This document shows, piece by piece, positions 1-64,000 of a DNA stretch of 64,000 bases. Under the pieces are notes generated by a model, which had not been told where the DNA came from, searched no databases, and saw nothing but the letters and a program-made list of their open reading frames with translations. The DNA comes from Ammoniphilus oxalaticus (lineage in GTDB: Bacteria; Bacillota; Bacilli; Aneurinibacillales; RAOX-1). The stretch lies in the NCBI RefSeq assembly GCF_003609605.1, contig NZ_MCHY01000009.1, positions 94,074 through 158,073 on the forward strand, read 5' to 3'. Made by a program: the position numbers and the translations under genes. How positions within the stretch are numbered: position 1 is the first letter of the stretch; every line of letters starts with the position of its first letter.

Positions 1-90
1 ATTTACAACCGTTCCTTGAAAAATAGACAGAAATTTGATTCACCCAACAATCCTCTTTATTATCCTGAAGTGATGACTCATTGATAATAT

Positions 91-131
91 AAGCCCTCAA
101 ACTCTTTTTAAGAGTATGAGGGCTTTCTTTT
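91..131 (+). terminator. Rho-independent terminator
   Basis: Stem AAGCCCTCA / TGAGGGCTT with a partly paired interior, followed by TCTTTT. It probably ends a plus-strand gene that lies before the window. Nothing else is recognisable in the first 270 bases. Confidence 0.7.
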
Positions 132-272
132 GTCTATCTTGCACAGGATCTGCTACGTCGGTTAGGTGTCACGAACACATTTAAATGATCACAACCGTTG
201 AGCGACCATACCCCCAGCGATTCGGTCATGATCTACCTATATTAGAAAAATCTGCAGAGTCCAAAAGTTACC

Positions 273-1184
273 TTATTCATAATAGGTTCCTCTGTTAAAG
301 CCAATCTTCTTAAAATTATTGGATAAAACCCGCTGTATTCTCCTTTTTGATTCTATGACCTTACACCACTCGTGAATCACATTAGTTGTTATCTTCTGCT
401 CCGGAAAAAGGAGCCTGAATTCATTCACACTGCGCATCACGGCGTCATCGATGGATTCTTTATGGCCGCACTCAGCGCAAACCACCCGTTTACCAATTAT
501 CCTGACGCTAAAATCTGAACACTTAGCGCAAGTAATTCCCTTTTTCAATTTGGTAAATTCGAAAGTGGGGAGTTGCCTATAAGGGGATTCCGCAAGATGC
601 AATGAAATTAAGAGATCGGCTAATTGTTTGTGTTTATTACTTAGTTTTGTCGAATGGGTTTGGAGCTTATCAAAATAATTATCTAGCTGTGTCGGGAATA
701 TAAACGGCAATTCAAGAGGAGCTTGATACAGGGTAAAAGTGGGGTTGATAAAAACGACAACTGCTGTGATCGGAATTGAAAATTGATGTTCGCGTATCAG
801 ACGACGCAATAAGGACTCGGTCCTTCTTAATTGAATGAGCGGGTTAATAACTTCAAATTTTGGCCTTTTATAAAATCGATCCTGTTCATAATAGAAATCA
901 CCTTCATAATTTTTAACTTCAAACAGATAAAGCCTTTCAGAAACGATGACGAGTGTGTCAATCTGAAATACGGAATGATTTATTCAAACAATAAATCATG
1001 TAAAATCAGACCGTTCTTTGTAGACAGAGGCCCGATCCATGAATCAAACATGCGCTCTCCTTCATAACCTTTTCCAATATTTTCGAAATACTGCCTGTCC
1101 TCCTCCAATAAATTCATCCTTTTTTTCCAGTATTCCCAAAACCCTCCATTCAGTCGGTACTGTTCGAGACTTGTAACACAACAT
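273..1184 (-). pseudogene. NERD (nuclease-related) domain protein, broken by two frameshifts
   Basis: The intact C-terminal reading frame (809 down to 273) carries a CxxC...CxxC zinc-ribbon-like segment and the FINPTFTLYQAPL stretch typical of one Bacillales NERD family. Upstream on the same strand the rest of the family pattern is readable but in other frames. From an ATG at 1184 with AAGGAGGGGG in front, the first frame gives MLCYKSR...LGILEKK. It then shifts at a run of seven A (1120-1126) into KRMNLLEEDRQYF...LLFE. That frame hits TAA near 982, where loss of one base restores NHSVFQIDTLVI...LYLFEVKNYEGDF, including the conserved ID...EVKN core of the NERD nuclease fold. Two small indels therefore split one gene of about 300 codons. 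The family is linked to DNA processing by domain prediction only. The homopolymer shift could be an assembly error; the second shift is not in a homopolymer. Confidence 0.8.
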
Positions 1185-1392
1185 CTTCCCCCTCCTTTTT
1201 TTAGCGCATGACCTAACTTATAGACATATGTCCATTATAGCGCGTTCCCGCTGGTTAAAAAGTAGTTATGTAGGGCATCTCAACGGACCAAAAAGACACC
1301 CCACATCACCTGGGTTCACCCATAATCACATTGTGTGAATTAAGTTCACTCAATTTCATCCAGCTCTCCCCATCCACCTAAACTGCCCAAAA

Positions 1393-2235
1393 TTAAAACC
1401 AAAGAGCTTTTGCGTCCATTTCAGGAACGAGCCCTTCCTTAGCCGCCCGATCAAGTAAAGCGCGGACCGCCGCGTAACCTGCTTCGCCCAATTCCGCTGT
1501 AAACGAGTTAACGTATAAATCAATGTGAGCTTTTGCAACTTCTGGAGCCATTTCCTGAGCATGATGCAGCACGTACGCTTGCGAGACGGTTGAATTTTTC
1601 CAAGCATATTCTACTGAAGCGCGGATCCATTTTGTTAATGAATCCAAATCTAACGACCGCCGCGCAACGATCGCTCCTAACGGAATGGGTAACCCCGTGT
1701 CCCCTTCCCACCAGTTTCCTAAATCGGTCATTAGTTTTAAACCGTAGGATGGGTAGGTAAAACGGGCTTCATGAATGACTAAGCCAGCATCAATTTTGCC
1801 GTCCCTAACAGCTGGCATGATTTCATCAAATGGCATTACCGTAATTTTTCGAGGGGCTCCGCCAGGGACTTGTTGCGCCGCCCATAGTCGGAACAAAAGA
1901 TAGGCGGTTGAACGCTCACTCGGCACTGCTACCTCACACTCAGCTAGATCGAGCGCAGAACGCTCCTGTTTTGTTAAGATAAGCGGTCCACACCCTCTTC
2001 CTAATGCGCCGCCACACGGCAACAGAGCATATTCGGAAAGAGCCCACGGTAAAGCAGCATAAGATATTTTCATGACATCAGGTCCATTCCCGCTTTCTGC
2101 CCAATGATTCGTAATATCGATATCAGCATACGTAACATCAAATTCGGGCGTCCCTTCAATGAGCCCATGGACCAACGCGTGAAATACAAATGTGTCGTTT
2201 GGACATGGTGAAAAAGCAATTTGTAATCTACTCAA
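1393..2235 (-). CDS. mqnD: 1,4-dihydroxy-6-naphthoate synthase (menaquinone, futalosine route)
   Basis: A 280-residue protein with the MqnD start, IAFSPCPNDTFVFHALVHG, of the periplasmic-binding-protein-like fold used by MqnA/MqnD. MqnD converts cyclic dehypoxanthinylfutalosine to 1,4-dihydroxy-6-naphthoate in the cytosol. Translation starts at TTG (2235) behind an AAGGAGGTC ribosome binding site that overlaps the end of mqnB; the two genes are 1 base apart and surely co-transcribed. mqnA, mqnC and mqnE are not in the window. Full length, no damage seen. Confidence 0.93.
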   Translation of the reverse strand: MSRLQIAFSPCPNDTFVFHALVHGLIEGTPEFDVTYADIDITNHWAESGNGPDVMKISYAALPWALSEYALLPCGGALGRGCGPLILTKQERSALDLAECEVAVPSERSTAYLLFRLWAAQQVPGGAPRKITVMPFDEIMPAVRDGKIDAGLVIHEARFTYPSYGLKLMTDLGNWWEGDTGLPIPLGAIVARRSLDLDSLTKWIRASVEYAWKNSTVSQAYVLHHAQEMAPEVAKAHIDLYVNSFTAELGEAGYAAVRALLDRAAKEGLVPEMDAKALWF

Positions 2236-2236
2236 C

Positions 2237-2893
2237 TTAAAAGACCTCCTTGAATAATGCAGCCGCTTGAGTCAGCGCATCTAAAGCTGCGTCAATCCGC
2301 CATTCGGCCCGATTACGCGGACCGACCCCATTTGAAATCGCTCGTATTTCCAAAACAGGAACCCTTCTCTGCTTAGCGGCAACCGCGACCCCATAACCTT
2401 CCATCGCTTCCGCGACAGCTCCAGGAACGCGCCTGACTAACTCCTCCGCCCTTGCCTTTGTTCCAGTCACAGTCGACACGGTTAAAATTGAACCGATCGT
2501 GATAGATAGGTTCGCCTTCTTAGCCGTAGCCACCATTCGCTCCACCAAACCAGTCGCTGTCTGAAAACGGGTTGAACCGAAGCCAAGCTCATCCACACTT
2601 TGAAATCCGTCTGGCGTTTCCACTCCTAAATCAGCGGCAATGATCTCATCAGCAACCACGAGTGAGCCGACATCTGCCCGATTTTGAAAGCCCCCTGCAA
2701 TCCCAACGTTTAAAACCAAATCGTACTGACCTTCCATTAAGGCTGCCATCGTATTTGCTGCAGCCGCGGCGGGACCAACACCAGCAATTTTGACCGAAAA
2801 TTGTTCTGTTTGGCCGAGCCCGCGTAAAACTGCTTCTCGTTCTTTCTCAACAGAAGTCATAATTAAAACCCGTTTTTTAAGTGTTCCATCCAC
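2237..2893 (-). CDS. mqnB: Futalosine hydrolase
   Basis: A 218-residue member of the PNP/UDP phosphorylase superfamily (nucleosidase branch). It has the glycine-rich NVGIAGGF segment in the first half and AEAMEGYGVA near residue 165, where MTA/SAH-type nucleosidases bind ribose. MqnB removes hypoxanthine from futalosine to give dehypoxanthine futalosine. The pairing with mqnD separates it from the related MTA/SAH nucleosidase. Start is GTG at 2893 behind AAGGGGGG; a nearby ATG is out of frame. First gene of the mqnBD unit. Confidence 0.9.
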   Translation of the reverse strand: MDGTLKKRVLIMTSVEKEREAVLRGLGQTEQFSVKIAGVGPAAAAANTMAALMEGQYDLVLNVGIAGGFQNRADVGSLVVADEIIAADLGVETPDGFQSVDELGFGSTRFQTATGLVERMVATAKKANLSITIGSILTVSTVTGTKARAEELVRRVPGAVAEAMEGYGVAVAAKQRRVPVLEIRAISNGVGPRNRAEWRIDAALDALTQAAALFKEVF

Positions 2894-2943
2894 GCGCCTG
2901 TCCCCCCTTTCCTATCCTTCTTAAATCCAATCTTAACTTTCTT

Positions 2944-2980
2944 TAAAAAAGGAACCCGCTATCACTTTTTAGCAGGTTCC
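2944..2980 (-). terminator. Terminator of the aldo/keto reductase gene
   Basis: On the minus strand GGAACCTGCT...AGCGGGTTCC is followed by TTTTTTA. It separates the reductase gene from mqnB. Confidence 0.75.
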
Positions 2981-2996
2981 ACCTCATTTCTTAAAT

Positions 2997-3866
2997 TTAC
3001 TCAATATCTAACGGCAATTTTCGGGTAGGCTTTGGAAAAACCTGATCAAGCCTTTGTAAGTCCTCTTCAGTCAATTTAATTGAAGCTGCAGCGGCGTTCT
3101 CGCGAACGTGTTGCTCCTGTGACGCTTTCGGAATGGCTATGACCTGATCTGAACGGATCGCCCACGCAAGGATGATTTGTAGCGGCCGTACCCCATGTTG
3201 TTTGGCAATCTCACTGATCGTCGCATCATTTAACAATTTCCTACTGAGCGAGCCCCCTTGCGCCAACGGACAATAGGCCATAACTGGCGCCCGACGTTCT
3301 TGCTGCCAAGGCATCAACGAATATTCAATTCCCCTTGAACCTAAATGATAGAGCACCTGATTCGTGACACAATTGGATCCATTTTCAAGTTCCCATAATT
3401 CCTGCATGTCATCAATATCAAAGTTAGAAACACCCCATCGCAAAATTTTACCTTCCTGTTTGAGTCGCTCCATCCCTTCAATTGTTTCCTTCAACGGAAT
3501 ACCGCCTCGCCAATGCAAAAGATACAAATCTAGACGATCCGTCCCTAACCGCTTCAAACTATTTTCACACGCGGTAGAAATGGTATCGAGTCCCGCATTA
3601 TGCGGATAAACTTTTGAAACTAAAAACACATCATCCCGACGCCCTTTGATCGCTTCACCCACGAGCGCTTCAGACTGACCATTTCCATACATTTCGGCCG
3701 TATCAATAAGTGTCATCCCTAGCTCAATGCCAAGTTGCAAAGCTTTAATTTCCCTCGCTCTAATCGCAGGGTTCTCCCCCATATACCAAGTGCCTTGTCC
3801 TAAAGCCGGCGCAACCGTCCCATCTGACAACGTTACTTTCTTCGGTAATTCAATTGGTTGACTCAT
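2997..3866 (-). CDS. Aldo/keto reductase
   Basis: A 289-residue TIM-barrel NAD(P)H oxidoreductase. The catalytic tetrad of the family is visible: Asp55 and Tyr60 (DTAEMYGNG), Lys86 (LVSKVYP) and His119 (LYLLHW). The C-terminal IPKASQEQHVREN segment matches the cofactor-binding end of bacterial AKRs of the YtbE/YeaE kind. It would reduce aldehydes or ketones in the cytosol; the substrate cannot be told from sequence. Single-gene unit with its own terminator, divergent from the disulfide pair. Confidence 0.88.
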   Translation of the reverse strand: MSQPIELPKKVTLSDGTVAPALGQGTWYMGENPAIRAREIKALQLGIELGMTLIDTAEMYGNGQSEALVGEAIKGRRDDVFLVSKVYPHNAGLDTISTACENSLKRLGTDRLDLYLLHWRGGIPLKETIEGMERLKQEGKILRWGVSNFDIDDMQELWELENGSNCVTNQVLYHLGSRGIEYSLMPWQQERRAPVMAYCPLAQGGSLSRKLLNDATISEIAKQHGVRPLQIILAWAIRSDQVIAIPKASQEQHVRENAAAASIKLTEEDLQRLDQVFPKPTRKLPLDIE

Positions 3867-3997
3867 CGCAGTTTATTTCGCTCCTTTACTTCTAATGTTG
3901 ATAACGTCCAATCACTATAAAATTTAGTATACTATTTATTTACAGGTGATTCTAGCAACGAGAAGTCACCGCGACTTAATCTCCGAATAAACGCTTA

Positions 3998-4027
3998 TTG
4001 ACAAGCTTCGCAACTAAACACTACACT
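3998..4027 (+). promoter_or_regulatory. Possible sigma-A promoter for the disulfide oxidoreductase pair
   Basis: TTGACA (3998-4003), an 18-base spacer and TACACT (4022-4027) lie 46 bases before the chosen start. The -10 box is weak. Confidence 0.4.
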
Positions 4028-4072
4028 AAACGTGATTGAGAGAATTTGACTACACATGGAAAGGGAAAATAC

Positions 4073-4810
4073 ATGAGCAAAAAAGGGAATAAAGGACATA
4101 AACAAAACCAAGTTAAAAAACGTTCACAAGCAAAACTGATGAATGTGTCGCTCGCTATTCTTTTAATTCTAATCATCGGGGTCATTTTTTACAAAGCAGC
4201 TTCTGGTCCAGGATCAGGAACGGGAACAGGATTAAATGAAGCGGTTAACGCGGATATTTTTCAATTAGATCAGCAACCGATGCTCGGTTCTGAGCAAGCG
4301 CCGATTCAAATTATTGAATTCGCCGATTTTAAATGTTCAACTTGCCAACGATTTGGCAAACAAGTCTATCCTTCATTAAAAAAGGACTTCATTGATTCGG
4401 GACTGGTCCAATTTTATTTTATTAACTTTCCGGTTGTAAGTCCCAATGGCGATTCAGGAGCTGCCGCGATGGCCGTGGAAGCAGTCTATAACCAAAATCC
4501 CGATGAGTTTTGGAAGTACTATGAGGCTTTATTTGCCCAGCCAGAAGAGACCGACGCATGGAATGCGGACAGACTCGTTCAGATTGCGAAAGACGCGAAC
4601 GTGGAAGTCGATTATGAACAACTAAAAGAAGATATTGAACAGAAGAACACAATCAAAGCTGTCAATCAGGACATAACGATTGGCGATCAAGCCGGCGTTG
4701 ATGGAACACCAACCCTCTTTTTAAATGGAAAACAAGTGCCAATTCAAATTTCATTAGATTATAACTCTTTTAAACAGCTAATCCAAAAAGAGATCGATGA
4801 GAACTCATGA
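4073..4810 (+). CDS. bdbD: DsbA-like thiol-disulfide oxidoreductase (BdbD-like)
   Basis: Basic N-terminal tail, one membrane anchor at about residues 23-41, then a thioredoxin-fold DsbA domain. The active site C-S-T-C is at Cys88/Cys91 and the cis-proline loop is GVDGTPTLF. It would oxidise cysteines in exported proteins on the outer face of the membrane. I chose ATG 4073 (AAGGGA in front) over a TTG 27 bases upstream. The stop overlaps the start of the BdbC-like partner by 4 bases, the usual coupling of such pairs. The symbol is assigned by similarity and context. Confidence 0.85.
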   Translation: MSKKGNKGHKQNQVKKRSQAKLMNVSLAILLILIIGVIFYKAASGPGSGTGTGLNEAVNADIFQLDQQPMLGSEQAPIQIIEFADFKCSTCQRFGKQVYPSLKKDFIDSGLVQFYFINFPVVSPNGDSGAAAMAVEAVYNQNPDEFWKYYEALFAQPEETDAWNADRLVQIAKDANVEVDYEQLKEDIEQKNTIKAVNQDITIGDQAGVDGTPTLFLNGKQVPIQISLDYNSFKQLIQKEIDENS

Positions 4811-5214
4811 TCAAGGAGTACAGCCTGTATTTCGCTTGGCTTGTAGCTGTGATCGCTACGGGGGGCAGTTTATACTTTAGTGAATTTATGTATTATGCGC
4901 CTTGTGAGTTGTGCTGGTATCAGCGCATTTTTATGTATCCGCTCGTGTTCCTGCTCGGCATAGCCGCTTATAAACAAGATCGGGCGATCATTCCTTACGC
5001 CAAAGTATTGACCGTGATTGGGATGAGCATCTCTATCTTTCATTACTTGGAACAAAAAATCCCTGCTATGCAAAAGCTTTCTATTTGCTCAAGTGGCGTA
5101 CCATGCAGTGGGCAATATATCAATTGGTTTGGGTTTATTACCATTCCGTTTCTAGCCCTGATGGGATTTGCGCTCATTTTTTGGCTACTATCCGCCACAA
5201 AAGGTAAATCTTAA
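4807..5214 (+). CDS. bdbC: DsbB-like disulfide bond formation protein (BdbC-like)
   Basis: A 135-residue integral membrane protein with four predicted membrane segments. The DsbB signature CELCWYQR (Cys33/Cys36) follows the first helix and a second cysteine pair (CSSGVPC) lies in the outer loop near residue 95. It passes electrons from the reduced DsbA-like partner to quinone; menaquinone is the likely acceptor here. Start overlaps the upstream stop (ATGA). Confidence 0.9.
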   Translation: MIKEYSLYFAWLVAVIATGGSLYFSEFMYYAPCELCWYQRIFMYPLVFLLGIAAYKQDRAIIPYAKVLTVIGMSISIFHYLEQKIPAMQKLSICSSGVPCSGQYINWFGFITIPFLALMGFALIFWLLSATKGKS

Positions 5215-5220
5215 CAAACA

Positions 5221-5248
5221 AAAAGGACCTACTGTATAGGTCCTTTTT
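5221..5248. terminator. Bidirectional terminator
   Basis: Perfect 11-bp stem AAAAGGACCTA / TAGGTCCTTTT between the convergent bdbC and aroD genes, with U-runs on both strands. Confidence 0.85.
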
Positions 5249-5255
5249 CATCCAC

Positions 5256-6029
5256 TTAGTTAGAGGCATTCTGCAATTGGGTAATCATTGCTCGCAAATC
5301 GGCGATCGGTATCTGACCTGGCGCTGATTCTTCATTGCCAATCGCAAAAGTAACTGCGGACCCGAACATCCAACCCGCAACACGCGTGATCGCGCCCAGT
5401 CCTCCCATTGAAATCGCGATCAAAGGAATAGACAATTCTTCTTGCGTCGTTTGCGCCGCTTGTAACAACTGTAAAACGTCTGCGTTTGACTGGGGCATCA
5501 CCGCTATTTTAGCCATATCCGCTCCTAATTGTTCCGCCTGACGGAGCTTGTCTATAAGAATTGAGCTCTCAGGCGTCTTTTCAAAGTTATGATAGGATAG
5601 GACTACATAAACGCCTGCTTGCTTTGCTGTTGCGAGCACACCTTCTATCCGTTGCTGATCATTTCTAATCTCATAGTCGACAAGATCAATATAACCCGTT
5701 CGACAAATAGCGTTAATTAAATTCACAATCTCTTCTTCAGATCGTTCAACCGGTTGGCCTCCCTCATGGATGGAACGAATCGTAAATAATAAAGGGATCT
5801 CTCCAACCTCTCCCCGAATCATCCGAGCAGCGACGATAACACTTTCTAAATTTGCTAACTCTGAGAAGAAATCAGCGCGCCATTCGATCATATCTGGTTT
5901 TTTAGAAACCGCCTGCTTACATTCCTTTACCAATTGATCAACACTTTGACTGATTAATGGAATGCAAATGATCGGTTGACCGCTTCCTATCTCTGTCCCT
6001 CTCACATTTACCGCTTTTGTTCGGGTCAT
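5256..6029 (-). CDS. aroD: Type I 3-dehydroquinate dehydratase
   Basis: A 257-residue class I enzyme of the shikimate pathway (3-dehydroquinate to 3-dehydroshikimate). From the chosen start, the Schiff-base lysine is Lys174 (ADMAKIAVMP), the catalytic His147 lies in VLSYHNF, and the substrate-binding EWR motif is at 49-51. Start ATG 6029 is preceded by GAGGAG at good spacing; an in-frame ATG 33 bases upstream lacks this. It stands alone, not in an aro cluster. Confidence 0.92.
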   Translation of the reverse strand: MTRTKAVNVRGTEIGSGQPIICIPLISQSVDQLVKECKQAVSKKPDMIEWRADFFSELANLESVIVAARMIRGEVGEIPLLFTIRSIHEGGQPVERSEEEIVNLINAICRTGYIDLVDYEIRNDQQRIEGVLATAKQAGVYVVLSYHNFEKTPESSILIDKLRQAEQLGADMAKIAVMPQSNADVLQLLQAAQTTQEELSIPLIAISMGGLGAITRVAGWMFGSAVTFAIGNEESAPGQIPIADLRAMITQLQNASN

Positions 6030-6285
6030 GCTCCCAACTCCTCTGTTCCAGTTCATTTCCATTATTATAGTACAAACACCAACATTTTTTTAGTTAAACT
6101 TTCCATTACCATAATTACATATTTATGTAAAGGAAATCGCGATTAAAAAATTCTCATAATTTCTTCATTAAATTGGATAACCCTTCTGCCATATAGCTCT
6201 GTTCCACTTTATGTAAGTTATGGAATTTTTAATTCTGCTATACTTTTCCTAGTGAAACCCAGAAAGTACTAGGAGGAGTAGAAAC

Positions 6286-7131
6286 TTGAAAAACTTTAAG
6301 AATCTTACATTCAGAAAAATTATGACTATGACATTAGGCTTGTCCCTTGTTTTAACCGCCTTTCCATCCGTTTTACCAGGGGAACCTGCAACCGTCTCTG
6401 CCGCCTCTGTCTCAGGAAGCAAGATCGTTTCAACTGGAAAAAAATATCTTGGTGTCCCTTATAAACTTGGCGGCAAAACCCCTTCCGCTTTTGATTGCCA
6501 AGGCTTTACACATTATGTATATAAAAAGCATGGAATTAATTTACCCTTTGGGGCGAGAAACCAATCGAAAGTTGGAAAAAAGGTTAGCGTAAATAATTTA
6601 CAAGTAGGCGACCTTGTTTTCTTCTCCACAAAAGCGACGATGAAATATAGCGCATCTTCAATCAAGAGAATTGGACACGTTGGAATCTACGCTGGAAACG
6701 GAAAAGTACTACATACGTGGGGAACTGGCGGGGTACGCATACAGGATGCAAGCAAAGGTTGGTGGCGAGATCATTATGTAACCGCAAGAAGGGTATTGCC
6801 AACCAAAACAAGTTCAAAGTCGTTATCCTTAACCTCTCAAGCTAAAACTGAAGTTAATTCACTGCGCAGCCTGTTGAAAAAAAATGGATATAAATCGTAT
6901 TCCAATCCAAATGACTGGCTAAAGAAAGGGAAGACCGTAAGTAAATCTTCAATTAAACGGGGGGATATCGCTTTCTTTTCGATGAATGGAAAAAAGTCTA
7001 GCATCGATCATGCCGCGGTCTATTTAGGTAATAACGAGCTTTTATACCAAACAAAATCAGGTTCAAAAAAATATAAAGCGAATTCTTCGTATGTCCTCGA
7101 TCGATTGGTCGTCATCAAAAGAGCTAGCTAA
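6286..7131 (+). CDS. Secreted NlpC/P60 family cell-wall hydrolase
   Basis: TTG start behind AGGAGGAG. A basic N-terminus and hydrophobic segment to about residue 40 (ending in VSAAS) look like a secretion signal. An NlpC/P60 domain follows, with the catalytic Cys in FDCQGFTHYVY, the His in GHVGIYAG and the polar third residue in LHTWG. It would cut peptide bonds of the peptidoglycan stem peptide. A second, shorter stretch at about 200-275 (RGDIAFFS...IDHAAVYLG) resembles the His half of another NlpC/P60 domain but has no catalytic Cys, so it may be a degenerate copy. Confidence 0.85.
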   Translation: MKNFKNLTFRKIMTMTLGLSLVLTAFPSVLPGEPATVSAASVSGSKIVSTGKKYLGVPYKLGGKTPSAFDCQGFTHYVYKKHGINLPFGARNQSKVGKKVSVNNLQVGDLVFFSTKATMKYSASSIKRIGHVGIYAGNGKVLHTWGTGGVRIQDASKGWWRDHYVTARRVLPTKTSSKSLSLTSQAKTEVNSLRSLLKKNGYKSYSNPNDWLKKGKTVSKSSIKRGDIAFFSMNGKKSSIDHAAVYLGNNELLYQTKSGSKKYKANSSYVLDRLVVIKRAS

Positions 7132-7146
7132 ATATGTCGTCATTTG

Positions 7147-7184
7147 AAGCAACAGCTGGCTAATTGTCGGCTGTTGCTTGTTTT
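7147..7184 (+). terminator. Terminator after the NlpC/P60 gene
   Basis: 10-bp stem AAGCAACAGC / GCTGTTGCTT followed by GTTTT. Confidence 0.75.
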
Positions 7185-7224
7185 CTGGACAAATAAGGTC
7201 AATAAACGTTCACAGAACTGTAAT

Positions 7225-7252
7225 TTGATTGTCACCTTCGCTTTGTTATAAT
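7225..7252 (+). promoter_or_regulatory. Sigma-A type promoter of hemY
   Basis: TTGATT (7225-7230), 16-base spacer, TATAAT (7247-7252), 32 bases before the TTG start. Confidence 0.55.
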
Positions 7253-7283
7253 TAGCGAAAGGAATCTATGAGAGGTGTTTATA

Positions 7284-8684
7284 TTGAAAACAGTTGTAGT
7301 CATCGGCGGCGGCATTACCGGGCTATCTGCGGCTTATCATTTGCAACAACAAGCGCAAGAAAATGATTTGCAAATTAGACTCATATTAGTTGAAGCCGAA
7401 CCGCGCCTAGGCGGCAAAATTAAAACCGAACACGCGGGAAGCTTCATCATGGAAACAGGAGCGGATTCGATCGTCACTCGTAAATTACATACAACTTCTT
7501 TTATGGAAGAGCTTCATCTAGAAGATGAGGTTGTCTATAATGCCACAGGCGCGTCCTTCCTTTATTCCGAAAATCAATTGAAGAGGATTCCAGAAGATAC
7601 TGTCTTTGGAATTCCATTAAGCATTGAATCCTTAGCAAAAAGTAATTTAGTTTCCGCCGAAGGAAAAGTCGAAGCATTGAAAGATTTTTATACAAAAAAC
7701 GATACGTTTACCGAACAAGACTCCGTCGGCGCATTTTTGGAACATTGCTTTGGCGAAGAATTAGTTCAAAAACAAATATCCCCCGTCCTATCTGGCGTAT
7801 ATTCCGGTCAACTTAACAACTTAACAATCGCCTCCACCCTCCCCTATCTCATTGAATACAAAAATAAATACGGCAGTATTATCAAGGGTTTATCGGAAAA
7901 TAAACACTTGTTTAAAACAGGGGAGAGTAAGTTTCTGTCTTTCAAAGATGGAATGTCCGCGCTCATTGACGCCTATGAAGCCAAGTTGTCTGATGCGCGC
8001 ATTATAAAAGGTGTTAAAGCGGAGTCGATCAGCAAGTCAGGAGAGTGTTACCAGATTCAGTTGGCCAATCAGGAAATGTTAGAAGCTGATTTCGTCGTAT
8101 TAAGCCCGATTCATTCGGTGGCCCAAACGTTATTGAACGACGAACAACTCGACAGCGATTTTAATCAGTTGAAAAACAACTCTTTAATTAGCATCTACCT
8201 TGGGTTTGATCTGCCTGATCACCTTCTTCCCGAAAATGGAACGGGTTATATCGTCTCCAACAGCAGTTCTGTCGTCTGTAACGCTTGCACCTGGGCGAGT
8301 AGGAAGTGGGAGCACACCGCAACGAATAATCGTTTGTTAGTTCGGCTATTCTATAAGAGTTCTGATCCCGCTTATCCTTCTTTGCTGCAGATGTCAAAAG
8401 ATGAATTAAAACAGGTAGCCTTACGAGATATTAAAAATAGTCTAGGCATTACTGGCGATCCGATCGAATACAACGTAACGAAATGGCATGAAACAATGCC
8501 GAACTACCATGTCAAACATCCGCAACTCGTCCGTTCTTTAGAATTAAAAATGGCGGAGAGATTTCCAAACATCCTCTTAGCAGGATGCTCCTATTACGGT
8601 GTTGGAATCGCAGACTGTATAGAAAACGGACAGCATACGGCAAAAGCAATCATAAACAAATTAAGCGGGGTTCCCGCGTCTTAG
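7284..8684 (+). CDS. hemY: Protoporphyrinogen/coproporphyrinogen III oxidase
   Basis: A 466-residue FAD enzyme. The N-terminal dinucleotide-binding motif VVIGGGITGLSAAYHL and the EAEPRLGGKIKTE loop are those of HemY/HemG-type flavoprotein oxidases, and the C-terminal GVGIADCIENG segment closes the FAD site. In Gram-positive bacteria this enzyme oxidises coproporphyrinogen III in haem synthesis. I chose TTG 7284 with GAGGTG 8 bases upstream, rather than GTG 7275 inside the binding site. hemE and hemH, usually adjacent, are absent here. Confidence 0.9.
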   Translation: MKTVVVIGGGITGLSAAYHLQQQAQENDLQIRLILVEAEPRLGGKIKTEHAGSFIMETGADSIVTRKLHTTSFMEELHLEDEVVYNATGASFLYSENQLKRIPEDTVFGIPLSIESLAKSNLVSAEGKVEALKDFYTKNDTFTEQDSVGAFLEHCFGEELVQKQISPVLSGVYSGQLNNLTIASTLPYLIEYKNKYGSIIKGLSENKHLFKTGESKFLSFKDGMSALIDAYEAKLSDARIIKGVKAESISKSGECYQIQLANQEMLEADFVVLSPIHSVAQTLLNDEQLDSDFNQLKNNSLISIYLGFDLPDHLLPENGTGYIVSNSSSVVCNACTWASRKWEHTATNNRLLVRLFYKSSDPAYPSLLQMSKDELKQVALRDIKNSLGITGDPIEYNVTKWHETMPNYHVKHPQLVRSLELKMAERFPNILLAGCSYYGVGIADCIENGQHTAKAIINKLSGVPAS

Positions 8685-8718
8685 TTAGCATATCTTTTAA
8701 AGGTCAAAGGGTGATGAA

Positions 8719-9099
8719 ATGATAGAGATAAAAACTTCCTCATTAAGCGATGGAGAATTCAACAGAGGGGTATTTGCCACACGCGATATAGCTAAAGGTG
8801 AGTTACTTCATCAAGCTCCCGTGATCCCATACCCAAATGAACAACATGTTCATATTGAGAAAACGATCCTAGCGGACTACGCATTTGAATACGGCGAAAA
8901 CCATACAGCCTTTGCGCTCGGTTACGGCATGCTGTTTAATCATTCCTATCAACCAAATGCGGATTATGAGCTTAATTTTGATGACCACACGATTGATTTT
9001 TATGCTTTAACGGCCATCAAAGCAGGCGAGGAAGTATTGATCAACTATAATGGCGAAGTGGATAACGATGACCCTTTATGGTTTTCTGATAACAGTTAG
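8719..9099 (+). CDS. Small SET-domain protein
   Basis: A 126-residue protein that is nearly all SET domain: GVFATRDIAKGELL at residues 18-31, the NHSYQPNA motif near 75 and GEEVLINYNG near 108, the expected methyl-donor and active-site strands. SET proteins are usually lysine methyltransferases; the target here is unknown and no pre-SET or post-SET zinc cluster is present. GGTGATG precedes the ATG. It follows hemY by 34 bases and may be co-transcribed. Confidence 0.8.
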   Translation: MIEIKTSSLSDGEFNRGVFATRDIAKGELLHQAPVIPYPNEQHVHIEKTILADYAFEYGENHTAFALGYGMLFNHSYQPNADYELNFDDHTIDFYALTAIKAGEEVLINYNGEVDNDDPLWFSDNS

Positions 9100-9146
9100 G
9101 CCCGTCGAATTGTAAAGGCTTATTATTTTCAATATTGGATGTATGA

Positions 9147-9186
9147 CCAAGAACCTATTCGATTTTCTCCGAACAGGTTCTTTTGG
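9147..9186. terminator. Bidirectional terminator
   Basis: Stem CCAAGAACCT / AGGTTCTTTTGG between the convergent SET-domain and nikR genes. Confidence 0.75.
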
Positions 9187-9205
9187 TATTTTGTGAGGTA
9201 GATAT

Positions 9206-9637
9206 TTACTTTTTGGATGGATCTGTAACTGGAGATACCGTGAACTTTCCGTACTTTACGCCTTTGGCGCTAATCAGCTGATCACTTAACTGGCGCAGTT
9301 GCCCCGACTTTCCTTTGACAACAATAAGTTCCAAACAATTATCATGGTCCAAATGAAAATGGGTGGTCGCTAAGATCATATCATGCATTTTATGTTGAAT
9401 TTCCGTCAATTCCTGAAGCGCGTCACGTTGATGATGATCATAGAAAATAAGAATACTGCCCGCCACATATTGCTCATCGTCTTCCCATGCTTTTTGCACG
9501 AGCGCGTCGCGAACAAGGTTGCGAACCGCTTCTGAACGATTTTCATAACCTGTCTCTTGTATCCATTGATCGAACTGTTGCAATAACCCTTCATCCATGG
9601 AAACGCCAAACCGTTTCAATGTTGATCCCGTATCCAA
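9206..9637 (-). CDS. nikR: Nickel-responsive transcriptional regulator NikR
   Basis: A 143-residue ribbon-helix-helix repressor with a C-terminal ACT-like nickel-binding domain. The high-affinity Ni ligands line up with the known set: His82, His93, His95 and Cys101 (TTHFHLDHDNCLE). It starts at TTG 9637 behind AGGTGG. No nickel transporter, urease or hydrogenase gene is in the window, so its targets lie elsewhere. A 15-bp inverted repeat overlaps its own start codon (9628-9642). Confidence 0.92.
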   Translation of the reverse strand: MDTGSTLKRFGVSMDEGLLQQFDQWIQETGYENRSEAVRNLVRDALVQKAWEDDEQYVAGSILIFYDHHQRDALQELTEIQHKMHDMILATTHFHLDHDNCLELIVVKGKSGQLRQLSDQLISAKGVKYGKFTVSPVTDPSKK

Positions 9638-9642
9638 TACGG
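9628..9642. promoter_or_regulatory. Inverted repeat over the nikR start codon
   Basis: CCGTAT-CCA-ATACGG, 6-bp arms, covers the TTG start and ends against the ribosome binding site. It could be an autoregulatory site, but it does not match the long-spaced NikR operators known from E. coli or Helicobacter. Confidence 0.3.
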
Positions 9643-9820
9643 ACCACCTCTCCCCTGACTAATTTCAATGATTATTCAATGAGCGACCTCTTTATTATAC
9701 AGACCTTTCGGAACCATCAGCAACACGGTTTAAATAATGGCAACTTAAGCAATGGAGAATATATATTTTCGTACTACGGAAAATAATAACGCGCGCGCAA
9801 ATCTCAAGCGGAGGGATACA

Positions 9821-10681
9821 ATGGATAAAGAGTTGTCTTACGGCGAAGATTATAAATATATTCCAGCTACTTCAGTCAACAGTGGAATCGGGGTGGAAGT
9901 TTTACCTGATCTCTACTGTCATACAGTTCAAATTGTCAATATTAGCTTAGTGGGCAAACCCGACTCATCCGATTTTGTACTAGTAGACGCGGGCATGCCA
10001 GGATCGGCTGATGAGATCATTGCCGCAACAGAAAAACGTTTTGGCGCGGGAAGTCGTCCCCAAGCGATTGTTTTAACCCATGGACATTTTGACCATGTCG
10101 GCGCAATTATTGAACTCATCGAACATTGGGACACGCCTGTCTATGCTCACGAGTTAGAGTTACCTTTCCTAACTGGGAAAGAGAATTACCCCGATCCCGA
10201 TCCAACTGTCGAAGGAGGCTTAATCGCTAAGATGTCTCCTATATTCCCAAACGAACCACTTAATCTAGGCAGTCGCATCCAACCCCTTCCTTCCGATGGA
10301 AGTGTCCCTCACTTAACAGGATTTCGTTGGATTCATACGCCAGGTCATACACCAGGTCATGTTTCGCTATTTCGCGAATCCGATCGAGCGTTGATTGCGG
10401 GAGACGCCTTTATTACGGTGAAACAAGACTCCCTCTTCAAGGTTCTAACTCAGGAGATTGAAATTAGCGAACCGCCGAGGTACCTTACAACAGATTGGAA
10501 AGCTGCGAAACATTCACTTGGGAAGTTAAGGGATATACAACCAGCCGTGGCGATCACTGGACACGGACTCCCTGTTTCAGGAGAACTGTTGACGATAGGT
10601 TTGGATAAGTTAGTGAATGAATTCAATCAAATAGCGACTCCTGATTATGGTAAGTATGTCGAAAACGAGCATCACCACTAA
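9821..10681 (+). CDS. Metallo-beta-lactamase-fold hydrolase
   Basis: A 286-residue MBL-fold protein. The metal-binding HGHFDHVG motif, the HTPGHTPGH motif and later Asp (AGDAF) and His (TGHGLP) ligands are all present, so a two-metal site is expected. The Glx-II-like order suggests a thioester or lactone hydrolase; the substrate is not readable. ATG 9821 has GCGGAGGG in front; an upstream in-frame ATG at 9752 has no such site. Divergent from nikR. Confidence 0.85.
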   Translation: MDKELSYGEDYKYIPATSVNSGIGVEVLPDLYCHTVQIVNISLVGKPDSSDFVLVDAGMPGSADEIIAATEKRFGAGSRPQAIVLTHGHFDHVGAIIELIEHWDTPVYAHELELPFLTGKENYPDPDPTVEGGLIAKMSPIFPNEPLNLGSRIQPLPSDGSVPHLTGFRWIHTPGHTPGHVSLFRESDRALIAGDAFITVKQDSLFKVLTQEIEISEPPRYLTTDWKAAKHSLGKLRDIQPAVAITGHGLPVSGELLTIGLDKLVNEFNQIATPDYGKYVENEHHH

Positions 10682-10690
10682 TTAAAAATT

Positions 10691-10733
10691 GTAGCCGATG
10701 ATTCTTTAACTAGATTCATCGGCTACTTTAGAT
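10691..10733. terminator. Bidirectional terminator
   Basis: Stem GTAGCCGATGA / TCATCGGCTAC between convergent genes, with short T-rich tails. Confidence 0.7.
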
Positions 10734-11413
10734 TAATTCAATATCACCTTCTCAATACATTCAGGACCATCATTCCTTACATTGCCAACGATGGGAGAAA
10801 CAGTATGACACTTCATCTCTGCTTCCGAAAAAGGTACAAGCAGACTTAATAATTGCGCAGTATCTGTATTATGTCCGTTTATCCACTTCTGCTCATCTTC
10901 TTTTCTCAATATAACTGGCATCCGATCGTGAACATCCGCCACCAACTCATTTGGCGAAGTTGTAATGATCGTACAAGTACTTATCTTTTCGCCGCTCTTC
11001 GGACAGATCCAGCTGTCATACAAACCCGCCATGCTAAATATGCTCTCATCCTCTAACATAAATCGGATCGGTTGCTTCTTCCCATTGATCGTTTTCCATT
11101 CATAAAACGAATCCGCTGGAATTAAGCACCTTTTCCTACTAACAAGGTTTCTAAAAGACGGACGCTCCAACAGTGTTTCGGATCGCGCATTAATCATCCG
11201 ACTAGCCATGCTTTCATCTTTCGCCCACGACGGGACAAGCCCCCAGCGCAATTGGCCTAGCCGATTCCTCTCGCCGTCATGAATAACTGCCGCGATCATC
11301 TGCATTGGAGCCACATTATAACGAGGATCATGAAACGGATCTAACGCGTACTCAATCCCATATCGAATGATCAACTCATCAAAAATGCCCGTTAACGTGA
11401 ATCTGCCACACAT
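10733..11413 (-). CDS. YedK/HMCES family DNA-crosslink sensor (SOS response-associated peptidase)
   Basis: The chosen start gives MCGRFTLTG, in which Cys2 becomes N-terminal after methionine removal and forms the covalent link to abasic sites. Other family residues are the RYNVAPMQ motif, NARSET and the CLIPADSFYEWK motif with the catalytic Glu, and a late VHDRMPVIL with His. At 226 residues it has the usual length. GGAGTGAG precedes ATG 11413. A longer frame to 11467 would overlap the upstream gene and hide Cys2, so I rejected it. It protects abasic sites in single-stranded DNA. Confidence 0.92.
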   Translation of the reverse strand: MCGRFTLTGIFDELIIRYGIEYALDPFHDPRYNVAPMQMIAAVIHDGERNRLGQLRWGLVPSWAKDESMASRMINARSETLLERPSFRNLVSRKRCLIPADSFYEWKTINGKKQPIRFMLEDESIFSMAGLYDSWICPKSGEKISTCTIITTSPNELVADVHDRMPVILRKEDEQKWINGHNTDTAQLLSLLVPFSEAEMKCHTVSPIVGNVRNDGPECIEKVILN

Positions 11414-11429
11414 AAATATCTCACTCCGA

Positions 11430-11936
11430 CTATTTAATCTTTGACCGTTCCCACAACGCAATCCCAATAGGCGCCAGGGTAGCTATTAGAAAAACAGGTA
11501 TGAACCATTTACCAAACCCTTTGCCCCACTCCAATGAAATCCAAATCGATTCAACTAAAATAAGAGCAAATATAATCAAACAAATGTTTTTTAACTGGTT
11601 AACTAACTTTCTGCTGTTAAGATAGAATTGGGCCGCATTTGACTCGTTCAACCGTTCAGGATAATTGTGCATCTGCGGAAATTTTTCTAATGCCTGCATT
11701 GAAATGATTAAAAGCAATCCGATCGCGGGCAAAATAAGCAATTCTCCCTTTCCTCCCCAGCGGTCGACCTCTCCTAACGCATTAAAATGGGCAGGAACTC
11801 GAGCGGGGAGCTTATTCCATAACAGGATTAATAAACCGATCGAGCAAATAAACATCCCGTATCCAAGCCCGTCCCAAATGCGTTCTACACTTGTTTTTGG
11901 TATATCAAGGCTCGATCGTTGTGAGGAATCCGACAT
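11430..11936 (-). CDS. DUF1648 membrane protein
   Basis: A 168-residue protein with four hydrophobic segments. Its RVPAHFNALGEVDRWGGK segment after the first helix is the DUF1648 signature (P.HFN..G..D.WG). Similar domains occur in SdpI-type immunity proteins, but here only the first half of such a protein is present. Function unknown. It lies 16 bases upstream of the YedK-like gene on the same strand and is probably co-transcribed. Confidence 0.75.
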   Translation of the reverse strand: MSDSSQRSSLDIPKTSVERIWDGLGYGMFICSIGLLILLWNKLPARVPAHFNALGEVDRWGGKGELLILPAIGLLLIISMQALEKFPQMHNYPERLNESNAAQFYLNSRKLVNQLKNICLIIFALILVESIWISLEWGKGFGKWFIPVFLIATLAPIGIALWERSKIK

Positions 11937-12124
11937 GTATGTTATTCACCCCTCGCTGTGAAATAAACCGTTTTCTTAACTATAGCATACTATAACTTAC
12001 AACAAATCAAGGGAAATTCGCAATCTAAACACGTTTCGAGCTAGTTGCAATTTTCTAACTGCTGCAATATAATATGAGGCCAATACTTAGGATCTAATAC
12101 TTTTTTAGGAAGGGGCATTATACT

Positions 12125-12691
12125 TTGTATTTTATTAAGGAAGAAAATGAAATTATTATCCCGGAAAATCCCATCTCAAGATTTTTATTCAACAATGTTC
12201 ACGCGGGTTTGATATGGCTATTGGTTAGACTTTATCTAGGATATGCTTGGCTTACAGCAGGTTGGGGTAAAGTAACAAGTGACGCTTGGACAGGAGAAAA
12301 CGCTGGCGCCGCCGTCCAAGGTTTTATTGGAGGGGCGCTAGCGAAAGCCGAAGAGGGCGGAGATGTTGCGGGATGGTACGCTCACTTTTTGCAAAACGTA
12401 GCGCTTCCAAACGCAAAACTATTCAGCTTCATCGTTGCATGGGGAGAAGTCCTTGTTGGATTAGGACTGATCGTAGGGTTACTAACTGGAATAGCTGCCT
12501 TCTTTGGAACCGTTATGAATGTTAGCTTTTTATTTGCGGGCACATTAAGCACAAATCCGCTTCTGTTTATTTTAGCGACTTGGCTTGTGCTTGCTTGGAA
12601 AAATGCGGGCTGGTATGGACTAGATCGCTGGGCTCTTCCTTTACTCGGCACGCCATGGCACCGTAAATCGAAAGACAACATAGAAACATAA
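12125..12691 (+). CDS. DoxX-like integral membrane protein
   Basis: A 188-residue protein with four membrane helices and the DoxX/DoxD features LYLGYAWLTAGWGK after helix 1, EVLVGLGLIVGLLTGIAA and FLFAGTLSTNP. Such proteins are linked to quinone-dependent oxidation (the TQO small subunit) or membrane redox balance; which applies is unknown. TTG start behind AGGAAGGGG. Its own terminator follows. Confidence 0.8.
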   Translation: MYFIKEENEIIIPENPISRFLFNNVHAGLIWLLVRLYLGYAWLTAGWGKVTSDAWTGENAGAAVQGFIGGALAKAEEGGDVAGWYAHFLQNVALPNAKLFSFIVAWGEVLVGLGLIVGLLTGIAAFFGTVMNVSFLFAGTLSTNPLLFILATWLVLAWKNAGWYGLDRWALPLLGTPWHRKSKDNIET

Positions 12692-12703
12692 CAAAACGAA
12701 TAG

Positions 12704-12743
12704 ATGCTCTGAACAACCTATGTTCAGAGCATTTCTATTTTTC
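12704..12743 (+). terminator. Terminator of the DoxX-like gene
   Basis: 11-bp stem ATGCTCTGAAC / GTTCAGAGCAT followed by TTCTATTTTT. Confidence 0.85.
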
Positions 12744-12851
12744 CCCTACCAATTTGGATATTCCGCCTACATTACTTTAGAATGGGTATAATAGAAATTT
12801 GTGGTATAAACCCTTCCCGCTATCGTATAAAAGTACAAGGGGGGATCCATT

Positions 12852-13190
12852 CTGAAAACAATTTATAAAAAATGGTTAAATAATGCGTCCACTTTACTAT
12901 GTATCCGTTTATTGCTCGTGTTAAGCATCTCGGATGCGGTATGCACAGACCTAGGGATCAGATTTAATCTCATCGATGAAGCGAACCCTCTTGTTAAATT
13001 AATGTATGAAACAAGCATCTGGCTATTTTACGGTTGTAAGATATTCTTTCCATTACTCTTATTGATCTATTACCCTACATTTAATCCGACCAGAAGAGTC
13101 AAGGCAGTCATTGCAACCGTAACGCTTGTCTACATACTTGTTAATTTGTATCACCTGCTTTGGATTGCAATCGCTGTTTTTTATTTGTAG
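12852..13190 (+). CDS. Small membrane protein, DUF5658-like
   Basis: About 112 residues, three membrane segments, with the pattern SISDAVCTDLG...EANPLVKLM (D..T..G...E.NP) that I associate with DUF5658. No ATG, GTG or TTG start fits the ribosome binding site: the frame is open to AAGGGGGG at 12837-12844 and the codons at the right distance are ATT 12849 and CTG 12852. The first common start, TTG 12912, has no ribosome binding site and would cut the first 20 conserved-looking residues. Function unknown. A non-standard start is my inference. Confidence 0.65.
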   Translation: MKTIYKKWLNNASTLLCIRLLLVLSISDAVCTDLGIRFNLIDEANPLVKLMYETSIWLFYGCKIFFPLLLLIYYPTFNPTRRVKAVIATVTLVYILVNLYHLLWIAIAVFYL

Positions 13191-13198
13191 GTTTTTTT

Positions 13199-13228
13199 AA
13201 AAAAAGAAGGGGGCCAAAAGCCCCCTTC
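13199..13228 (-). terminator. Terminator of the glmM operon
   Basis: Stem GAAGGGGGC / GCCCCCTTC; on the minus strand it is followed by TTTTTTT. Confidence 0.85.
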
Positions 13229-13229
13229 C

Positions 13230-14576
13230 TTACGCCAACTCTTTTTTCACCGTTTCTACGATTTGATCTACGTATTGCTGCAATTCACCTTCATCAGGAC
13301 CTTCTGCCATTACACGCACAATCGGCTCCGTACCGGAAGGTCGCACGAGGACACGACCGCTGTCGCCAAGTTGTTCTTCGACCCCTTCAATCACTTGTTT
13401 AATACTCAAATTACCATTCAGTTTAGATTTGTCATTAACAGGCACATTCACTAAAATTTGCGGGAACTTTCTCATCCGCTCCGCTAGACTAGATAGCGGA
13501 ATTCCCTCGGAAACCATCACATCCAGTAATTGAATTGCTGTCAACATCCCGTCGCCAGTCGTATTATAGTCAAGCATAATAATATGACCTGATTGTTCCC
13601 CGCCCAAACAGTAACCGCCCTTAATCATTTCTTCCATCACGTAGCGATCTCCGACTTGCGTCTGTTTTGCGTCGATATCCAGCTCTTCTACGGCCTTATA
13701 AAAACCAAGATTGCTCATTACGGTAGATACGACTGTATTTCTTTTTAACTTTAGATTTTTAGCCATGGACTCTGCTAAAATAAACAAGATGTGGTCCCCA
13801 TCAACGATATTGCCCTTTTCATCAATGGCGATTAATCGATCTGCATCTCCATCAAACGCCAGCCCGACATCCGCCTTATGCTCTAGGACTGCCTCACGGG
13901 CATTTTCAGGATGCGTTGAACCGCAATCTTCATTAATATTAAGTCCATCTGGATTGTTATCCAGCAAGATCATATCCGCGCCAAGATCACCAAATAGTTG
14001 GGGGGCAATGGAAGAAACCGCTCCATTGGCGCAATCTAGCACAACTTTTAACCCCTCAAATTCATTTTTAACGGTCGTCTTTAGGTGGGAGAGATATTTT
14101 TGGCCTCCTTCTCGGAAATCCATCACCGCTCCGATCTCATTTCCGATTGGACGCGGCAACTCATCAACATCAGCATCTAGTAAAGCCTCTATCTCCGCTT
14201 CCAATTCATCTGTCAGCTTAAAACCATCTCCTCCAAAAAACTTAATGCCATTATCGGCAACTGGATTGTGTGAAGCGGAAATCATCACTCCCGCGTCCGC
14301 TCCTAAGGCCCTTGTAAGAAAGGACACGCCTGGCGTAGAGATCACGCCTAACCGCATCACTTCCACACCGATGGAAAGTAGTCCAGCAACCAAGGCTCCT
14401 TCTAGCATATGACCCGACACTCTCGTGTCACGGCCAATGACAACTTTTGGCCTCACTTCCGTTTTGTCTTTTGTAAGAACATATCCACCGCATCTTCCAA
14501 GTTTAAACGCTAATTCTGGAGTTAGTTCTTGGTTGGCAACCCCTCTGACCCCATCGGTACCAAAATATTTACCCAA
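13230..14576 (-). CDS. glmM: Phosphoglucosamine mutase
   Basis: A 448-residue alpha-D-phosphohexomutase. It has the N-terminal [12 protein letters not shown] motif, the phosphoserine loop MISASHNP (Ser102), the metal loop FDGDADR and the sugar/phosphate loops GGEQSGH and [12 protein letters not shown]. It converts glucosamine-6-P to glucosamine-1-P for UDP-GlcNAc synthesis. Last gene of sigW-rsiW-cdaA-cdaR-glmM. The terminator follows at once, so glmS and its ribozyme are not downstream here. Confidence 0.97.
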
Positions 14577-14621
14577 TTAAACCCTCTCCCTTTCTGGTCT
14601 TCCAATGTAATACTGTAAGCT

Positions 14622-15851
14622 CTATTCCACTTTTTCTATTCGAATGACAGCGCGAAGCGGCTGCGCCTCTTGCATTGTTGAAATAAAGGTCGGTAAATTG
14701 ATTAAAACAGGCGCCTCATGTTCTCCAGGCGGTAAATTACTACTGTCAATATATAGTTGAATATCCTCTTTAGTTAATTCATTTACGTGTTTCACAGAAC
14801 CTTGAACCATCAACGGCATTTTCCCGTTTTCAGGACTAATGAAAACAACCTTCAATCCATCGCCAAGTCCATTAATAGAAATAGGAATGTCCTCGAATGT
14901 CCGCGTGGTCGATGAAGTGATGTTGATTTCTAGTTCAATGAAATCAGGTTCCGTTTTAATCACGTTCGGAAGTAATGGAACTTTTAATTGCATAAAACGG
15001 TCTTCCTTAATTTTGGCTAAATCAATTTCTGGTCCAGGGTAGAAATTTAATTTATCAATTACTTCTAACGGTCCATAAACGGTTACTTTGTCTGTAAGCA
15101 CCTTGATATCTTCAATGCTAAAACCCGCTGGAGACTCATTCACATAGCTCATCTTAATTGGCATCTGTTTATTTGGACTTGTGACAGGTATTTTCACTTC
15201 TACCACGGCTGGATTAACCTCTGCCTCGAGGGGATTACCTTTCTTGTCCAACACCCGAATCGGGACGGTTTGTTCAATCCCTGCTCGAGCGGATGCGATA
15301 TCTATGTTTACTTGTACTTGTCCCATCTCGCGTATTTTACTTTCTGGTAACGTGACGTGCACTCGCTTTGGCGTAAGGATGGCTTCACCGACAGAATACC
15401 CTTCAGCCACATCTCCAACAAACTGGGCGATGACATCCTTTTCCACCGTTTGCTTTTCTTCTAAGACAACATCGACTTTCTCAGGAATGACACGGACCGA
15501 TAACCCACTAGGAAACCCGCTATAATGCACTGGGACTTTCCAAGCGCCTTTTTCAAAGTCGGTAAGATCGATGTAAACCTCGTAGTCGCTTGGCGAGATA
15601 TTTTTATTTAGAGCGGATGGAGCGCCTTTTAGTTCTACGGTAACCGTTTTCGGCATCTTAATAATCGCCAATCGATTGCTATCATACTTTGGCGTTAAGC
15701 TAACTTCGCTAATTCGGTAAGTTTCCACGGGATTGTTATATTTTGGAGCTCCGCTGGGTTCATTTCCATTGACAACAAACCATAAAGCAATCGCTAAAAA
15801 CAAGGCGACTATTTTCACGGCATTGTTATTGCGCAACAATCTATCCATCAT
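14622..15851 (-). CDS. cdaR: CdaA regulator, YbbR-domain protein
   Basis: A 409-residue protein with one N-terminal membrane helix (about 12-27) and then extracytoplasmic YbbR repeats, seen as recurring P..V.V.L.G motifs (e.g. PKTVTVELKGA, PEKVDVVLEEK, PKRVHVTLPES). In B. subtilis CdaR binds CdaA and tunes c-di-AMP synthesis. The start overlaps the cdaA stop by 11 bases, which fits translational coupling. Confidence 0.93.
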   Translation of the reverse strand: MMDRLLRNNNAVKIVALFLAIALWFVVNGNEPSGAPKYNNPVETYRISEVSLTPKYDSNRLAIIKMPKTVTVELKGAPSALNKNISPSDYEVYIDLTDFEKGAWKVPVHYSGFPSGLSVRVIPEKVDVVLEEKQTVEKDVIAQFVGDVAEGYSVGEAILTPKRVHVTLPESKIREMGQVQVNIDIASARAGIEQTVPIRVLDKKGNPLEAEVNPAVVEVKIPVTSPNKQMPIKMSYVNESPAGFSIEDIKVLTDKVTVYGPLEVIDKLNFYPGPEIDLAKIKEDRFMQLKVPLLPNVIKTEPDFIELEINITSSTTRTFEDIPISINGLGDGLKVVFISPENGKMPLMVQGSVKHVNELTKEDIQLYIDSSNLPPGEHEAPVLINLPTFISTMQEAQPLRAVIRIEKVE

Positions 15852-16662
15852 TTTCCTTCCCCCTCCTTCGTTGCCAAAGAGGGCGGCTCGCCCTTACGGG
15901 GGGCTGTAATTCCAACGCGAGAAACTCTTGCAGCTCGTCCTCTGAAAGATTGCGATTTATTTCACTATTCCGAGCAAGCGAAATTTGACCTGTCTCCTCA
16001 GAAACGATCAAGGAAATAGCATCCGATACTTCACTCATACCGATCGCGGCTCTGTGACGGGTCCCCAGCTCCTTATTGATCATGGGATTTTCTGATAACG
16101 GAAGATAACACCCTGCCGCCATCACATCTTCTTTACGAATGATAACCGCTCCATCGTGAAGCGGAGTGTTGGGAATAAAAATATTAATGAGCAGTTCGGA
16201 ACTAACTTTTCCGCCAATTTCGATTCCTGTCTCAATGTAATCAGATAGGCCCGTTTCTTTCTCTAAAACAATCAGAGCGCCAATTCTTCTCTTTGACATG
16301 TACTGCATTGCCTTATTGATTTCTCCAACCATTCGTAACGCAACCTGATCATCTGGTTGGTTTGAACGAGAGAAGATTCGTCCTCTTCCCAGTTGTTCCA
16401 ACGCGCGGCGTAATTCCGGTTGGAAGATGATTAAAATTGCTAACAAACCAATATTTAAAGCTTGTGACATGAGCCACTGCAACGTTCTTAAACCAAAGTA
16501 TGTACTGAGCAGCCACGTCACCACAATGACGATAATTCCTTTAAATAGTTGGATTGCGCGCGTTCCTCTCAGAACGATAATCAATTTATAAATCAAGTAG
16601 GTTACGAGGAGAATATCAATGGCATCACTTAGATACTCTAGCATGTTTGGCAGTGGACCCAT
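15841..16662 (-). CDS. cdaA: Diadenylate cyclase (c-di-AMP synthase)
   Basis: Three N-terminal membrane helices (about 15-75) and then a DAC domain with the two catalytic motifs LHDGAVII (DGA) and GTRHRAAIG (RHR). It condenses two ATP to cyclic di-AMP at the membrane, acting in potassium homeostasis and wall integrity. The C-terminal 30 residues are proline/arginine rich and unstructured-looking. ATG 16662. Gene order with cdaR and glmM is the canonical one. Confidence 0.97.
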   Translation of the reverse strand: MGPLPNMLEYLSDAIDILLVTYLIYKLIIVLRGTRAIQLFKGIIVIVVTWLLSTYFGLRTLQWLMSQALNIGLLAILIIFQPELRRALEQLGRGRIFSRSNQPDDQVALRMVGEINKAMQYMSKRRIGALIVLEKETGLSDYIETGIEIGGKVSSELLINIFIPNTPLHDGAVIIRKEDVMAAGCYLPLSENPMINKELGTRHRAAIGMSEVSDAISLIVSEETGQISLARNSEINRNLSEDELQEFLALELQPPVRASRPLWQRRRGKENDG

Positions 16663-16748
16663 GATAAATCCCCCATCTTTTGTCTTTATAACATAGTATA
16701 CACTAAGCGATAAATTGATTGCTATGTTTCTTGGGCAGTCCTTCTACG

Positions 16749-17360
16749 TTATGGAATAATTTGGAGCGCGATTCGTTTGATATGAAACCAAACCCATTCC
16801 ACGGCCCGATTAATTTCTTCGCACTTCCCGCCAACAGACCCCGTGGAATCAAATAGGACGTTCCCATCAATAACCGTAACATTTCCCAAGACTTTCCCTT
16901 TGATTTCAAGATCAGCGTTTCGAATCAAAATATCGCCGTCTACTACACTGCTGGACGGCACGATTACCTTGCGACTAGATTCATCAATCTGTAACTTATA
17001 AAGTTGATCTGACGTTAGTTGAAATTGTTGAAAACTTGTCCAATGCGCGGCTAGACCCGCGATTAACAATAAAAAAAGTAGAGATCCGGTGACAAACAAA
17101 GGGTGGCGACGCATCTTTTGTTTCCAGATACGCGGATAGGATTCCTTCGGCAAAGCGGCGAGCACTTGATCCGTGAAATTCAATGGAGCATAAACACGCG
17201 AAGCGCTTTGAACAAAGGCAACGGTATGTTGCAAGGATTGAAATCGTTGTTTGCAAGCCGAGCAGCTCATTAAATGCCGTTTAAGTTCGAGCTCCTCTTG
17301 ACGCGCTAGGTCTTCATCCAAATAATCATGAATAAGGCTAATAGCCTGTTTGCAATCCAC
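16749..17360 (-). CDS. rsiW: Anti-sigma-W factor
   Basis: 203 residues. A zinc-binding anti-sigma domain with H29-x3-C33-x2-C36 lies in the cytosol, followed by a single membrane helix at about 86-106. The extracytoplasmic tail (about 130-185) contains repeated short strands such as VDGDILIRNADLEIKGKVLG that look like a small bactofilin-type beta-solenoid. It would hold SigW inactive until regulated proteolysis. GTG start behind AAGGGGG, 29 bases after sigW. Confidence 0.88.
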   Translation of the reverse strand: MDCKQAISLIHDYLDEDLARQEELELKRHLMSCSACKQRFQSLQHTVAFVQSASRVYAPLNFTDQVLAALPKESYPRIWKQKMRRHPLFVTGSLLFLLLIAGLAAHWTSFQQFQLTSDQLYKLQIDESSRKVIVPSSSVVDGDILIRNADLEIKGKVLGNVTVIDGNVLFDSTGSVGGKCEEINRAVEWVWFHIKRIALQIIP

Positions 17361-17389
17361 GATTTACATCCCCCTTTCTTTACATTCGA

Positions 17390-17953
17390 TTAAAACAAGT
17401 TTAGTTTTTTTCGCAAAGCTTCGCGGCCTCTGTGAATTCGAGTCTTAATCGTGGAGACGGGTATTTTCAAAACCTCGCTAATTTCATTTAATGATAGATC
17501 TTCTAAATAGCGCAAAACCATGACAGAGCGATATTTTGGGGTCAAGCTATTGATTGCCTCTTGTACTTGTCCTTGTAGTTCTCCCGTTAAAAATTCGTCC
17601 TCAGGGCCCTTTCCAGGATCTGATAAACGATCATGCCAGTCCAATCCGTCTGTACCGACTAACTGTTTATCAAGGGAGTACACTTGTCTTCTTTTGCGAA
17701 GTTGATCAATTGATAAATTAGAGGCAATACGATAGATCCAGGTTGAAAATTTATACTTTGGATCGTAGCTATCGATGTTCGCAAAAACACGCAGAAACGT
17801 TTCTTGAGCCACGTCCTCTGCTTCTTGCTGATTACCGACCATCCGATAAGAAACCTTGTAAACCTTATCTTTATATAGCTCCACTAATTCCGCAAAAGCT
17901 TCTCGATCCCCTTTTTTTATTCTTTTTATTAAATTTTCTTCAATCGAGCGCAT
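17390..17953 (-). CDS. sigW: ECF sigma factor SigW
   Basis: 187 residues from ATG 17953 (AAAGGGG in front), the same length as B. subtilis SigW; a longer frame to 17989 lacks a ribosome binding site. Region 2 shows AEDVAQETFLRVFANIDSYD and FSTWIYRIASNLSIDQLRKR; region 4 shows SLNEISEVLKIPVSTIKTRIHRGR. It directs transcription of cell-envelope stress genes and sits under a sequence resembling its own promoter class. Confidence 0.95.
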   Translation of the reverse strand: MRSIEENLIKRIKKGDREAFAELVELYKDKVYKVSYRMVGNQQEAEDVAQETFLRVFANIDSYDPKYKFSTWIYRIASNLSIDQLRKRRQVYSLDKQLVGTDGLDWHDRLSDPGKGPEDEFLTGELQGQVQEAINSLTPKYRSVMVLRYLEDLSLNEISEVLKIPVSTIKTRIHRGREALRKKLNLF

Positions 17954-17995
17954 GTGCCTACCCCTTTTACCCTCACCTCTAAGGTTCAATTAATA

Positions 17996-18022
17996 TACGA
18001 AAACGTCTATCGAGAAGTTTCA
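17996..18022 (-). promoter_or_regulatory. Sigma-W type autoregulatory promoter of sigW
   Basis: Minus-strand TGAAAC (18022-18017), a 17-base spacer and CGTATA starting at 17999. B. subtilis sigma-W promoters use TGAAAC and CGTA with about 16 bases between. It sits 43 bases before the sigW start. Confidence 0.75.
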
Positions 18023-18028
18023 AAACAA

Positions 18029-18071
18029 AAAGAATACATCCTTCATCCTTGTGAGAAGAACATATTCTTTA
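18029..18071 (-). terminator. Possible terminator of rocF
   Basis: Interrupted stem AAAGAATA...CTTC / GAAG...TATTCTTT followed by TTG on the minus strand, between rocF and the sigW promoter. The bulges make it a weak call. Confidence 0.4.
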
Positions 18072-18090
18072 TCCTGATCATCACGTAATA

Positions 18091-18990
18091 TTATAACAGT
18101 TTGTCTCCAAATGCAGAACTCATTAATGCAACAGCGACCTTCGCCGTTTTATTCTGAATATCCAATATTGGATTTACCTCTACAAATTCGGCTGAACTTA
18201 AAATGTTAGCTTCCGCAATCATCTCCATCGCTAAATGACTTTCTCGATACGTTATACCGCCGATTACAGGGGTCCCTACGCCAGGGGCGTCATGTGGATC
18301 TAAACCATCCAAATCCAAACTCAAGTGCATTCCATCCGTTCCCTTGCCGACAATCGAAAGCGCCTCCTCCATTACCCGCGGCATACCGAGTCGATCGATT
18401 TCATGCATTGTAAAAACTTTTAGACCGATCCTTTTAATAAGCTCCTTCTCCCCTCTATCGAGCTCCCTTGCCCCAATAATCACCACATGTTCAGGTTTAA
18501 TCTTTGGGTCCAACCCGCCAATACCCGTTAAATCAGGATGACCGATCCCCAACGAAACAGCCAATGACATGCCATGGACATTGCCCGACGGCGTTGTTTC
18601 CGCTGTATTTAAATCACCATGAGCGTCAAACCAGATCACGCCTAAGTCTTTTTTTCGTTTCGCCATACCGGCAATCGTTCCGATCGCAATACTATGATCA
18701 CCGCCCAATATTAACGGAAATCGCCCTTTGTTCACTTCCTGTTCTACAACGATAGCTAACGCGCGGTTTACATCTACAATTTGCTTTAAGTACTTTAAAT
18801 TTGGATAAACGATCGACTCTGATTCTCGTGTAGCAACTTTTAAATCACCTTTATCTTCTACCTCATATCCGATCATTTCTAATCTCTTTTTAACCCCTGC
18901 ATACCGAATCGCGCTGGGGCCCATATCAACGCCTCGACGATCCGCCCCAAGGTCCATTGGCGCCCCGATTATAGAAATACGATGTGTCAC
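18091..18990 (-). CDS. rocF: Arginase
   Basis: 299 residues of the ureohydrolase family. The manganese ligands are in LGGDHSIAIG, WFDAHGDLNT and SLDLDGLDPHDAPG. It hydrolyses arginine to ornithine and urea. GTG 18990 follows GGAGGGGGG with 6 bases between; an ATG at 19014 lies inside that purine-rich stretch and would add eight residues (MANGGGIG) that arginases lack. It stands just upstream of sigW, an order I know from other Bacillales. Confidence 0.93.
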   Translation of the reverse strand: MTHRISIIGAPMDLGADRRGVDMGPSAIRYAGVKKRLEMIGYEVEDKGDLKVATRESESIVYPNLKYLKQIVDVNRALAIVVEQEVNKGRFPLILGGDHSIAIGTIAGMAKRKKDLGVIWFDAHGDLNTAETTPSGNVHGMSLAVSLGIGHPDLTGIGGLDPKIKPEHVVIIGARELDRGEKELIKRIGLKVFTMHEIDRLGMPRVMEEALSIVGKGTDGMHLSLDLDGLDPHDAPGVGTPVIGGITYRESHLAMEMIAEANILSSAEFVEVNPILDIQNKTAKVAVALMSSAFGDKLL

Positions 18991-19080
18991 TCCAATCCCC
19001 CCTCCATTTGCCACGCCCTGCTACTTCTATTTTATGAAAGGTGGTCGCCTATTTAGAAATGGACTACGCCACTTCTATAA

Positions 19081-19115
19081 AAAAAGAAGCTGTCTATCGC
19101 AGACAACTTCTTTTT
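19081..19115. terminator. Terminator of the spoIIM-like/75-residue gene unit
   Basis: Stem AAAAAGAAGCTGTCT / AGACAACTTCTTTTT with one mismatch, U-runs on both strands. Confidence 0.8.
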
Positions 19116-19129
19116 GTTCCTACCATCGG

Positions 19130-19357
19130 TTAATGAACCGTGTGACTTGTTTTATTTCTTACATACTTAGCTAGCTCTGTTGGCGACGCGAGACGCCCAT
19201 ACATCTTAAACACGGTTGTATAGCGTTCCTCCATCGCCATTCGTATCATGCCGTCGATTCGTTTATCTCCTAAGTCTAACAACAGTTCTTCTAATTCCCT
19301 GCGCAATAAGTATTGTAACTCTTGGCATTCCTTCTGATTGAATAAAAAACCCATCAA
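19130..19357 (-). CDS. Conserved small protein, unknown function
   Basis: 75 residues, no membrane segment. The first half (ECQELQYLLRRELEELLLDLGD) is a strongly charged amphipathic helix, possibly a coiled coil. I believe similar short proteins occur at this locus in related spore formers, but I do not recognise a named family. It lies 65 bases after the SpoIIM-like gene on the same strand. Confidence 0.6.
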   Translation of the reverse strand: MMGFLFNQKECQELQYLLRRELEELLLDLGDKRIDGMIRMAMEERYTTVFKMYGRLASPTELAKYVRNKTSHTVH

Positions 19358-19422
19358 GATACCCCAACTCCTGGAAGTTCAATGTGAATTTATCATTCCT
19401 TTCGATTACCAAAATTATGCGC

Positions 19423-20055
19423 TTACCCCGCTAAGTCCCCGAAAACGGAATAGATTAAAAAAGGAGTGACGACACTTTCAATGACTGCCGCGACAAACAA
19501 CATAGCAATCAGCGAAACAACAATGAAGGGAAGATCTTCAAGGTTTTCTTTAAATTCGGTCAAGATCCCCGCCCTTTTATTACTAAATAGATTTCCGAAC
19601 ATACGGATTACAAACGTCCCATATTTGATACCCAATCCCGCCGCTAAAATAACCGCAAACAATTCAACGATACCGTGCGGAAGAATTCCTACCACCAAAA
19701 TAAGCAGTGGGTTCAAACCTTTCATGGAAAATGCTTTCAACATAAAGCCAAGCAATATACCGTTTGAAATCAAAGCGAACACGGGAAATACACAAAAGAA
19801 GATACCCAAGCCTAACATCGTTAAAGAAGCCAACACATTATTTTGGAAAATGACCCAAAACATCGAGAGAGGCCCGCCGCCTTGTTCGCCGATCTTATCA
19901 CCAATCTTTTCAAGCTGTTGCATCAACTCTTTTGCAACCTGTTCCATCAATGTCGCATTGAAATAACCAAGCAAACTCCCGCCAACAAATAAGAGAGTTC
20001 CCAACCATATATACTTAGAATTGGCTGAAATGATCCGAGCCAGTCTTGTGAACAT
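19423..20055 (-). CDS. Stage II sporulation protein M family membrane protein
   Basis: 210 residues with about five membrane helices. The SpoIIM family hallmarks are FQNNVLASLTMLGLGIFFCVFPVFALISNG and GILPHGIVELFAVILAAGLG, each read in pieces of 20 residues or fewer. In B. subtilis SpoIIM scaffolds the engulfment machine with SpoIID and SpoIIP; paralogues of unknown role also exist, so I leave the symbol blank. ATG 20055 has AAGGAAGGTG before it. Confidence 0.85.
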   Translation of the reverse strand: MFTRLARIISANSKYIWLGTLLFVGGSLLGYFNATLMEQVAKELMQQLEKIGDKIGEQGGGPLSMFWVIFQNNVLASLTMLGLGIFFCVFPVFALISNGILLGFMLKAFSMKGLNPLLILVVGILPHGIVELFAVILAAGLGIKYGTFVIRMFGNLFSNKRAGILTEFKENLEDLPFIVVSLIAMLFVAAVIESVVTPFLIYSVFGDLAG

Positions 20056-20183
20056 TGCCAACACCTTCCTTTGTTCGTACTATAACATATTCGCGACAAT
20101 TATTTTCTATTTTTTAGCATATCCCTGCCTATTTAGAAATAGATTTGTATTGGACAAACATAGGGAGGTGGGTCATCAATTTC

Positions 20184-20945
20184 ATGAAACTTTTCTGGAT
20201 ATTTAACGGGACGAAGTTAAAACAATATTTTGTGATTGTCGTAGCCGCTGTTTTCGCGGTTGGGATTGCCTATGCTGAAAAACAGAACGTTTCCGTCTTT
20301 ACTTCACAAACAGGACCAGCCGCTATTTACAAAGTGGACACGGATCAGAAGAAGTTAGCGTTGACCTTCGATATTAGCTGGGGTGAGCAACAGGTATCAC
20401 CGATTCTTGAGATCCTTGAAGAAAAGGAGGTAAGCAAAGTGACCTTTTTTCTTTCAGGCGAATGGACAAAGGAGCACCCAGAGATTGTTAAACAAATCGA
20501 TGAGCTTGGTTATGAAATTGGTTCACACGGGTACAAGCATATCAACTACAGTCGGCTCAATGACGATGAAATTAAAGCCCAGATCAGACAAGCGGATCAA
20601 ATTCTTCATGAAGTCGTCGGTAAAAAACCAACTTTACTTCGCGCGCCAAACGGCGACATCGACAAACGTGTCCTAAAAATAGCGACTGACCTTCATTATT
20701 CCGTCATATTGTGGGATACCGATTCAAAAGACTGGCTTAGACCGGGCGTCGAAGAAATTGTTCAAAACGTTGTTGGCAAAGCCCATCGCGGCGACATCAT
20801 TTTATTTCATGCCAGTGATTCTGCAACACAAACACACCTTGCTTTACCCGAAATCATCGATCATTTACGAAAAGACGGTTATGAATTCGTGACCGTAACC
20901 GAATTAATTACCGATGCTAAAGTCAAAGCGAAACCAATTGATTAG
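20184..20945 (+). CDS. pdaB: Sporulation polysaccharide deacetylase
   Basis: 253 residues: an N-terminal membrane anchor (about 12-32) and a NodB-type deacetylase domain. The metal site SHGYKH (H-x3-H) and RAPNGD loop are present. The first motif reads LTFDISWG where most NodB enzymes have TFDD, as in the PdaB subgroup. PdaB is needed for stable spore cortex. ATG 20184 has AGGTGGG upstream; a start 39 bases earlier has no ribosome binding site. It sits next to kbaA and gerD as in B. subtilis. Confidence 0.9.
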   Translation: MKLFWIFNGTKLKQYFVIVVAAVFAVGIAYAEKQNVSVFTSQTGPAAIYKVDTDQKKLALTFDISWGEQQVSPILEILEEKEVSKVTFFLSGEWTKEHPEIVKQIDELGYEIGSHGYKHINYSRLNDDEIKAQIRQADQILHEVVGKKPTLLRAPNGDIDKRVLKIATDLHYSVILWDTDSKDWLRPGVEEIVQNVVGKAHRGDIILFHASDSATQTHLALPEIIDHLRKDGYEFVTVTELITDAKVKAKPID

Positions 20946-20951
20946 TTCAAT

Positions 20952-20985
20952 TTTTTAAGGCGCTCGATCATTAAGATTGCGCGCC
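20952..20985. terminator. Possible terminator between pdaB and kbaA
   Basis: Stem AAGGCGC / GCGCGCCT with a large AT-rich loop between two convergent genes. No strong U-run, so weak. Confidence 0.35.
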
Positions 20986-21570
20986 TGCTTTACTTTGAGT
21001 CAACCGATGAAGCTGCATAATCTGCCACGTATTGCAAAGCAATAAAGGAACGAGCATGTAAATCATGCTAGAAAAGTTGTTTTCTTTTAATGCGGGGATC
21101 CACTCGATAATGGTTACAACAAAGAGGACAAACACAGTCGGAATCGCAGCCCGAATATTTGTTTGATTCACTTTGAGAAATGCGATGAAGCACGAATAGA
21201 GTAAGATGACCAGCGGCAAAACAATATACCCCAAAAGACCGTCTCCCGCCTCTTTTCCAAATGTTGTATACCGAAGATAGATAAGATCAAAAAAAGTAAA
21301 TAGAATAAGCAACACTTGAACATAAGGCCAAATTCGTTTAAAAACACCCATACCGACATTATGTATCGTTAGATAGGCGAAAAAACCCATTTGGGATACG
21401 ATACTAAAGGTTGCTCCTAGGCCAAAACTCCATAACAAACCAATGAAAAGATTAGCCATTCCTGAACCCCATAATGAATTTCCTTCTAACATCATCCCCA
21501 CTAATATCGCGCTAAAACCGCCAATTAATAGCGTCGTAATAAATAAATATGCCCACTTCTTTAAATTCAA
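20971..21570 (-). CDS. kbaA: KinB-signalling pathway activator KbaA
   Basis: 199 residues, six hydrophobic segments. The position between pdaB and gerD and the GFFAYLTIHNVGMGVFKRIW-like central segment match KbaA. In B. subtilis it is needed for KinB kinase to feed the phosphorelay that starts sporulation. Start ATG behind AGGAGG. kinB itself is not in the window. Confidence 0.88.
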   Translation of the reverse strand: MNLKKWAYLFITTLLIGGFSAILVGMMLEGNSLWGSGMANLFIGLLWSFGLGATFSIVSQMGFFAYLTIHNVGMGVFKRIWPYVQVLLILFTFFDLIYLRYTTFGKEAGDGLLGYIVLPLVILLYSCFIAFLKVNQTNIRAAIPTVFVLFVVTIIEWIPALKENNFSSMIYMLVPLLLCNTWQIMQLHRLTQSKAGAQS

Positions 21571-21719
21571 TGATTCTAACCTCCTTTAAAACACGATTAA
21601 CCTTTATGATTGTATCAATCCTGATCTAAAAAAACCAGCCAACCTTTATTTCAATGGATAAACAAAAAAACATTCGGAAAACTAATACAGACAAAAGGTT
21701 TTTGAAAGGGGTAAAAATC

Positions 21720-22346
21720 GTGAATAAGTGGTATAGATGGCTTTTTCCCTTAATTTTCATCCTTACACTAATCGGTTGCGGGGGAAATGAAAATGCTCAG
21801 CTCGATTATAAAGAAACGAAATCAATGGTCCTTGACATTTTAAAGACCGACGACGGCAAAAAGGCAATTAAAGAAGCATCTTCTGGAACTCAACAGGATT
21901 TAGTAAAGACAACTGAAGTCCACGAGAGTGTCAAAGAGTCATTTAGCGACCCGCAAAATCAAGCTGCTTTTAAAGAATTGCTTAAAGACCCAAAGGTTGC
22001 TAAATCATTTGCCAAAGCGATTGAAGATGAACATAAACGATTGATGAAGGACATGATGAAAGACCCCGAATACCAACAGATGATGATTAAAGTTTTAAGT
22101 GATCCAAAGGCCCAAGAATCGCTTCTAAAAACGATGAATAGCACCACCTACCAGCAGCAAACAATGAACGTGATGAAAGAGGCTTTGCAGAGCCCCGTGT
22201 TCAAGTTAGAGATGATGCAGTTAATGGTCGAAGCGCAAAAAGAAATGATGAAACCAGAAGATGAACAGGAACAAAAAGAGAAAAAGGACGAGGGCGAAAA
22301 TAAAGATGGGGGCGACGACAAAACCGGTGGGGCAGGCAGTTCTTAA
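21720..22346 (+). CDS. gerD: Spore germination lipoprotein GerD
   Basis: 208 residues from GTG 21720 (AAAGGGG upstream). Signal peptide with lipobox LIGC, then an alpha-helical body with repeated acidic/Met-rich motifs (KDMMKDPEYQQMM, LSDPKAQESLLKTM) and a Lys/Glu/Gly-rich tail. GerD gathers nutrient germinant receptors into the germinosome on the spore inner membrane. Convergent with salA. Confidence 0.92.
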   Translation: MNKWYRWLFPLIFILTLIGCGGNENAQLDYKETKSMVLDILKTDDGKKAIKEASSGTQQDLVKTTEVHESVKESFSDPQNQAAFKELLKDPKVAKSFAKAIEDEHKRLMKDMMKDPEYQQMMIKVLSDPKAQESLLKTMNSTTYQQQTMNVMKEALQSPVFKLEMMQLMVEAQKEMMKPEDEQEQKEKKDEGENKDGGDDKTGGAGSS

Positions 22347-22347
22347 C

Positions 22348-22390
22348 AAAAAAAGGGGTTAGGATGAATTTAGTCCTAACCCCTTTTTTA
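22348..22390. terminator. Bidirectional terminator between gerD and salA
   Basis: Strong stem AAAAAGGGGTTAGGA / TCCTAACCCCTTTTT with U-runs on both sides. Confidence 0.9.
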
Positions 22391-22391
22391 C

Positions 22392-23465
22392 TTAGTTAAT
22401 CATGTTTCGCGCTAATTCGAGATAAATCGATCCGATCTTAGAATTCTCTTCGTAAACGGATGGCGCGGTATTCGGATCGTTCGGATCATAATTTGGTTGA
22501 CCTAATGGAATTTGAGCAAGTACTGTCGTGCCCAACTCCGCAGCGAGCTTCTCGCCCCCGCCTTGGCCAAAGATCGCTTCCTGCTCCCCGCACTTCCCAC
22601 ACTCAAAGTAAGACATGTTTTCTACAACACCTATGATCTCATGTCCTGTTTTAACAGCCATGGCTCCTGCTCGGGCAGCAACAAACGCGGCTGTCGCGTG
22701 CGGTGTAGTAACAATCACTTCTTTACTCTGAGGGATCATTTGATGGACATCTAGCGCCACATCGCCGGTGCCCGGCGGCAAGTCCAGCAACAGATAGTCC
22801 AACTCGCCCCAATGAATCTCAGAAAAGAAATTACGCAGCATTTTCCCTAACATTGGCCCTCGCCAAATCACAGGTGAATTATCCTCTACGAAAAAGCCCA
22901 TCGATATGACTTTGACGCCAAAACGTTCCACAGGCAAAACAAGGTCTTGAATAACGGTCGGACGCTGATCAATCCCCATCATATCAGGCACGCTAAAGCC
23001 GTAGATATCGGCATCCACGATCCCTACCCGTTTACCCAGACGAGCTAACGCGGTCGCCAAATTTACAGTGACCGTTGATTTTCCAACCCCGCCTTTTCCG
23101 CTCGTTACCGCGATAAACGTAACTTCAGATTCGGGGCTTAAAATCGGAGAAATTGCGCCTGGTTCCGTTTGACCAGGTTGGCCCCCCCTAAGTCTTGCGG
23201 TTAGTTCCGCCCTTTCCTGATCTGTCATCGATCCGAAGCGGACCTCAACTTCCTTTGCTCCAACCGATTTAACCGCATTCACCACATCATCGTGGATCGT
23301 CGCTTTCAAGGGACATCCTTGAATCGTTAAGATGACATCAAGATCAACCTTTTCCCCCTCAATATTAATGTTGCGAATCATATTTAAATCGACGAGACTA
23401 ATATGTAACTCCGGGTCTTCAACCTTCTTTAGCGCGTCAAGAATTCGTTGTTCTGTTAGGCTCAC
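22392..23465 (-). CDS. salA: Mrp/NBP35 family P-loop ATPase SalA
   Basis: 357 residues: an N-terminal MIP18/DUF59 domain (about 1-85) and a Mrp-type ATPase with Walker A SGKGGVGKSTVTVNLA. A CxxC pair (ECGKCGEQ) near residue 285 matches iron-sulphur carrier members. In B. subtilis the gene at this place is salA, a regulator of scoC and protease genes; others call it apbC or mrp. GTG start behind GGGGGGAAA. Confidence 0.9.
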   Translation of the reverse strand: MSLTEQRILDALKKVEDPELHISLVDLNMIRNINIEGEKVDLDVILTIQGCPLKATIHDDVVNAVKSVGAKEVEVRFGSMTDQERAELTARLRGGQPGQTEPGAISPILSPESEVTFIAVTSGKGGVGKSTVTVNLATALARLGKRVGIVDADIYGFSVPDMMGIDQRPTVIQDLVLPVERFGVKVISMGFFVEDNSPVIWRGPMLGKMLRNFFSEIHWGELDYLLLDLPPGTGDVALDVHQMIPQSKEVIVTTPHATAAFVAARAGAMAVKTGHEIIGVVENMSYFECGKCGEQEAIFGQGGGEKLAAELGTTVLAQIPLGQPNYDPNDPNTAPSVYEENSKIGSIYLELARNMIN

Positions 23466-23548
23466 GATATATTTCCCCCCAATTCATGCATTATCCAGTT
23501 ATCCAATATGTTCCATTCATTATACCATAGTCTTAGACAGCATTATAG

Positions 23549-24271
23549 CTATTCCACATATTCCGAATCGGGGATGCTTTCGTCGCTATAATATCTTAAA
23601 ATTCCTTGATAGATCGCGTTAGCCATACTTTTTTGATATTTTACTGACGATAATTTTGCCGCTTCACCTGGATTAGACAGAAAACCAACCTCAACAAGAG
23701 CTGCCGTCATCTCCACATTTTTCAGTAAATAAACGTTTCCAATCTTTTTGGCAAAACGATCCGTATTTTCTAGTTTGTCTTTAATTTCATCTTGAATAAG
23801 AAAAGCAAGCGTCTGGTTTTCTTGTTTAGACGGGAAGTAAAAAGTTTGGGCGCCATACCAGCGTGGTGAGGGAATCGCATTCAAATGAATACTAACCATC
23901 ATATCCGCTTCACTTTCATTAACCATCTTTACTCTACGATGAATATCTTCCCGTTTCCGCTGCCCTAGTTTCCCACCTTGCGACAGATCCACGTCCTCTT
24001 CTCTCGTCATAATCACCAATGCTCCCGCCTGTTGAAGAAAATCTCGGAGGTATAGTGAAATATCGAGGGCGACATCCTTTTCAATTAGCCCGTCTCGACT
24101 AACTGCCCCGCCATCAAAACCGCCATGCCCTGGATCAATCGCTATGATCGCTCCGGATAATGGAAGTGACCACGCCGTCCAGGAATTATTCTCAGGGTAT
24201 TCATAGGTTAATATGGATATTAACAGCAAAAAACAGGCCAGCCATAAAAGCGCCTTCTTGCGCTTAAGCAT
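23549..24271 (-). CDS. cwlD: Germination-specific N-acetylmuramoyl-L-alanine amidase CwlD
   Basis: 240 residues: N-terminal signal anchor (about 8-24) and an Amidase_3 domain with zinc ligands in IDPGHGGFDGGA, the Glu of the LIEKDVALDI segment and MVSIHLNA, ending with the catalytic VEVGFLSN. CwlD trims stem peptides before PdaA makes muramic-delta-lactam in the spore cortex. ATG 24271. Its ribosome binding site is buried in a hairpin at 24280-24320. Confidence 0.95.
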   Translation of the reverse strand: MLKRKKALLWLACFLLLISILTYEYPENNSWTAWSLPLSGAIIAIDPGHGGFDGGAVSRDGLIEKDVALDISLYLRDFLQQAGALVIMTREEDVDLSQGGKLGQRKREDIHRRVKMVNESEADMMVSIHLNAIPSPRWYGAQTFYFPSKQENQTLAFLIQDEIKDKLENTDRFAKKIGNVYLLKNVEMTAALVEVGFLSNPGEAAKLSSVKYQKSMANAIYQGILRYYSDESIPDSEYVE

Positions 24272-24279
24272 GAAGCACC

Positions 24280-24320
24280 ACCTCGTCCTATGTTATCCCT
24301 ATCATCATATGGGACGAGGT
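24280..24320 (-). promoter_or_regulatory. 5'-UTR hairpin covering the cwlD ribosome binding site
   Basis: On the minus strand ACCTCGTCC (24320-24312) pairs perfectly with GGACGAGGT (24288-24280), with extra pairing in the loop (CATATG against CATAG). GAGGT is the core of the cwlD Shine-Dalgarno sequence, 9 bases before the ATG. No U-run follows, so it is not a terminator. Confidence 0.6.
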
Positions 24321-24543
24321 TCTCCAATATGACCCTTACATCAAGTGTAATTTTCATCATATATGGGTCATTATTATCGTCCAAAAAAATGTGGACCCTG
24401 TTCACCATTGTTGCTAGTTCCTTCTAGATTCATACACGGATAAAAAGGAATTTAGTTAGTTTGATGTGGAATATATTATGGTGGAGGGAGGTTGGGCGCG
24501 CGGTAAATTTTACTTCATTCCCGAGACCATTGATCAAGCGATC

Positions 24544-24572
24544 TTTACAAATTAGAACACCTCAAATATAAT
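24544..24572 (+). promoter_or_regulatory. Promoter of the marR-MFS-MBL operon
   Basis: TTTACA (24544-24549), 17-base spacer, TATAAT (24567-24572). Transcription would begin about 24579, just before the palindrome at 24584-24601. Confidence 0.6.
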
Positions 24573-24583
24573 AGCCTGTATAC

Positions 24584-24601
24584 TATTTACCTAGATAAAT
24601 A
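24584..24601. promoter_or_regulatory. Candidate MarR operator
   Basis: TATTTACCTAGATAAATA is an 18-bp palindrome with one mismatched pair (16 of 18 bases symmetric), placed between the predicted start of transcription and the GGGAGG ribosome binding site. This is a usual place for autorepression by MarR proteins. Confidence 0.6.
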
Positions 24602-24618
24602 AATGGGAGGGCACAAAA

Positions 24619-25026
24619 ATTAAACCGATCATTCACGAACTTTTTCAGAAAACACGATTGTTAAATAAAGAGTTGAATCAGGTATTAAAGAAGCATGATT
24701 TGTTTGCCGCGCAGTGGTCCGTTTTATATTACGTAAATCAACGTGGGGAGACGACATTAACACAAATTTGGAAATACCTAAACGTAGAAGCGCCAACTGT
24801 TACACGAACCGTGAAGCGCCTTGAAGAACTTGGTTGGCTTTCAACATACACGGGAGATGATCGCCGGGAAAAGAGAGTGCGATTAAAAGCAGACGCAAGC
24901 GAACGTCTACCCGAGATACTTGAGACTGTCAATTTCTTTGAACGTAAGCTGATGGCTAACCTGACTGAATCCGAACAAGATCTACTAATGGACTTATTAA
25001 ACAAACTAGATAACGAAAGAAGTTGA
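24619..25026 (+). CDS. MarR family transcriptional regulator (AUU start)
   Basis: 135 residues. Winged-helix core: AQWSVLYYVNQRGETTLTQI, then the recognition helix EAPTVTRTVKRLEELGWL and the wing DDRREKRVRL, followed by C-terminal dimer helices. The frame is open from GGGAGG (24605-24610) through ATT 24619, giving KPIIHELFQKTRLLNKEL, the dimerisation helix these proteins begin with. The first common start, TTG 24658, has no ribosome binding site and would remove that helix. I infer AUU initiation. It probably controls the MFS gene that follows 4 bases later. Confidence 0.85.
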   Translation: MKPIIHELFQKTRLLNKELNQVLKKHDLFAAQWSVLYYVNQRGETTLTQIWKYLNVEAPTVTRTVKRLEELGWLSTYTGDDRREKRVRLKADASERLPEILETVNFFERKLMANLTESEQDLLMDLLNKLDNERS

Positions 25027-25030
25027 TTTT

Positions 25031-26236
25031 TTGCAGAGAGAAGACACTATCTGGACGAAGGGATTTATCAGTTTATTTTTTGCTAATTTATTTATTTTTA
25101 TCGTTTTCTACGGCTTAGTAGCTGCGCTACCGCTTTACGCGCTTGGTGTTCTGGGAAAAACGGAACAGCAAGCTGGTCTATTGATGTCTGTCTTCATGAT
25201 TTCCGCGATTATCGTCCGCCCTTTTACCGGAAAAATTCTTGATACTGTAGGAAAAAGAAGGTCGCTTTGGCTGAGTTTGATTTTCTTCTTGATCTGCACC
25301 CTTTTTTATTACCTTACTCCATCATTTGGATGGTTGCTTTGTCTTCGTTTTTTCCATGGTATCTGGTTCGGCGTTTTAACGACAGCCTGCGCGTCAATTG
25401 CGGCAGACATCATTCCCGCCCGTAGACGGGGGACAGGCTTAGGTTATTTTACAATGTCAATGAACCTTGGTGTTGTGCTTGGACCACTTGTCTCCTTATC
25501 CGTTATACAGGCCTATTCTTTCCATACTCTATTTATTATTTTAAGTTTATTTATGATAATCGGCGCGATCATTTCTATCTTAGTACCCGCTTATGAAGAA
25601 TGCTCTTTACCAAGTAAAGTGAAAAAGAAACTTTCCATCCACGATCTTTTTGAAAAGAAAGCCTTACCCGTTGCTTCGCTCGCATTACTAATTGGGATAT
25701 CATATTCAAGTGTTCTATCTTACTTATCCATCTATGCCCAAGAAAGAGGACTACTCCATCTGACAAGCGTCTTCTTCCTTGTGTATACATCGGTTATGCT
25801 TCTAACTAGACCGTTCACAGGAAGGTTGTTTGATAGCAAGGGACCCTTGTATGTTGTGTATCCCGGATTAATCAGTTTTATCATTGGGCTTGTGTTATTA
25901 GCTTATACTAATTCACCAACCACGTTCTTGATCGCAGGCGGCTTCGTCGGTCTTGGCTACGGTTCAATAGTGCCCAGCATGCAAACCATGGCGATTCAAT
26001 CTGTAAAAATTGAACGAAGCGGCTATGCAACCGCCACCTTTTTTACACTCTTCGATACGGGCATTGCAATCGGATCCTTTCTCTTTGGCATTATTGCCGT
26101 AGCAAAAGGCTATTCGCCGATCTACATCATTTCTGCAGTCGTTGTAGGTTGTGTAATCGTCTTAACTGCGCTCAAAAGTCAAAGTAAACAAGTGAAAGAA
26201 ACAGCGGATATTGTGAGTGAAGCAGGTCCATTCTAG
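25031..26236 (+). CDS. MFS efflux transporter
   Basis: 401 residues, 12 membrane segments. The MFS loop 2-3 motif is VRPFTGKILDTVGKRR and the half-repeat LTRPFTGRLFDSKG follows helix 8; helix 5 contains GYFTMSMNLGVVLGP, the antiporter-type motif C. With the MarR gene just upstream it is most likely a drug or metabolite exporter. TTG start 4 bases after the marR stop, weak AAAGAAG ribosome binding site, so probably coupled. Confidence 0.87.
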   Translation: MQREDTIWTKGFISLFFANLFIFIVFYGLVAALPLYALGVLGKTEQQAGLLMSVFMISAIIVRPFTGKILDTVGKRRSLWLSLIFFLICTLFYYLTPSFGWLLCLRFFHGIWFGVLTTACASIAADIIPARRRGTGLGYFTMSMNLGVVLGPLVSLSVIQAYSFHTLFIILSLFMIIGAIISILVPAYEECSLPSKVKKKLSIHDLFEKKALPVASLALLIGISYSSVLSYLSIYAQERGLLHLTSVFFLVYTSVMLLTRPFTGRLFDSKGPLYVVYPGLISFIIGLVLLAYTNSPTTFLIAGGFVGLGYGSIVPSMQTMAIQSVKIERSGYATATFFTLFDTGIAIGSFLFGIIAVAKGYSPIYIISAVVVGCVIVLTALKSQSKQVKETADIVSEAGPF

Positions 26237-26264
26237 TAAATAAAAGAAGGGAGTCTTTAACGCC

Positions 26265-27215
26265 ATGGCAAGGAAAAGATATGAAAATTACAACAATGTA
26301 TGTACGACTAGAACCTTCCTCGACCTGCTTCGTTGGTCGAGGGAAAGGCGAGCGAAAAAGAAGGATTTAACGATCCAGATTCCCCAACATGGCGCAAAAC
26401 AAATCAAAGAGTTGTATCATAATCAGAATTTCCCCTCCATTACGTGGATTGGACACTCAACATTCCTTATTCAATTAAATGGAGTCAATATTTTAACAGA
26501 TCCTGTTTGGTCAAAACGGATGGGTTTTCAAAAACGATTGACTAGACCAGGCATTCCAATTGATGAATTACCCAAGATAGATCTTGTATTGATCTCGCAT
26601 GGTCACTACGATCACCTCAGTTTTGGGTCGATTAAGAAATTAAAAGGGGATCCGACCTTCTTCGTTCCGATTGGGTTAGGCTGCGCTTTTAAACGACGCG
26701 GATATGATCAAGTTGTGGAAGCGGATTGGTGGGATCATTTGCGCTTTGATTCCGTGGATTTCACGTTTGTTCCCGCCCAGCATTGGACACGCCGAACTCT
26801 AACCGATATGAACACTTCACGCTGGGGTGGCTGGGTCATAGAAAACACTGCCCTGGACCGCTGTATTTATTTTGTTGGAGACACAGGATATTTCGAAGGT
26901 TTTAAAGAAATTGGTGATAAATTTAACCATGATATCGTTTTAATGCCGATTGGGGCGTATGAGCCTGAATGGTTTATGCAACAAACCCACATTAATCCAG
27001 AGGACGCCATTAAAGCTTTTGTAGAACTAAAAGGGAAACTGTTTATTCCGATGCATTATGGCGCGTATCGATTAGCCGATGATACAGGACCTGAAGCTCT
27101 CGAACGGATGTACAGGGAGTGGAACAGACTAAAACGAACCGGTGATTCTTTAGCTGTCTTAAAATTAGGCGAAACGCTCTGGTTAAAAAATAAGGGCTCT
27201 CAGCCGATTGATTGA
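26265..27215 (+). CDS. MBL-fold hydrolase, UlaG/NAPE-PLD-like
   Basis: 316 residues. Metal motif SHGHYDHLS, upstream WIGHSTFLIQLNGVNILTDP, later VPAQHWT, GDTGYFEGF and MHYGAY: the set seen in UlaG-like and N-acyl-phosphatidylethanolamine phospholipase D-like proteins, which are zinc hydrolases acting on lactones or phosphodiesters. Substrate unknown. Third gene of the marR unit, 28 bases after the transporter; a strong terminator follows. Confidence 0.85.
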   Translation: MARKRYENYNNVCTTRTFLDLLRWSRERRAKKKDLTIQIPQHGAKQIKELYHNQNFPSITWIGHSTFLIQLNGVNILTDPVWSKRMGFQKRLTRPGIPIDELPKIDLVLISHGHYDHLSFGSIKKLKGDPTFFVPIGLGCAFKRRGYDQVVEADWWDHLRFDSVDFTFVPAQHWTRRTLTDMNTSRWGGWVIENTALDRCIYFVGDTGYFEGFKEIGDKFNHDIVLMPIGAYEPEWFMQQTHINPEDAIKAFVELKGKLFIPMHYGAYRLADDTGPEALERMYREWNRLKRTGDSLAVLKLGETLWLKNKGSQPID

Positions 27216-27230
27216 GAGCCCTTATTTTTT
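27185..27230. terminator. Bidirectional terminator
   Basis: Stem AAATAAGGGCTCTCA / TGAGAGCCCTTATTT overlapping the stop codon of the MBL gene, U-runs on both strands. Confidence 0.9.
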
Positions 27231-27380
27231 TAATTCCTCCTCGAAAAGGGCTTTTAAAGCCATCAAACTTCCCGCAATAAAAAGGGAGATCGTGATCATC
27301 CAAGGAAATAAAATATACGAAATCAACGTGGATAGATGAGTGAACAAGAGCCACCGAACAGATCTTCTCAAATGAATCAT
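27222..27380 (-). CDS. Small membrane protein downstream of the spoIIP-like gene
   Basis: 52 residues from ATG 27380, 1 base after the stop of the SpoIIP-like gene: a basic N-terminus (HLRRSVRW), one or two hydrophobic segments (LFTHLSTLISYILF, MITISLFIAGSLMAL) and an acidic EEELKK end. A longer frame to 27458 would overlap the upstream gene. No family recognised. Coupled expression with the SpoIIP-like protein is likely. Confidence 0.6.
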   Translation of the reverse strand: MIHLRRSVRWLLFTHLSTLISYILFPWMITISLFIAGSLMALKALFEEELKK

Positions 27381-27381
27381 A

Positions 27382-28497
27382 CTACATCGGACGTTCCTCA
27401 TCGTTAATCGGTTGATCCACCTTTTTATCATCCTTGAAGTAAATGTCCGCAAAAACATCCGCGATCGCTTCTGCAGTGAGGTAACATTCCTCTAACGTAT
27501 TTTCTGGTCCGCCGACTTCTATTAATAAGGCATTAGGAGAAAGCGATTGATTATATTCACCGTTACCTTTTGCGGAGTTTTTATAATCGACTGGTCTCGT
27601 TATACCAGGGTACCTTTCTTCTAACAAGCGGTTAAATTCATTCGCTAATTTCTCATTTTCTTTCCAGCCTGGATTCGCCTGTCCAATCACAAATTTAACG
27701 CGAGCGTAATTCTTTTCGTTAATTTTCATTGTTGAAGCGTCCTTCTTGGATGAGTCCCGATGTAAATCAAACACAAAGGAAATATCGTTATGTTTCGCCA
27801 TCGCCTCTTTGACAATTTTAGACGAGACCGCATAGGAAAGCGGGTACGAAAGCCCTTCGTCTTCCAACCTTTTTTGTATATCCACATTATCAAATTTTGT
27901 TTGAATGCCCCTCTTTTCCAACTCCTCCGCTAATTTTTGGCTTACTAACGTGATATTTGTTTTGTCATCATAGGCATTATTAAGATTCGGATCTTTCGTC
28001 ACAAAAGTCCAGGATTCCGTATTATGGGTATTGTATAAGTAAACTGAACGCGGTGGTGGTGTTGCTTGCGCTTCCATCTCTTCCTTTGTTTGCTCTACCT
28101 GTCCTTTAATCACATCTAGTGGAGCAGGTGATTCAGTAGCAATAAACTCTTCTATGATCGGATCTTTTACAGGATTAAAAGCTGACAATCCGGGTATTTC
28201 ACTTTCCATGACCGTTAGTAAGTTAGTAGGCTCTACATTAATAAACATTTGCAACAAATAAAGGGAAAACGGCAATGGCGGATCTTCCGCATCCACCGAT
28301 TCTAAGCGAAGATATGGAATCTCATGCTCCAACGCCCCCACAATAAGCTTATTCGATAATTCTGTAACAGCTTGTCTAAGAAGAGGCGGAAAGTGATCCT
28401 TATAATGATTTCCAACGACCCATGATGCGCTTGTTACTAAAAGGAAACCGCATAACGTGATCACGATCACCATATTCGGCAATGTTAACCTATTCAT
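27382..28497 (-). CDS. SpoIIP-type sporulation cell-wall hydrolase
   Basis: 371 residues: a membrane helix at about 8-28, a variable linker and a C-terminal amidase domain. The domain contains VYLYNTHNTESW (zinc His), FVFDLHRDSSKK (His) and the long GEYNQSLSPNALLIEVGG (Glu), the pattern of SpoIIP, which cuts peptidoglycan during engulfment with SpoIID and SpoIIM. The usual gpr neighbour is missing, so it may be a second copy; I leave the symbol blank. ATG 28497 is at the right distance from AAGG. Confidence 0.85.
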   Translation of the reverse strand: MNRLTLPNMVIVITLCGFLLVTSASWVVGNHYKDHFPPLLRQAVTELSNKLIVGALEHEIPYLRLESVDAEDPPLPFSLYLLQMFINVEPTNLLTVMESEIPGLSAFNPVKDPIIEEFIATESPAPLDVIKGQVEQTKEEMEAQATPPPRSVYLYNTHNTESWTFVTKDPNLNNAYDDKTNITLVSQKLAEELEKRGIQTKFDNVDIQKRLEDEGLSYPLSYAVSSKIVKEAMAKHNDISFVFDLHRDSSKKDASTMKINEKNYARVKFVIGQANPGWKENEKLANEFNRLLEERYPGITRPVDYKNSAKGNGEYNQSLSPNALLIEVGGPENTLEECYLTAEAIADVFADIYFKDDKKVDQPINDEERPM

Positions 28498-28647
28498 AAC
28501 CACACCTTTGAATGATTTAATTTGCGCAAAGATGAGACAAAATCCCCTGGGTCCCTCCCTGCTTTTCTAAAAGAAGACTGCCTTCTCCTTCATGTTTCTT
28601 TTATAAGTCTATGAACAAGCTTATGATTTGAGGACAAGAAAATAAAA

Positions 28648-28678
28648 AAACCTCTCTCGAAGTGACTGAGAAAGGTTA
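28648..28678 (-). terminator. Terminator serving the small-ORF region
   Basis: Minus strand CCTTTCTC / GAGAGAGG (one wobble pair) followed by seven T. It lies downstream of the two tiny ORFs and upstream of the SpoIIP-like gene. Confidence 0.65.
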
Positions 28679-28895
28679 ATTCGTTCATATACCGAACGGA
28701 ATCTATTTACAAATAACAAGAACTTAGAGAATACCTGTGACATGATCAGGTTTTGCAATTTATTTACCAAAAAATAATAAGAACCGCTTTGGGCGTGGGC
28801 AAAAGTAAGCAAGTTTTGCTAAATCAAAAATACTCTCCGCATCCCTTCATTCTATTAACTTTAAAGACAAATCCCCATCGATTTTATGATTACAT

Positions 28896-29021
28896 TTATG
28901 CTAGGTCTGAAAAATATTCTTGGGGAATAAAATCTTCTTTGTTTTTTTGAACTTCCTCAGGAGAGGCTGTTAGAATACTTAACCCTAAGAGAACTACGCA
29001 ACATAAAAAAAGAAATACCAT
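28896..29021 (-). CDS. Putative exported 41-residue peptide
   Basis: Open frame of 42 codons with ATG 29021 behind GGAGGGTGG. Residues 2-19 are strongly hydrophobic (VFLFLCCVVLLGLSILTA) with two adjacent cysteines; the rest is polar and acidic, ending in PQEYFSDLA. It could be a precursor of a secreted peptide or a small membrane protein. No regulator or maturation gene lies beside it. Coding status rests on the start signal and composition only. Confidence 0.5.
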   Translation of the reverse strand: MVFLFLCCVVLLGLSILTASPEEVQKNKEDFIPQEYFSDLA

Positions 29022-29131
29022 ACTAGACCACCCTCCGTACAAAAGTCGTTTTATGACATCATTTGCTTACAATTATATTGAAGGTCTATTGAATCTTGCT
29101 AAATAGGAAATTAACAAATTATTAACTTTAT

Positions 29132-29239
29132 TTAGCTCAGTGTTCTTTGCCAGCCAAATAACTCATTCAGGAAGTCCCGAAAAATTCTGAAAATGGTTGA
29201 CCACTTTCCCTTTTTATCATTTTCATTGAACTTTTTCAC
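29132..29239 (-). CDS. Putative 35-residue basic/aromatic peptide
   Basis: GTG start at 29239 just after GAGGGAG. Content: a lysine-rich start (KKFNENDKKGKW) and an amphipathic, Phe/Arg-rich helix (TIFRIFRDFLNELFGW). It precedes the exported-peptide ORF on the same strand by 110 bases. No family recognised; it could be spurious. Confidence 0.35.
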   Translation of the reverse strand: MKKFNENDKKGKWSTIFRIFRDFLNELFGWQRTLS

Positions 29240-29422
29240 GTCTCCCTCTGACCGACTGAATACAGCTTAGCTCAATAATTTAAATTCGATAAGTACTAAC
29301 TTTTCTTAGTACCCCTTGAACCATTCCGTAAATAATTCAATCTCAAAAATAAACAAAAACAGCCCGAGCTAATGAATGAATTAATGATGGTCAAAATATG
29401 GTCAAATACTGTTATTATACAC
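29240..29422. other. Gene-free stretch before the small ORFs
   Basis: AT-rich. It holds a perfect 7-bp inverted repeat GTACTAA-CTTTTC-TTAGTAC (29293-29312) and a pair of direct repeats (29387-29407). No gene is supported on either strand. Confidence 0.5.
29387..29407. repeat. Direct repeat, 11-bp period
   Basis: ATGGTCAAAAT (29387-29397) is repeated as ATGGTCAAAT (29398-29407), exactly one helical turn apart, which is compatible with binding by one protein face. Confidence 0.5.
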
Positions 29423-29458
29423 AAAAAAGACCCTCCCCACCGAAGTGAAAAGGGTCTT
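29423..29458 (-). terminator. Terminator of the ribosomal protein superoperon
   Basis: Stem AAGACCCT / AGGGTCTT; on the minus strand TTTTTTG follows. It lies 15 bases after the rpsI stop. Confidence 0.85.
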
Positions 29459-29472
29459 GAAACGTTCGTATA

Positions 29473-29868
29473 TTAACGTTTTGAGAATTGAGGCGCGCGA
29501 CGAGCTCCACGAAGACCGTATTTCTTACGCTCTTTCATGCGTGGGTCACGCGTTAAGAATCCAGCGCGCTTAAGCGAACCGCGACTGTCTGGGTCTGCTT
29601 GTAATAACGCGCGAGAAATACCGTGACGAATCGCCCCGGCTTGTCCCGTTGTTCCGCCACCGCGAACGTTAACAAGCACATCATACTTACCTACTGTTTC
29701 TGTTAAGTTTAAAGGTTGTTTTACGATCAGCTTTAATACCTCTAAACCGCCAAAGAACTCATCCATCTCACGCTTATTAATCAAAATACGTCCGTCGCCG
29801 GGTACTAAACGCACACGAGCTATGGACTCTTTACGACGTCCTGTTCCGTAATATTGTACAGTTGCCAC
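29473..29868 (-). CDS. rpsI: Ribosomal protein S9 (uS9)
   Basis: 131 residues with the conserved [14 protein letters not shown] start and the C-terminal [17 protein letters not shown] tail that reaches the ribosomal P site. Last gene of the superoperon, 22 bases after rplM. Confidence 0.98.
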
Positions 29869-29890
29869 GAATTAAATCCTCCTTTAATCC

Positions 29891-30328
29891 TTAACCGCGA
29901 ATTTCTAAAACTTCAGGTGTTTGAGCCGCATGTGGATGCGATTCGCCTGTGTATACTTTTAACTTTGTAAATAATTGACGACCTAAACGGTTTTTCGGAA
30001 GCATTCCTTTAACCGCTAGTTCAACTAATCTTTCCGGTCTTCTTTGTAGCATTTGAGCAGCAGTAAAAGTCTTTAATCCACCAGGATATAAGGAGTGGAA
30101 ATAGTACTTCTTATCATTTAATTTATTCCCAGTAAGCTTTACTTTTTCCGCATTTATAACGATAACAAAGTCTCCCGTGTCTACATGTGGTGTAAACTCA
30201 GGCTTGTTTTTTCCGCGAATAACTGTTGCGATTTGGCTAGCAAGACGACCTAATGTTTGTCCTGCAGCATCAACAACATACCATTTCCGCTCAACTTGAT
30301 TAGGCTTAGCCATATATGTGGTACGCAT
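29891..30328 (-). CDS. rplM: Ribosomal protein L13 (uL13)
   Basis: 145 residues; [20 protein letters not shown] start, the [12 protein letters not shown] core and [10 protein letters not shown] motif. Early-assembly 23S rRNA binder. It follows truA after a 142-base gap and precedes rpsI as in most bacteria. Confidence 0.98.
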
Positions 30329-30470
30329 CGATTACCCTCCTAAATCTTTCAAAAAAATCATCTGTCATTACTTTATAAATAATCGTTCGAACATTTATTT
30401 TAAACCCCGGGCGTGGGAGGTAGGAATTTAAAATAACCATCTTATATCTTATAATAAATAAATATAATAG

Positions 30471-31223
30471 TCAACTGTGTTCATACTTTACATTCCAAAG
30501 AAATAAACCTTCTGGCGGCGCGGTCATACCCGCTAAGCGTCGATCTTTCGCTTCAAGAATTTCTTGGACACGTTCGACCGCTACCTTGCCAGAGCCAACC
30601 TGAATTAAAGTCCCAACCATGATACGCACCATATTGTATAAAAAACCATTACCGCGAAAAGTCAGCCAAATTTGCCCTGGCGATTCTTCATGGATCTCAA
30701 TCTCATAGACATGACGTATTTTATTTTTTACAACCGCTCTCGCCGCGCAAAAGGAAGTGAAATCCTGTTCGCCAATCAGACTTCGCGTGGCTTCTCGCAT
30801 GAGTCCAATGTCCAACGAATAAGGGATGTGCCAAGCATACTTACGCGTGAATACATCGGGCAATCGACGATTCCATAAACAGTAACGGTATGTCTTTTCT
30901 ATTGCATCAAAACGGGCATGGAATTGGGAAGGTACGTGAGTGGCTTCAAGAATAACGATATCATCAGGTAGCTGAGCGTTCAAGGCGAGCGGCCAGCGTT
31001 CCTCAGGAATGCGTAGAGATGTGTCAAAGTGAAACACCTGTCCTCTTGCATGGACGCCAGCGTCTGTTCGACCAGAAGCGTAGATCCGCGTCGGCACTTT
31101 TACAATACCTTGTAAAGCCTCTTCAATCCTCTGCTGGATCGACATCACGTTATCCTGAAGCTGGAACCCCCCATAATTACCGCCGTCATAACTTACCTTA
31201 CATTTGATTCTAGATAATTGCAT
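30471..31223 (-). CDS. truA: tRNA pseudouridine(38-40) synthase
   Basis: 250 residues. The catalytic Asp lies in YASGRTDAGVHARGQV, followed by FHARFDAIEKTYRY. It isomerises uridines 38-40 in the anticodon arm. The start overlaps ecfT by 14 bases. Confidence 0.96.
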   Translation of the reverse strand: MQLSRIKCKVSYDGGNYGGFQLQDNVMSIQQRIEEALQGIVKVPTRIYASGRTDAGVHARGQVFHFDTSLRIPEERWPLALNAQLPDDIVILEATHVPSQFHARFDAIEKTYRYCLWNRRLPDVFTRKYAWHIPYSLDIGLMREATRSLIGEQDFTSFCAARAVVKNKIRHVYEIEIHEESPGQIWLTFRGNGFLYNMVRIMVGTLIQVGSGKVAVERVQEILEAKDRRLAGMTAPPEGLFLWNVKYEHS

Positions 31224-32031
31224 TAAACCACCCTTTAAAAATAATGAACAATAGGATTAGGATAACACTGAAAAAGAGCAACGCCAGATCACGCCTCGAC
31301 CAACGTAATTCCCTTAATTTTGTTCGACCCTCCCCGCCGCGATAACCTCTCGCTTCCATCGCTAACGCTAATTCTTCCGCTCTGCGAAAGGTGCTTACAA
31401 ACAGCGGAATGAGTAAAGGAATCATATGCTTTGCCCGTTTTAAAACGTTTCCCGATTCGAAGTCTGCCCCGCGTGAAACTTGCGCCTTTATAATTTTATC
31501 TGTCTCCTCGATTATAGTAGGAATAAACCGAAGCGCGATCGACATCATCATCGCCAGTTCATGAGCGGGCAAACCAAATCTCGTAAAAGGGTGGAGCAGG
31601 CTTTCAATTCCATCCGTCAAGTCAATCGGTGAGGTTGTTAAAGTTAGCAGAGATGCCATGACAATAAGCAAGATGAAACGAATACTAATAAAAACGGCTT
31701 GTCGCGCGCCTTCTTCATGAATTTCAATCCATTTCCACGTAAACAGCGTCTCCCCACCTTTGGTCATAAATACATGAATCAATGCAGTAAACAGGATAAT
31801 CCATAAAATGGGTTTTATGCTTCTACCAATATAAGTTAGTGGAATTTTCGTTAGCAAGATTGAAAATAGAGAAAAGCCAATCAGGGTTAGGTAGACGCTC
31901 ACTTCATTCGCCCCAAAAACAAGACCGACAAACAAAAGAAGAAACAACAACTTTGAACGCGGATCTAATCGGTGGATAAAAGATTGGCCTTGAAGGTATT
32001 GACCGATTGGAATCTGATTCAAGAAATTCAT
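31210..32031 (-). CDS. ecfT: ECF transporter T component
   Basis: 273 residues, about six membrane helices, with the EcfT signatures YLQGQSFIHRLDPRSK at the N-terminus, ARGADFE-type motif (QVSRGADFESGN) and MEARGYRGGEGRT, the coupling helices that contact the ATPases. Shared energising unit for vitamin-binding S components encoded elsewhere. ATGA overlap with ecfA2. Confidence 0.95.
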   Translation of the reverse strand: MNFLNQIPIGQYLQGQSFIHRLDPRSKLLFLLLFVGLVFGANEVSVYLTLIGFSLFSILLTKIPLTYIGRSIKPILWIILFTALIHVFMTKGGETLFTWKWIEIHEEGARQAVFISIRFILLIVMASLLTLTTSPIDLTDGIESLLHPFTRFGLPAHELAMMMSIALRFIPTIIEETDKIIKAQVSRGADFESGNVLKRAKHMIPLLIPLFVSTFRRAEELALAMEARGYRGGEGRTKLRELRWSRRDLALLFFSVILILLFIIFKGWFNAII

Positions 32032-32897
32032 CTTTTACCCACCTTTTTTCTTTTCAACAAAGCATTAACTAACTGATCCATTGAAAAGATATTTGTCGGC
32101 AACGGCGATTGTAACTTCTCATTTAATTGTCTTACAAACTTACTGATTTCAGGCAGATCTAAACTAATTTGACGCAACCGCTTTTCTTGCTCAAAAATTT
32201 CCGCGGGCGTCCCTTGCATAAAAACCTGTCCATCATTTAAAACGACAATTTGATCGGCATATTGGGCGGCATCCTCCATATTATGAGTAACAAGGATCGT
32301 TGTCCACTTCTCTTGACGATGCAAACGGTATAGTTGATTCAGGATATCCCTTTTTCCTTGAGGATCCAAGCCTGCCGTTGGTTCATCCAAAATAAGCGTC
32401 TGCGGTTGAAGCGCTAAAACACCAGCAAGCGCCACCCGTCGCTTTTGTCCGCCGCTAAGTTTAAATGGTGACTCGTCTTTGAAACGATCATACTCTAAAC
32501 CGACAACTTTCATCGCTTCTTTCACACGGGTCATCGCCAATTCATAAGGAAGATCATAGTTTAACGGACCAAAAGCAATATCCTTTTCAACCGTTTCTTC
32601 AAAGAGTTGATACTCTGGGTATTGAAAAACAAGCCCTACATTTTTGCGCAAGGCGTGTAATTTCATTTTCTTTGAAGTAGAAGTAATGACTGTATCACCT
32701 ATTTGCACTTCCCCAGATGAAGGCCGTAATAACCCATTAAAGTGCTGAATCAAGGTTGATTTTCCAGATCCAGTCGGACCAATAATTGCAGTAAAACTCT
32801 CAGATGGGATCACTAGATTCACTTGATCTAAAGCAATTCGTTCGTACGGGCTCCCTTGTCCATAAATATGGGTAAGGTCCTTTACAATAAGTTCCAT
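32028..32897 (-). CDS. ecfA2: ECF transporter ATPase A2
   Basis: 289-residue ABC ATPase: Walker A GPTGSGKSTLIQHF, Q-loop FQYPEYQLFEE, signature LSGGQKRRVALAG, Walker B LILDEPTAGLD and His switch VTHNMED. Forms the ATPase pair with EcfA1. The start lies 16 bases inside the end of ecfA1. Confidence 0.96.
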   Translation of the reverse strand: MELIVKDLTHIYGQGSPYERIALDQVNLVIPSESFTAIIGPTGSGKSTLIQHFNGLLRPSSGEVQIGDTVITSTSKKMKLHALRKNVGLVFQYPEYQLFEETVEKDIAFGPLNYDLPYELAMTRVKEAMKVVGLEYDRFKDESPFKLSGGQKRRVALAGVLALQPQTLILDEPTAGLDPQGKRDILNQLYRLHRQEKWTTILVTHNMEDAAQYADQIVVLNDGQVFMQGTPAEIFEQEKRLRQISLDLPEISKFVRQLNEKLQSPLPTNIFSMDQLVNALLKRKKVGKR

Positions 32898-33697
32898 AGC
32901 CGTTCCACCAATTCATCCGTTTTCCATATATCAACAGAAAGAGGAACCCCTTTTCTGCGTAACCGATCCGCCAATTCAACGACAAACGGGACATCTAATT
33001 GAATACTGCGTAACTTACTGATCTGTTTAAAAACATCTTGCGGCGTTCCTTGAAGAAAGAGTTCGCCCTTATTCATTACGAGCAGCCGATCGCAAATTAA
33101 AGCCTCATCAGGGTAATGCGTAATATTGACGACGGTGATCCCCTCTTGATGAAGCTTGCGCATCGTTTCCAATAACTCCTGCCGACCAATGGGATCGAGC
33201 ATGGCTGTGCTTTCATCTAGTACAATCACTTTCGGTTTCATCGCCAAAATCCCCGCGACAGCAACCCGCTGTTTTTGTCCCCCGGACAATTGATGGGGCT
33301 GACGATCACGATATTCCCACATCTCAACTTGATCTAGAGCCCATTCGATGCGTTCGATCATTTCTTTTCGCGCAACACCGAGGTTTTCTAAACCAAAAGC
33401 AACGTCATCTAGTACCGTTGGAGCGACAAACTGGTTGTCTGGATTTTGAAATACCATTCCTATCCATTGTCTAATCCGCCACAGATTTTCTTTTTCTGAA
33501 GCGCAAAGACCTTGTACAGATACACGGCCTGAGGATGGCTGCAACAAGCCATTCATATGCTTGGCCAACGTCGATTTACCTGAGCCATTATGTCCGATGA
33601 TCGTAACAAACTCACCTGCTTCAATCGTCAAGTCAATCCCGATAAGCGCAGGCTGCTCCTGTTCATACGAAAAGCAAACTTGTTTAAACGAAATCAA
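32882..33697 (-). CDS. ecfA1: ECF transporter ATPase A1
   Basis: 271 residues from TTG 33697, which has GGAAGGG 6 bases upstream and gives the usual ISFKQVCFSYEQ beginning; a longer frame to 33733 runs into the terminator and has no ribosome binding site. Walker A GHNGSGKSTLAKH, signature LSGGQKQRVAVAG, Walker B VIVLDESTAMLD (Ser in place of the usual Pro after the catalytic Glu, a common feature of EcfA1). Confidence 0.94.
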   Translation of the reverse strand: MISFKQVCFSYEQEQPALIGIDLTIEAGEFVTIIGHNGSGKSTLAKHMNGLLQPSSGRVSVQGLCASEKENLWRIRQWIGMVFQNPDNQFVAPTVLDDVAFGLENLGVARKEMIERIEWALDQVEMWEYRDRQPHQLSGGQKQRVAVAGILAMKPKVIVLDESTAMLDPIGRQELLETMRKLHQEGITVVNITHYPDEALICDRLLVMNKGELFLQGTPQDVFKQISKLRSIQLDVPFVVELADRLRRKGVPLSVDIWKTDELVERLWNLL

Positions 33698-33731
33698 GCG
33701 AGGCCCTTCCTTTTTTCTGAATTTGGACAAC

Positions 33732-33789
33732 AAAAAAAGGGCACAGAATCAGAATCAAAAATAACGTTAGATTCTGCCCCACCCTTTTT
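33732..33789 (-). terminator. Hairpin between rplQ and ecfA1
   Basis: Minus-strand GGCAGAATC...GATTCTG with outer AAAAAGGG / CCCTTTTTT pairing, followed by a U-run. Probably a partial terminator that lowers expression of the transporter genes relative to the ribosomal genes. Confidence 0.7.
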
Positions 33790-33802
33790 GTCTGAAACTA
33801 GA

Positions 33803-34165
33803 TTATACGAGTTCCAAATACACCATAGGCGCTCCGTCTCCACGGCGAGGCCCAAGTTTAAGAATACGAGTATAACCGCCATTACGTTCATCATAACGAG
33901 AAGCGATATCATCAAATAACTTTTGAACTGCGTCTTGACCAGATGTTACATCCGCAACTTCATTGCGCACAAACGCAGCCGCTTGACGGCGCGCATGTAG
34001 GTCTCCGCGTTTTGCTAAAGTAATCATTTTTTCCGCGATTGAACGAACTTCTTTCGCTTTTGCTTCCGTTGTTTCGATACGCTCATTAATAAACAAATCT
34101 GTTACTAAATCGCGGAACAACGCTTTACGCGCAGATGTTCTACGGCCAACTTTAGAATGTGCCAT
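33803..34165 (-). CDS. rplQ: Ribosomal protein L17 (bL17)
   Basis: 120 residues; [20 protein letters not shown] start and the C-terminal [19 protein letters not shown] motif, normal length for Firmicutes. Follows rpoA, as is universal in bacteria. Confidence 0.98.
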
Positions 34166-34194
34166 GCTAGTTCCCTCCCTTTTAACTGGGTTAA

Positions 34195-35139
34195 TTAATC
34201 ATCTTTACGCAGGGCGAGATCGAGTTCTGCCAGTTTCGTTTGAACTTCTTCCAATGATTTTCGGCCAAGGTTACGAACTTTCATCATATCTTCTTCCGTT
34301 TTCATCGTCAGTTCTTGAACTGTGTTAATCCCTGCCCGCTTCAGACAGTTATAAGAACGAACTGAAAGATCAAGTTCTTCAATCGTCATTTCAAGAACTT
34401 TTTCTTTCTTATCTTCTTCTTTTTCTACCATAATCTCAGCTTCCTGAGCTTCCTCAGTTAAGCCAATAAATAGATTCAGATGTTCATTCATGATTTTAGC
34501 GCCAAGGCTTACCGCTTCTTCCGGACGGATGCTTCCGTCTGTCCATACATCAAGCGTCAACTTATCAAAGTTCGTCACCTGTCCAACACGCGTATTCTCA
34601 ACTTGATAGTTTACACGCGTAATCGGCGTATAGATCGAGTCAATTGCAATGACTCCAATCGGTTGTTCGGGATCCTTGTTTTGATCAGCTGGAACATACC
34701 CCCTGCCGCGACTCGCCTTCAAGCGAATATGCAGTCGTGCATCTTCTTCCAGAGTAGCAATGTGTAGATCAGGATTTAGAATCTCAACATCACTATCCGC
34801 GCGGATATCGCCAGCTTTGACATCCCCGCCACCCTCAGCGTCAATCTCGAGGTACTTCTCTTCATCTGAATGAATCCGTAAAGAGAGTTGTTTTAAATTG
34901 AGAATAATTTGCGTCGTATCTTCTACTACCCCTTCGATCGTAGAGAATTCATGTAATACCCCGTCAATTTGAACACTAGTGACAGCCGCTCCAGGTAGAG
35001 AAGATAGTAAAATACGACGTAAGGAGTTCCCAAGTGTTGTTCCATAGCCACGCTCAAGAGGTTCTACGACAAACTTACCATAGGTAGAGTTCTCATTTAT
35101 ATCTACTACTTCTATTTTAGGCTTTTCTATTTCAATCAT
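34195..35139 (-). CDS. rpoA: RNA polymerase alpha subunit
   Basis: 314 residues from ATG 35139 (GAAGGAGGG upstream); a longer frame to 35190 adds 17 unlikely residues. N-terminal assembly domain with [20 protein letters not shown] and C-terminal DNA-binding domain ([31 protein letters not shown]). Confidence 0.98.
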
Positions 35140-35409
35140 ATCCAAACCCTCCTTCAAACGTCGAAAATTCCGGTAGCAGATCGGGACCAATCAAGGTTCA
35201 AAGGTGTGGAAATACACTCCGTAAACCCCAAAGATGCCTGGAATCCATACCTGCCCCATGACCGGAATTCCCATTCGGCGGTTACCAAGTAGATCGCATC
35301 CTAAGTTTTGATTACCCGTTCTCATGCATAAGAAACCTGCGCTACTCCCATCCATTATGGACAGATAACGAATGCCTTAAACTTCTTACTCTAGAGAAAA
35401 TCCGCCAGA
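35140..35409 (-). other. Long spacer between rpsK and rpoA
   Basis: 270 bases, much longer than the other gaps of the operon. No promoter or terminator is certain. On the minus strand a frame of 55 codons runs from ATG 35355 to a stop at 35191 without a ribosome binding site. It may hold an RNA leader for rpoA-rplQ. Confidence 0.4.
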
Positions 35410-35808
35410 TTAGACACGACGACGTTTTGGTGGACGGCACCCGTTGTGCGGAATAGGAGTCACATCTTTAATCATGTTCACTTCTAATCCAGCAGCTTGC
35501 AGAGAACGGATCGCGGCTTCGCGTCCAGCCCCTGGGCCCTTTACCGTTACTTCTACAGATCTCATACCATGCTCCATTGCTGTTCGAGCCGCTTGCTCTG
35601 CAGCCATTTGCGCAGCAAAAGGCGTGCTTTTACGTGAACCTTTAAAACCTAGTCCACCTGCGCTCGCCCAAGAGACTGTATTGCCATGAGGATCTGTAAT
35701 CGTCACGATCGTGTTATTGAATGTTGATCGAATGTGAGCGACGCCAGCCTCAATGTTTTTTCTGTCACGACGTTTCGTACGGGTTGCAACATTTCTTCTT
35801 TTCGCCAT
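35410..35808 (-). CDS. rpsK: Ribosomal protein S11 (uS11)
   Basis: 132 residues; [19 protein letters not shown] and the C-terminal [14 protein letters not shown] are diagnostic. Follows rpsM by 16 bases. Confidence 0.98.
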
Positions 35809-35824
35809 CTAATGTTTACCTCCT

Positions 35825-36193
35825 TTACTTCTTCTTATTAGCGATAGAACGACGCGGACCTTTGCGTGTTCTTGCATTCGTCTTTGAGCGTTGTCCACGA
35901 ACAGGCAAACCTCGACGATGACGGATTCCGCGGAAGGATCCAATCTCCATTAAACGCTTAATGTTTAGAGACACTTCACGACGAAGATCCCCTTCAACTT
36001 TAATGTTTTTATCGATATATTCACGAAGTTTATTCACTTCTTCATCTGTCAAATCGCGAACACGCGTATTCTCATTTACTCCAGTATCGGCAAGAATCTT
36101 ATTGGCTGTTGAACGGCCAATTCCAAATATATATGTTAAACCAACTACGACGCGTTTTTCACGCGGCAAGTCAACTCCCGAAATACGGGCCAT
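35825..36193 (-). CDS. rpsM: Ribosomal protein S13 (uS13)
   Basis: 122 residues; [20 protein letters not shown] start, the [17 protein letters not shown] loop and the basic C-terminal tail that reaches the tRNA sites. Confidence 0.98.
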
Positions 36194-36216
36194 GGTGACG
36201 ACACCTCCTCAAAATA

Positions 36217-36345
<129 letters not shown>

Positions 36346-36417
36346 TTACTACTTCTGCATGTCCCGATTTGACCTATGAATATCAGAAGTAAATGCTGTG
36401 ACGCGACTGCGTCTCAT

Positions 36418-36636
36418 TTATTTAAAGCGGTATGTGATCCGTCCTCTTGTTAAATCATACGGAGATAATTCAACCGTCACTTTATCACCCGGTAAGATAC
36501 GGATAAAGTGCATGCGAATCTTCCCAGAAACGTGCGCTAGAATCTCATGCCCATTCTCTAATTCGACTTTAAACATCGCATTGGGTAGCGGCTCAACGAC
36601 CGTACCTTCAACTTCGATTACGTCTTCTTTAGCCAT
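36418..36636 (-). CDS. infA: Translation initiation factor IF-1
   Basis: 72 residues from ATG 36636 (GGAGAGTG upstream), the standard IF-1 length; OB-fold with [20 protein letters not shown] and [17 protein letters not shown] longer frame to 36684 overlaps the KOW gene and is not needed. Confidence 0.97.
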
Positions 36637-36643
36637 AGAGGGC

Positions 36644-36955
36644 TCACTCTCCTTTGCTTTGTACTTCTTCTTGCAGCGATTCAAGAAACTTGTTCATCGC
36701 ATATCTTAACTTGCTATTAGTCACTCTTCCCGATTGAAGTAGACTTTGACGCACCTCTTCTGAGATATAATCCAAAAACTTCAGATGAAGGATGTTTTTC
36801 TTCTTTGGACGATCAAATTTCCGTTTGTCACCATCCGCAATGAGCACAAAACGATCATCCAATTGTTTAATAACAATGGCGTATTTACCTTCTTCTCGTC
36901 CTTTTAAGTTTAAAACGATCTGACCGATAGCGCGTCGCTTCTCGGTATCATTCAC
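36644..36955 (-). CDS. KOW-domain RNA-binding protein (L14e/YbzG-like)
   Basis: 103 residues. The N-terminal half is a KOW-like barrel ([20 protein letters not shown], then [18 protein letters not shown]), like archaeal/eukaryotic L14e. This small protein sits between map and infA in many Bacillales, including B. subtilis ybzG, and its role is unknown. The C-terminal 35 residues look helical and are less typical. Confidence 0.82.
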
Positions 36956-36970
36956 TATGGATCACCTACA

Positions 36971-37716
36971 TCAGAGCTTAGTCAAAATTTCACAACCGTC
37001 TTCAGTAATTGCAACAGTATGCTCATAATGAGCGCATAGGGATCGGTCAACTGTAACAACTGTCCAATTATCCTCCAATGTACGAACATAGCGTTCTCCA
37101 GCATTAACCATCGGCTCAATGGCCAAAGCCATTCCGGGTTGCAGTCGAGGTCCTCTGCCTGGAGGTCCGTAATTAGGGATTTGGGGATCTTCATGAAGGT
37201 TCTTTCCAATCCCATGTCCCACGTATTCACGAACGATCGAGTAGCCTTCGGCTTCTACATACGCCTGAATCGCGTGAGAGACATCAGATAACCTTGCCCC
37301 TGGCTTTGCCTGTTCAAGTCCTTTAAACAAAGACTGTTCTGTTACATCCATCAATCGTTTCGCTTCCTCGGAAATTGCGCCAACCGCGTAAGTCCAGGCG
37401 GAGTCACCATGATATCCTTGAAAATCTGCCCCGATATCTAAACTAATGATATCTCCGTCTTCTAACACACGACTCCCAGGAATGCCATGTACAAGCTCCT
37501 CATTCACTGAAGTACAAATGCTACCGGAGAATCCCCCATAACCTTTGAAGGATGGAATAGCATGATGAGATCGAATAAACCGATCTGCAATTTGATCTAA
37601 TTCTTGTGTTGTAATACCCGGACGAATCCACTTTGCTAGTTCTTGATGCGTCAAGGCCACAATCCGCCCAGCCTCGCGCATAATTTCTAGCTCTGCTTTC
37701 GACTTCCTAATGATCA

Positions 37717-37717
<1 letters not shown>
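36971..37717 (-). CDS. map: Type I methionine aminopeptidase
   Basis: 248 residues; metal ligands are in [25 protein letters not shown] and LAIEPMV. Removes N-terminal Met from new proteins. It abuts adk (shared base at 37717). Confidence 0.97.
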
Positions 37718-38391
<674 letters not shown>

Positions 38392-38406
38392 TTACAACCG
38401 TAGTTT

Positions 38407-39696
38407 CTACTTAATAAAACCTTCGTAATGTCGTTTTATAAGTTGACTTTCAATTTGTTTCATCGTATCCAATACTACACCAATTACAATCAACAGAGAA
38501 GTTCCACCGATTTGAACTTGCTGCGGCAGATTGCTTAACGTTGTGAATATAACTGGCATGATCGCGACAGCAGCTAAGAATAGAGCGCCCGCAAAGGTGA
38601 TTCGATTCAGAGTACGAGTAATAAATTGTACGGTTGCCTTACCTGGACGGATACCTGGGATATAACCACCATTATTCCTCATATTGTCCGCTAATTGCAT
38701 AGGGTTTATCTGTACAAATGTATAGAAGAAGGTAAACCCAATAATCAACAATACATAGAAGACCATACCAATAGGAGCTTGATAGTTAAAGTTCTCACTA
38801 ATCCACTGCGCAACCGTGTTATTAGGCATAAAGCCAGCGATTGTTGGCGGGAAGACGACTAGTGAAATTGCAAAGATCACGGGCATAACCCCAGCAGCGT
38901 TCACCTTAAGCGGGATGTGCGTTGACTGACCGCCAGACATCCTGCGTCCAACGACTCGCTTCGCGTATTGAACGGGAATTTTTCGAATCCCTTGTTGTAC
39001 GAATATAACTCCGACTACAATCGCTACAATAACAAGCAAAATTAGCAGAAACTTCACAATGTGCAAGAACAACGCGTCTCCAGCATCAACGAACTCAGCA
39101 GCGTAAATCGCCCGTAATCCATCGGGGATCGCAGCGATAATACCAGCCGAGATGATAATAGAGATTCCATTCCCCACGCCATATTCCGTAATTTGCTCAC
39201 CTAACCACATCAGGAAAGCTGTTCCAGCCGTTAACGTGAGCGCAATAAAAAGATAAGTGGTAACGCTTGGTTTAATCACAAGCCCAGGGACAAGATTGTT
39301 AAATCCAATCGAAAGTCCAAGCGCTTGAATAAATCCTAACCCGACCGTGCCGTATCTCGTTATTTGAGCAATCTTGCGGCGTCCTGCTTCTCCTTCTTTA
39401 GACCACTCTGTGAACTTTGGAACAACATCCATCGATAGTAACTGCATAATAATAGATGCCGTAATATAAGGCATGATTCCCATTGCAAAGATCGAGAATC
39501 TCAATAATGCCCCCCCGGAGAAAGTATTAAAGATACCAAACATGTTGTTATCCCCAAGGTTTTCAAGAACAGAGATATTTATATTCGGGACGGGAACATG
39601 CGCTCCAATCCTAAAGACGACAAGCATCAAGAGGGTGAAAATCACCTTCCGACGCAGGTCGCCTACTTTAAATATATTGGAGATGGTGCTAAACAT
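38407..39696 (-). CDS. secY: Protein translocase subunit SecY
   Basis: 429 residues, ten membrane helices. Recognisable parts: GIMPYITASIIMQLL in helix 2, QITEYGVGNGISIII, and the cytoplasmic loop QQGIRKIPVQYAKRVVGRRM. Start overlaps the rplO stop (TAATG). Confidence 0.98.
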   Translation of the reverse strand: MFSTISNIFKVGDLRRKVIFTLLMLVVFRIGAHVPVPNINISVLENLGDNNMFGIFNTFSGGALLRFSIFAMGIMPYITASIIMQLLSMDVVPKFTEWSKEGEAGRRKIAQITRYGTVGLGFIQALGLSIGFNNLVPGLVIKPSVTTYLFIALTLTAGTAFLMWLGEQITEYGVGNGISIIISAGIIAAIPDGLRAIYAAEFVDAGDALFLHIVKFLLILLVIVAIVVGVIFVQQGIRKIPVQYAKRVVGRRMSGGQSTHIPLKVNAAGVMPVIFAISLVVFPPTIAGFMPNNTVAQWISENFNYQAPIGMVFYVLLIIGFTFFYTFVQINPMQLADNMRNNGGYIPGIRPGKATVQFITRTLNRITFAGALFLAAVAIMPVIFTTLSNLPQQVQIGGTSLLIVIGVVLDTMKQIESQLIKRHYEGFIK

Positions 39697-40136
39697 TAGA
39701 TCACCTCTGTTTTACCGCCGGCAGCTTCAACCTTTTCTACGGCAGATTTGGAGAACTTATTAGCCTTCACAGTTAACGCTACAGCTAATTCTCCGTCGCC
39801 TAGAATTTTAACTCCATCTCTCAAGCTGCTAATTACTCCTGTTTCAAGTAACAATTCTGGAGTTACCTCCGTGTTAGCTTCAAAACGGTTTAATTTATCT
39901 ACATTTACTTCAGCGTATTCAACACGCGTTGGATTCGTAAAGCCACGCTTTGGCAGACGGCGAATCAGTGGGTTTTGACCCCCTTCAAAGCCAGGACGAA
40001 CGCCTCCGCCAGACCTTGCTTTTTGTCCCTTGTGCCCGCGTCCAGAAGTTTTACCCCATCCGGAACTTTGTCCGCGACCTACGCGTTTACGTTCTTTTCG
40101 AGATCCTGCAGCTGGTTTTAGTTCGTGTAGTTTCAT
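39696..40136 (-). CDS. rplO: Ribosomal protein L15 (uL15)
   Basis: 146 residues from ATG 40136, giving [20 protein letters not shown], the family start; a longer frame has 11 extra residues and no support. Gly/Arg-rich N-terminal extension ([20 protein letters not shown]) runs into the 50S core. Confidence 0.97.
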
Positions 40137-40172
40137 CGTCGCACCTCCTCTTACTAGCGTTAAAATCAATCG

Positions 40173-40355
40173 TTAAGCTTGTTCAGTAACCTCAACTAAA
40201 TGCTTAACTTTTTCAACCATTCCGCGAATTGCCGCATTGTCTTGTTGCTCAACAGTCTGGTTCAGCTTACGCAAGCCAAGCGCTTCTACTGTCGCTTTTT
40301 GATCCTTTGGACGGCCGATAACACTTCTCTTGAGGGTGATTTGCAATTTTGCCAT
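40173..40355 (-). CDS. rpmD: Ribosomal protein L30 (uL30)
   Basis: 60 residues; [21 protein letters not shown]-type core (quoted in part: [19 protein letters not shown]), bacterial short form. Confidence 0.97.
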
Positions 40356-40367
40356 GTCTAATCCCTC

Positions 40368-40871
40368 CTATTTCAACAATTCAGCTACAGTTTTACCGCG
40401 TAACTTCGCAACTTGCTCTGCAGTTCTTAAACGGCCTAAACCTTCAATCGTAGCATTTACCACGTTAATTGGATTGTTTGTTCCCAAAGACTTCGATAAT
40501 ACATCACCGACACCCGCTAATTCGAGAACCGCTCGAACCGGTCCTCCAGCGATAACCCCAGTACCTGGCGCAGCTGGCTTGATCAATACATGCCCAGCCC
40601 CGAAACGTCCAGTAACTTGATGCGGTAGTGTCGTTCCTCTAATAGGAACTTTAATTAAATTTTTCTTTGCGTCATCAATGGCTTTGCGAATTGCATCTGG
40701 CACCTCAGAAGCCTTACCTAATCCAGCGCCAACTAATCCATTACGATCGCCAACTACTACAAGCGCGCCAAAGCTAAAACGACGTCCACCCTTAACCACT
40801 TTAGATACACGGTTAATGGCAACAACACGTTCTTCTAGCTCTATGCCGCTAGCGTCTATACGCGTACGCAT
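40368..40871 (-). CDS. rpsE: Ribosomal protein S5 (uS5)
   Basis: 167 residues; double-stranded RNA-binding-like N-terminus ([20 protein letters not shown]) and the [20 protein letters not shown] segment. Normal length. Confidence 0.98.
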
Positions 40872-40896
40872 AAATTTACCTCCTCTTGAATAGAGA

Positions 40897-41265
40897 TTAG
40901 AATTTCAAACCTGCTTCACGAGCTGCGTCAGCAAGCGCTTTGACACGTCCGTGATAAAGATATCCTCCACGGTCAAAAACAACTTCAGTAAGCCCCTTTT
41001 CAACTGCTCTCTTTGCGACCAATTCTCCGACCTTAGCCGCCGCTTCGGCATTACCGCCATTCTTAATCGAATCTTTCAATTCAGGATCAAGCGTTGAAGC
41101 AGAAACAAGAGTTGATTTGTTGGAGTCATCAATCAATTGGGCGTAAATGTGTTTCGAGGAACGGAACACGTTCAAGCGAGGACGTACAGTTGTACCCGAA
41201 AGCTTGTTACGCACACGAAAATGTCTCTTTTTTCTAACTTTATTTTTATCCGATTTCGTAATCAT
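40897..41265 (-). CDS. rplR: Ribosomal protein L18 (uL18)
   Basis: 122 residues; [20 protein letters not shown] and C-terminal [20 protein letters not shown]. Binds 5S rRNA. Confidence 0.98.
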
Positions 41266-41314
41266 CAGGTTCGCTCCTTTCTTCGGCTAACAAGCCTTAT
41301 TCCATCTATCGCAA

Positions 41315-41854
41315 CTATCTCTTACCAGTCTTACCTTCCTTACGACGGACGTATTCGCCTTCATAGCGAATCCCTTTGCCCTTATATGGCTCCGGCACAC
41401 GAACAGCGCGGATCTCAGCGGCAACTTGCCCTACACGTTCTTTGTTGATCCCTTTAACTACGATTTTCGTAGCAGCTGGCACTTCAAACTCGATTCCTTC
41501 TTCAGGAACAATTTCAACTGGATGGGACTTACCAACACTCAATGTAAGTTTGTTACCAGACTTCGCAGCGCGGTACCCAACCCCAACCATTTCTAAATTT
41601 TTAACAAATCCGTTCGATACACCTTCAACCATATTCGCAAGCACGCTGCGCGTTGTACCATGTAACGAGCGATGTTCCTTGTTATCAGTTGGACGAGTTA
41701 CATTTAATTCATTGCCTTCAACCGTAATCGCTAAGTCTTTATTGAACTGACGAGCGAGCTGACCTTTAGGTCCTTTTACGGTTATATAGTTGTTATCGTT
41801 CGTATACTCAACCCCATCTGGGATGATGATTGGTTTCTTTCCAATACGAGACAT
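41315..41854 (-). CDS. rplF: Ribosomal protein L6 (uL6)
   Basis: 179 residues; [20 protein letters not shown] start and [20 protein letters not shown] end, two L6 repeats. Confidence 0.98.
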
Positions 41855-41885
41855 CTGCTACACCTCCGTTCTTCTTACGCCTCTA

Positions 41886-42284
41886 TTACCAAACGTATGC
41901 TAATACTTCTCCGCCAGCCTGAGCAGAGCGAGCTTGTTTATCAGTCAGAATTCCATTTGAAGTGGATAAGATCGCCACTCCTAAACCGCCTAACACACGC
42001 GGGACTTCATCTTTCTTCGCATATACACGTAGACCAGGTTTGCTAATTCGCTTTAAACCACTAATTACATGTTCATTTAAAGGACCGTATTTTAAGAAAA
42101 CACGAATAAGTCCTTGTTTGCTATCCTCTATAAACTCAACATCACGCACAAATCCTTCTTCTTTTAAAATCCTTGCAATCTCTTTTTTCACATTGGATGC
42201 AGGAATCTCAACTTTCTCGTGACGCGCCATATTGGCATTTCGGATACGAGTTAGCATATCTGCAATCGGATCTGTCATCGTCAT
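41886..42284 (-). CDS. rpsH: Ribosomal protein S8 (uS8)
   Basis: 132 residues; [20 protein letters not shown] and C-terminal [20 protein letters not shown]. Confidence 0.98.
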
Positions 42285-42314
42285 AGTATAGAACCTCCTT
42301 CCCTCACTCGGGTA

Positions 42315-42500
42315 TTACCAGCTTGCTTTTCTAACTCCAGGAATCTGACCTTTATAGGCTAATTCACGGAAGCAAATACGGCAAAGTTTGAACTTACGTA
42401 AAACAGAATGCGGTCGACCGCATCGTTCGCAACGCGTATAAGCGCGAACACTATATTTCGGCGTTCTTCGTTGCTTTGCAATCATTGATTTTTTCGCCAC
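42315..42500 (-). CDS. rpsN: Ribosomal protein S14, zinc form (uS14)
   Basis: 61 residues, type Z: C-x2-C (TRCERCGR) and C-x2-C (LCRICFRE) bind zinc. This is the normal housekeeping form. Confidence 0.98.
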
Positions 42501-42531
42501 TACTTTCCCTCCTTACTGATGTAATTGGGAC

Positions 42532-43074
42532 CTATTTTCTAAAAGGCATGCCAAGTTGCGTCAATAATTCACGAGCTTCTTCATCCGTGTTTGCAGTTGT
42601 TACAAAAACAACATCCATTCCACGAACCTTATCAATTTGATCATAGTCAATCTCTGGGAAGATAAGTTGCTCTCTAACCCCTAACGTGTAATTTCCACGT
42701 CCATCAAATGCTTTATCTGAAATACCACGGAAGTCACGAACACGCGGTAAAGATACATTAAATAATTTGTCCATGAAGTGATACATGCGCTCTCCGCGAA
42801 GTGTAACCTTTGCGCCTAGCGGCATTCCTTCACGCAGACGGAATCCAGCGATTGACTTTTTCGCGCGAGTTATAATCGGCTTTTGTCCGGAGATCGCAGT
42901 TAAGTCCGCAACCGCTCCGTCCAACGCTTTTGCATTCGCTACAGCTTCACCGACACCCATATTAATAACGATTTTATCTACTTTAGGCGCCTGCATCACC
43001 GACTTGTAGCTAAATTTGTTAACTAAGCTCGGCACGATTTCATCTTTATATTTTGCATGTAATCTATTTGCCAT
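42532..43074 (-). CDS. rplE: Ribosomal protein L5 (uL5)
   Basis: 180 residues; [20 protein letters not shown] and the P-site loop [15 protein letters not shown]-like stretch (here [20 protein letters not shown]). Binds 5S rRNA. Confidence 0.98.
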
Positions 43075-43097
43075 TGGTTGGCCCTCCTTTCACCTGA

Positions 43098-43424
43098 CTA
43101 CTTATCAATAACTTCGCCAGATTTTTTAGCATATCGAACTTTATTACCGTTTTCTAAGATCTTATGGCCAATACGTGTTGGTTCACCAGATTTAGGATCA
43201 ACGATCATTACGTTTGAAGCGTGAATTGGAGCCTCTTGCGTGATGATCCCGCCTTGAGGATTAACTGGAGTCGGCTTAGAGTGTTTCTTCACCATGTTAA
43301 TTCCTTCAACAAGAACGCGGTTTTCTTTTGGGAAGGCCGCTAGAATTCGTCCTTTTTTCCCTTTATCTTTCCCAGTGATAACCACCACTGAATCACCTGT
43401 TTTTACATGTAACTTTTGAGCCAT
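43098..43424 (-). CDS. rplX: Ribosomal protein L24 (uL24)
   Basis: 108 residues; KOW motif [20 protein letters not shown] and [20 protein letters not shown]. Confidence 0.98.
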
Positions 43425-43469
43425 GAGAGCACCTCCTTGTCCACAAGCTTGTATAAGCTTAAATCAATA

Positions 43470-43838
43470 TTATAGAACTTCAGGGGCAAGAGATATGATC
43501 TTCATGAAATCCTTATCACGAAGCTCACGAGCAACCGGCCCGAAAATACGCGTGCCGCGTGGAGACTTATCATCTCTTACGATCACTGCGGCGTTCTGAT
43601 CAAACTTAATATAAGAACCATCCGTTCGACGAGCTCCTGTTTTCGTTCTTACGATAACCGCTCTTACGATATCACCTTTTTTGACAACGCCACCTGGCGT
43701 AGCGGATTTTACAGAACAGACAATGATATCTCCAATATTAGCGAACTTACGACCGCTTCCACCTAATACTTTAATACACATTAATTCTCTCGCGCCTGAG
43801 TTATCTGCAACCCCAATACGGCTTTGAGTTTGAATCAT
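43470..43838 (-). CDS. rplN: Ribosomal protein L14 (uL14)
   Basis: 122 residues; [20 protein letters not shown] start and [20 protein letters not shown] end. Confidence 0.98.
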
Positions 43839-43880
43839 TCGTATTCCCTCCTTTCGGACTTCAATTAATCCGAACGCTAT

Positions 43881-44141
43881 CTAAATAATAACCGCTTCTT
43901 CTAAAACCTCTACTAGTCGGAAGTATTTGTCCTTGGAAAGAGGACGTGTCTCCATGATTAAAACCTTATCGCCAATTTTCGCTTGGTTATTTTCATCATG
44001 GGCTTTGTACTTCTTAGAATATCTAACGCGCTTCCCATATAGTGGGTGGTTTTTGTAAGTCTCAACCAAAACGACAATTGTCTTTTCCATCTTATCGCTG
44101 ACGACTTTACCCACATAGGATTTTCTGTTATTGCGATCCAC
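43881..44141 (-). CDS. rpsQ: Ribosomal protein S17 (uS17)
   Basis: 86 residues; [20 protein letters not shown] and the [22 protein letters not shown]-fold core. Confidence 0.98.
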
Positions 44142-44158
44142 TTTGCAGTCCTCCTCTC

Positions 44159-44362
44159 TTAATCAACTAATATTCCCAATTCACGCTCACGAAGCACAGT
44201 CTTTGCTTTTGCAATGGACTTGCGAACACGCTGAATTGTCGATGGATTATCCAGTTGTCCTGTTGCCAATTGGAAGCGGAGGTTGAAAAGCTCTTCTTTT
44301 AAAGAAGCGATCTTTTGCTCAATTTCTGCAGTGGTTAGATTGCGATATTCTTTAGCTTTCAT
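44159..44362 (-). CDS. rpmC: Ribosomal protein L29 (uL29)
   Basis: 67 residues from ATG 44362 ([13 protein letters not shown]), overlapping the end of rplP by 11 bases; [20 protein letters not shown] is the family core. Confidence 0.97.
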
Positions 44363-44786
44363 TTGCTTCACCACCCACTTCTTCACGTTTTACAAACTTT
44401 GTTTTAATCGGTAGCTTATGCGCTGCAAGACGCATCGCTTCACGAGCAGTTTCTTCTGGCACACCCGCCAGTTCAAACAAAACTTTCCCAGGCTTTACAA
44501 TTGCAACCCACTTCTCAACCGAACCTTTACCGCTTCCCATACGAACTTCTAATGGTTTTTGCGTTACAGGCTTATCAGGGAAAATTTTAATCCACACTTT
44601 ACCGCCACGACGAATGTAGCGTGTCATCGCAATACGAGCAGCTTCAATTTGACGGTTTGTAATACGAGATGTTTCTAACGCTTGTAGACCGTATTCGCCA
44701 AAAGATACTTCCGTACCGCCTTTTGCAATCCCTTTGAAACTTCCTTTATGTTGTTTACGATGCTTTACACGTCTAGGGATCAACAT
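44352..44786 (-). CDS. rplP: Ribosomal protein L16 (uL16)
   Basis: 144 residues; [20 protein letters not shown] start and the [20 protein letters not shown] loop near the peptidyl-transferase centre. Confidence 0.98.
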
Positions 44787-44788
44787 GA

Positions 44789-45454
44789 TTATCTGCCTCC
44801 TTCCTCAGCGTCTCTGTTCGCTTTTGTAGGAAGCACTTCACCGCGATAGATCCAAACTTTCACACCGATAATTCCATATGTCGTGTGAGCTTCGGCAGTT
44901 CCATAATCAATGTCCGCGCGAAGTGTGTGTAATGGAACTGTTCCTTCACTGTAGCCTTCCGAACGTGCGATATCAGCCCCGCCAAGACGTCCGCTAACTA
45001 GCGTTTTAATACCTAATGCGCCAGCTCTCATTGTTCTTTGCAATGTTTGCCTTTGGGCGCGACGGAAAGAAATACGATTTTCTAATTGTCTTGCAATGTT
45101 TTGGGCAACAAGCGTTGCGTTTAAATCCGCGTTCTTCACTTCAGTAATATTGATGTGAACGCGCTTGCCTGTCATTTCCGCAAGCTTTCTGCGAAGCGCT
45201 TCAACTTCTGAACCGCCTTTACCAATCACCATACCCGGCTTTGCTGTATGGATATTAACATTTAATCGGTTAGCTGCGCGCTCAATTTCGATCGATGCCA
45301 CTGCAGCATCTTTTAATCGATCTTCTAAGTAGTCACGAACTCTAATGTCCTCATGTAACAGATCTGCGTATTCTTTATCGTTCGCGAACCATCTGGATTC
45401 CCAGTCACGAATAATTCCAACGCGCAAACCCGTCGGGTTTACTTTTTGACCCAT
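44789..45454 (-). CDS. rpsC: Ribosomal protein S3 (uS3)
   Basis: 221 residues; [22 protein letters not shown] motif [17 protein letters not shown] and C-terminal [13 protein letters not shown]. Part of the mRNA entry channel. Confidence 0.98.
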
Positions 45455-45466
45455 ACTTATCCCTCC

Positions 45467-45799
45467 TTATTTCTCAGTTACAACCACTGTTATATGACTC
45501 GTACGCTTGTTGATTCGACTTGCGCGTCCCATCGCCCGAGGTCGGAAACGCTTCAGTGTTGGTCCTTCATCTACAAACACTTGACTAACAACCAGACCAT
45601 TAGGATCTAACTCATAGTTGTGCTCTGCATTTGCGATAGCGGATTTCAATACTTTTTCGATAACAGGCGAAGCTGCCTTATGAGTGTGGGCTAAAATCGC
45701 AATTGCCTCACCCACTTGCTTTCCTCTAATTAAGTCTACAACAAGGCGAACCTTACGAGGAGCGATGCGCACTTGTCTTGCAATAGCTTTCGCTTCCAT
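45467..45799 (-). CDS. rplV: Ribosomal protein L22 (uL22)
   Basis: 110 residues; [19 protein letters not shown] and the tunnel-loop region [20 protein letters not shown]. Confidence 0.98.
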
Positions 45800-45837
45800 A
45801 GCTAAACCTCCTCTCTTACATTACGAACTAAGCGACA

Positions 45838-46119
45838 TTAGCGCTTTCTTGTTTTCTTCTCATCAAAATCATGTCCACGATATGTGCGTGTCGGGGCAAA
45901 TTCACCCAATTTATGTCCCACCATATCTTCCGTTACGTATACAGGAACGTGTTTACGCCCGTCGTATACCGCAAAAGTGTGTCCTACAAAATCAGGGAAA
46001 ATCGTTGAGCGACGAGACCAAGTCTTAATTACCCTCTTACTTTTGTTCTCATTTTGCTCAACTACCTTCGCCATCAGATGGTCGTCTACAAAAGGTCCTT
46101 TTTTAACGCTGCGTCCCAT
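45838..46119 (-). CDS. rpsS: Ribosomal protein S19 (uS19)
   Basis: 93 residues from ATG 46119 ([19 protein letters not shown]) with GGGAGG upstream; the longer frame to 46170 is not needed. [20 protein letters not shown] is the core. Confidence 0.98.
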
Positions 46120-46176
46120 TGATAAACCTCCCTTCGCGACATATGTACGGTCCTCGCGAACCGTACCCATATCACA

Positions 46177-47010
46177 TTATTTTTTCTTACGGCTTCGAAC
46201 AATATATTTAGATGATTCCTTCTTCTTGTTACGTGTTTTAACACCAAGCGTAGGCTTACCCCAAGGTGACATCGGAGATTTCCGTCCGATTGGAGCGCGT
46301 CCTTCACCACCACCATGCGGGTGATCAACTGGGTTCATAGAAGAACCGCGCTCTGCAGGTCTCTTGCCTAACCAGCGTGAACGACCCGCTTTACCAACAG
46401 TAATCAATTCATGATCGCCGTTTCCAACGGAGCCAATCGTCGCTCTACACTCTTGACGAATTTGACGAATTTCACCAGACGTCAAACGAATCAATGCATA
46501 GTCTCCATCACGTCCAAGTAATTGAGCAGAAGCTCCTGCTGAACGAACCATTTGTCCGCCTTTTCCAGCTTTCATTTCAATGTTATGAATCGTAGTACCA
46601 ACTGGTATGTTCGCTAAAGGAAGCGCGTTACCCACTTTGATATCAGCATTGACGCCTGATTCAATCACATCCCCAACTTTTAGACCTGCTGGAGCAATAA
46701 TATAACGCTTTTCTCCATCTGCATAATGGATTAAAGCAATGTTTGCGGTACGATTTGGATCGTATTCAATCGTGGCAACTCGGCCTGGAATGCCATCTTT
46801 TGTCCGCTTAAAATCGATAATACGGTATTGACGCTTGTGTCCACCGCCATGATGGCGAACTGTCATCTTACCCTGGTTGTTTCGACCCGCCTTTTTAGTC
46901 AATGGCGCTAGAAGAGACTTTTCCGGTTGATCGGTTGTAATCTCCGTAAACGCGGATACGCTCATTTGACGACGGCCTGGTGAGGTCGGTTTATACTTTT
47001 TTACCGCCAT
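46177..47010 (-). CDS. rplB: Ribosomal protein L2 (uL2)
   Basis: 277 residues; [20 protein letters not shown] near the start and [20 protein letters not shown], containing the His essential near the peptidyl-transferase centre. Confidence 0.98.
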
Positions 47011-47041
47011 TTATATTCCCTCCTTCTTTAAAACGTAAGGA

Positions 47042-47332
47042 CTATACGCCTTCAAAAAACTCTAACGGTTTGCTGTCGGATGTCAGCTTCACGATCGCTT
47101 TCTTCCAATCCTTCCGCTTACCCATATAACGCCCCATACGCTTCGGCTTACCTTTCACGTTCAGCGTATTCACAGAAGCAACCTTCACATCAAAAATAGA
47201 TTCTACTGCTTGCTTTATCTCTGCTTTGTTTGTCTTTGGCGCTACTTCAAAAACGTATTTATTTTCTTCCATCATCTCTGTGCTTCGTTCAGTAATAATT
47301 GGGCGCAGGATAACATCACGAAGGTCTTTCAT
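47042..47332 (-). CDS. rplW: Ribosomal protein L23 (uL23)
   Basis: 96 residues; [20 protein letters not shown] and [20 protein letters not shown]. Docking site at the tunnel exit. Its start shares a base with the rplD stop. Confidence 0.98.
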
Positions 47333-47955
47333 TATCCAAGCACCTCCTCTACTTTAGCTACCGCGTCTTTCGTGATAACTAGTTTATCATGCTTGATTAG
47401 GTCTAACACGTTAATTCCCTCGGCTGTAACAAACTTCACACCTGGAATGTTTCGCGCGGACTTCACTACATTTTCTTCATAACTATCTGTTACGACAAGT
47501 GTTTTTTGATTTAGGTTCAATCCTTTTAGGACTTGAACCATTTCTTTAGTTTTTGGCTCGTCGAACTGCAAACCCTCAAGAACAAGCAATTCATTACTTT
47601 GTACTTTTGAAGATAAGGCAGACTTTAACGCTAAACGACGAACTTTCTTTGGAAGCTTGTACGCGTAACTGCGTGGAGTAGGTCCAAAAACAACACCTCC
47701 GCCAACCCATTGAGGGGATCGAATACTTCCGTGACGAGCGCGTCCTGTTCCTTTTTGTCTCCAAGGCTTACGACCGCCTCCGCGAACTTCAGATCGCACT
47801 TTCGTATCATGTGTACCTTGACGCAATGACGCTTGTTGCATCACAATCGCGTCATGAAGCACGTTTTGGTTAGGCTCAATACCGAAGATAGCTTCCGCCA
47901 ACTCGATTTCGCCCACTTGCGCTCCGCTTTGATTATATAGAGCTACTTTTGGCAT
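47332..47955 (-). CDS. rplD: Ribosomal protein L4 (uL4)
   Basis: 207 residues; [20 protein letters not shown] is the tunnel loop. In other bacteria L4 can repress the S10 operon. Confidence 0.98.
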
Positions 47956-47975
47956 AGCAAATCCTCCTTTCCGAA

Positions 47976-48614
47976 TTACTTACCGCTTTTAATTGTAGAT
48001 TTTACGATCACATAACTGTTGTTAGGTCCTGGAATGGATCCTTTGACTAACAACAGGTTACGATCCGCGTCTACTTTTACAACTTCTAAATTTTGCACCG
48101 TTACTCGATTGGTCCCCATACGTCCTGGAAGTTTTCTGCCTTTAAATACGCGAGCAGCAGTAATCCCTGCTCCTAAACCTCCTGAACCGCGATGATAGCG
48201 AGAACCGTGGGACATTGGTCCGCGAGCGAAACCATGTCGTTTAATTGAACCTGCGAATCCTTTACCTTTTGAAGTAGCGGTTACATCAACCTTATCCCCT
48301 TCGGCAAAGATATCAACCTTGATCTCTTGTCCAACTTCCGCTTCTTCGACGCCTCTAATTTCACGCACGTAGCGTTTCGGAGTTGTATCGGCCTTTTTCG
48401 CATGACCTTCTTCAGGTTTATTCGCGCGGTTTTCTTTTTTATCTTCAAATCCTAACTGTACAGATACGTAGCCATCAACTTCGCTTGTTTTCTTCTGAAG
48501 AACTACGTTCGGACGTGCTTCAACAACTGTAACTGGAACCGCCTCGCCTTCTGGTGTGAAGATTTGCGTCATTCCAAGTTTTCTACCTAAGATTCCTTTA
48601 GACACGTTTGCCAC
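47976..48614 (-). CDS. rplC: Ribosomal protein L3 (uL3)
   Basis: 212 residues; [20 protein letters not shown] and [20 protein letters not shown], with the Gln/Gly-rich [15 protein letters not shown] loop. Confidence 0.98.
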
Positions 48615-48659
48615 CTCCTAGTTCAAAAATTAAATCTAAATATTTATATAAACGTCATG

Positions 48660-49146
<487 letters not shown>

Positions 49147-49175
49147 ATTATATTAAAATAGCTAACGGAATGCAA
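49147..49175 (-). promoter_or_regulatory. Sigma-A promoter of the S10 superoperon
   Basis: Minus strand TTGCAT (49175-49170), exactly 17 bases, TATAAT (49152-49147). Strong match, about 180 bases before rpsJ. Confidence 0.8.
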
Positions 49176-49307
49176 GCTTTAATTTTAGAGCTTTGCAAAA
49201 TTCATTTTGCTGATTTTAATCGCATATGTTGAAGACCGATCTCGTTTTGTCGAATCAAAACTTTTATAATGTTATCGAATCTCAACTATTTTTGCAACCC
49301 CAAAAAT

Positions 49308-49334
49308 AAAAAAGCCTCCAGTTGGAAGGCTTTT
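49308..49334 (-). terminator. Terminator of selB
   Basis: Minus-strand AAGCCTTCC / GGAGGCTT with one bulged base, followed by TTTTTTA. Confidence 0.75.
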
Positions 49335-49347
49335 ACACATTCGTCTA

Positions 49348-51261
49348 CTATTCGACTACTTTTTCAGCCCGTTTGATCCATACCCGTTCATTGTCCACTC
49401 TTTTGGTCAATCCACGCTGGTCAAGCGATTCTAGAAAGGGGATTAGATATTTACGGGAAACAGATATAATTTCTCTTACTTGCGCCGGAGTAAAAGGGTT
49501 ATCGGCAGGTAGACCCTCTTTTAAACGCGTAACAGCTGATTCGTAAACAGACGCGTCAACGAGAAAATCAGAACCCATCGCCACATAACCTTTCTGCTCT
49601 ATAAGGTAAGCTTTTAACTCAGGTATATCTTGTTGCTTCAATCCCGCGCTTTTTGCTAAATCATCCCATGAAGAAACCGTTAACTCCTCCTTCTTCAATG
49701 TATTCTCTAATTTTTCAATCGTCGGTTGAATGGATGTTGGAATTTTCGGCTGATGTTTTTTGAGACTGATCGCCTCATCCGATTCGTCAACTACTGCCTC
49801 CTCCCTAAGGTTAACAACAAATTCCCTCCACAATCGATCAGCCAAGTCTGGAAAGTACCGACTACGTAGTTCTGATTTTTTCATGCCGGTCCGCATCGGA
49901 TGCTGATGATGATATTTCATTAAAGTCGTCTTTATTCGATCCACCCACTCTTGAACGGAGTCTGCTAGGACAACATAGGACCCAAACTGCTTCACGCGTT
50001 GTTCCTGCTCATATCGCTCAACCAACTGTTGCAAATAGGCCTGTCCTAAGGCAAGTTGGAAATCTATCTCTTCTATAGTAGAGAAGCCATCCTCAGCCAA
50101 TACGTACTGCAACATCTCCCATTCATCGCCATGGTTGAGTAACTCAAGCAACGCGACCGACTTTTCCCCAAACTTTCGTCTTTGCCCGTAGGGTGACAAC
50201 ACTTTTCCGCCGCCAAGCGTAGCCGTTGGTGAGAGACGACGAAGAATAAATGGATCTCCCGCCTTTGCGATAATTTCTCCTTCTAGCTGCAACTGGCAAA
50301 GCGCTTCTTCCCCTGGTTCCAGTTCATTTCGATCATAAAAAATAATCTTGCCCATGATTTCAGTTGTCGCGATATGTAGCCGAACCCTCATGCGCTGCTT
50401 TACTTTAAAGTCAAGATGCGGCAGCATGTGGAAGTGAATATCGATCCGATCGGTCTTTCGAAAATATTCAGGAGCGGTTAACGCGTAACCCCGTTCCATA
50501 TCCTTAAAGTCGATTCCACTCAAATTTAAAGCTGTCCGCTGACCAGCATAAGCTTTTTCAACGGAGTGGTGGTGGACATTCAGTTGACGAATTTTTACTT
50601 TTTCGCCAATCGGAAACACCTCTACTGTGTCGCCTTCTGTAATTTCTCCTTCATATATTGTACCCGTTACGACAGCGCCGGCTCCTTTTTTAGTGAATAC
50701 CCGATCAATTGGCATCCGAAACGGCTCTGACGTTTCCCGTTCAGGAATGGAGTGGAGTTCTGTTTCAATCGTTTCTAATAATTGTTCAATCCCAGTTCCT
50801 GTTTGCGAACTGACAGGGACAATCGGAGCGTCTTCCAAAAAGCTGTCTTCCACCCATTCCCGCGCTTCATCCTTTACCATCTCGATCCATTCTTCATCGA
50901 CCAAATCCGTCTTCGTTAGAGCGATGATCCCTTTTTCAATCCCGAGGAAGCGGATAATATCAAAATGCTCTCGCGTCTGAGGCATGATCCCTTCGTCAGC
51001 GGCAATGACCAAAATAACCAGATCGATCCCCGCCGCCCCCGCGATCATTTGCCTAATGAATCGTTCGTGACCTGGCACATCAACAACTCCGACCTGTTTA
51101 CCAGATGGCAGCTGTAACGGAGCGAAGCCAAGTTCAATCGAAACACCGCGTTCCCTTTCTTCTTTTAATCGATCCGTATCTATATTAGTTAATTTTTTTG
51201 TCAAAGACGTCTTTCCATGATCAATGTGCCCAGCGATCCCGATCGTATAATGCGTATCCAT
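49348..51261 (-). CDS. selB: Selenocysteine-specific elongation factor
   Basis: 637 residues. GTPase domain with AGHIDHGKTSLTKKL (G1), VDVPGHERFI (G3) and LTKTDLVDE (G4), two beta-barrel domains, and a C-terminal half of winged-helix domains that read the SECIS hairpin. It carries Sec-tRNA(Sec) to in-frame UGA codons. It lies head to head with tRNA-Sec, 302 bases apart. selA and selD are not in the window. Confidence 0.95.
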   Translation of the reverse strand: MDTHYTIGIAGHIDHGKTSLTKKLTNIDTDRLKEERERGVSIELGFAPLQLPSGKQVGVVDVPGHERFIRQMIAGAAGIDLVILVIAADEGIMPQTREHFDIIRFLGIEKGIIALTKTDLVDEEWIEMVKDEAREWVEDSFLEDAPIVPVSSQTGTGIEQLLETIETELHSIPERETSEPFRMPIDRVFTKKGAGAVVTGTIYEGEITEGDTVEVFPIGEKVKIRQLNVHHHSVEKAYAGQRTALNLSGIDFKDMERGYALTAPEYFRKTDRIDIHFHMLPHLDFKVKQRMRVRLHIATTEIMGKIIFYDRNELEPGEEALCQLQLEGEIIAKAGDPFILRRLSPTATLGGGKVLSPYGQRRKFGEKSVALLELLNHGDEWEMLQYVLAEDGFSTIEEIDFQLALGQAYLQQLVERYEQEQRVKQFGSYVVLADSVQEWVDRIKTTLMKYHHQHPMRTGMKKSELRSRYFPDLADRLWREFVVNLREEAVVDESDEAISLKKHQPKIPTSIQPTIEKLENTLKKEELTVSSWDDLAKSAGLKQQDIPELKAYLIEQKGYVAMGSDFLVDASVYESAVTRLKEGLPADNPFTPAQVREIISVSRKYLIPFLESLDQRGLTKRVDNERVWIKRAEKVVE

Positions 51262-51563
51262 AAGTCAGAAGTCCCTTCTTTCTATATAGTGTCTAAAGAG
51301 AAGATTGTATTCGTGTAAAGTTTACTTAAACGTAAAAAAGTTTCCACTTGGCGAAATGCGACTAATTTAACCTTTATTATAACGAAAAAAATTATCCAAT
51401 GCTCACATCTTCCCCTCGTGGAGTAATAAATCTCGCTTGGGATTGTTATTGAGAAGAGGTCTATTTCTCGAAGCGGGTTTTAATAAAATTTAGTTTGGAA
51501 GTAAATTACATTGATTTTTTATTCTTAATTTGTTACTTTAATAACGTAGCTTAATTGTTATAT
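51262..51563. other. Divergent spacer between selB and tRNA-Sec
   Basis: AT-rich, no gene. TTGATT (51511-51516) and TACTTT (51534-51539), 17 bases apart, could be the tRNA-Sec promoter. Nothing else is recognised. Confidence 0.35.
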
Positions 51564-51660
51564 GGGAGTTGATGAGGTCCTGGTGGTCTCCCCGGTCTTC
51601 AAAACCGAGTGAGGGGCACGTGTTGTCCCTGGTGGGTTCGATTCCCACCTTCTCCCGCCA
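51564..51660 (+). tRNA. selC: tRNA-Sec (anticodon UCA)
   Basis: 97 bases with encoded CCA. The anticodon loop CTTCAAA holds TCA, the variable arm is long (GAGGGGCACGTGTTGTCCCT), the D stem has 6 pairs and the T arm GTGGG-TTCGATT-CCCAC is perfect. The 8-base acceptor strands GGGAGTTG and CTTCTCCC face each other with two U-U mismatches in the middle, so the stem is not fully paired. Confidence 0.93.
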
Positions 51661-51673
51661 ACATACATAATTT

Positions 51674-51707
51674 AAGGGTTTAGCCTACAGGCTAAACCCT
51701 TTTTTTG
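51674..51707 (+). terminator. Terminator of tRNA-Sec
   Basis: Perfect 12-bp stem AAGGGTTTAGCC / GGCTAAACCCTT with a TACA loop and seven or more T. Confidence 0.9.
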
Positions 51708-51756
51708 TTTTTTATGCCATTAATTTGAGCCTGGTGGTCACAGCTATTTTACGTAT

Positions 51757-52950
51757 CTACAAAATCTTCCCCCTCAATTGAATGTTTGTCCCACGCGTGC
51801 CCGTATATGTGAATCGGAACGGACTGCCCAATTGTCCCTCCACCTCTGTCAATATTCTAGCTATGTAATCGTCGAGGTGGGAGATTTCTAATTCCTTCGT
51901 TTCATTTTTATATATCGTAAAATATTCAGCCATTTGAGTAGCAGGATCACCTTCTCCGCCAATTCCAGCGTACGCCCATTTAGCTAGCCGTTCATAGTAA
52001 TTAGGCAACTGTTCAGTAATATATTGCTGATAGATGGGAGCAATCATCGTCGGAGCCCCGACCCGTTCTAGTTCAAGTAACGCCGATTTTAACTCATCTT
52101 CCGCGATACCTAATACATCAATATATGTATCTGCTGAATATTGGTGAATCGCCACCCAATCACTGCTCGTTCTTTTGGAACTGATCGTAAACGTTTCGGC
52201 TGGCGCGCTGTCAAAAATCAGACGGACAAGGATATCAGTTTTCGGTTTACCGCCCCTTCTTTGACCCGCCTTTGGGGGAAGATCAGGAATTTCATCGGTT
52301 GCTTCAATGAAGGACAACTTTTCTTTCGCTTTAGCGCCATAGATCGAGATGATCTTTTTAAACCACGGGTAATTGAATCCAAGATCCTTATCCCCCTCTC
52401 CGTTCCAAATTTCAAGGTTAGCGGGATGCTCCAAGATATCAACTAGCAGCTTTTCAAACGCTTTTCCCTGTCTATCTTTGCGCGCTCCCACACCAAAGCG
52501 TTCAAATGCTTTTTCCTCAACTAAAAAATAAAGGTCCGCAAAGCTAATCACTCCGTCTAAAGCCGAGATAATCGCCTTATTTTCGATATCTTGGTGATAG
52601 CGAATACAACTTTTCACCTGGTCTTCTCTCGCTGCATCAGGATAGATTACATATGCCTTTTTAATGTTGGGATCGATCTGTTTAATATGAAACGCATTCC
52701 ACTGATACCCATTCATTCTCTCGCGCGGATACGTTGTTGTCGATTGAATCACCCACTGCTCCCCATCTTCAAATGTAATTAAAAAAGGGAAATAAAACTG
52801 AGGGTTCTTATCGGTGTAGCCAAATCGTTGTTGCTTTGGAAAGAAAGAATAGTGAATGATGTAGCCCCGTTGCTTGAGCTTATCAAGTAGAGACTGAATT
52901 AATTGTTGGTGTTTCGACCCACGGAAGTTTCTTGAAAACTGATCGGTCAT
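51757..52950 (-). CDS. MspI-family type II restriction endonuclease with an extra N-terminal domain
   Basis: 397 residues. From about residue 150 it follows the MspI pattern from memory of that enzyme: DRQGKAFEKLLVDIL, RGGKPKTDILVRLIF, VLGIAEDELK and a C-terminal RFTYTGTRGTNIQLRGK. The MspI active site is D99/N117/K119; here D239, S257 and K259 sit at the same spacing (18 and 20), with Ser in place of Asn. The first 150 residues (EDGEQWVIQSTTTYPRERMN, then AYVIYPD) are absent from MspI. ATG 52950 has AAGGGGAAG upstream; an earlier frame to 53028 lacks one. No DNA methylase gene is in the window. Confidence 0.8.
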   Translation of the reverse strand: MTDQFSRNFRGSKHQQLIQSLLDKLKQRGYIIHYSFFPKQQRFGYTDKNPQFYFPFLITFEDGEQWVIQSTTTYPRERMNGYQWNAFHIKQIDPNIKKAYVIYPDAAREDQVKSCIRYHQDIENKAIISALDGVISFADLYFLVEEKAFERFGVGARKDRQGKAFEKLLVDILEHPANLEIWNGEGDKDLGFNYPWFKKIISIYGAKAKEKLSFIEATDEIPDLPPKAGQRRGGKPKTDILVRLIFDSAPAETFTISSKRTSSDWVAIHQYSADTYIDVLGIAEDELKSALLELERVGAPTMIAPIYQQYITEQLPNYYERLAKWAYAGIGGEGDPATQMAEYFTIYKNETKELEISHLDDYIARILTEVEGQLGSPFRFTYTGTRGTNIQLRGKIL

Positions 52951-53163
52951 GTTCTTCTTCCCCTTTATACTATTTAAAAGATCTAAAATCATCGGTTCAA
53001 ACCCAATACCCAGGCGCATATCAATCAAAACGGCTTGGAAGGTGGGTACTTAGCGCCACGAGTAGTCGCGCGATATCTATCCAACGGGTTATTGCGGATG
53101 ATTATTATTTGCGATAATATATTTTAAAAATTACGAATATCAGCAAAAGATAAGGAGATCACG

Positions 53164-53817
53164 ATGCAAACAAAATTACTACGCGTCTTATTAATCGGAC
53201 TATGTCTATTGTTAGCAGCATGTGGAAAAACACCAGTAAACAGCTCAAACGAAAATCAGGAACATGAAGAGGCGGAAACCGATATAGATACGGTTACCAA
53301 TGACGAAGTAGAAACGCTTACCTCGGAATCAAATCGAGAGAAAGAAGAAGATCCTGATCAAATGATTCCTAAAGAGAATTTATTAGGCTCGCCCAAAAAA
53401 ATAAATCATCCGCAAAAGGACATCGAAATAACCTATACGGATGCCTTTTTCACCATGCAATTAAAGCCTACTGGGCGTAATTCGAAAGATGCGATGAACA
53501 TCCTTGCCACAGACAAAGAAATTTACTTCCACGTCATCGCTAAGATTTACAATGACACAACAGATGCATTCCATTTTAGTAGACTTGAAGGCGATGGAAA
53601 AGTCATATTGATTTATGATAATAAACATGAATTTGAATTTATTGCGGCGGCGGAAAGCAGCGATGGATCCACATTTGGGTCCTCAAGAGCCGAACCTTTG
53701 ACAGAAACAATCGCTCATTTCTACGCCAAAGTACCTATTGCTGTCTATCAATCAAAGGGCCCCCTGGAATTAAAGATCAATGTCGGTGATGAAGAATATA
53801 ACATTGAACTACGCTAA
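53164..53817 (+). CDS. Lipoprotein, DUF4352-like
   Basis: 217 residues. Signal peptide with lipobox LAAC, an acidic linker (about 22-75) and a C-terminal immunoglobulin-like beta domain resembling DUF4352 proteins. Anchored on the outer face of the membrane; function unknown. ATG behind AAGGAG. Divergent from the endonuclease gene. Confidence 0.7.
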   Translation: MQTKLLRVLLIGLCLLLAACGKTPVNSSNENQEHEEAETDIDTVTNDEVETLTSESNREKEEDPDQMIPKENLLGSPKKINHPQKDIEITYTDAFFTMQLKPTGRNSKDAMNILATDKEIYFHVIAKIYNDTTDAFHFSRLEGDGKVILIYDNKHEFEFIAAAESSDGSTFGSSRAEPLTETIAHFYAKVPIAVYQSKGPLELKINVGDEEYNIELR

Positions 53818-53836
53818 CCTGTATTCCAAAAACAAC

Positions 53837-53871
53837 TCAACCGCCCCCACTATAATATGAGGGGCGGTTGA
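53837..53871. terminator. Bidirectional hairpin terminator
   Basis: 11-bp GC-rich stem TCAACCGCCCC / GGGGCGGTTGA between convergent genes. U-runs are short. Confidence 0.65.
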
Positions 53872-53878
53872 ACCACTT

Positions 53879-54826
53879 TTAAACACTCGATCGGGTCAAC
53901 TCGTCGATTGCTTGTTGTAAAGATTCTGCATCAAATATATTCATCGTTTTACGCGTTCGATCGATTTTCCTCATCAGACCAGTCAACACTGTCCCGGAAC
54001 CAAACTCAATAAACGTCTCTACACCTTGTCCAATCATAAATTGGATGCTTCTTTCCCACTGCACGGAAGAATACACTTGAGAAATAAGCGCTTTTTCTAG
54101 TTCTTTGGCATTGCTTTTGGGCTCGCCATCAATGTTCGTAACAACTGGAACTAAGGCATCGGAGAAAGTGATCGGGTCCAGCACAGTTTGTAGTCTTTCA
54201 GATGCGGGAACCATAAGTTGAGAATGGAACGGCCCACTAACCGCCAGTGGAAGAACCCGCTTCACACCATTTTCCTTTAAAAGAATAGAAACCCGCTCTA
54301 CACCTTCCTTCACCCCAGAAATAACAATTTGACCAGGGCAATTAATATTGGCAATTTGCGCCGAAAGTCCCTCTTTTTGAACCTTCTCACATGTCTCTCG
54401 AATGAGTTCGGTATCAGCTCCTAAGACTGCTGCCATCGAACCTTGTCCAACTGGAACAGCGTCGTTCATCAATTCGCCTCTCTGCCGCACCGCATATACT
54501 GCATCTTCAAACGATAAAACCCCTGCGGCAACGAGCGCTGAATACTCTCCTAAACTATGCCCAGCAACAAAATCAGGTTTCGGTAATTTACCTTTTCCAG
54601 CTTCTAACAAAGCGATGCTCGTCGTTACCAAGGCTGGTTGTGTATGGTAAGTTACCTTTAATTCTTCTTCTGGGCCAAAGAAACACAGCTTTTGCAGGTC
54701 ATAACCTAGAGCCTCATTCGCCTTTTCAAATATAGCTTTAGCTTTTGGGTTTTGTTCGGCAATGTCTTTGCCCATTCCAACCGCTTGGGAGCCTTGTCCC
54801 GGAAATAGAAAAGCAATTTTACTCAT
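53879..54826 (-). CDS. fabD: Malonyl-CoA:ACP transacylase
   Basis: 315 residues. LFPGQGSQAVGMG start, nucleophile Ser in VAGHSLGEYSALVAAG, the His in AVSGPFHSQLM, all FabD hallmarks. Loads malonate on ACP for fatty acid synthesis. It stands alone: fabH, plsX, fabG and acpP, its usual neighbours, are not beside it. It may be a second copy. Confidence 0.93.
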   Translation of the reverse strand: MSKIAFLFPGQGSQAVGMGKDIAEQNPKAKAIFEKANEALGYDLQKLCFFGPEEELKVTYHTQPALVTTSIALLEAGKGKLPKPDFVAGHSLGEYSALVAAGVLSFEDAVYAVRQRGELMNDAVPVGQGSMAAVLGADTELIRETCEKVQKEGLSAQIANINCPGQIVISGVKEGVERVSILLKENGVKRVLPLAVSGPFHSQLMVPASERLQTVLDPITFSDALVPVVTNIDGEPKSNAKELEKALISQVYSSVQWERSIQFMIGQGVETFIEFGSGTVLTGLMRKIDRTRKTMNIFDAESLQQAIDELTRSSV

Positions 54827-55150
54827 TTTTATTCACACCTTAATCTGTAATTGACTTTAAACTTTCTAATTCGTCATAAGAATGCGTATCTCCTTCTTCC
54901 TTCCGCAACCCACGACAATTCCTCATTGAACAGCGTCGAGTTCCACTCTTGAAATTAGTTGATGGAAAAACAAAATACTAACGCATTCATTGATTAGTTG
55001 GTATAATAAATACTATGAGCGCAGCTTGATTGGTCGGCTAATCGTACGGGATGAATCCTCTTTTTTGAGCTTCACACCCTATCCCCGATCCCCTGACTGA
55101 CACAAAGCAATATGCTGGAAGTAAACTATCAAAATCGGAGGGTTTTCGTA
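54827..55150. other. Spacer upstream of sstT
   Basis: TGGTATAAT (about 55000) is a good extended -10 element for sstT. About 130 bases of leader follow it, rich in short inverted stretches, but I recognise no known riboswitch or T-box. Confidence 0.4.
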
Positions 55151-56398
55151 GTGGGAAATTTCGTGGATAAATGGAACCAGATTAGTCTGGCCAAACGCAT
55201 CCTGATCGGAATGATTATCGGTATTATTTTGGCTGCAACTGTTCCGGAGGCCGCTAACTGGGTCTCTATTTTTGGGGGGTTATTTGTCGGCGCCCTAAAA
55301 GCCGTTGCCCCTGTATTGGTCTTATTCATCGTCATACATGCCATCTCAAAACATCGCAGCGGTCATCGAACGAATATCAAATCCATCCTTATTCTTTATG
55401 GACTAAGCACAATCATAGCTGGGTTTATAGCTGTTATCGCTAGTTTTCTCTTTCCAGTCACTTTGTCATTAGCAACGGGCGCAGGCGATGTAACCCCTCC
55501 TAGCGGGATTATAGAAGTACTGCAAACATTACTTTTCAACGTTGTCGACAACCCGATCCACGCTATTTTAAACGCAAACTATATTGGCATCTTAGCTTGG
55601 GCCATCTTACTTGGGATCGCGTTAAGAAATGCAAATGAAACGACTAAAACTTTACTCGCAAATTTATCTGACGCCATCTCCCAACTTGTAAAGTGGGTTA
55701 TTAATTTGGCTCCAATTGGAATCATGGGGCTCGTTTTTGAATCCATTGTAACGAGTGGCTTTTCCACCTTGCTAGACTACTTTAAGTTGTTACTCGTTCT
55801 CATTGGGTGCATGTTGTTTATCGCTTTGATTGCGAACCCAATCATTGTCTTTCTATTTCTTCGTAAAAATCCATATCCGCTCGTATTCACATGTTTAAAA
55901 GAAAGCGGGATTACAGCCTTTTTCACTCGTAGCTCCGCTGCGAACATTCCTGTTAATATGAGCCTATGCGAAAAGTTAGGTTTAGATGAAGATACGTACT
56001 CTGTTTCAATCCCATTGGGCGCGACAGTCAACATGGCTGGAGCGGCCGTTACGATATCCGTTCTTACGTTAGCTGCTGTGCACACACTCGGTATCCAAGT
56101 TGATCTTGGCACAGCGCTTATTCTAAGTATTTTATCGGCGGTATCTGCGGCCGGCGCCTCAGGTGTTGCAGGCGGTTCGCTCTTGCTTATCCCCCTAGCC
56201 TGCAGTCTATTTGGAATATCGAACGATGTTGCGATGCAAGTCGTTGGAGTAGGATTTATTATCGGGGTATTGCAAGACTCTTGTGAAACGGCGCTCAATT
56301 CATCCTCCGACGCGCTGTTCACAGCAACCGCTGAATATGCTAAACGACGTAAAGAAAGCGTAAAGACGATTGCGCTGAAGAAAACGATGATTAAATAA
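55151..56398 (+). CDS. sstT: Sodium:serine/threonine symporter
   Basis: 415 residues of the dicarboxylate/amino acid:cation symporter family. [20 protein letters not shown], the serine-rich hairpin [20 protein letters not shown] and [18 protein letters not shown] are those of SstT. Takes up serine and threonine with Na+. GTG 55151 follows CGGAGGG; an earlier frame to 55112 is not supported. Single-gene unit. Confidence 0.93.
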
Positions 56399-56435
56399 AC
56401 CGCTTGATCCATAATGGGCGAGGATATCAAAAAAT

Positions 56436-56475
56436 AAAAGGGCCTAAGAACGTCATCGGATCTTAGGCCCTTTTA
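56436..56475. terminator. Bidirectional terminator
   Basis: 14-bp stem AAAAGGGCCTAAGA / TCTTAGGCCCTTTT with T-rich tails. Confidence 0.88.
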
Positions 56476-56665
56476 TTTTCCACAAACTAAGTCTATTTTA
56501 ACAATAAAAACCTTAAAGTTATATCTGGAAATTCCTACATTTATAATGCCTTAATATTCTAAATTAAGCTAATTGATCTTGAAAAAATAGGTTCATATTA
56601 ATACCATTTTGGGTGGTTCCCGCTTGAATACGTCTAATCGATGCTAACTTTCCGATAATCCTTTA

Positions 56666-57283
56666 TCAGTCAGCATCTAACTTTTCCCTGGAATCATCAA
56701 GACTAGGCAATAATTTAAGGATCCTTATGCCCAAGTCGGCAATATTGTATAATTTAGCGTCACTCAGTTCCTCATGATAACTTTGCGCCAAACGATTGCG
56801 AATAGACCAAAATTGGCGAAAAATTGGATTTACTTCTGTAGGTATGAAACCACTTGTCGTAAGCTCATTTAAAATTGTGATCAATGATGTTTTACTGACA
56901 TTCAGGATTCCAGCCTTTTTTGCTAATCTCCTTAACTTTGATTCAATTTCCATTGAAATAATCATTAAAATCCCCCGTGGATCAGACGAGGCTCTCGCAA
57001 TGCGCTTCATGATTTCTTCTGAGATTTCCGCATGATTTGCCGTATGCGCCTCAACTTCTAACGTTTTTTTGGCAAGTTTAGATACCTGTTCACTAAGTTC
57101 GATTTCAAATTCGCCCTTTTTAAATCTCTTGAGTCTCGAAAAAACCTCTTTTAGTTCTGGAAAAAGTAAAATAAGAACTGCCGCGATGAGCAATTTCAAC
57201 GAAACCTCATCAAAATTAACTTCCGGCCAAATGATCCGAACAGTTATCGCCATCAAGCATAGTCCGACAGCAAAATAATTCAT
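56666..57283 (-). CDS. Membrane-anchored protein with a HEPN/DUF4145-like C-terminal domain
   Basis: 205 residues from ATG 57283 (AAAGGTAG upstream). Two short membrane helices (about 3-20 and 29-44), a basic hinge (RLKRFKKGEFEIEL), a helical linker and a helical C-terminal domain. Near the end, FWSIRNRLAQSYH looks like the RNxxAH motif of HEPN-type domains, but the final His is Gln and a His comes three residues later. Such two-helix plus HEPN-like layouts are often hypothetical or linked to phage defence; no partner gene is visible. Function unknown. Confidence 0.6.
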   Translation of the reverse strand: MNYFAVGLCLMAITVRIIWPEVNFDEVSLKLLIAAVLILLFPELKEVFSRLKRFKKGEFEIELSEQVSKLAKKTLEVEAHTANHAEISEEIMKRIARASSDPRGILMIISMEIESKLRRLAKKAGILNVSKTSLITILNELTTSGFIPTEVNPIFRQFWSIRNRLAQSYHEELSDAKLYNIADLGIRILKLLPSLDDSREKLDAD

Positions 57284-57368
57284 CACGTCTACCTTTCCTT
57301 TATTCTGTATAAATCAGTTACTGATCTATACTTATTCAACGAGAACAAGAGAGTTCATCGTTCCAACA

Positions 57369-57404
57369 GAAAAAAGCCCTGAATCGCTGTATAAACGATT
57401 GGGC
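57369..57404 (-). terminator. Terminator of the 111-residue gene
   Basis: Minus strand GCCC-AATCG / CGATT-GGGC with a small bulge, followed by TTTTTT. Confidence 0.7.
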
Positions 57405-57477
57405 CTATCTACTGCAAAAGTCAGACGCGCGCGTCACTAGAAGTCATGAGCCCATGAATTCCAGCGCAACTAGATGA

Positions 57478-57813
57478 TTATGCTTGCTGTAATTGTTTCA
57501 TCTTCGCATCGATCTCTTCTTCCGATTCAAAGGAGAGGATGCGCCACTGAACAGGACCAGTTACCTGAAGTGTGTCATCACTCTGTTCCCCGATCCCCCA
57601 CTGAGCAGCATCATTCAATACCCAAAAAACATAAGGAGGATGGGATGCATTTGTATCTCCAATCCCAACTTGATCTTCCGCGATATTCCAGCTTCCAGGC
57701 GGGTATTTAAAAAGCATCGTTGGTTTCTTCCCAAAGTCGTCACGCAGAAGAATCCATGTATCGTTCGTTTCAGCAAAAGTTCTTAGCTTAGTGATATGTT
57801 GTTTACTTGCCAT
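57478..57813 (-). CDS. Hypothetical soluble protein
   Basis: 111 residues, ATG behind GTAGGAGGAAGG. No signal peptide or membrane segment; rich in Trp (WILLRDDFGKKPTMLFKYPP, FWVLNDAAQWGIG), mixed alpha/beta in appearance, with an acidic helical end. I recognise no family. Isolated unit with its own terminator. Confidence 0.65.
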   Translation of the reverse strand: MASKQHITKLRTFAETNDTWILLRDDFGKKPTMLFKYPPGSWNIAEDQVGIGDTNASHPPYVFWVLNDAAQWGIGEQSDDTLQVTGPVQWRILSFESEEEIDAKMKQLQQA

Positions 57814-57926
57814 GTCCTTCCTCCTACTATTCGTGTCAATATTTTCAAACTTACTGCATTCATTGTACCTTAACTTGTACCGTTCGTAAAATAGTTATAC
57901 AAGAGGAATCAAACGACCCTTCATGT

Positions 57927-58820
57927 TTATTGATCATCTTTTTCATCATAAAGTGATTCAATGTCCATGTTAAAAACAGAACGATGATATTCTTTCAGAG
58001 TTTGAAAATAACGATCACTAATAAAACCTTTTCCTCCGCGCACGATTTCACGCACATATTCAATGGGAGGCTCAATATCCCTTTTTTTATCAACAACCAA
58101 AAAGGTAAGGACCCCCGTCGTTTTTTCCCCATTTATTCGGGCTGTTATAAATGCGGGACGATAAGCTTCAGCCTTAACCCCCTCACGATGATACAGGTAG
58201 CGTAAAGCCTCTAACTTTATACGATAGACTTTCCCCTCAACCCAACCAGAGCCCTCTACCATGTCGGCGCGACCTTTTCCATCACGGGAAAGACGAGTGT
58301 AGCGAAATGAGTATCCGCGGGCTATACCGCGTCCAACTACATCTTGAAACAAATGTTCTTTGCCAGCCGCTCGAATTCGTTCATCATCCATACATGAGCC
58401 GTATGCAAAATACAGCCACTCTGATTTCGTCGCTAACTGTCGATGGCATTTCCAGTCCCCATGTTGAATAATTGGATAAGAGTCTTTGTTTGAATTGGGA
58501 TAAACATATACCCACGCTTCTAAGGAACTTCGGTCGCCATGGATCGTCTGACGAATCCGTTCAAAGTGATTTTGTTTTCCCTGACCATGAAATCCTTCTA
58601 ATTGATCAAGCGTTTGTAGTTGTTGCTCGTTAATCAAATAAAGTTCTCCATAAATTCGTCCACGACGGTTTGGGATTAACGCGGGAAATGGACCTACATC
58701 CAATAACGTTCCCTGTGTCCAACACTGCTCTACTATTCTTTGAGCATGATGCAACAGATGATGATTGGGTTCGCCAGTTCGTAATGTTCCATACACAAAT
58801 ACATAATGCTTCTTACTCAT
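57927..58820 (-). CDS. Two-domain gamma-glutamylcyclotransferase (AIG2-like) protein
   Basis: 297 residues with two GGCT folds. The first (about 5-120) has FVYGTLRTGEPNHHLL and YLINEQQLQTLDQLEGF (the usual catalytic Glu position). The second (about 138-270) has LYFAYGSCMDDERI and EGKVYRIKLEALRYLYHREG, where the family Glu is expected. GGCT folds release 5-oxoproline from gamma-glutamyl compounds; here the substrate is unknown. Fusion of two copies in one chain is the notable feature. ATG start behind GGAGG. Confidence 0.82.
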   Translation of the reverse strand: MSKKHYVFVYGTLRTGEPNHHLLHHAQRIVEQCWTQGTLLDVGPFPALIPNRRGRIYGELYLINEQQLQTLDQLEGFHGQGKQNHFERIRQTIHGDRSSLEAWVYVYPNSNKDSYPIIQHGDWKCHRQLATKSEWLYFAYGSCMDDERIRAAGKEHLFQDVVGRGIARGYSFRYTRLSRDGKGRADMVEGSGWVEGKVYRIKLEALRYLYHREGVKAEAYRPAFITARINGEKTTGVLTFLVVDKKRDIEPPIEYVREIVRGGKGFISDRYFQTLKEYHRSVFNMDIESLYDEKDDQ

Positions 58821-58968
58821 TGTAACCTCCTGACTTTACTCGAGTTCATTGTCCATACAATAAACTATGCAAAATAATCATTGTCGAACCTGGAACCTTC
58901 CTTTTCCGCTATAAAGATGGTACATTTAGACTCATTCACTTCGATTACAAACGAGGAGGAGGAGTAAA

Positions 58969-59958
58969 ATGGGAGAACAAATTCGAATTGGCATCATCGG
59001 ATACGGAAATTTAGGAAGAGGCGTGGAATCAGCAATTAAACAAAATGAGGATATGAGTCTGGTTGCCGTGTTTTCAAGAAGGGACCCAGCTAGTGTGGAT
59101 GTGGATGATCCACAAGTAAAAGTGGCCTCAGTTGATGATATTGAACAGTATACGGATGCTATCGATGTCATGATTTTATGCGGCGGTTCCGCTACGGACT
59201 TGCCTGAGCAAGGTCCAACTTACGCAAAACTTTTTAACACAATCGACAGTTTTGATAACCACGGAAAAATCCCGGAGTACTTTGAATCTGTTGATAAATC
59301 TGCAAAACCGAATCAAAAGACGAGTATCATTGCAGTCGGTTGGGACCCAGGGTTGTTTTCGCTCAATCGGTTAATGGGAGAAGCCGTTTTACCGAAAGGA
59401 ACAACGTATACGTTCTGGGGTAAAGGTTTAAGTCAGGGACATTCTGACGCAGTTCGAAGAGTCGCTGGGGTCAAAGGCGGAGTTCAATATACCCTTCCGT
59501 CTGAGGAAGCAATTCAGCGGGTTAGGGATGGCGAGGACCCGGACCTTTCTACCCGAGACCGACATAAAAGAGAATGCTATGTAGTCGCGGAAGCTGGAGC
59601 TGATTTGGCTAAAATCGAACAAGACATAAAGACCATGCCTAATTACTTTGCCGATTACGACACAACCGTTCATTTTATCACAGAGGAACAATTGAAAAAG
59701 GAACATGCCGCAATGCCTCATGGCGGATTTGTGATTCGAAGCGGAAAGACAGGGAAAAGCAACAATAATCAAATCGTCGAATTCTCGCTTAAATTAGGAA
59801 GTAACCCCGAGTTTACCTCCAGTGCGCTTGTCGCCTATGCCCGCGCGGCATATCGCATGAGCCAAGAGGGATTATACGGAGCGAAGACGATTTACGATGT
59901 CGCGCCTGGATACGTATCTCCGAAAACGGCGGCTGAATTACGCAAAGAGCTACTCTAA
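58969..59958 (+). CDS. ddh: meso-Diaminopimelate dehydrogenase
   Basis: 329 residues. NADP-binding IGIIGYGNLGRGVESAI with the VFSRRDP loop, ILCGGSATDLPEQGPTYA, AVGWDPGLFSLNRLM and GKGLSQGHSDAVRRV are the Ddh substrate-site motifs. It makes meso-DAP from tetrahydrodipicolinate in one reductive-amination step, by-passing the dap succinyl or acetyl route. ATG behind GAGGAGGAG. Single gene with its own terminator; limited to a minority of Bacillales. Confidence 0.94.
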   Translation: MGEQIRIGIIGYGNLGRGVESAIKQNEDMSLVAVFSRRDPASVDVDDPQVKVASVDDIEQYTDAIDVMILCGGSATDLPEQGPTYAKLFNTIDSFDNHGKIPEYFESVDKSAKPNQKTSIIAVGWDPGLFSLNRLMGEAVLPKGTTYTFWGKGLSQGHSDAVRRVAGVKGGVQYTLPSEEAIQRVRDGEDPDLSTRDRHKRECYVVAEAGADLAKIEQDIKTMPNYFADYDTTVHFITEEQLKKEHAAMPHGGFVIRSGKTGKSNNNQIVEFSLKLGSNPEFTSSALVAYARAAYRMSQEGLYGAKTIYDVAPGYVSPKTAAELRKELL

Positions 59959-59970
59959 ATACAAGCTATG

Positions 59971-60002
59971 AAAAAGGCTGAACCTTGATTCAGCCTTTTT
60001 TT
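59971..60002. terminator. Bidirectional terminator
   Basis: 12-bp stem AAAAAGGCTGAA / TTCAGCCTTTTT; it overlaps the stop codon of the convergent membrane protein gene. Confidence 0.9.
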
Positions 60003-60483
60003 AATCTGAAGTCAATCGTAAGCTTAATAATCTTTTTAGCATTAGTCCAAAACCGACACCGATAAAAATAAATATAATGGGTAGCCAAATCGGGCCAATC
60101 AGAGCCCCAAAAAGCTTAAATTGTTTTGAATATATAACGCCAATTGTACCGAAATAAGCAGCGAATACGAAGGCCATGTAAGAGTAAGGCTCACCCCCTC
60201 CTCCCGCATCCCGATAAGCATCCCACATTCCAAACAGATAAACACAAGGATAAAACATAAGCCACTGATAATTGGCCTGATCAATCGCTAACTGGATCTC
60301 GCCCAGAAAACTAGAGACAATTGCAGTGTTTAGATTCGAATTTACATTGATACTAAATTCCAACAGAAGCAGGACAACTCCCTTTAAAAATCTTCCATTT
60401 AAAAATTGACCGAATCCAGGAAACGCAATACTCCAAAACAGTGCCTCAACTGGTTTATATTTATACACCCTAACTCGCACCAA
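60001..60483 (-). CDS. Conserved membrane protein, unknown function
   Basis: 160 residues, about four membrane segments. YKYKPVEALFWSIAFPGFGQ and FYPCVYLFGMWDAYRDAGGG are motifs I associate with a conserved spore-former membrane family of no known role. No ribosome binding site precedes TTG 60483 or GTG 60480; these codons overlap the stop of a 63-codon ORF, so translation is probably coupled to it. Confidence 0.72.
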   Translation of the reverse strand: MVRVRVYKYKPVEALFWSIAFPGFGQFLNGRFLKGVVLLLLEFSINVNSNLNTAIVSSFLGEIQLAIDQANYQWLMFYPCVYLFGMWDAYRDAGGGGEPYSYMAFVFAAYFGTIGVIYSKQFKLFGALIGPIWLPIIFIFIGVGFGLMLKRLLSLRLTSD

Positions 60484-60661
60484 CCAGGGCTTTGCATTTG
60501 AACCATCTAGCCCCCTTCCCTACTTGATCCATTCCTTTATTTCGGGAACGAAAAATCCCGACCATAAAACAACACTTCAAGCTTTTATGAGAAAGAAATA
60601 CACGATCGGTTCCCTCCAACACTTGACTGGAGCCATTATAATCAAAGCCCTTATTTCGCAT
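60470..60661 (-). CDS. Short ORF coupled to the downstream membrane protein
   Basis: 63 residues from ATG 60661 with GGAGG 8 bases upstream; basic and cysteine-containing (SHKSLKCCFMVGIFRSRNKG, then GKGARWFKCKALVGAS). Its stop (60470-60472) lies just past the start of the membrane protein gene. No family is recognised. It may encode a protein or serve mainly as a leader for translational coupling. Confidence 0.45.
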   Translation of the reverse strand: MRNKGFDYNGSSQVLEGTDRVFLSHKSLKCCFMVGIFRSRNKGMDQVGKGARWFKCKALVGAS

Positions 60662-60757
60662 CCAAACGACCTCCATTACATTGATGAATGCTTTTATTAT
60701 TTGCATAATTAAATAAGTATATCCCAGCCAGGAAAAGAGTCCAGCCAAATAAACCGC

Positions 60758-60792
60758 AAAAAGCCCTGATCAATAAATGATCAGGGCTTTTT
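60758..60792. terminator. Terminator after the acyl carrier protein gene
   Basis: Perfect 15-bp stem AAAAAGCCCTGATCA / TGATCAGGGCTTTTT, U-runs on both strands. Confidence 0.9.
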
Positions 60793-60859
60793 ATCGTGGC
60801 TGATTCCAATCGTTAAGATCCAGCTTACATCCATTATCTGACTTACAATCAAGCAGGTA

Positions 60860-61096
60860 TTAAGCCACGCGAGCGCTAATTAATTCAACTACTTGGCCTA
60901 CAGTTTTAAGGTTAGCAGCTTCTGCATCTGAGATTTTTAGATCAAACGCGTTTTCAAGTTCAGATACAATGCTTACGATATCTACAGAATCGACTCCTAA
61001 ATCGTCTTTAATCGTTGATTCTGGTTTAATGCTATCCCCTTCGATGGCTAAAAAATCGGCAAATAGATCCTTCACTTTAGACAAAATATCAGACAT
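60860..61096 (-). CDS. acpP: Acyl carrier protein
   Basis: 78 residues from ATG 61096 (GTGGAGG upstream). The phosphopantetheine serine is in DDLGVDSVDIVSIV, where housekeeping ACPs usually read GADSLD. Four-helix ACP layout and length are normal. It stands alone, far from fabD (53.9 kb) and without fabF or rnc, so it may be a second or specialised ACP; the symbol is by similarity only. Confidence 0.8.
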   Translation of the reverse strand: MSDILSKVKDLFADFLAIEGDSIKPESTIKDDLGVDSVDIVSIVSELENAFDLKISDAEAANLKTVGQVVELISARVA

Positions 61097-61654
61097 GTTC
61101 ATTTCCTCCACTTGTTATAGAATAATTTAATATATTTATATATAATAATATATTAAATGAAATAATCAATATATTTTCAATTATTTATTTTTTTATTTTA
61201 CTTCCATCTTATAACTGTTCAGTTCTGCGCTACGTTGACATCTGACATTTGTCCGCTCCATCCATCGCGCTAATAGGCTCCTAACGACACATTACGCTTG
61301 TTGCGGCGCGCTTATCCCCCATTGATCGACACGACGGTGTTGGCGCGTTAGAGATACGCTTATGTTGACCAGTCAACCTACTCGTATACAAGACCATTAG
61401 AACGTCTTCAAACCCGACCGATTCTGCGTGAAAAGGTTCAGCCAAATTTTCACTTAACTACCTTAAATTTTAATGTCTTATCTACCCAAGGTCTAGCTTT
61501 AATTATTGCCATATTCTTCGTCATAACTCGAAAAGCGATAGCTGCTGAGTGTAGAGGTTGCGCTACACGGCCAACCCGAGCCTAAATGTCGCTATTGAGT
61601 CAAGCAGCTGTCGGGCGCAAAGCAACCACTATAAACTAAATTCATTTGCTCATT
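61097..61654. other. Gene-free stretch between acpP and yhfH-like gene
   Basis: The first 100 bases are extremely AT-rich (TATATTATTATATATAAATA-like, likely the acpP promoter). The rest has higher GC and no supported gene. It holds the palindrome GTTGACCAGTCAAC (61364-61377), a hairpin GTGTAG/CTACAC (61549-61568) and a 16-base match to the tRNA-Val gene at about 61228. Confidence 0.5.
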
Positions 61655-61801
61655 TTATAACTCGTATATACGATAAAAGCGTTGGGTATCGCACTCAGGG
61701 CACTCTGTTACGTAACAGTCCGCCTGTTCAATCAACGTGTTTCCACATCTTGAACAACAACGGTCAGGCAAAGCTCTAAAGAACTCGCTCAATTTTAACA
61801 T
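61655..61801 (-). CDS. YhfH-like small zinc-ribbon protein
   Basis: 48 residues, ATG 61801 behind AAAAGGAGTGG. The pattern LSEFFRALPDRCCSRCGNTL followed by EQADCYVTECPECDTQRF gives two CxxC pairs and the EQ..CY motif typical of YhfH proteins, a short family of unknown role in Bacillales. Too short for usual gene finders. Stand-alone. Confidence 0.8.
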   Translation of the reverse strand: MLKLSEFFRALPDRCCSRCGNTLIEQADCYVTECPECDTQRFYRIYEL

Positions 61802-62080
61802 CTTTACGCCACTCCTTTTTGAGATTAAATTTCTATTTGATTTTAGTGTAATATAACAGACTGTTTTAGTAAAATGCTGTTACAGTGAAAAACCACCCCC
61901 TATTCTCCCCTTTTCACTTGAACGCTCTCTCACACGCTGTATCAATACACTTTCTTATTTTTCAGGTTGTTATTTAACAGTAAATAGATGTATAGTCACC
62001 CAACAAATCCCATAAAATGAAAAAATGAAACTTTTCCTTGTTTAATTCGTCTTATATAGTAAGCAGAGGAGGTATTTTAT

Positions 62081-62611
62081 ATGAAAATCTTTTTTAAACC
62101 ACTTATGATTGGCCTACTCGTTATTGCGCTCGGAGTCGGTTGCAGTCCAACACAGGATGAGGATCAACTGCCAGAAGAACCTAACGAACAAATAGACCCG
62201 CAAACAGATGGAGCGCAAGAAGACGGCCAAGTGGAAGCTGACGATGAAACGAGGTCAGAAGAAACAGTAGATGAATCTGAGCCCACGCCTAAAATTACTG
62301 CTGAAAACGAAGCATTTCGAATTTACAAACCAGATTCCGATACAGTGATTGAAAATAGACTCATTATTAAAGGAGAGGCGCGTGTTTTTGAAGGAACTGT
62401 TCAATACTATTTAGAGGACGGTCATAACATTTTAGCGGAGGGTTTCACCCAGGCGTCAGCGGGAGGTCCAGAGTGGGGTGAATTTGAAGTTGATGTCGAG
62501 ATTGAACAAGCAACAAGTCCGAATGGAATGTTGATCTTGTTTGAAGAAAGCGCCAAAGATAGTTCCCAGCTTCATAAGTTAGTTATCCCTGTTAAATTCA
62601 TGATGCCATAA
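62081..62611 (+). CDS. Lipoprotein with a Gmad2 (spore germination immunoglobulin-like) domain
   Basis: 176 residues. Signal peptide with lipobox VGCS, an acidic linker (about 23-75) and a Gmad2 domain: FRIYKPDSDTVIENRLIIKG, then WGEFEVDVEIEQA. Gmad2 occurs in GerM and other envelope lipoproteins. Function beyond envelope attachment is unknown. ATG behind GAGGAGG. Confidence 0.8.
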   Translation: MKIFFKPLMIGLLVIALGVGCSPTQDEDQLPEEPNEQIDPQTDGAQEDGQVEADDETRSEETVDESEPTPKITAENEAFRIYKPDSDTVIENRLIIKGEARVFEGTVQYYLEDGHNILAEGFTQASAGGPEWGEFEVDVEIEQATSPNGMLILFEESAKDSSQLHKLVIPVKFMMP

Positions 62612-62621
62612 CTTCTTACAT

Positions 62622-62648
62622 AAGGAGCTCCGCCTTCGGAGCTCTTTT
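62622..62648 (+). terminator. Terminator of the Gmad2 lipoprotein gene
   Basis: Stem GAGCTCCG / CGGAGCTC followed by TTTT. Confidence 0.8.
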
Positions 62649-62768
62649 ACATTTATTTACGTTTTAAATCCGTTATACTTAGAATAGTAAGGTAGCGCTT
62701 GGAAGGAATTTGTAGTATAGTCATCTGATAAATCATGGTTGTCGTTCAACCGTCAAGGAGCAAATGAA

Positions 62769-62954
62769 ATGAAAAACACTTGCCTTTATGAAACTGAGGT
62801 TTGTCCTAACTGTAATGAACAGAAGTGGGAATGGTTAATTTGGTGCGCCAATTGTGGAAACATTGTTTGTTCTACGTGTGTTCATGATAACCATCACGCG
62901 AACGGGACCCCATTTGATATCCCTGGACGCGGGAAACGCTATTATGCTGAATAA
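62769..62954 (+). CDS. Small zinc-finger protein, unknown function
   Basis: 61 residues from ATG 62769 with AAGGAG upstream (an earlier frame start at 62739 lacks it). Three Cys pairs (CPNCNE, CANCGN, CSTCVHDNHH) make one or two zinc sites with the trailing histidines. No known family. Single gene with a terminator. Confidence 0.7.
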   Translation: MKNTCLYETEVCPNCNEQKWEWLIWCANCGNIVCSTCVHDNHHANGTPFDIPGRGKRYYAE

Positions 62955-63014
62955 TCGATAATAACTGCGCAAGCCCCTCTCCAACCCAAAGTCCTTTAAA
63001 AATCAATGAATCTT

Positions 63015-63046
63015 AAAAGTATGAGGCTCACCCTCATACTTTTTCT
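63015..63046 (+). terminator. Terminator of the small zinc-finger gene
   Basis: 12-bp stem AAAAGTATGAGG / CCTCATACTTTT and T-rich tail. Confidence 0.85.
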
Positions 63047-63106
63047 TTAGAAAACCGAAACGTTCAGGTTCCCTTTGTTATTCAATAAAATTTCAGCTTT
63101 AAATAC

Positions 63107-63135
63107 TTGTCTTTTTAATTCAATCGAGCTATAAT
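63107..63135 (+). promoter_or_regulatory. Promoter of the tRNA cluster
   Basis: TTGTCT (63107-63112), 17 bases, TATAAT (63130-63135), 34 bases before tRNA-Glu. Confidence 0.75.
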
Positions 63136-63169
63136 CTTAATTGTTAGCTTGTGAGTCCTTCGTGATAAT

Positions 63170-63246
63170 GGCCCGTTGGAGAAGTGGCTTAACTCACATG
63201 CCTTTCACGCATGCATTCAGGGGTTCGAATCCCCTACGGGTCACCA
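63170..63246 (+). tRNA. tRNA-Glu (UUC)
   Basis: Cloverleaf with anticodon TTC (CCTTTCACG region), T arm GGGGTTCGAATCCCC and encoded CCA. First of three tandem tRNA genes. Confidence 0.93.
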
Positions 63247-63250
63247 TTAT

Positions 63251-63327
63251 GGACGATTAGCTCAGCTGGTTAGAGCGCTACGTTGACATCGTAGAGGTCG
63301 GCGGTTCGAATCCGTTATCGTCCACCA
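63251..63327 (+). tRNA. tRNA-Val (GAC)
   Basis: Anticodon stem CTACG / CGTAG around loop TTGACAT (anticodon GAC), D arm GCTCAGCTGGTTAGAGC and encoded CCA. Confidence 0.92.
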
Positions 63328-63334
63328 TTATATG

Positions 63335-63410
63335 GCCGGCTTAGCTCAATTGGTAGAGCACCTGACTTGTAATCAGGGGGTTGAGGGTTCAAGTCCTTTA
63401 GCCGGCACCA
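63335..63410 (+). tRNA. tRNA-Thr (UGU)
   Basis: Acceptor GCCGGCT / AGCCGGC, anticodon stem CCTGA / TCAGG around CTTGTAA (anticodon TGT), encoded CCA. Confidence 0.93.
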
Positions 63411-63424
63411 TCTAAATAACCCAC

Positions 63425-63452
63425 AAAGCATTCGTTAGCGAATGCTTTTTTT
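63425..63452 (+). terminator. Terminator of the tRNA cluster
   Basis: 10-bp stem AAAGCATTCG / CGAATGCTTT with a TTAG loop and T-run. Confidence 0.9.
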
Positions 63453-63613
63453 CGTCTTTAAACAAAAAACTCGCCATCCCGAAATCTGCTAGGCGATCGA
63501 CCTCTTTTACCGCTTTTTTCTTCTGCTCTAGGGCAAACGCTCATTCGAATAAACCACTCACTGCATACAAATAGAATAGATGGACTGATATAACGGAAAG
63601 GGAGGGATGAACG

Positions 63614-64000
63614 ATTCCTAAATTTACTGTTGTCATCCCAACTTATAATCGGGAAAAGTATATAAAGAAAGCGATTCGAAGTGTATTAAAACAGACTTAT
63701 AAAGATTTCGAATGTATCGTTGTAGACGATGCTTCCACCGACAATACTCCAAAGATAGTAAAGTCTTTTGGGAATCGAGTCAAGTATGTCCGTCACAAGA
63801 AAAATCTTGGAGGTTCAGCAGCTAGAAATACCGGTATCGCTAAAGCAAAAGGGAAATATATTGCCTTTTTAGATTCTGACGATAAATTTCTCCCCAATAA
63901 ACTTAAAGTTGTTAAAAAGTTTATTAAAAAACACCCCAAAGCAAAGTTCATCTATAGTTGGTATTATCATTCCAACAGCAGAGGGCAAATTACACGCCTG
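63614..64000 (+). CDS. Family 2 glycosyltransferase (partial, AUU start)
   Basis: Cut by the window end after 129 codons. PKFTVVIPTYNREKYIKKAI, VVDDASTDNT and the metal-binding FLDSDDKFLP define a GT-A fold transferase using nucleotide sugars. The frame closes with TGA at 63608 and contains no ATG, GTG or TTG before the conserved strand; ATT 63614 stands 7 bases after GGAGGG and gives the usual start directly before PKFTVVIP. The ATG at 63607 is out of frame and stops after four codons. I infer AUU initiation. Acceptor unknown. Confidence 0.85.
   Translation, partial: MPKFTVVIPTYNREKYIKKAIRSVLKQTYKDFECIVVDDASTDNTPKIVKSFGNRVKYVRHKKNLGGSAARNTGIAKAKGKYIAFLDSDDKFLPNKLKVVKKFIKKHPKAKFIYSWYYHSNSRGQITRL

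Follow-up and report, generated by a model that had tools for sequence, protein, structure and literature searches.

The gene at 51757-52950 of the window, the stretch of 64,000 nucleotides that was analysed, very probably encodes a BsuFI-like Type II restriction endonuclease with a distant C5 methylase as partner and a predicted dead-nuclease domain at its N terminus. From the family of the enzyme, its intact active-site residues, the pairing of restriction (R) and modification (M) genes in relatives, an intact matching methylase and the depletion of CCGG in the host, all of which were computed, we infer that its C-terminal MspI domain would cut unmodified DNA at CCGG or a CCGG-core site. Host DNA would be protected by the 5-methylcytosine methyltransferase encoded at G000:C6:414064-415440 (host genome G000, contig C6), which is a neighbour in relatives and distant here. 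The N-terminal domain would be another restriction-nuclease fold, one in which the catalytic Asp and Lys have disappeared while an R-(D/E)R motif was kept, and most likely acts as an extra CCGG-binding domain, either for gripping the site or as a sensor of a second site.

Table 1. Features of the endonuclease gene and its tRNA-side neighbourhood (positions in the window)
Feature	Position	Strand	Basis or remark
MspI/BsuFI-type restriction endonuclease gene, 397 aa	51757..52950	(-)	ORF, Pfam, PADLOC, PDB matches
N-terminal domain, residues 1-152, predicted PD-(D/E)XK fold without catalytic Asp/Lys	52495..52950	(-)	AlphaFold2, VIA-align, alignments
R76-E77-R78, start of helix 76-92, place of the putative CCGG-reading R-(D/E)R	52717..52725	(-)	models, alignments
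MspI-like catalytic domain, residues 144-394	51769..52521	(-)	PF09208, PDB 1sa3, Foldseek, VIA
Active-site D239 codon (MspI D99)	52234..52236	(-)	alignment
S257-S258-K259 codons (MspI N117-x-K119)	52174..52182	(-)	alignment
tRNA-Sec gene	51564..51660	(+)	neighbour, outside the R-M system
Terminator-like stem-loop	51674..51701	.	between tRNA-Sec and endonuclease gene

ORF analysis gave an intact frame of 397 codons beginning with an ATG at 52950; a GGGG run ends 9 nt ahead of this ATG, and an alternative TTG start 78 bases upstream is in open frame too. The C-terminal part of the protein proved to be MspI-like, as originally predicted. Residues 144-394 matched Pfam PF09208 (Endonuc-MspI) with an E-value of 6.8e-53 (180.3 bits against a curated cut-off of 25.6, with profile positions 5-259 of 259 covered), residues 155-392 matched the sequence of MspI in PDB 1sa3 (E 2.3e-14), and the predicted fold of the catalytic domain matched MspI in Foldseek (E 2.9e-15). 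With VIA-align, the predicted model gave Z 19.8 against MspI 1sa3 (rmsd 3.7 over 249) and Z 18.7 against 2fkc (rmsd 3.2 over 212), placing it in the MspI/HinP1I fold. An NCBIfam search of the protein assigned no family. The PADLOC profile PDLC03449 (399 positions) matched residues 7-394, covering both domains, and the architecture is thus already in a defence-system library. The N-terminal extension of about 150 residues is indeed absent from MspI, as had been claimed, but is not peculiar to this gene, being shared by PDLC03449 and by the 12 homologues described below.

The spacing of D239, S257 and K259 was confirmed by alignment with the MspI active site, which we take to be numbered D99, N117 and K119. 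The D and K of the MspI-family D...N-x-K site are present and the N is replaced by S. This Ser257 is invariant in 13/13 members of the subfamily (the host protein, 11 aligned homologues and a protein from Priestia), while E166, D239, S257 and K259 are unchanged in all 12 aligned sequences (the host and 11 full-length homologues). In the Priestia protein the active-site D, S and K are likewise present, with a Cys at position 258. The host protein itself differs from the subfamily at T73, P75, E77 and S258, at otherwise conserved positions. PMC7559349 compares MspI N117 with Ser in relatives and gives BsuFI a Ser (S254) at this place. Judged from these sequences, Ser257 is a rule of the subfamily and not a defect.

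The endonuclease was found to be rare. Of 398 genomes in the class, the host alone had a PF09208 match; within the same family the endonuclease was found only in the host (1/4), and phage records gave no match to it. Besides the host, 12 full-length homologues were recovered, comprising 10 genome loci, one viral contig and one plasmid, the last being the only full-length homologue in 72,556 plasmid records (Priestia). The scans used two short peptide patterns each, both of them from the N-terminal domain in the genome scan, and because of this choice of patterns the list of 12 is partial and biased to proteins that carry that domain. Three Acinetobacter plasmid matches were of the short MspI type, as seen at the two of the three loci that were inspected. 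Each of the 12 full-length homologues has a C5 methyltransferase no more than about 440 bp away, always from a single clade (the gap is about 280-440 bp at four of the loci), and these methylases are 47-59% identical to the one on contig C6 of the host. Endonuclease and methylase identities over the 13 pairs were correlated, with r of 0.84 (78 pairs) and 0.94 for the host row, although relatedness alone may yield much of this correlation. Separation of the two genes was seen in none of the 12 relatives; the usual adjacency is missing in the host, where the genes are on different contigs, and the host arrangement is unusual.

Several further genes were seen at these loci. In a Tyzzerella MAG, a second, divergent MspI-like gene (L026:7177-8415, 27%) follows the R-M pair and has lost the R-(D/E)R, and it is followed by an open frame (L026:8424-8882) that resembles a Vsr mismatch endonuclease by eye. 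An annotated vsr is also near the Priestia locus. In the host, a Vsr gene is found at G000:C6:575783, apart from both the endonuclease and the methylase genes.

The statement in the original prediction that no methylase is present in the window was borne out for the C5 (PF00145) and N4/N6 (PF01555) families, whose whole-genome matches were all on other contigs; the PF01555 search gave four, none of them on the contig of the window. One N4/N6 match (G000:C6:326078-326996) is split over two adjacent open frames and is possibly a frameshifted gene or a piece of another R-M system. A whole-genome search for a CCGG-type methylase had been set as a test, and it found a gene of the partner clade on contig C6. 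The profile search returned two PF00145 genes, one of this clade (459 aa) and one HhaI-like. The former shares 59% identity with the methylase next to the Priestia homologue, the closest plasmid homologue, and is intact, with 148 residues invariant among the 13 sequences, including PC117-118, ENV155-157 and Q212-R214-R216. Its second-best plasmid match, after Priestia, is the methylase of the BsaWI locus (37%), where the endonuclease protein is identical to PDB 4zsf; BsaWI recognises W/CCGGW, according to PMC4652773. By analogy, the C6 methylase would be specific for a CCGG-core site, and on the sequence evidence it is likely to be the functional partner of the endonuclease. No endonuclease of the BsaWI-type or HpaII-type families was found in the host genome at E 0.001.

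The HhaI-like C5 methyltransferase (L002:1462-2520, on G000:C6; E 3.6e-114 to M.HhaI) was considered as an alternative partner and rejected, its expected site, presumably GCGC, not being depleted in the host (0.95). The open frames in the 3.9-kb locus around it include no obvious endonuclease. Because GCGC is not depleted, it may be an orphan methylase.

It is quite improbable that the endonuclease and the C6 methylase were acquired separately, with the methylase serving some other purpose. On a single replicon, no less than 315 kb would separate the two genes (the closer contig end is 146 kb away for the endonuclease, on C9, and 170 kb away for the methylase, on C6), and inspection by eye showed other genes on both sides of the methylase and no endonuclease-like open frame adjoining it, as separate acquisition would have it. 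However, both come from clades that co-occur at 12/12 loci, and both are rare: to the single PF09208 genome in the class can be added that the best match to the methylase among 60 relatives was only 37%, over residues 87-445.

Next, tetranucleotide counts in the host were compared with those expected from a second-order Markov model. The host sample of 479 kb was non-random: it combined 19 stretches, each 20 kb long, with two loci and the window, and drew on three contigs. CCGG was the lowest of the 16 four-base palindromes, with 545 observed against 1291 expected (ratio 0.42, z -20.8), and the observed/expected ratio was 0.28-0.53 in all 19 of the 20-kb stretches. The ratios were 0.90, 0.86 and 0.86 in three genomes of the same family (the 45 kb flanking selB in three relatives, which had served as an earlier control and are contained in this larger one, gave 1.06), and 20 other genomes of the class, at 20 kb each, had a median of 0.94 and a minimum of 0.43, the two low genomes being at 0.43 (13 of 30) and 0.56 (4 of 7). 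Depletion was mixed in genomes with the paired system: in eight of nine listed genomes, a sample without L029, L032 and G398, the ratios were 0.87, 0.60, 0.92, 0.61, 0.80, 1.15, 0.32 and 0.79. Three of them thus show the depletion clearly, and the other five show it weakly or not at all. The 21-kb Priestia plasmid stretch had 4 CCGG against 9 expected. Within the NCCGGN set in the host, CCCGGG was lowest at 0.51 and most others were near 1.

Deamination does not look like the cause of the CCGG depletion, since TCGG and CTGG were not singled out (1.01 and 0.89 in the host, 0.88-0.90 and 0.84-0.86 in the relatives), although this is a hint only, as the expectations are not independent of one another. 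For comparison, GCGG was 1.32 in the host against 1.16-1.19 in the relatives, and ACGG 1.13 against 1.09-1.14.

The depletion in the host is what present or past cutting of unmodified CCGG would lead one to expect, and it could also have been left by a previous or a different CCGG system. The original prediction had held that a cognate methylase elsewhere in the genome, together with cleavage of unmodified CCGG-type sites, would make this an ordinary split restriction system; a likely cognate methylase was found, which answers the genomic half of this. Three ways had been offered in which the host could tolerate such an enzyme without a neighbouring methylase, namely specificity for modified DNA, lack of activity or a methylase at a remote site, and the last of these fits.

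The modification-dependent nuclease that had been put forward, a Type IIM or IV-like defence enzyme that cuts only DNA with modified cytosine and needs no methylase of its own, agrees with a window free of PF00145 and PF01555 methylases, but we regard it as very unlikely. The same genome has a methylase of the clade found beside 12/12 homologues, and CCGG is depleted. The Ser that distinguishes the enzyme from MspI occurs in 13/13 members and also, as reported in PMC7559349, in BsuFI. Furthermore, the model of the N-terminal domain resembles restriction nucleases, and no modified-base reader domain was matched in the host protein at E 1 in Pfam.

An inactive relic, in which the endonuclease was parted from its partner and then lost activity, is also unlikely. 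The departures at T73, P75, E77 and S258 would be in keeping with such decay, whereas the full-length open frame with its catalytic residues, the methylase with its 148 invariant residues and the depletion of CCGG in 19/19 sampled stretches argue against it. On this evidence a working CCGG Type II system with separated R and M genes is the most likely arrangement.

The position of the gene next to tRNA-Sec had been taken as a sign of foreign DNA. The distance given, 97 bases after the tRNA gene, holds, with 96 bases lying between tRNA-Sec and the last base of the endonuclease gene. Arrival at this site was not borne out, as no direct repeat of the tRNA-Sec end was found in 51400-53900 and the G+C content of the endonuclease gene is ordinary (0.430 against 0.437 in the host sample). 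Comparison of the selC region placed tRNA-Sec less than 2.5 kb from selB, with other genes beyond, in two same-family genomes out of three; the remaining one has a contig that stops at selB. At 48660-51660 of the window, selB and tRNA-Sec are beside an apparent rpsJ and ribosomal-protein operon (names assigned by eye), and the selB, tRNA-Sec and rpsJ-side gene order also occurs in the same-family genome L051.

The N-terminal domain was modelled with AlphaFold2 both within the whole protein (pLDDT 85, pTM 0.81) and as residues 1-152 alone (pLDDT 82, pTM 0.78). VIA-align of the domain model gave Z 9.4 for NgoMIV (rmsd 3.8 over 136), 9.3 for PspGI (3.3 over 133), 9.0 for SgrAI (3.5 over 141) and BsaWI (3.8 over 136), 8.8 for Bse634I (3.5 over 139), 8.6 for Cfr10I (3.6 over 140), 8.2 for AgeI (3.4 over 137) and 7.6 for PfoI (3.9 over 143), so that the predicted model falls within the PD-(D/E)XK restriction fold. 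Because many PD-(D/E)XK proteins of other types, such as Can2, VC1899 and Bax1, tie with the restriction enzymes among the best 50 VIA matches, the predicted fold by itself does not point to the CCGG family in particular. Foldseek gave no match for the domain at E <= 0.001; SduA was best at 0.019, followed by VC1899 and a CRISPR ancillary nuclease.

Pfam searches with the N-terminal domains of 12 members gave five matches to RE_BsaWI (best E 0.0056) and five to ERCC4 (best 0.0011), all below cut-off, while the host's own domain had no Pfam match, and a PDB sequence search with the domain profile returned nothing up to E 5. An hhalign comparison of the profile with BsaWI covered a strand and the recognition helix, with a probability of only 20.8 and an E-value, for a single comparison, of 0.0011, and none of 300 shuffled BsaWI controls reached the real score (best 24.1 against 28.6); other controls were reversed BsaWI at 15.2, MspI at 15.7 and M.MspI at 21.2. 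Without realignment, the alignment is 12 columns only, covering the IQSxTSIRDR stretch. According to PMC4652773, the active site of BsaWI is putatively formed by E92, D145, K165 and D175, and its CCGG-reading motif is R169-D170-R171. BsaWI D145 is aligned with P55 of the host (Q in the other 12), after realignment only and outside the 12-column core, and K165 with T71, a T in 13/13, so that the catalytic Asp and Lys of the CCGG-family nucleases are missing at the aligned places in all 13 members. In contrast, R169-D170-R171 is aligned with an R-(x)-(D/E)-R that is present in 13/13. The helix begins at residue 76 in both AlphaFold2 models, and PMC6344858 describes R-(D/E)R as opening a helix that reaches into the major groove.

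On these models the N-terminal domain is probably a dead restriction nuclease, and the predicted fold, the weak profile matches and the position of the motif suggest that it may still read CCGG. The literature searched contained no description of this domain; an earlier description is possible. A stand-alone relative of 181 aa (L152:4989-5534, 27%, with R-x-D-R, annotated as hypothetical) was seen on an Aneurinibacillus plasmid, divergent from an adjoining annotated site-specific DNA methyltransferase. Since this relative sits beside a methyltransferase on a plasmid, it suggests that the domain is a mobile module. Phage records gave no match to the N-terminal domain of the L026 homologue.

The chain may hold two unrelated CCGG readers, namely a dead BsaWI/NgoMIV-type nuclease domain, whose R-(D/E)R would still recognise CCGG, and, fused to it, a live MspI-type nuclease; together with an M.BsaWI-like partner this would suggest a BsaWI-like system with a retired nuclease. 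We hold this view tentatively, at somewhat short of even chances. The BsaWI-like nuclease would then have been retired to DNA reading or second-site sensing, in the manner of Type IIE enzymes, when the MspI domain took over catalysis.

The analysis removes a false lead, as the enzyme is probably not methylase-free. A Type II pair is apparently able to persist with its R and M genes far apart, and therefore a missing neighbour methylase says little in favour of a modification-dependent nuclease. Should the proposed reading of the N-terminal domain be true, it would clearly exemplify the reuse of a restriction nuclease domain as a module for reading DNA, placed next to another type of nuclease with the same specificity.

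Among known systems, BsuFI of Bacillus subtilis cuts CCGG, is 395 aa long and has an M.MspI-like methylase, which is of another clade than that of the host. BsuFI is similar to the host enzyme in length and offset, the numbering alone suggesting a shared N-terminal domain, and has its Ser at the MspI N117 place (S254 compared with S257), as reported in PMC7559349. The same source describes R.Gva14018I (Gardnerella), with a predicted MspI-like D47/S65/K67 site that also has Ser for Asn, and a HHpred likeness to MspI reported for residues 38-104 only. MspI itself (1sa3) shares the catalytic domain and the D, (N/S), K spacing; unlike the host enzyme it lacks the N-terminal domain and has Asn where the host has Ser, and its partner methylase differs in kind, matching the C6 methylase at 27% over 127 residues. 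The BsaWI system (Parageobacillus toebii NEB718; 4zsf) is similar in its methylase (37%) and, on the side of the N-terminal domain, in fold (Z 9.0) and in the IQSxTSIRDR-like stretch, but BsaWI is a single, active nuclease, and its D145 and K165 are aligned with P/Q and T in the domain. The pair on the Priestia megaterium plasmid NZ_CP018877 is similar to that of the host in both its full-length endonuclease (40%) and its methylase (59%), but there the R and M genes are convergent and 58 bp apart. Compared with these systems, the N-terminal domain is what may be new here, and together with the separation of the two genes it makes the host system a variant.
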